Positions 1 through 18,561 of a DNA stretch of 18,561 nt are shown piece after piece. The stretch spans positions 1 to 18,561 of the forward strand of contig JAFQKO010000058.1 of the NCBI GenBank assembly GCA_017396865.1, given 5' to 3'. Below the pieces are notes generated by a model that saw only the letters and a list, made by a program, of their open reading frames with translations, was not told where the DNA came from and ran no database searches. Made by a program: the position numbers and the translations under genes. Within the stretch, counting starts at the first letter, position 1; each line of letters begins with the position of its first letter. Source of the stretch: Clostridia bacterium (GTDB lineage Bacteria; Bacillota_A; Clostridia; Oscillospirales; QAKW01).

Positions 1-622
1 CGTGGAGATCATCAACGATCTGATCAAGCGCGCCAATGAAGCGGGCTTTTTGTCCCAATATAACCACCCCTATTGGAGCACCCAGACGGTGCGGGATTTC
101 GGGCCGCTGGAGGGTCTTTGGGGCTTCGAGGTCTTTAACGGTTGCAGCCAGGACCATGCCAACAACGGCTGGGGCGATCAGCAGTTTGTGGAGATGCTGT
201 GGGAGGGAAAATATCTTTGCCCCACCGCCGGCGACGATAACCACGGTCGTCTGGACGATACCACGACCAATTGCGACGGATTCCATTGCTTTACCATGAT
301 CCGCGCCGAAAAGTTAGAGTATCATACCGTGCTCAAGGCGATGGAGGAGGGTCAGCTTTATGCTTCTCTCGGCCCCACCATCGAGGAGCTCTACGTGGAG
401 GACGGTCAGGTGCATATCAAAACCTCGCCTGCCTGCAAGATCCTCATGCGCACCGAGTATCGGGGCTTTCGGTCTGCCAAATCTCTGCAGGACGATCTCA
501 CCGAAGCGACCTTTGATCTGGGCGGCTTTAAGAACCCGCCCCGCTATATCCGCTTTGAGATTTGGGATACCCATAACCGCCGCGCCGTCACGCGGGCATT
601 CTTTCCCGAGGAATGGCAATAA
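1..622 (+). CDS. PHP-domain metal-dependent phosphoesterase-like protein, 3' part
   Basis: Partial gene: the reading frame (codons starting at base 2) is open to the left edge, so the true start lies outside. About 206 residues are visible. Using the first in-window GTG as residue 1, they carry two histidine motifs expected in the second half of a PHP domain: an N-H-P at about 21-23 and G-D-D-N-H at about 77-81, both typical metal ligands. A Y-A-S-x-G-P segment at about 120-125 is also characteristic of this family. PHP proteins are cytoplasmic metal-dependent phosphoesterases or nucleases; the substrate cannot be told here. The tail (about 130-206) looks like a small beta-rich domain, as in CehA/McbA-like PHP proteins. 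It ends with TAA at 620-622. A weak GC hairpin with a T-rich flank follows, then the fic promoter. Confidence 0.75.
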   Translation, partial: VEIINDLIKRANEAGFLSQYNHPYWSTQTVRDFGPLEGLWGFEVFNGCSQDHANNGWGDQQFVEMLWEGKYLCPTAGDDNHGRLDDTTTNCDGFHCFTMIRAEKLEYHTVLKAMEEGQLYASLGPTIEELYVEDGQVHIKTSPACKILMRTEYRGFRSAKSLQDDLTEATFDLGGFKNPPRYIRFEIWDTHNRRAVTRAFFPEEWQ

Positions 623-646
623 AACCCGGCACCGATCGGTCGGGAT

Positions 647-675
647 TTGCCATTTTGTTTGATATATGGTATAAT
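647..675 (+). promoter_or_regulatory. Sigma-A promoter of the fic gene
   Basis: A -35 box TTGCCA (647-652) is followed by a 17-base spacer and a perfect -10 box TATAAT (670-675). Transcription would start near 682, giving a very short leader before the GTG start at 697. Confidence 0.75.
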
Positions 676-696
676 ATTATGAAATGAGGTGAGATT

Positions 697-1761
697 GTGA
701 ACGATATTTTTGAAGAGTACTTGCGTGAAAAGGAACCGCAGAAGAAGGAGAAGGGGTATGCGTGGCATACGGCAATCGGTCTTCAAGCGGTTGACGGACT
801 AAACACCAGTGAATATTTAATCGAAACCGCAAAAAAGAATATCGATGGTGATATCACCTTTGAAGAAGCCGATGCTTTGATTCACAGTTATTATAAAGAT
901 AACATTGCGCATACCGAAACAGACAGGACCGAAGAGGCCGACAAGGTTTCGGTTCGTATCGCGCAGTTGTTATCCGAGAAGTCTTTCGTCTTTTCTCCGG
1001 CGCAGTATTGCTCCATTCATTCACAGTTGTTTAAGGGCGTTTATAAACACGCAGGTAAGATCAGAGATTATAACATCACCAAAAACGAATGGGTGCTTGA
1101 TGGCGATACCGTTATGTATGGCGGTGCCTTGGATCTTAAAGCAACATTAGAGTATGATTTTTCGGTCGAAAAAGAGTTTTCTTATAAAAATCTTTCTATG
1201 GACGAAATCATAACGCATTTGGCGGTGTTTGTATCTCGCCTTTGGCAAATTCATATTTTTTCCGAGGGGAATACGAGGGCAACGGCGGTTTTCTTTATTA
1301 AGTATCTTCGTACGTTGGGCTTTGATGTAACAAATGATATTTTTGCCGAAAATGCTTGGTATTTCAGAAATGCACTTGTCAGAGCAAACTACACCAATCT
1401 TAAAAAGGGTGTTCACGAAACAACGGAGTATTTGGAACTGTTTTTAAGGAATCTGTTGCTTGGTGAAAGAAATCCGCTTAAAAATCGAAATATGCACATT
1501 AGCGGCTCTTTGTCTTCTCCAAAGTGCCAAATCGAAAATGGAAATGGCACTTTGGATGTCACTTTGGACGAAATGCGGGTTTTAAATCTGCTTAAAAAAG
1601 ATGGGAAACTAACCCAGAAGAAAATCGGCGAACTGATTGGAAAGTCTGACAGAACTGTTAAACGTATTACTGCTTCGCTTGAAGAAAAGAAATATATTGA
1701 ACGCGTAAACGGGAAACGCTTTGGCTATTGGATGGTGAAAGCAGAACCAATTAGTGACTAA
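697..1761 (+). CDS. fic: Fic-family protein with C-terminal winged helix-turn-helix
   Basis: A 354-residue protein. Fic enzymes transfer AMP (or a related group) from a nucleotide to a hydroxyl side chain of a target protein. The core motif is at residues 186-194 and reads HIFSEGNTR. The catalytic His186, Phe188 and Gly191-Asn192 are present, but the usual Pro after His is Ile and the usual second Gly is Thr. Residues about 120-145 form the expected flap. Residues about 22-66 resemble the VbhA-type inhibitory helix bundle fused to many Fic proteins, with D-G at 33-34 where the inhibitory motif has E-G. Residues about 288-347 form a winged HTH, suggesting DNA binding. The start is GTG with AGGTGAG (687-693) only a few bases upstream. 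The gene is AT-richer than its neighbours, which hints at horizontal transfer. No separate antitoxin gene is seen. Confidence 0.9.
   Translation: MNDIFEEYLREKEPQKKEKGYAWHTAIGLQAVDGLNTSEYLIETAKKNIDGDITFEEADALIHSYYKDNIAHTETDRTEEADKVSVRIAQLLSEKSFVFSPAQYCSIHSQLFKGVYKHAGKIRDYNITKNEWVLDGDTVMYGGALDLKATLEYDFSVEKEFSYKNLSMDEIITHLAVFVSRLWQIHIFSEGNTRATAVFFIKYLRTLGFDVTNDIFAENAWYFRNALVRANYTNLKKGVHETTEYLELFLRNLLLGERNPLKNRNMHISGSLSSPKCQIENGNGTLDVTLDEMRVLNLLKKDGKLTQKKIGELIGKSDRTVKRITASLEEKKYIERVNGKRFGYWMVKAEPISD
1518..1556. repeat. 12-bp perfect inverted repeat inside the fic gene
   Basis: TCCAAAGTGCCA (1518-1529) and its exact reverse complement TGGCACTTTGGA (1545-1556) are separated by 15 bases. They lie in the stretch encoding the linker between the Fic domain and the winged HTH. 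Confidence 0.8.
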
Positions 1762-1787
1762 TCAGCGAACTGACCCCTGATTGGTCA
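1755..1787. repeat. 11-bp hairpin over the fic stop codon
   Basis: TGACTAATCAG (1755-1765) pairs with CTGATTGGTCA (1777-1787), ten Watson-Crick pairs and one G-T. The arm covers the last fic codons and its TAA. There is no T-tract after it, so it is not a clear intrinsic terminator. Confidence 0.6.
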
Positions 1788-1811
1788 ATTCGCCCCCCGA
1801 TCTAAAGAAAA

Positions 1812-1880
1812 AGAGACATTGCTGAAAGGGCGGGTCGAAGTTAAAAACAACTCAACTTGTCGCCAGCAGACAATGTCTCT
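1812..1880 (-). terminator. Terminator of the leftward RNA
   Basis: On the minus strand AGAGACATTG (1880-1871) pairs perfectly with CAATGTCTCT (1821-1812), followed by TTTTCTTT. The loop is long (about 49 nt) and contains weaker inner pairing (an AAGTT/AACTT stem), so it is also the last domain of the RNA. No T-tract exists on the plus strand. Confidence 0.6.
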
Positions 1881-1926
1881 AACTGATAGCGCGGTGTCGG
1901 CGCATGAGACCTGCAGATCTCCAACG

Positions 1927-2088
1927 CAATACGTCCGAAACGAGGCACCTTGTTATCTGTAAGAGATACCGCCCACCGAATTAACGATGTGGCGCGCCCC
2001 GTAGGTTACGCGCTGAAAAACGGTATCTCTATATAAACCTATCCACCCCGGCAAATGATCGGGCCTTTGCCAATACGTCCGAAACGAG
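1927..2088 (-). repeat. Two identical 18-nt modules within the candidate RNA
   Basis: CAATACGTCCGAAACGAG (plus strand) is exact at 1927-1944 and 2071-2088. The flanking bases differ on both sides, so the identity is confined to the 18-nt module. Confidence 0.9.
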
Positions 2089-2110
2089 TAGCGGTACAGT
2101 TTTCATTTAT

Positions 2111-2138
2111 AGTATATCAAAAATTTACAAAATGTCAA
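2111..2138 (-). promoter_or_regulatory. Strong sigma-A promoter, leftward RNA
   Basis: Minus strand: a perfect TTGACA (2138-2133), a 16-base spacer, then TATACT (2116-2111). A TACTAT at 18-base spacing is an overlapping alternative. The predicted start is near 2104. Confidence 0.8.
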
Positions 2139-2169
2139 CCCTGCCGATCGGAACCGAAGCACGTTTCGC

Positions 2170-2198
2170 TTGACACATTGCAAAAAATCTGCTATATT
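2170..2198 (+). promoter_or_regulatory. Strong sigma-A promoter, rightward small RNA
   Basis: A perfect TTGACA (2170-2175), a 17-base spacer and TATATT (2193-2198). The predicted start is near 2205. It is back to back with the leftward promoter: the two -35 boxes are 31 bases apart. Confidence 0.8.
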
Positions 2199-2204
2199 AT
2201 TCTT

Positions 2205-2318
2205 GATAGCAGAGCGAGAGTTTTGGGCAACGCTGTTTTCGGTAGTCCCTTGCTTAGAGACCTCTGCTATTTCTCATTACGCAAAAAATGCCGAGTGCAA
2301 AGCACTCGGCGTTTTTTT
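2205..2318 (+). ncRNA. Candidate small RNA, about 115 nt, unrecognised
   Basis: The unit runs from its own promoter to an intrinsic terminator with no plausible reading frame. The predicted 5' end starts a 9-bp stem, ATAGCAGAG (2206-2214) with CTCTGCTAT (2262-2270), which closes a domain of about 65 nt with a possible inner GGG/CCC and CTG-TTTT-CGG hairpin. A single-stranded, A-rich linker (about 2271-2289) leads to the terminator hairpin. The gene beyond it is on the opposite strand, so this is not a leader for a downstream gene. It is not a tRNA: there is no TTCGAATC-like T-arm. A base-pairing regulatory RNA is one option, but nothing in the sequence names a target. Confidence 0.6.
2283..2318. 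terminator. Bidirectional terminator shared by the small RNA and the kdg operon
   Basis: GCCGAGTGC (2290-2298), loop AAA, GCACTCGGC (2302-2310), then seven T on the plus strand (2312-2318). A run of six A upstream (2283-2288) gives the T-tract for the minus strand, ending the kdgK message. Confidence 0.9.
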
Positions 2319-2327
2319 AATCGTAAT

Positions 2328-3350
2328 TTATCGTTGGACGCGGCCGGAGCCGTCGCCACCGGCGAGCTTTTCAACCTCGGAAACGGAAACGCGGTTGTAG
2401 TCGCCCTCGATGGTGTGCTTCAAGGCGGAGGCCGCCACCGCAAAGTTGATGGCGCTCTGAGTATCCTTGCCGGTCAGCAGGGCATAGATCAGGCCTGCGC
2501 CGAAGGAATCGCCGCCGCCGACGCGGTCTACGATGTGCAGATGATAGGTCTTGGAGAAGCAGTAGTTCTCGCCGTCGTAGAGCATACCTGCCCAGTCGTT
2601 GTCGTTGGCGGAGATGGAGGAGCGCAGGGTGATGGCTACCTTTTCAAAGCCAAACTTATCGGCCAACTGCTTGGCAACCGATTTATAACCCTCGTGGTTG
2701 AGCTTGCCGCCGTAGATGTCGGTGCCCTCGGCCTCGATGCCGAAAACGTCCTTGGCATCCTCCTCATTGGAGATGCAAACGTCTACGTATTTGCAAAGCT
2801 CGGTCATGGCGGCTCTTGCCTCCTCGCGGGACCAAAGCTTGCCGCGGTAGTTGAGATCGCAGGAGATCTTCACACCCTTTGCCTTGGCGGCAATACAGGC
2901 CTGCTTGCAGATCTCCACCAGCTCGCCGCCCAAGGCGGGGGTGATGCCGGTGAAATGGAACCAATCGGCGCCTTCAAAGACGGTGTCCCAATCGAAATCG
3001 GCGGGCTTGGCCATCTGGATGGCGGAATAGGCGCGGTCATAGATGCAGACCGAGCCGCGCTGGGAAGCGCCCTTTTCTAAATAGTAGATGCCGACACGCT
3101 CGCCGCCGCGTACGATGTTGGAGGTATCCACACCGAAATAGCGCAGGGAGTTGACTGCCGCCTGGCCGATGGCGTGGGCGGGCAGCTTGGTGACGTAGCT
3201 GCTCTCCAGGCCGAAGTTGGCAAGGGAGACGGCCACGTTGGCCTCGCCGCCGCCGAAGGTGGCCTGCATCTGGTCGTTTTGGAAGAAACGGTAGTAGCCG
3301 TTGGGTGCAAGGCGGAGCATCAGCTCGCCGAAGGTGATAACTTTAGCCAT
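2328..3350 (-). CDS. kdgK: 2-dehydro-3-deoxygluconate kinase (PfkB family)
   Basis: A 340-residue cytoplasmic sugar kinase that phosphorylates KDG with ATP to 2-keto-3-deoxy-6-phosphogluconate, the substrate of the aldolase encoded just upstream. It carries the PfkB sugar-site motif GGGEANVAVSLANFG at 33-47 and the KdgK-like DLNYRGKLW at 165-173. The ATP/catalytic motif is DRVGGGDSFGAG at 275-286, with the catalytic base Asp281. Length is normal for KDG kinases. The ATG overlaps the end of kdgA by 8 bases (ATGGCTAA), and its ribosome site GGAGG (3360-3364) lies inside kdgA, so the two are translationally coupled. Other PfkB kinases (fructokinase, 5-dehydrogluconokinase) look similar, but the KDPG aldolase partner favours KDG. 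Confidence 0.92.
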   Translation of the reverse strand: MAKVITFGELMLRLAPNGYYRFFQNDQMQATFGGGEANVAVSLANFGLESSYVTKLPAHAIGQAAVNSLRYFGVDTSNIVRGGERVGIYYLEKGASQRGSVCIYDRAYSAIQMAKPADFDWDTVFEGADWFHFTGITPALGGELVEICKQACIAAKAKGVKISCDLNYRGKLWSREEARAAMTELCKYVDVCISNEEDAKDVFGIEAEGTDIYGGKLNHEGYKSVAKQLADKFGFEKVAITLRSSISANDNDWAGMLYDGENYCFSKTYHLHIVDRVGGGDSFGAGLIYALLTGKDTQSAINFAVAASALKHTIEGDYNRVSVSEVEKLAGGDGSGRVQR

Positions 3351-3990
3351 TGGAACGTGCCTCCTTAATAATTGCTACCGACTGCATGCAAAGGTCGGTG
3401 ATCTCATCCCACTTCTGATTCTCGATCAGGTCTGCGGTAACCATGTAGGAGCCGCCGCAGGCGCAGATCACGGAAGCGGAGCTGTATTCCTTCAGGTTCT
3501 TCAGGGAGATGCCGCCGGTGGGCATCACCTTAAACATGGGGAAGGGTGCGCTCATGGCCTTGATCTTGGCCAGCCCGCCCGATTGCTCGGCGGGGAAGAA
3601 CTTCAGCACCTCAAGGCCGAATTTATAGGCTGCATGGTAATCGGTGGGGGTGGTGCAGCCGGGGTAGATGGCGATATTCTTTTCCTTGCAGTATGCCACC
3701 AGCTCGGGATCGAAGCCGGGGGTCACGATAAAGGATGCGCCTGCGGCGATCGCCAGGTCGATCTGCTCGGTGGTCATCACCGTGCCGGCGCCTGCGAGGA
3801 TCTCGGGGCAGGCCTCCTTCATCAGCCGAATGGCGCGGTCGGCACCTGCGGCGCGGAAGGTTACCTCTGCCACGGGCACACCGCCTGCGCAAAGGGCCTT
3901 GGCCAAGGGGGCGGCATCCCGCTCGGGGTTGCTCAGCTTAATAACCGGCACAATGCCGATCTCGGATACGCGTTGGTTGACGTTTTGCAT
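3343..3990 (-). CDS. kdgA: KDPG / KHG aldolase
   Basis: A 215-residue class I aldolase that cleaves 2-keto-3-deoxy-6-phosphogluconate to pyruvate and glyceraldehyde-3-phosphate, the last step of hexuronate breakdown and of the Entner-Doudoroff route. Visible hallmarks are PVIKL (15-19), EVTFR with Glu42 and Arg46, GAGTV (67-71), the Schiff-base lysine Lys130 in KFFPAE, and PTGGI (157-161). The length is typical for the family. The start is ATG with AAGGAG (4006-4001) about 10 bases upstream. It is followed by kdgK with an overlap and preceded by its own promoter and a palindrome, in addition to likely read-through from the transporter gene. Confidence 0.95.
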   Translation of the reverse strand: MQNVNQRVSEIGIVPVIKLSNPERDAAPLAKALCAGGVPVAEVTFRAAGADRAIRLMKEACPEILAGAGTVMTTEQIDLAIAAGASFIVTPGFDPELVAYCKEKNIAIYPGCTTPTDYHAAYKFGLEVLKFFPAEQSGGLAKIKAMSAPFPMFKVMPTGGISLKNLKEYSSASVICACGGSYMVTADLIENQKWDEITDLCMQSVAIIKEARSNG

Positions 3991-4044
3991 GGATCTGATT
4001 CTCCTTATTTTTATTCTGCTTTAATCTTAACACTTTCTTTTTCG

Positions 4045-4063
4045 CAATAACATTGTATTATTG
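4045..4063. promoter_or_regulatory. 19-bp palindrome, candidate operator of kdgA-kdgK
   Basis: CAATAA (4045-4050) and TTATTG (4058-4063) are exact inverted arms around a 7-base centre. The site lies downstream of the predicted -10 box and before kdgA, where a repressor would block transcription. Confidence 0.4.
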
Positions 4064-4097
4064 AACAAGTTATATTGAAAAAATATTCCATAATTTA

Positions 4098-4126
4098 ATT
4101 ATATCGACTCTCGGTGCAATACGCAA
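4098..4126 (-). promoter_or_regulatory. Probable promoter of kdgA-kdgK
   Basis: Minus strand: TTGCGT (4126-4121), a 17-base spacer, then a perfect TATAAT (4103-4098). The -35 box is weak, which suits a regulated promoter. Confidence 0.5.
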
Positions 4127-4158
4127 GCCATATTTTTATAAAAAATGAAGCGAAGAAT

Positions 4159-5382
4159 TTACCCTTTTTTTCTGCGGATCATCAGCATCACGGGGATGGC
4201 AAGGAGCGGGAAGAGCATACCGACCAGCATCCCCAGCTTCATGCCGAGCTGCTCGGGGGAGAGGGAAAGGCTTTCGGCCAGACCCAACAGCGCGGGGTTT
4301 TCAATGGCCGCGTCGGTGACAACGCCAACCAACTGGGGGCCCACCGAGGCGCCGAAATCACCGCCCGCCGCCATCAGGGCGAAAACGAATACACCGCCCG
4401 TGGGGAAACGGTCGGAGGCCACGATCAGATTGCCCGGCCAGAGCATGGAGGTGCAAAGACCCGTTAGGGCGCAGGCCAAAAGTCCGATCATGGGGAGGGG
4501 GGAGATGGCGGCTGTCAGATAGCAAAGGGTGGAGCCGATGGTGCAGGCCAGCAATACCTTGGTGATGTTTTTGCCGATCTTGGCGTAGAGGGTACGTCCC
4601 GTGCCCAGCATCACCGCAAAGAGCGCCACGCCGAAGATATCACCCCATACCTTGGGAATGCCCAGCGCCTGCTCCAAGTAGCCGGAGCACCATTGCGCCA
4701 TGGTGCATTCGGCCGAGCCGCCCAAAAAGATGGCGATCACGCAGAGCCAAAGCCCCTTGTTCTTTAAAAGATGCAGTGCACCGGAGGTCTTTTCGGGGGT
4801 CTCCATCGTGGGGATCTCCGAGGTTGCGTAAAGGATGGCGGAGGTGATGGGGATCAGCGCTAAAAGCAGCGCCAGCCAATGCCAGCTTTCCTTGCCGAAG
4901 AGCAGTAAAAAGAGGGTGGAGAAGAGCACCACGCCCACCACGCCCCAGGCGTATACGGAATGGAGCTTGCTCATCTCCCGATCGGGATCCTCGGCGGGGA
5001 TGGCGGCGATGATGGGGCTGATCAGCACCTCGCCGAGCCCGCTGGAAACCGAGAACAAAACCGTTCCCGCCACCAAGCCTACATAGGCGGTTTGAGGAAA
5101 GAAATAGGGCCAGAGGGCGAAGATGAATAAGCCGATCACCGTCAGGATCGGCATCAGCCGCACGGTTTTTTGAATGTTGAATTTATGGGAAAAGAAGGAG
5201 AAGATCAGGTCGATCCCCAGCTGGGTGCAGAAATTGATCAGCACCAAAAGCCCCAAAAGGGAGTAGGAAATACCGTAAAGCTCCCGAAAGGTCAAGAACA
5301 AAAGGGGCGAAAGATTGCCCACAACAGACATGGACGTGTTGCCCGAATAGCAGGCGAATTTCAAGCGGCGGTAGGATTTCAT
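4159..5382 (-). CDS. MFS transporter, probably for a sugar acid
   Basis: A 407-residue integral membrane protein with about 12 hydrophobic segments in two halves, split by a polar loop near residues 190-205 (TSEIPTMETPEKTSG). It ends in a basic IRRKKG tail on the cytoplasmic side. It matches the size and layout of major facilitator permeases. The substrate cannot be read from sequence; its place directly upstream of kdgA-kdgK on the same strand, with no terminator in between, suggests import of KDG or a hexuronate. The start is ATG with AAGGAG (5393-5388) 5 bases upstream, and a near-perfect promoter lies before it. The usual basic motif between helices 2 and 3 is poorly kept (FSHKFNIQKTVRL). 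Confidence 0.8.
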   Translation of the reverse strand: MKSYRRLKFACYSGNTSMSVVGNLSPLLFLTFRELYGISYSLLGLLVLINFCTQLGIDLIFSFFSHKFNIQKTVRLMPILTVIGLFIFALWPYFFPQTAYVGLVAGTVLFSVSSGLGEVLISPIIAAIPAEDPDREMSKLHSVYAWGVVGVVLFSTLFLLLFGKESWHWLALLLALIPITSAILYATSEIPTMETPEKTSGALHLLKNKGLWLCVIAIFLGGSAECTMAQWCSGYLEQALGIPKVWGDIFGVALFAVMLGTGRTLYAKIGKNITKVLLACTIGSTLCYLTAAISPLPMIGLLACALTGLCTSMLWPGNLIVASDRFPTGGVFVFALMAAGGDFGASVGPQLVGVVTDAAIENPALLGLAESLSLSPEQLGMKLGMLVGMLFPLLAIPVMLMIRRKKG

Positions 5383-5415
5383 GATTTCTCCTTGATCAAC
5401 GATGGATTTTTGCTT

Positions 5416-5444
5416 ATTTTATCATGCATCATGGGGCTTGTCAA
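5416..5444 (-). promoter_or_regulatory. Promoter of the MFS-kdgA-kdgK operon
   Basis: Minus strand: a perfect TTGACA (5444-5439), a 17-base spacer, and TAAAAT (5421-5416). The transporter ATG lies about 34 bases beyond the -10 box. Confidence 0.75.
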
Positions 5445-5474
5445 TTAAAAACAAATTATGTTATAATAAAAATA

Positions 5475-5497
5475 CCGACGGTTTTAAAAACCGTCGG
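5475..5497 (-). terminator. Terminator after the amidase gene
   Basis: CCGACGG (5475-5481) and CCGTCGG (5491-5497) with extra T/A pairing inside, followed on the minus strand by TATTTTTATT. It lies about 10 bases past the amidase stop and separates it from the transporter promoter. Confidence 0.8.
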
Positions 5498-5505
5498 CCG
5501 TGAAT

Positions 5506-6072
5506 TTAATTGAAGTTCAAATAATCCAGTAATCCGTTGTAAATCGCGCGGGCGAAGCCCTGCGGGTTATCCGCCATCTTTTGGGCATCGGAGGCGTTGG
5601 TGATAAAGCCCAGCTCCACCAAAACGGCGGGCATGGCCGTCCGCCGCAGCACGTAAAGGGAGGGGTTGGTTTTTACCCCGATATCCCGCATATCCAGCTC
5701 CGAAACGATTGCCTCCTGAATTGCCTCTGCCAGCTCGTGGGCGGCGCCGCTGTTGCGGAAGGTGTACACCTCGGTGCCGTTAACGGCGGGATTGGTGGAG
5801 GCGTTGGCGTGGATGCTGATGAAATAATCGGCGGGCCATTCGTTGGCAAGCCGCACCCGTTCCCGCAGGCTTTCGGCGTTGGTGGTGCCCAAAACGGTGT
5901 CCTCGGTGGGGCGGGTCAGCCGCACCTCAAAGCGGTCGTCTGCTTCTAAAAGGGCAGCAAGCTCCTGCGCCACCGCATAAACCAGATCCTGCTCCCGATA
6001 GCCGTTGCCCTCGGCGCCCGCATTGACCCCTTGGGGGTTGTGGCCGGCGTCCACAACGATCTTGATCGCCAT
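5506..6072 (-). CDS. N-acetylmuramoyl-L-alanine amidase (Amidase_3), no signal peptide
   Basis: A zinc amidase that cleaves the bond between N-acetylmuramic acid and the peptide stem of peptidoglycan. The 188-residue protein is little more than the catalytic domain. Zinc ligands are His11 (VVDAGHN), Glu27 (GYREQDL) and His88 (ISIHANAS), and the catalytic glutamate is Glu153 in LVELGFITN. I chose the ATG at 6072 because AAGGAG (6086-6081) sits 8 bases upstream of it. An in-frame ATG at 6090 would place that ribosome site inside the coding sequence. There is no signal peptide, membrane helix or wall-binding repeat, which is unusual for a housekeeping amidase. Possible roles are a spore or mother-cell enzyme, a phage-type lysin released by lysis, or non-classical export. 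Confidence 0.88.
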   Translation of the reverse strand: MAIKIVVDAGHNPQGVNAGAEGNGYREQDLVYAVAQELAALLEADDRFEVRLTRPTEDTVLGTTNAESLRERVRLANEWPADYFISIHANASTNPAVNGTEVYTFRNSGAAHELAEAIQEAIVSELDMRDIGVKTNPSLYVLRRTAMPAVLVELGFITNASDAQKMADNPQGFARAIYNGLLDYLNFN

Positions 6073-6200
6073 GGAATCATCTCCTTTCAAGGCAGTATAT
6101 GCGAAAAAGAAAAGGAGATTACATAAAATTTACAATTTGTTCAACACAAATATTAATTTTTGGTGTAGTATATTGAGTGTAAATTTGAGGAGGTGTCGGT

Positions 6201-7031
6201 TTGTTCGGTTACGTTGTTGCAAATATGGATCAATTAAGCGAGGAGCAAAAAAATCTCTATCGCAGCTATTATTGCGGTCTTTGCCGCAGCCTGAAAAAGC
6301 AATACGGCAATTTCGGGCGCTTAACGTTAAATTATGATATCACCTGTATGATCCTGCTGCTGGCCGACCTTTTTGATCCTGCCACCAAAACCTATTCGGA
6401 GCGCTGTATCGTGCATCCTAAAAAGCAGCGGGATAAGGCGGAGAACGAGATCATCGACTACGGTGCCGCCATGAATATCCTGCTGGCCTATTATAATCTG
6501 CTGGACGATTGGAACGACGAGCATAAAGCCCGCTCCAAGCTGGCTGCCGATCGGTTGAAGAAGTATATCCCCGCCATCGAGCAGCGGTATCCCCGCCAGG
6601 CAAGGGCGATCCGCAACGGGATGGAGGCGCTGAGCCGCGAGGAGGAAACGTCGCCCGCCAATCTGGACGATGCCGCCAATATTTTTGCACGGCTGCTGGG
6701 TGAGCTGTTCGTTTATCGCAAGGACTATTGGGCAGAGGACTGCCGCAGCTTCGGTGAAGGCTTGGGACGGTTCGTTTATTGGATGGATGCCTATGAGGAT
6801 TTGGAAAAGGATCGAAAAAAAGGCAATTATAATCCCATGACCCTCATCGCCGACCGCCCCGATTATCAGGAGCGGGCGCTGGAGATGATGCGTCATACCC
6901 TCGGCGAATGTGCCGTTGCTCTGGAGCGGATGCCGCTGGTGGAGCATTTGGATATTTTGAGAAACATTCTTTATTCCGGCGTTTGGAGTCGGTATGAGGA
7001 ATTAAATAAAGGAGAAAAAGAAGAGAAATGA
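6201..7031 (+). CDS. DUF5685 family protein
   Basis: A 276-residue protein, probably cytoplasmic and mainly helical. The start [12 protein letters not shown] and the Y-Y-C-G-L-C motif (Cys25, Cys28) are what I know from DUF5685 proteins of Firmicutes. A second pair, Cys69 and His72 in RCIVHP, could complete a metal site. No biochemical function is established as far as I know. The start is TTG at 6201, supported by GAGGAGG (6187-6193) 7 bases upstream. Its TGA overlaps the ATG of the J-domain gene by 4 bases (ATGA), so the two proteins are made in step and probably act together. Confidence 0.8.
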
Positions 7032-7609
7032 GTCAGGATCCTTATAGCGTGCTGGGCATCTCCCGGGACGCCACGGACGACGAAGTGAAAAAAGCCTATC
7101 GCAAGCTGGCCAAGCAATACCACCCCGATATTCATCCCGACCGTGAGTTTGCCGAGAAGAAGATGGCAGAGATCAATGCCGCCTATGATCGGATCATCAA
7201 GCAGCGGCAGGGGAAGGAAACCGAGGAGGACTACGGCGGCCCCGGCAACGGCTCCACCCCCGAAATGACCGCTGTGCGGAACTACATCTATTATCGCCGC
7301 TTCCGCGAAGCCTTCAACGTGCTCAATCGGATCGAGAACCGTACCGCCGAGTGGTATTATCTTTCGGCCGCCGCCCATGCGGGCGTGGGCAACCGTACCC
7401 AGGCGCTGGAGTTCGCCCGCAAGGCGGTGGAGATGGAGCCCGATAATCGGGAGTATCGGATGGCGCTGGAGCGGCTGGAGCAGTTCGGCACCGCCTATAC
7501 CACCTATGGGCGTGGGTTCGGTGCACCGGTCGGCGGGATGAATCCCATCTGTACCGCCCTGTGCCTTGCCAATCTTTGCTGCGGTCATCCCTGCTCGCCC
7601 TGCTGCTGA
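7028..7609 (+). CDS. J-domain protein with TPR-like region and cysteine-rich tail
   Basis: A 193-residue protein. Residues 5-58 form a J domain, with the HPD triad that stimulates Hsp70 (DnaK) at 32-34. The zinc-finger and C-terminal substrate domains of true DnaJ are absent. Residues about 105-155 look like TPR-type helix pairs ([20 protein letters not shown] and [18 protein letters not shown]), and the last 19 residues hold seven cysteines (175, 179, 184, 185, 189, 192, 193). It is a specialised co-chaperone rather than the housekeeping DnaJ. It overlaps the DUF5685 gene by 4 bases, which makes the DUF5685 protein its likely client or partner. The zinc-ribbon gene follows after 32 bases. 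Confidence 0.88.
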
Positions 7610-7641
7610 TTGCTTACTCTAATGAAAGAAGGAAAATTTGA

Positions 7642-8040
7642 ATGAGATTTCGTGAGCGGGTCGCCCGCTTTATGATCGGCCGCTACGGTGCGGATTCCTT
7701 GGGCCGAGCGCTGATTTGGATCAGCCTTGCCTTTTCTGTTGCGGGAATGTTTACCTTCCGATGGTTCAGCCTTATTTCATTGCTGCTGCTGATCTGGGCG
7801 TTCTTTCGGCTCTTTTCCCGCAATTACGTGAAACGTCAGCGGGAAAATGAGGTTTATCTGCGGCTGACCGCCAAGCCGAGAAATTGGCTGAAGCTGCAAA
7901 AGAATAAGCATCGTGATCGCAAGACCCATGCCTATAAAAAGTGCCCCCATTGCAAGGCGACCCTGCGGCTTCCGAAAAAGAAGGGGAAGCATACGGTCTG
8001 CTGCCCCAAATGTCGAAAAGATTTTGAAGTGAAGATTTAA
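7642..8040 (+). CDS. Small membrane protein with C-terminal zinc ribbon
   Basis: 132 residues. There are two hydrophobic helices at about 22-39 and 41-58, a basic linker, and a zinc-ribbon-like end with C-P-H-C (101-104) and C-C-P-K-C (120-124) knuckles. It is probably anchored in the cytoplasmic membrane with the ribbon inside, given the many Lys/Arg residues between 60 and 100. The start is ATG with AAGGAA (7629-7634) 7 bases upstream. It is the last gene of the DUF5685/J-domain operon and ends at a strong terminator. I do not recognise a function. Confidence 0.8.
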   Translation: MRFRERVARFMIGRYGADSLGRALIWISLAFSVAGMFTFRWFSLISLLLLIWAFFRLFSRNYVKRQRENEVYLRLTAKPRNWLKLQKNKHRDRKTHAYKKCPHCKATLRLPKKKGKHTVCCPKCRKDFEVKI

Positions 8041-8068
8041 AAAACGGTGGGTTTTCCCACCGTTTTTT
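8041..8068. terminator. Bidirectional terminator between convergent genes
   Basis: CGGTGGG (8045-8051), loop TTTT, CCCACCG (8056-8062), with an A-run before and a T-run after. It serves the zinc-ribbon gene on plus and the export-protein gene on minus. Confidence 0.9.
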
Positions 8069-8071
8069 ACT

Positions 8072-8533
8072 TTAAGAGATAAAGATATTTGAGCCGAGGG
8101 CGGTGACGACGGTGACGATCGCACCGGCGGTGATCACGCCGGCTGCAATGGCGGGGAAGGCCTTCTTCAGCCGCATATCCAGCATCGCCGCAATCAGCGC
8201 ACCCGTCCAGGCACCGGTGCCGGGCAGGGGGATCGCCACGAGGATGAATAACCCCCAAAAGGCACTTTTCAGCACCGTATCGGTTTTGGATTTGGCGCGG
8301 CCTTCCAGCTTATCCACCATCCGATTGAGCTTGGGCATTTTTTTGCGCATCCAGGCAAAGATCTTGCGAATAAAGAAGCTGATGAAGGGAACGGGCAGCA
8401 GATTGCCAACCACCGCGATGGGGATGGCGACGTGGTAATCCAGCCCCATTCCAACGGCAAAGGGAATGGCGCCGCGCAGCTCGATAACAGGTACCATCGA
8501 GATCAAAAAGGTCAGGATGATCTTAACAAACAT
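8072..8533 (-). CDS. Small multidrug export family protein (COG2426 type)
   Basis: A 153-residue membrane protein with about four hydrophobic segments. Family signs are ELRGAIP at 18-24 in the first segment and PLPGTGAWTGA at 102-112 before the third, with a positively charged loop at about 56-85. The family name is historical, and transport of a specific drug is not established. The start is ATG with GGAGG (8544-8540) 6 bases upstream. The promoter's -35 box lies in the last codons and stop of the upstream AraC gene, so it can be expressed independently. Confidence 0.85.
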   Translation of the reverse strand: MFVKIILTFLISMVPVIELRGAIPFAVGMGLDYHVAIPIAVVGNLLPVPFISFFIRKIFAWMRKKMPKLNRMVDKLEGRAKSKTDTVLKSAFWGLFILVAIPLPGTGAWTGALIAAMLDMRLKKAFPAIAAGVITAGAIVTVVTALGSNIFIS

Positions 8534-8565
8534 GGATTTCCTCCGAAGAATCAGATAATAAAAAT

Positions 8566-8594
8566 ATCATACCACAAATTTTGCGATTATTCAA
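8566..8594 (-). promoter_or_regulatory. Promoter of the export-protein gene
   Basis: Minus strand: TTGAAT (8594-8589), a 17-base spacer, TATGAT (8571-8566). The -35 box overlaps the stop codon of the AraC-type gene. Confidence 0.6.
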
Positions 8595-9375
8595 CCTTTT
8601 CCTCATTTTCCCACCGATAAAGGTAGCGGGAGGGGGAGCAGCCCACCGTTTCGCGGAAAACGGTGCTGAAATACTTGGGATCGGAAAAGCCTGCCTGCTC
8701 CGCTGCCTGCTTCACCGAGAGGTAGCCGCTCTCCAGCAGGGAAACGGCATAGGAGATGCGTTTTTCAATCAGATAGCGGCGAGGGGAAAGCCCCGTTGCC
8801 TCTTTGAAAAGCTTGCGGAAATAAACGGCGCTGATGTGGGCTGCCTCGGCCAGCTCCTCGATTGAAAGCTCGGGGTTGGTGAAATGGGCATCCAGATATT
8901 GCAGGGCGGGGCGCAGCGCCTTGGGCAGGTCAGGCGCTTCTCTGCGGGATCGCTCCGCACGAAGCAGGGCAAGGATCTCGTAAAAACAGCTCAAGGTGCG
9001 ATAATAATAGCCCGCCTCCTTTTTTTGCCAGCAGTCCAAGGCTCGCTCGAAAAGCGGCTGCAGCAGAGCGGGATCGCTCGGCTGAACAAATTCAATTGCG
9101 CTCGAAAAATACTGCTCGGTGTCAAAATGGACAACGATCATCCGATCCCGCTCGGCCTGCCGCCGATAGGAAAGGTTGGCGGGGAAATAGCCTACCGAGC
9201 CGCCGCCCACGTGCACCGTGCGGTCGTGAAAGGAAATTTTGGTATCGCCCTCCAGCCGAAAGGAGAGGGCATGGTAGCCGCGGCGGTTGAGGGTGTCGCT
9301 GCGGCCGCTGTCCAAGGCCACCACGTCCAATAGCCGAACCGAAAGAGAATCTTCGTCAAAAAACATTTTTTCCAC
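8587..9375 (-). CDS. AraC-family transcriptional regulator
   Basis: 262 residues. The first 95 form a cupin-like ligand-binding domain (beta-rich, with the FRLEGDTKISFHDR stretch). A helical linker follows, then two helix-turn-helix units at about 171-193 and 219-241, ending with the GFSDPKYFSTVFRETVGCSPSRY signature of the AraC/XylS family. It is transcribed away from the dehydratase-xylanase operon and is its likely activator, sensing a sugar or sugar acid in the cytoplasm. The start is ATG with AGAGGTGG about 7 bases upstream. A palindrome within its own promoter suggests autoregulation. Confidence 0.92.
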   Translation of the reverse strand: MEKMFFDEDSLSVRLLDVVALDSGRSDTLNRRGYHALSFRLEGDTKISFHDRTVHVGGGSVGYFPANLSYRRQAERDRMIVVHFDTEQYFSSAIEFVQPSDPALLQPLFERALDCWQKKEAGYYYRTLSCFYEILALLRAERSRREAPDLPKALRPALQYLDAHFTNPELSIEELAEAAHISAVYFRKLFKEATGLSPRRYLIEKRISYAVSLLESGYLSVKQAAEQAGFSDPKYFSTVFRETVGCSPSRYLYRWENEEKVE

Positions 9376-9387
9376 CTCTTTTAAGGC

Positions 9388-9416
9388 ATTATATCACGGT
9401 TTGTTTCGAAAATCAA
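9388..9416 (-). promoter_or_regulatory. Promoter of the AraC-type gene
   Basis: Minus strand: TTGATT (9416-9411), a 17-base spacer, and a perfect TATAAT (9393-9388), 12 bases before the start codon, so the leader is very short. Confidence 0.65.
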
Positions 9417-9419
9417 ACC
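9398..9419. promoter_or_regulatory. Inverted repeat, candidate regulator site
   Basis: GGTTTG (9398-9403) and CAAACC (9414-9419) are exact inverted arms with 10 bases between. They lie across the spacer and -35 box of the araC promoter and about 20 bases upstream of the divergent operon's -35 box. Confidence 0.4.
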
Positions 9420-9438
9420 TTTTTGAACGAAAAGTCGG

Positions 9439-9466
9439 TTGTTATATTTTGCTTATTATATATAAT
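9439..9466 (+). promoter_or_regulatory. Promoter of the dehydratase-xylanase operon
   Basis: TTGTTA (9439-9444), a 16-base spacer, perfect TATAAT (9461-9466). The predicted start near 9473 gives a leader of about 150 bases. Confidence 0.65.
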
Positions 9467-9483
9467 GGAGATAAAGGAGTTGA

Positions 9484-9623
9484 GGCGTTTGAACTGTATT
9501 TCAAACGCCGGATTTCAACGCCGATTTTCTCGCCGTTTTCACGGCAACCGAAAATCATGGCACTTATGACCATTCTTTCATGGTTCATTTGTGCCAAATA
9601 TAAAATGAAAGGAATGGTCATAA
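9484..9623 (+). promoter_or_regulatory. Structured mRNA leader with three consecutive hairpins
   Basis: Hairpin 1: GGCGTTTGAA (9484-9493) with TTCAAACGCC (9500-9509), 10 perfect pairs. Hairpin 2: GATTTTC (9523-9529) with GAAAATC (9550-9556), plus an inner GCCG/CGGC stem. Hairpin 3: 9564-9581 with 9605-9623, 18 pairs with one bulged G and an inner ATTTG/CAAAT stem. Hairpin 3 buries the AAAGGAA (9608-9614) just before the first candidate start codon. No T-tract follows, so control of translation or message stability is more likely than termination. Confidence 0.6.
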
Positions 9624-9625
9624 AT

Positions 9626-10996
9626 ATGGAGAAGACCATGCGTGAGGGCTTGGAGGAACGGATCAACCTTTGCTCCTCTCCCTCGGAACTGAAAATAACC
9701 GATATTCGGGTGGCTCAAATTAACGGTGCACCCAAGCATTGCCCCTTAATTAAAATTTATACCAATCAGGGCCTCGTTGGCTACGGTGAGGTGCGGGACG
9801 CCTCCAGCGCCACCTATGCGCTGATGCTCAAAAGCCGCCTGATCGGTGAGAATCCTTGTAACGTGGATAAGCTCTTCCGCCGTATTAAGCAGTTCGGCGG
9901 CGATTCCCGCCAGGGCGGCGGTGTTTCCGGCTTGGAGATCGCCCTTTGGGATCTGGCAGGTAAAGCCTGGGGCGTTCCCCTTTGGCAGATGCTGGGCGGT
10001 AAGTTCCGCGATGAGGTGCGGATGTACTGCGATACCGACGTAGAAGGTAAGCATACCGGCACCGATATGGGTAATGCCCTCAAAAAGCGGCTGGAGCAGG
10101 GCTTCACCTTCCTGAAGATGGATCTCGGCATCGAGCATCTGCTGGACGAGCCCGGCTGCCTCTGCGCGCCCAATGGCTTTTTGGAGGATATCAAAAAGTA
10201 TTCCATGAAGGCGATTATGCATCAAAGCGGCTCCGTTGACCGTGATATGATGCTGGGCAAGAACTATGAGGTGTTCACCATCCCCCACCATGCCACCAAT
10301 ATCCAGATCACCGAAAAGGGCTTGGATTGGCTGGAAAACTACGTCAAAGAGATCCGCGACGTCATCGGCTACGAGGTGCCGCTGGCCATCGACCATCTCG
10401 GTCATATCGGGGTCGGCAGCGTCATCCGCCTTGCCAAGCGGCTGGAAAAATATAATATTGCATGGCTGGAGGATATTGCGCCCTGGCATATGACCGATCA
10501 TTTCGTCAAGGTTTCGCAGAATACCACCATTCCTATCTGCACCGGTGAGGATATCTATCTGGCTGAGCGGTTCCGCCCGCTGATGGAAAAGGGCGGCGTT
10601 TCGGTCGTTCATCCCGATATGCTCACCGTCGGCGGTGCGCTGGAGATGAAGAAGCTGGGCGATCTCTGCGAGCAGTACGGTGTTGCCATGGCCATCCATA
10701 TGGCCGAAAGCCCCATCGCCTGCATGGCGGCCATCCATGCCGCCGCAGCGGTGCAGAACGTCATCGCCGTGGAGTTCCATTCCTACGACGTACCCTGGTG
10801 GGCGGATATCGTCAACGGCTTACCTAAGCCCCTGATGAAGGATGGCTTTATCAAGGTGCCCGACGCTCCCGGCCTCGGCATCGAGAGCCTCAACGACGAG
10901 GTGATCGCCGCCCATATTCACGAGAAGTATCCCGGTCTTTGGGAGCCGACTACGCAATGGGACAACGAATGGTCCAACGACCGTACTTGGAGCTAA
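9626..10996 (+). CDS. Enolase-superfamily (mandelate racemase/RspA-like) sugar-acid dehydratase
   Basis: About 456 residues, cytoplasmic. Enolase-superfamily dehydratases remove water from acid sugars (mannonate, gluconate, galactonate and others) to give 2-keto-3-deoxy acids. An N-terminal alpha+beta capping domain covers about 23-140, then a TIM barrel. Likely Mg2+ ligands are Asp256 (AIDHLGHIG), Glu282 (WLEDIAPW) and Glu308 (CTGEDIY); Lys164 (FLKMDLG) and His358 (AIHMAES) are candidate acid/base residues. The exact substrate cannot be assigned. The open frame extends upstream to 9287, but that part runs through the promoter and leader, so I take the ATG at 9626. ATG 9638, with GGAG (9628-9631) 6 bases upstream, is at least as likely. 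It is the first gene of the operon; a repeat element separates it from the SDR gene. Confidence 0.85.
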   Translation: MEKTMREGLEERINLCSSPSELKITDIRVAQINGAPKHCPLIKIYTNQGLVGYGEVRDASSATYALMLKSRLIGENPCNVDKLFRRIKQFGGDSRQGGGVSGLEIALWDLAGKAWGVPLWQMLGGKFRDEVRMYCDTDVEGKHTGTDMGNALKKRLEQGFTFLKMDLGIEHLLDEPGCLCAPNGFLEDIKKYSMKAIMHQSGSVDRDMMLGKNYEVFTIPHHATNIQITEKGLDWLENYVKEIRDVIGYEVPLAIDHLGHIGVGSVIRLAKRLEKYNIAWLEDIAPWHMTDHFVKVSQNTTIPICTGEDIYLAERFRPLMEKGGVSVVHPDMLTVGGALEMKKLGDLCEQYGVAMAIHMAESPIACMAAIHAAAAVQNVIAVEFHSYDVPWWADIVNGLPKPLMKDGFIKVPDAPGLGIESLNDEVIAAHIHEKYPGLWEPTTQWDNEWSNDRTWS

Positions 10997-11008
10997 ATCG
11001 GCGTAAAA

Positions 11009-11150
11009 TCGGCGCATTTTCCTGCCGATTGGATAGGGTCGGCGCATTTTCCGCCTTTCCCGCCTTGACGTATCGACATACGCCTGCGTCGGGAGAAGCC
11101 GAAAACTGCATCCGATTTTCCTGCCGATTGGATAGGGTCGGCGCATTTTC
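11009..11150. repeat. Intergenic direct-repeat element
   Basis: A 36-bp sequence is repeated exactly at 11016-11051 and 11115-11150, and the phrase TCGGCGCATTTTC occurs three times. Between the copies is a palindromic segment (CGTAT-CGAC-ATACG within GACG...CGTC, about 11068-11093). The element lies between the dehydratase and SDR genes, resembles a REP/MITE-like dispersed repeat, and shows no gene. Confidence 0.8.
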
Positions 11151-11194
11151 TTGCCAATTGAAGGCTTGTTAGTCATAAAATAGAGGAATAAAAA

Positions 11195-11923
11195 ATGTTT
11201 GAATTAAAAGGAAAAACCGCGCTGGTCACCGGTGCGACCCAAGGCATTGGCCTTGCCATTGCTCAGCTTTTGGGCAAGGCGGGAGCAACCGTTTGGGTCA
11301 ACGGTGTCAGCAGTATGGAAAAATGTGAAAAGGCCGCCGCCACGGTGCCGAACGGCAAGCCCGTTTGCTGTGATCTTTCGGCGGCAGACGGTGCCGAGCG
11401 GCTGTTTGCGCAGACCGGCAACGTGGATATTTTAGTGCTCAACGCTTCGGTGCAGTATCGCACCAAGTGGGAGGAGATCGGCGGCGCGGAGCTGGAAAAG
11501 CAGCTTCAGCTCAACTTCAAAACCTCTCTGCGGCTGATGCAGCTTCATGCCGAAGGGATGAAGCAAAAGAAATGGGGGCGCATCGTCACCGTCGGCAGCG
11601 TGCAGCAGTATAAGCCTCATCCCGACATGGCCGTTTATGCCGCCACCAAGGCGGCGCAGATGAGCCTGGTGCAGAACCTGGCGGCGCAGCTTGCGCCCTA
11701 CGGCATCACCGTCAACAACATGGCGCCCGGTGTTATCGCCACCCCACGCAACGAGGCGGCGCTGTCCGACCCCGACTATGCGCCCAAGGTGTTGGCCAAG
11801 ATCCCCGCAGGTTATGCGGGCACGTCCGAGGACTGCGCGGCAGGCGTTCTGTTGCTTTGCTCCGAGGAGGGGCGGTATATCACCGGTATTGATTTAGTAA
11901 TTGATGGAGGAATGCATCTATGA
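11195..11923 (+). CDS. Short-chain dehydrogenase/reductase
   Basis: A 242-residue classical SDR that oxidises or reduces a hydroxyl/keto group with NAD(P). The Rossmann motif TGATQGIG is at 12-19 and N-A-S at 83-85. The catalytic tetrad is complete: Asn107, Ser135, Tyr148 and Lys152 (YAATK). The cofactor-binding end is PGVIATP (178-184). There is no signal peptide. The ribosome site GAGGA (11183-11187) is 7 bases before the ATG. Its TGA overlaps the ATG of the RraA-like gene by 4 bases, so the pair is translated together. In this context a sugar-acid or keto-deoxy-acid oxidoreductase is likely; the substrate is not known. Confidence 0.9.
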   Translation: MFELKGKTALVTGATQGIGLAIAQLLGKAGATVWVNGVSSMEKCEKAAATVPNGKPVCCDLSAADGAERLFAQTGNVDILVLNASVQYRTKWEEIGGAELEKQLQLNFKTSLRLMQLHAEGMKQKKWGRIVTVGSVQQYKPHPDMAVYAATKAAQMSLVQNLAAQLAPYGITVNNMAPGVIATPRNEAALSDPDYAPKVLAKIPAGYAGTSEDCAAGVLLLCSEEGRYITGIDLVIDGGMHL

Positions 11924-12828
11924 GATTTAATTGCAAGGAAGAGATCATCGCGCTGACCCCCGAATGGAAGGGCGAGCGCCTGCCCGACGGCCGCCCCAAG
12001 GTGGAGGAAAAATACTTAAAGGCACTGCGCACCCTGACCCTTGAGGAGGTCTGGAAGCCGATCTTTGTGAAGGGCTATGAGAGCCAGTTTGAGGGTCGGC
12101 TGCATACACTGCACGACGACGGCCGCAAGCTGATCGGCCGCGCGGTCACCGCCACCTATTGCCCCTATCGCCCCGATCTGGATGCGGTCACCAAGGAGGT
12201 CGGCCGCAGCGAGGGCAGAACCGGCACCTATAATCAATGGGTGATCGATAACCTGATGGAATACGACGTGCCCGTTATCGATATGTACGATAAGATCTAT
12301 AAGGGCACCTTCCTCGGCGGCAACCTGACCACCGCCTTGAAGAACAAGACCCAAAATGAAAACGGCGGTGCCGTTATCTGGGGCGGGATCCGTGATACCG
12401 AGCAGATGAAAAAGGTGGAGGATACGCAGGTTTATTACCGCGGCATCGATCCCACCCCCATCCGCGACTTTATCATGACCGCCTATAATACGCCGACACG
12501 GATCGGCAACGCCATCTGCCTGCCCGGCGACGTGGTATTCGGTGCGGGCGGCGGCGTGCTGTTCATCCCTGCTCATTTGGTGGCCGAGGTGGTGGGCGGT
12601 GCGGCTAAAACGCAGGTCAAGGATCTGTTTGGCTTCGAGATGATCAGCCTGAATAAGTTTACCACCGCTCAGATCGATAAAAATACCTGGACGAAGGAAA
12701 TGCTGGATCTGCTGATGGAGTTCATTGCAACCGACGACCGCGCGGCAGAATACCGCGATCTGGATTGGACCGAGGAATATGACCTTGCCATCAACGGTGA
12801 TCCCAACGATACGCAGTCTGCGCTGTAA
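11920..12828 (+). CDS. RraA-like family protein (aldolase/lyase fold)
   Basis: 302 residues. The RraA fold is shown by FLGGNL (131-136) followed about 20 residues later by GGIRDT (155-160), whose Arg158-Asp159 pair binds the oxoacid and metal in HMG/CHA aldolases. PGDVVFGAGGGVLFIP follows at 202-217. The protein is longer than classic RraA (about 160 residues), with about 65 extra residues at each end. The D-x-D-G usually found before G-V in the last motif is replaced by G-A-G-G-G. It may be an aldolase or decarboxylase acting on a keto-acid made by the dehydratase and SDR, or a divergent family with another reaction. The start overlaps the SDR stop (ATGA). Confidence 0.82.
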   Translation: MRFNCKEEIIALTPEWKGERLPDGRPKVEEKYLKALRTLTLEEVWKPIFVKGYESQFEGRLHTLHDDGRKLIGRAVTATYCPYRPDLDAVTKEVGRSEGRTGTYNQWVIDNLMEYDVPVIDMYDKIYKGTFLGGNLTTALKNKTQNENGGAVIWGGIRDTEQMKKVEDTQVYYRGIDPTPIRDFIMTAYNTPTRIGNAICLPGDVVFGAGGGVLFIPAHLVAEVVGGAAKTQVKDLFGFEMISLNKFTTAQIDKNTWTKEMLDLLMEFIATDDRAAEYRDLDWTEEYDLAINGDPNDTQSAL

Positions 12829-12841
12829 GGAGAAAAAAGCA

Positions 12842-14125
12842 ATGGTTGATATTCAGAAAATGCGCGAGATGCTTAACCGCAACCGTGCGGAGGTTGAAGC
12901 CCGCATCGAGCGGGATATCGAGCAAAACCGCAAGGGCGATTTTGAATTGACCGCCCCTGCAGGGGCTACGGTAGAGATCTGCCAGCTCGACCATGATTTC
13001 ACCCTCGGCGGCAACCTCTTTATGCTGGATCAGCTTGAAACGGCAGAAAAGAACGAAAAATATAAGCGGCATTTTGCAAACTGTTTCAATACGGCCACCA
13101 TCGGCTTTTATTGGGATACCTTAGAGCCGGAGGAGGGCAAGCCCCGCTATGCGGCGGATAGCCCCTTTATCTATCGTCGCCCGCCCATCGACCCCTGCGT
13201 GGAGTTCTGCGAGCGAAACGGAATTACCCCCAAGGCTCATTGCCTCAACTACGATCATTTCGTGCCCGAATGGGTGAAGGGTCGTTCCGTTCCCGAGGTC
13301 AAGGAGGCGCTGATCAAGCGCTTTCAATCCCTCTCGGAGCGGTATGCCGACCGCATTCCCTGCTGGGAGGTCTTTAACGAGCTGTTGATCCAAAACGGGT
13401 CTACGCCCTTTTACGACGCCGATGATATCATGAGCTGGTCCTTTGAGCAGGCAGTGCGGTATTTCCCGCACAATACGCTGATGATGAATGAATCCAACTA
13501 TCCCATCTTCGCGAATAAGCATCTGCGGCAGAATGTGGCGAATTGCCGCAATCCGTATTTTATGCTCTGCGAAAAGGCGCTGGCAGAGGGCTGCCGTGTG
13601 GATGCCATCGGCATGCAGTTCCATTTCTTCGTCGGCGAGGAGGTGGCGGTCGACGGCGCAAAGATGTTCTACGACCTGAAGCATCATCTGGCGGTATTGG
13701 ATCAGATGGCCAAGCTGGGCAAGCCCCTGCAGATCACCGAGATCACCTTCTCCGCCTATGAGGATACCGCCGAGGCCTATGCTTTTCAGGCCGAGGTACT
13801 GCGTACCTTCTATCGCCTTTGGTTCTCCCATCCCGCCATGGAGGGCGCCATCTATTGGAATCTGCCCGACGGTTATGCCTTCAACGCCGAGCCGGGTGAT
13901 TTCTCCGGCGGTGAGAATAAATACCGCGGCGGTCTGCTGGATTTCAATCTGGATCCCAAGCCCGCCTATACCGCCCTTTATGATTTGTTCCATAAGGAAT
14001 ACCATACCGAAGCGACCCTCACCGCCGATGAAAACGGCAAGGTGCAGTTCCGTGGCTTTTACGGAAAATATCGCGTGAAGATCAACGGCGAGGAACGCAT
14101 CGTTACGTTTAAGAGAGGAAAGTAA
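12842..14125 (+). CDS. GH10 endo-1,4-beta-xylanase-like enzyme, copy 1, cytoplasmic
   Basis: 427 residues. GH10 enzymes hydrolyse beta-1,4-xylan chains with retention. The acid/base Glu180 (WEVFNE) and nucleophile Glu300 (QITE) are in place, as are His133 (KAHCLNYD) and His261 (QFHF). The barrel spans about 75-385. An N-terminal beta-rich segment (about 30-70) precedes it, and a C-terminal beta domain of about 40 residues (388-427) follows. There is no signal peptide, so it should act inside the cell on imported oligosaccharides. I chose the ATG at 12842 because AAGGAG (12827-12832) lies 9 bases upstream; the frame is open to 12725, but that part lies within the RraA-like gene. Copy 2 follows after 1 base. 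Confidence 0.9.
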   Translation: MVDIQKMREMLNRNRAEVEARIERDIEQNRKGDFELTAPAGATVEICQLDHDFTLGGNLFMLDQLETAEKNEKYKRHFANCFNTATIGFYWDTLEPEEGKPRYAADSPFIYRRPPIDPCVEFCERNGITPKAHCLNYDHFVPEWVKGRSVPEVKEALIKRFQSLSERYADRIPCWEVFNELLIQNGSTPFYDADDIMSWSFEQAVRYFPHNTLMMNESNYPIFANKHLRQNVANCRNPYFMLCEKALAEGCRVDAIGMQFHFFVGEEVAVDGAKMFYDLKHHLAVLDQMAKLGKPLQITEITFSAYEDTAEAYAFQAEVLRTFYRLWFSHPAMEGAIYWNLPDGYAFNAEPGDFSGGENKYRGGLLDFNLDPKPAYTALYDLFHKEYHTEATLTADENGKVQFRGFYGKYRVKINGEERIVTFKRGK

Positions 14126-14126
14126 A

Positions 14127-15422
14127 ATGGAAAGAGTTGACCGATTTCGTGAATTTCTCTATCGCGACCGCGAGGAGATTGAGGCCCGTATTGAGCGGGA
14201 TATCGAGCAATACCGTAAAAATGATTTTACTTTAAACGTGCCTGCGGGTACGCAGGTGGAGGTCTTTCAGCTCGACCATGAATTTCAGCACGGCTCCAAC
14301 ATGCTTCAGCTCGATCAGTTTGAAACGGAGGAGAAGAACCGCCGCTATCGGGAACGCTTTAAAGAGGGCTTTAATCTGGCGACCATCCCGTTCTATTGGG
14401 ATGCGCTGGAGCCGGAGCAGGGCAAGCCTCGCTTCGCTGCCGATAGTCCCTTTATCTATCGCCGCCCGCCCATCGATCCTTGCCTTGAATACTGTGAGCA
14501 AAACGGCATTACGCCCAAGGCACACTGCCTCAACTACGATCGATTTTCTCCCGCATGGGTCAAGGGCCGCCCCGTATCGGAGGTCAAAAAGCTGCTGATC
14601 AAGCGGTTTGAGGAGCTTTCCGCGCGGTATGCCGACCGCATCCCCTGCTGGGAGGTATTCAACGAGCTGCTCTGTAAAAACGGCACCACCCCCTTCTACG
14701 ATGCCGATGATATGCCGCTTTGGTCTTTTAAGCAAGCGGAACGGCTGTTCCCTGCCAATGAGCTGATGACCAACGAATATACCGTCAATATTTTCTGCGA
14801 TAAAAAGGGCACGCAGCACGGCGCCAGCCGCCGCAATCCCTATTATATGCTCTGCGAGGGGCTGATCGGGGAGGGCGCTCGGGTGGATGCCATCGGCATG
14901 CAGTTCCATTTCTTTACCGATGCGGAAAATGCCGTTAAATATGCCAAGGGCTTATTTGATCTCAAGCATCATTTCGAGGTGCTGGATCGGTTTGCCAAGC
15001 TGGGCAAGCCGCTGCAGATCACCGAGGTGACTTTCCCCGCCTACGGCGGCACGCAGGAGGAATTTGAATTTCAGGCCGAGCTGGTGCGGATGTTCTATCG
15101 CGCTTGGTTCTCTCATCCTGCCATGGAGGGCGCAATCTATTGGAATTTGGCAGACGGCTATGCTTGGGGTGCCGAGCCGGGTGATTTCACCGCAGGTGAG
15201 AACCGCTACTACGGCGGTCTACTGGACTTTGATCTTAATCCCAAGCCCGCCTATGCCGCCATGTATGATCTGTTCCATAAGGAATATCATACCGAAGCAA
15301 CCCTCACCGCCGATGAAAACGGCAAGGTACGGTTCCGCGGCTTCTACGGCACCTATCGCATAAAGATCGGGGATGAGGAGAAGATCATCACCTTCAAGCG
15401 CAGCGGCGCAACTGAAATTTAA
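14127..15422 (+). CDS. GH10 endo-1,4-beta-xylanase-like enzyme, copy 2, cytoplasmic
   Basis: 431 residues, a tandem duplicate of the preceding gene. The two proteins align with hardly a gap, so the catalytic residues have the same numbers: Glu180 (WEVFNE) and Glu300 (QITE). The differences cluster in the region 186-236, which may line substrate subsites: copy 2 has NEYTVNIFCDKKGTQHGASR where copy 1 has NESNYPIFANKHLRQNVANC. The two may therefore prefer different decorations or chain lengths. Again there is no signal peptide, and the same C-terminal beta domain is present. The start is ATG, with AGAGGA (14113-14118) 8 bases upstream. It is the last gene of the operon and ends before a strong terminator. 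Confidence 0.9.
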   Translation: MERVDRFREFLYRDREEIEARIERDIEQYRKNDFTLNVPAGTQVEVFQLDHEFQHGSNMLQLDQFETEEKNRRYRERFKEGFNLATIPFYWDALEPEQGKPRFAADSPFIYRRPPIDPCLEYCEQNGITPKAHCLNYDRFSPAWVKGRPVSEVKKLLIKRFEELSARYADRIPCWEVFNELLCKNGTTPFYDADDMPLWSFKQAERLFPANELMTNEYTVNIFCDKKGTQHGASRRNPYYMLCEGLIGEGARVDAIGMQFHFFTDAENAVKYAKGLFDLKHHFEVLDRFAKLGKPLQITEVTFPAYGGTQEEFEFQAELVRMFYRAWFSHPAMEGAIYWNLADGYAWGAEPGDFTAGENRYYGGLLDFDLNPKPAYAAMYDLFHKEYHTEATLTADENGKVRFRGFYGTYRIKIGDEEKIITFKRSGATEI

Positions 15423-15429
15423 ACCAAAA

Positions 15430-15459
15430 CGGAAGTGTGAGCACCACACTTCCGTTTTT
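15430..15459 (+). terminator. Terminator of the xylanase operon
   Basis: CGGAAGTGTG (15430-15439) pairs perfectly with CACACTTCCG (15445-15454), followed by TTTTT. Confidence 0.9.
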
Positions 15460-15516
15460 ATATAATATTTGCGCTAAAAACCGCCAAAATAAAGGTGCAT
15501 TTTGGTACTTTCGCCG

Positions 15517-15545
15517 TTGACATCAATTTACAAACATGATAAAAT
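15517..15545 (+). promoter_or_regulatory. Promoter of the Na+-pump decarboxylase operon
   Basis: A perfect TTGACA (15517-15522), a 17-base spacer and TAAAAT (15540-15545). The first start codon follows about 50 bases downstream. Confidence 0.8.
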
Positions 15546-15594
15546 TTACTACAATGGAAAATGTGTGGAAATATCAGAAAGGAGGCAGAATGAT

Positions 15595-15942
15595 ATGTTG
15601 AATGCAGTATTAAAACTTGGTTCATCCACATCTACCGGAATGCAGGAACCTGAATCTTGGATGGTTGTTGTGTTAGGTGTCGGCATCGTATTCGTCGGCC
15701 TGATTTGCATCATTATTTTGTGTACAATCACCGGTAAGATCATCCCCGCACTTGAAAAATTGGGCAAGGAGAAGGCGGATGCCCCTGCGCCTGCAGCGCC
15801 TGTTGCAGCGCCGGCTGCCGCACCCGTCGCAGAAGCGATCCCCAACCGTCAGGAGCTGGTTGCAGCTATTTCCTGCGCGTTGGCAGAAGAGATGGGAACA
15901 GAAGTTTCCGCAATTCGTATTGTATCTTTGAAAAAAATATAA
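15595..15942 (+). CDS. oadG: Sodium-pump decarboxylase gamma subunit (OadG type)
   Basis: A 115-residue small subunit. It has one membrane helix at about 22-45, an Ala/Pro-rich linker at about 62-82 and a short cytoplasmic end. OadG-type subunits tether the soluble carboxyltransferase (alpha) to the membrane pump (beta) and stabilise the complex. I chose the ATG at 15595 because AAAGGAGG (15577-15584) lies 10 bases upstream; an open frame from 15502 runs across the promoter and has no ribosome site. It is first in an operon with biotin carrier, beta and alpha genes, which supports this role despite the low conservation of this subunit. Confidence 0.82.
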   Translation: MLNAVLKLGSSTSTGMQEPESWMVVVLGVGIVFVGLICIIILCTITGKIIPALEKLGKEKADAPAPAAPVAAPAAAPVAEAIPNRQELVAAISCALAEEMGTEVSAIRIVSLKKI

Positions 15943-15959
15943 GAGAGGAATTTTGAACC

Positions 15960-16343
15960 ATGAAAATGTATAAGGTTAATGTAAATGGCACTGTTTATGA
16001 AGTAACCGTAGAGGTGTTGGACGGCGTTCCCGCAGCTCCCGCTGCCCCTGCTGCCGCTCCCGCCGCTGCCCCCGCTCCCGCTGCCGAGCCCGCTCCCGCC
16101 GCTGCTCCCGCTCCCGCTGCTGCTCCTGCAGGCGGTGAGACCGTTGCTGCCCCCATGCCCGGCACCATTCTGTCTGTCAACGTTCAGAACGGCGCTGCCG
16201 TTAAGAAGGGCGACGTTCTCTTTGTTCTGGAAGCAATGAAGATGGAGAATGAAATCATGGCCCCCTGCGACGGTACTGCCTCCGGTGTGGCTGTTGCTCA
16301 GGGTGCTACCGTTTCCACCGGAGATGTTCTCTGCTATCTTTGA
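15960..16343 (+). CDS. Biotin carrier (biotinyl domain) subunit of the decarboxylase
   Basis: 127 residues. The biotinylation site is Lys94 in EAMKME, within a typical lipoyl/biotinyl fold at about 60-127. The N-terminal MKMYKVNVNGTVYEVTVE is the usual start of these carriers, and residues 24-58 are almost only Ala and Pro, a flexible arm. The biotin carries CO2 from the alpha subunit, where the carboxyl group is removed from the substrate, to the beta subunit, where decarboxylation drives Na+ out. The ribosome site AGAGGA (15944-15949) is 10 bases upstream. It is a separate protein rather than the tail of alpha, as in glutaconyl- and methylmalonyl-CoA decarboxylases and some oxaloacetate types. 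Confidence 0.92.
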   Translation: MKMYKVNVNGTVYEVTVEVLDGVPAAPAAPAAAPAAAPAPAAEPAPAAAPAPAAAPAGGETVAAPMPGTILSVNVQNGAAVKKGDVLFVLEAMKMENEIMAPCDGTASGVAVAQGATVSTGDVLCYL

Positions 16344-16362
16344 TCCGCGGAGGAACTGAACT

Positions 16363-17535
16363 ATGTGGGATGCTATAACTAACTTTTTGCAGCAGACCGG
16401 CTTTGCTATGTTTGGCGGCGATAATTGGAAATGCCTGATCATGATCGGCATCGCCTTTATCCTTGCATATCTGGCAATCGCTAAAAAGTTCGAGCCGTTG
16501 CTGCTGTTGCCGATCGCCTTCGGTATGTTGCTTACCAATCTGCCCGGCGCAGAGATGTTCCATGAGGAGCTTTTTGCGGGCGGTCACGTTCATTGGGGTG
16601 AGTTTGCGGACGGCGCAGGCTTGCTCGATTATCTGTACCTCGGTGTTAAGCTGGGTATCTACCCCTGTCTGATTTTCCTTGGCGTCGGCGCCATGACCGA
16701 TTTCGGTCCGCTGATCGCCAATCCCAAGAGCCTGCTGCTGGGTGCCGCTGCTCAGGTGGGCATTTTCGCCACCTTTATTGCTGCGATTTTGATGGGCTTC
16801 AATGGGGATCAGGCAAGCTCGATCGGTATCATCGGCGGTGCCGATGGACCTACGGCAATCTTCGTTACATCGAAGCTGGCGCCTGAGCTGCTCGGCCCTA
16901 TTGCTGTTGCCGCTTATTCGTATATGGCGCTGGTTCCGGTCATTCAGCCGCCGATTATGAAGGCGCTGACCACCAAGAAGGAGCGCCAGATTCGGATGGA
17001 AACCCTGCGCCCTGTCAGCAAAACCGAAAAGATCCTGTTCCCCTTCATTGTTACCGTCTTTGTGGCGTTGCTGGTTCCCTCGGCTGCTCCGCTGGTCGGT
17101 TGCTTGATGCTGGGCAACCTGTTCCGTGAATGCGGTGTTACCGAGCGTCTGAGCAAGACCGTTCAGAATGAGCTGATGAATATCGTTACCATCTTTTTGG
17201 GTGTTACCGTCGGTGCAACTGCTACTGCCGGCACCTTCCTGTCCTGGCAGACCATTAAGATCATTGTAATGGGTATCGTTGCCTTCGGTATGGGTACCGC
17301 AGGCGGTGTGCTGCTGGCCAAGTTTATGAATCTCTTCCTCAAGAAGAAGATCAACCCCTTGATCGGCTCTGCCGGTGTTTCCGCCGTTCCGATGGCTGCC
17401 CGCGTTTCTCAAACCGTCGGCCAAAAGGAGGATCCCGGCAACTTCCTGCTGATGCACGCCATGGGCCCCAACGTGGCAGGCGTTATCGGCTCTGCGATTG
17501 CGGCCGGTGTATTGATTGCAATATTTGGAGGTTAA
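16363..17535 (+). CDS. oadB: Na+-pumping decarboxylase beta subunit (OadB type)
   Basis: A 390-residue membrane protein with about nine or more helices that couples decarboxylation of carboxybiotin to export of Na+. The most conserved stretch, [17 protein letters not shown] (158-174), is present, with the essential Asp161. [20 protein letters not shown] (184-203) and [18 protein letters not shown] (365-382) are other strong family motifs that hold polar residues of the Na+ path. The length is within the family's normal range (about 370-430). The ribosome site GGAGG (16349-16353) is 9 bases before the ATG. It sits between the biotin carrier and alpha genes. The beta subunit alone does not tell which acid is decarboxylated. 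Confidence 0.95.
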
Positions 17536-17538
17536 TCC

Positions 17539-18561
17539 ATGGAAAAGAAACCGCTTTTTATAACCGATACCATTCTGAGAGATGCCCATCAGTCTCAGGC
17601 GGCCACCCGTATGCGGATCGACGACATGATCCCTGCATTGGAGCAGCTGGATGAGGTTGGCTATTGGTCTCTGGAATGCTGGGGCGGCGCAACCTTCGAC
17701 GTTTGTATGCGCTTCCTCAACGAAGACCCCTGGGAGCGTTTGCGCACCCTCAAAAAGTATATGCCCAAGACCAAGCTGCAGATGCTGCTGCGCGGTCAGA
17801 ACATCCTCGGCTATAAGCATTATGCCGATGACGTAGTTGAAAAATTTGTCGAAAAGTCCATCGAAAACGGTATCGACGTCATTCGTATCTTTGATGCGCT
17901 TAATGACGTTCGGAACGTGGAGCAGGCGATGAAGAGCTGTAAGAAATACGGCGGCATCTGCGAGGCTGCCATCAGCTATACCACCAGCCCCGTTCATAAT
18001 GAGGCTTATTTCGTTTCGCTGGCCAAGAATCTGGAGGATATGGGTGCCGACGTTATCTGTATCAAGGATATGGCCAACCTGCTGCTGCCGATGGATGCCT
18101 ATAGCCTCGTTAAAAAGCTGAAGGAAGAGGTTAAGGTTCCCATCCACCTGCATACTCATAATACCACCGGTACCGGTGATATGACCAACCTGATGGCCAC
18201 TTGGGCAGGCGTGGATATCGTCGACTGCGCCCTCTCTCCCATGGCAAACGGTACGGCTCAGCCCTCCACCGAAGCGATGGTTGCCACCCTGCAGGGTACC
18301 GACCGTGATACCGGCTTGGATCTCAATAAGCTCAGCGATATCGCAACCCATTTCCGCAGTGTTGCTGATAAGATGAAGGCAGAAGGCATCTTGGATCCCA
18401 AGGTGCTGAACGTAGATGCCAAAACCCTGCTGTATCAGGTGCCGGGCGGTATGCTCTCCAACCTGATCTCCCAGCTCAAGCAGATGGGTGCAGAGGATAA
18501 GTATTATGAGGCATTGGCAGAAATTCCCCGCGTCCGTAAGGACTTCGGTTATCCGCCCCTC
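17539..18561 (+). CDS. oadA: Oxaloacetate decarboxylase alpha subunit / carboxyltransferase, 5' part
   Basis: 341 residues are visible with no stop before the right edge. The protein is a DRE-TIM carboxyltransferase of the pyruvate carboxylase/oxaloacetate decarboxylase type, which moves the carboxyl group of oxaloacetate (or the reverse) to biotin. Visible signs are TILRDAHQS with metal ligand Asp15, ECWGGATFD (46-54), LLRGQNILGY (83-92), IRIFDALND (115-123), the lysine Lys176 in IKDMAN, metal ligands His205 and His207 (LHTHNTTG), and PSTE (242-245). This type differs from the acyl-CoA carboxyltransferases, so oxaloacetate rather than methylmalonyl-CoA is the likely substrate. The ribosome site GGAGG (17527-17531) overlaps the end of oadB. 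Whether it also has its own biotin domain cannot be seen here. Confidence 0.93.
   Translation, partial: MEKKPLFITDTILRDAHQSQAATRMRIDDMIPALEQLDEVGYWSLECWGGATFDVCMRFLNEDPWERLRTLKKYMPKTKLQMLLRGQNILGYKHYADDVVEKFVEKSIENGIDVIRIFDALNDVRNVEQAMKSCKKYGGICEAAISYTTSPVHNEAYFVSLAKNLEDMGADVICIKDMANLLLPMDAYSLVKKLKEEVKVPIHLHTHNTTGTGDMTNLMATWAGVDIVDCALSPMANGTAQPSTEAMVATLQGTDRDTGLDLNKLSDIATHFRSVADKMKAEGILDPKVLNVDAKTLLYQVPGGMLSNLISQLKQMGAEDKYYEALAEIPRVRKDFGYPPL

Follow-up and report, generated by a model that had tools for sequence, protein, structure and literature searches.

Antidotes without poisons: a Clostridia bacterium may keep orphan relatives of RNA genes that lie antisense to nuclease-like domains, which phages and mobile elements probably inject

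What is encoded in the spacer between the end of a Fic gene (1761) and the end of a kinase gene (2328) of this Clostridia bacterium, and why would it be kept? We analyzed the whole 18,561-nt stretch of DNA (the window). A first-pass annotation made from the letters alone had proposed a minus-strand RNA gene lacking an open frame, and the sequence signs all fit: the predicted RNA of ~300 nt (1803..2104, ends placed by promoter and T tail) folds, over 2104-1806, at -103.7 kcal/mol (z -3.05; 0/200 shuffles as low), and the opposing frames are broken by stops. Its promoter (2111..2138), described as near-consensus, joins TTGACA (2138-2133) to TATACT (2116-2111) over a 16-nt spacer and matches 11/12 consensus bases. 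The duplicated 18-nt module was recovered exactly, at 2071-2088 and 1927-1944, with a spacing of 144 nt. With up to 3 mismatches allowed, its 17-nt core occurs in the window at these two sites only (expected 0.03), and two or more core matches arose in 1/200 shuffles. The 10-bp stems reported for the middle domain (2021-2030/1962-1971) and the terminal hairpin (1871-1880/1812-1821, followed by a T-rich tail) are perfect inverted repeats, each with 49 nt inside. Along the minus strand the features are unit 1 (2044..2090), whose type-1 core contains the 18-mer at 2071-2088 and continues into a stem, P3 (2071-2066/2055-2050); hairpin B (1962..2030), closed by the 10-bp stem 2030-2021/1971-1962, which had no relative among the sequences compared; unit 2 (1896..1946), with the second type-1 core (18-mer 1927-1944); and the terminator-like hairpin C with its T-rich tail (1803..1880; stem 1880-1871/1821-1812), which is absent from the output of a terminator scan that takes loops of 3-8 nt only. 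As predicted from sequence, the minus-strand array is composed of two type-1 units, one further hairpin and one terminator hairpin, and it is an orphan.

The array matches no Rfam family, and the annotation had likewise recognised none. Rfam 15 gave 0 matches in the window at gathering score, and at E up to 10 the only model near the RNA was a yeast snoRNA model (E 2.4). Rfam likewise gave none for the elements in the loci scanned at gathering level, four of which were also searched at E up to 5. Neither a tRNA nor a tmRNA was found in the window, and BLASTN with the whole RNA found no match in phage and plasmid records. The exact 18-mer was found in 0 viral contigs and in two genome contigs (L001, and L002 in a protein-coding stretch; L and G are our locus and genome numbers), which we took as chance. 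Shorter motifs fared no better: a family 12-mer gave 4 matches against 14 for its reversed control in 12 family genomes (L034 and L035 in coding sequence), and a class-wide 14-mer 11 against 17 in 391 genomes. Five of these 11 sit at the start of genes that we take, from their reading, to be GAPDH. With matches below control and 5/11 in GAPDH-like genes, the bare motif is uninformative.

The window's DUF5685 protein is 70% identical to a protein of genome G093 (next best 44% among 391 genomes); kinship via the KDG kinase (G047) was rejected as misleading, the family and the order of G047 counting 4 genomes each. Of 12 genomes searched from G093's family, two contain matches to the DNA encoding the RNA, three in all. 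Hairpin C aligned with L030 (genome G397) over 74/85 columns (87% identity), antisense inside a polyvalent-protein ORF, and one stem pair that is G-C in the window is A-U there. The match in L031 (G402; E 0.0015) covers the promoter and CTCGTTTCGGACGT, and the third (L032) covers 32 nt at the promoter. Both L030 and L031 are antisense within frames of >1000 aa; the polyvalent-protein domain LPD3 passes the Pfam cut-off in L031 and falls short of it in L030, where a TTGACA-17-TATACT promoter directly adjoins the hairpin. The window promoter is like the antisense promoter of L031 and, by eye, like that of L030. The L030 region as query gave no match by tblastn, blastn or contig search; one sub-pattern of hairpin C gave two viral contigs (L048, L049) and the other none.

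In polyvalent-protein genes the promoter is concealed behind a peptide pattern, [S/T/N]I-x6-V[N/K]. A pattern scan found [S/N/I]I-x6-VN in 8/34 protein homologues of L030; on the opposite strand S-I reads TATAnT and V-N reads TTGAC, with 17 nt between. We counted such sites in 20 loci (18 regions of 17 LPD3 genomes, among 381, plus the G397 and G402 places), in which 123 frames run for at least 300 aa without a stop (80,497 aa in total). With a spacer of 17, TTGACn-N-TATAnT was counted 24 times on the antisense strand, including two sites in loci picked because of their element (L090, L091); no other spacing from 14 to 20 gave more than one. The sense strand holds two at spacer 17 and two at 20. 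One reading phase is common to 23 of the 24 antisense sites. Since 30 protein-preserving synonymous shuffles gave a mean of 1.03 spacer-17 antisense sites (maximum 4), the DNA, not the peptide alone, is under constraint. A stem of at least 8 bp with a T-rich tail follows 18/24 promoters compared with 598/8003 random antisense positions in the same frames, and one of at least 10 bp follows 12/24 compared with 96/8003; this controlled count replaces stems picked earlier by threshold, which we excluded as evidence. By these features the antisense promoter-hairpin units look like self-contained small RNA genes. Complete RNA genes elsewhere consist of TTGACA-17-TATAnT, a hairpin and a T tail, and are encoded on the opposite strand, at the 3' end of the sequence for a BECR-type nuclease domain of a polyvalent, MuF or portal protein. 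Among 23 upstream segments of LPD3-selected loci, 19 were scanned (the other four comprised one overlapping another and three of 21-43 aa): LPD3 was found in 15 (13 above cut-off), MuF_C in one, PBECR3 in one and no domain in two, a count biased towards LPD3 because the loci were selected for it.

Two further sets, type 1 and type 2, were gathered by RNA sequence. The -10 box with the 13-mer TCGTTTCGGACGT returned 25 viral contigs plus L091 and L164. Among the 25, L144, L146, L153, L154 and L160 are without the P3 structure and were taken as chance; near-duplicate contigs (L145, L147, L158, L162) and the copies L072 at 4526 and L074, L084, L165 and L166 (28-80 aa open frame) were left out. PBECR3 lies beside 13/18 type-1 elements scanned. 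Ten of them are embedded, with PBECR3 in eight cases (all above cut-off), MuF_C in one and none in one; eight are intergenic, five with PBECR3, above cut-off in L140, L151 and L156 and below it in L149 (29.4; cut-off 30) and L157 (17.4). In L149, L151 and L157 the RNA sits just beyond the stop codon of a MuF-like gene, and in L149 and L157 a virion-morphogenesis gene comes next after it. L142 encodes a portal protein fused to anti-CBASS Acb1 (944-3085), with the type-1 RNA antisense just beyond its 3' end; no nuclease domain was found in L155 and L159, and a PHP protein lies on the far side of L159. The type-2 core TTGGGCAATTGGAGCCC occurs in 40 viral contigs with 29 distinct neighbours, and the 18 scanned gave MuF_C 15 times, InPase once (L106), none twice (L097, L125) and PBECR3 never. 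Neither PBECR3 nor MuF_C was found beside 4/18 type-1 and 3/18 type-2 elements. Judged from these neighbours, the predicted RNA type is the one that follows the nuclease family, type 1 with PBECR3 and type 2 with MuF_C; the independent events are fewer than the counts because some contigs are related (e.g. L139 and L141). Foldseek gave no significant PDB match for PBECR3, and PADLOC matches on five nuclease-side segments were absent or weak.

The window RNA was placed with type 1 by a covariance model, R1, built from six viral (phage-contig) elements with the window excluded and searched with filters off. Unit 1 (2090-2044) scored 49.4 bits (E 7.3e-12), unit 2 (1946-1896) 23.8 bits (E 3.4e-5) and the next match 11.7 bits; as the 13-mer was the search key, ~26 bits of type-1 scores come from selection, which leaves an independent remainder for unit 1 and little for unit 2. 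The window has the type-1 core TCGTTTCGGACGT and P3 with its AGG/CA internal loop, more weakly in unit 2. In unit 1 every P3 pair (6/6) is of a standard kind, and at one of them both bases differ from those in L152. In an alignment (A4) of 31 distinct rows, P3 cells pair in 89.3% of cases and covariation reaches 0.530, compared with at most 0.115 when slid; both the fitting of A4 to the structure and its inclusion of training rows favour this score. Compensatory changes in relatives, which the annotation had named as a check, are thus seen in P3. Class-wide, R1 gave 9 matches in 8 of 371 genomes, two of them (L171, L172) chance-like and in coding sequence; with a cut-off of E 0.1 the family yielded 4, of which L181 is the weakest. 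The minus-strand 18-mer is the putative core of an RNA family of phages and mobile elements, and the earlier idea of a binding site used twice gains support in the form of a core that probably binds protein.

The window itself has no PBECR3-type nuclease gene, by its ORF list and by Pfam on eight window proteins. The RNA region lies in the spacer between 1761 and 2328, where all three plus-strand frames are interrupted by stops. The placement antisense to or just past PBECR3, seen in 13/18 cases elsewhere, is not found here, and because the domain expected antisense or just upstream is missing, the RNA is an orphan. Opposite the RNA lie scraps of polyvalent-protein linkers in three frames (RDIAERAG and NLSPADNVSN; QYVRNE twice; NTSETSSGTVFIYSISK), coding vestiges that the first-pass annotation had missed. 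It had named a decayed gene as one alternative to an RNA, and the scraps bear this out in part; the promoter, cores and stems look intact. In L169 the RNA lies between convergent genes without a long opposing frame, and L180 (G397) has TTGACA-17-TATACT and the core opposite a 129-aa frame. The L166 spacer (1307-2381) has several linker remnants in short ORFs and is perhaps a second chromosomal array of such RNAs. In L165 (1501-2564) an orphan type-1 RNA lies ~385 nt from a CRISPR-like tandem array with a 66-nt period.

A second RNA, also missed earlier, is a promoter-hairpin unit on the plus strand (2170-2271). Its promoter (TTGACA, 17 nt, TATATT; 2170..2198) precedes a hairpin RNA (2205..2271) that resembles an antisense element of L073 at 4735 with a local score of 56-58; 5000 mononucleotide shuffles reached at most 33, and the best segment outside L073 scored 42 among 41,070 segments of the studied loci. 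Pfam found no domain beside that L073 element. The 6 contigs returned for a pattern of the plus-strand core show neither a promoter nor a hairpin around it, and we regarded them as chance. Downstream, a hairpin at 2290-2310 with T-runs on both sides (feature 2290..2318, plus strand) is a probable terminator for the plus-strand RNA and the kinase gene; the terminator scan lists it on the minus strand, and the plus-strand T-run was seen in the alignment. The neighbouring plus-strand gene (697..1761), which converges on the RNA array, encodes a Fic protein with a winged helix-turn-helix (Pfam) that matches the PADLOC phage-defence candidate model PDC-S72 (E 6.7e-163); its tie to the RNAs is putative.

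Why would such RNAs be kept? We give a probability of about one half to the reading that the RNAs of the window are orphans from a class of genes which on phages and other mobile elements lies antisense to the 3' end of BECR-type nuclease domains, with a core that restrains the nuclease, and that the host expresses them as antidotes. Gene architecture, promoter constraint, family-specific pairing, a covarying core and the orphan state are its sequence-level footing; transcription, binding, neutralisation (antitoxin action) and immunity are what we infer beyond it. In its usual place each RNA has the sequence hallmarks of an independent gene: its own sigma-70-type promoter, a hairpin of ~55-90 nt whose core is peculiar to one nuclease family, and a T tail, all on the strand facing the nuclease gene. 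The core would most likely bind and restrain the nuclease in the producing cell, like a type III antitoxin RNA. The element would need such restraint because the nuclease presumably does its work only once delivered to another cell; an RNA made by the producer that stays behind when the protein is injected would serve as a natural safety catch. Where the nuclease frame is gone and promoter, cores and stems are kept, the host would probably express the RNAs as antidotes to incoming nucleases. Several findings speak against the antidote reading: 4/18 type-1 and 3/18 type-2 elements have neither PBECR3 nor MuF_C beside them, PBECR3 has no significant PDB match, the window's minus-strand promoter has a spacer of 16, not 17, and the short motif is not enriched across genomes (12-mer and 14-mer below their reversed controls). 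More tentatively, bacteria might use chromosomal arrays of RNA antidotes, stripped of their nuclease genes, as an RNA-based innate immunity, with every core fitted to one nuclease family that phages or conjugative elements inject; the window would be one such array, with four units sharing a transcript and one on the opposite strand, beside a Fic defence candidate.

For the window itself the strongest rival, which we consider possible and rather doubtful, is a functionless relic: a polyvalent-protein gene with antisense RNA genes inserted would have decayed, its RNA features being recent leftovers. The plus-strand linker scraps with stops in three frames, the 87% identity that hairpin C shares with an embedded copy and similar remnants in L165, L166, L169 and L180 are what such decay would leave. 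However, the coding frames are broken but the promoter, the two 18-mers and every stem are not, the changes in P3 and in the hairpin C stem are paired, and the two window RNAs diverge on opposite strands, an arrangement not expected from the decay of a single gene. It is unlikely that the RNA is instead a working cofactor or cargo, brought into the new cell by the nuclease domain as guide, cofactor or decoy; RNA-domain pairing is specific, and an RNA-binding role has been suggested for the inactive domain of Mu gp30 (PMC5512222), but orphan copies have no protein for transport. We hold cis-antisense control, in which the RNA would pair with the nuclease mRNA or block its transcription without protein binding, to be equally improbable. 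It would suit polyvalent-protein genes, where the RNA exactly opposes the coding strand and has a strong promoter, but the MuF phages L149, L151 and L157 have intergenic copies beyond the stop codon, the folded core is family-specific and covarying, and orphan copies exist without nuclease mRNA. Selfish palindromic insertion elements such as the Rickettsia RPE, landing in linkers and spacers, would explain short hairpin elements in ORFs and spacers and a tandem pair in L123, but the fixed site after the nuclease-like domain, the family-specific core and a promoter kept at synonymous sites make this reading very improbable.

Rfam phage motifs such as skipping-rope and drum are likewise phage hairpin RNAs with terminators; unlike these, the window elements and the scanned loci matched no Rfam model. 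The antidote reading comes closer to type III toxin-antitoxin systems (ToxIN, CptIN, TenpIN; PMC5086642): in both, a structured RNA would hold an RNase in check, each RNA family keeps to its own toxin family, there is a relation to phages, and RNA units are repeated. In type III systems the repeats and the toxin gene form a single operon, with the repeats first (PMC5086642). Here, no such upstream repeats are found: the RNA is antisense at the nuclease gene's 3' end and has its own promoter, and it is paired with a domain (PBECR, MuF_C or LPD3) in a large protein that is probably injected. The layout differs, and we therefore do not class it as type III; by analogy it probably works like one. 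In the AbiF-RCd22 system of a Clostridioides difficile prophage, as described in PMC12373285, the two motifs of RCd22 neutralise toxic AbiF by direct binding. Shared features are a phage-encoded noncoding RNA with a hairpin motif present twice, there with neutralisation in trans; unlike here, the motifs precede abiF and the protein is Abi_2/AbiF, not of the BECR fold (PMC12373285). The protein side is shared with polyvalent PBECR/MuF-C proteins, predicted RNases in effectors of phages and mobile elements: Iyer et al. predict PBECR to be an RNase and regard the C-terminal domain of Mu gp30 as an inactive PBECR (PMC5512222). The words 'antisense' and 'noncoding' have 0 occurrences in that article's main text.

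Among the matches listed in a search of a PMC subset (preprints and most subscription papers lie outside it), titles and abstract starts do not describe antisense RNAs in polyvalent or MuF nuclease genes. The RNA class is apparently undescribed, although this search does not establish that it is unpublished. Such genes are easily overlooked, since they run against the reading direction of a protein-coding gene, within it or directly after its end. In mechanism these RNAs probably resemble known RNA antitoxins, and what would be new is how the genes are arranged and which families they partner. Were they antidotes, they would account for how phages and mobile elements can produce large nuclease proteins and yet spare the producer, and they would give a handle on the roles of PBECR, MuF_C and LPD3 domains. 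A bacterium may thus keep antidotes without the poisons, and orphan copies, if antidotes, would be a new form of host immunity.

The exact core is absent from five named phage regions with MuF-like genes. No core was found in the stretch of phage Mu read, where gp30 and gp31 overlap. The gap after the MuF-like gene of Rhodovulum phage RS1 (L177, 2460-2527) contains, by eye, a variant core, CGTCTCGGACGTT, and that of RcapMu (L173, 2172-2265) a hairpin; both gaps may hold further RNAs. L123 has two type-2 cores in tandem, 69 nt apart (3377-3462). The type-2 element of L110 (1060-1280) has matches in 432/5426 E. coli genomes, and LPD38 domain proteins are annotated in 11 of the 12 E. coli matches listed; 13 phage records matched, 6 of them Stx phages. 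Elsewhere in the window, the spacer 10820-11176 has a motif, RRPYPIGRK, that recurs in small ORFs and suggests a short repeated element, and the adjacent ORFs 12725-14125 and 14127-15422 are clearly alike, a tandem duplication.
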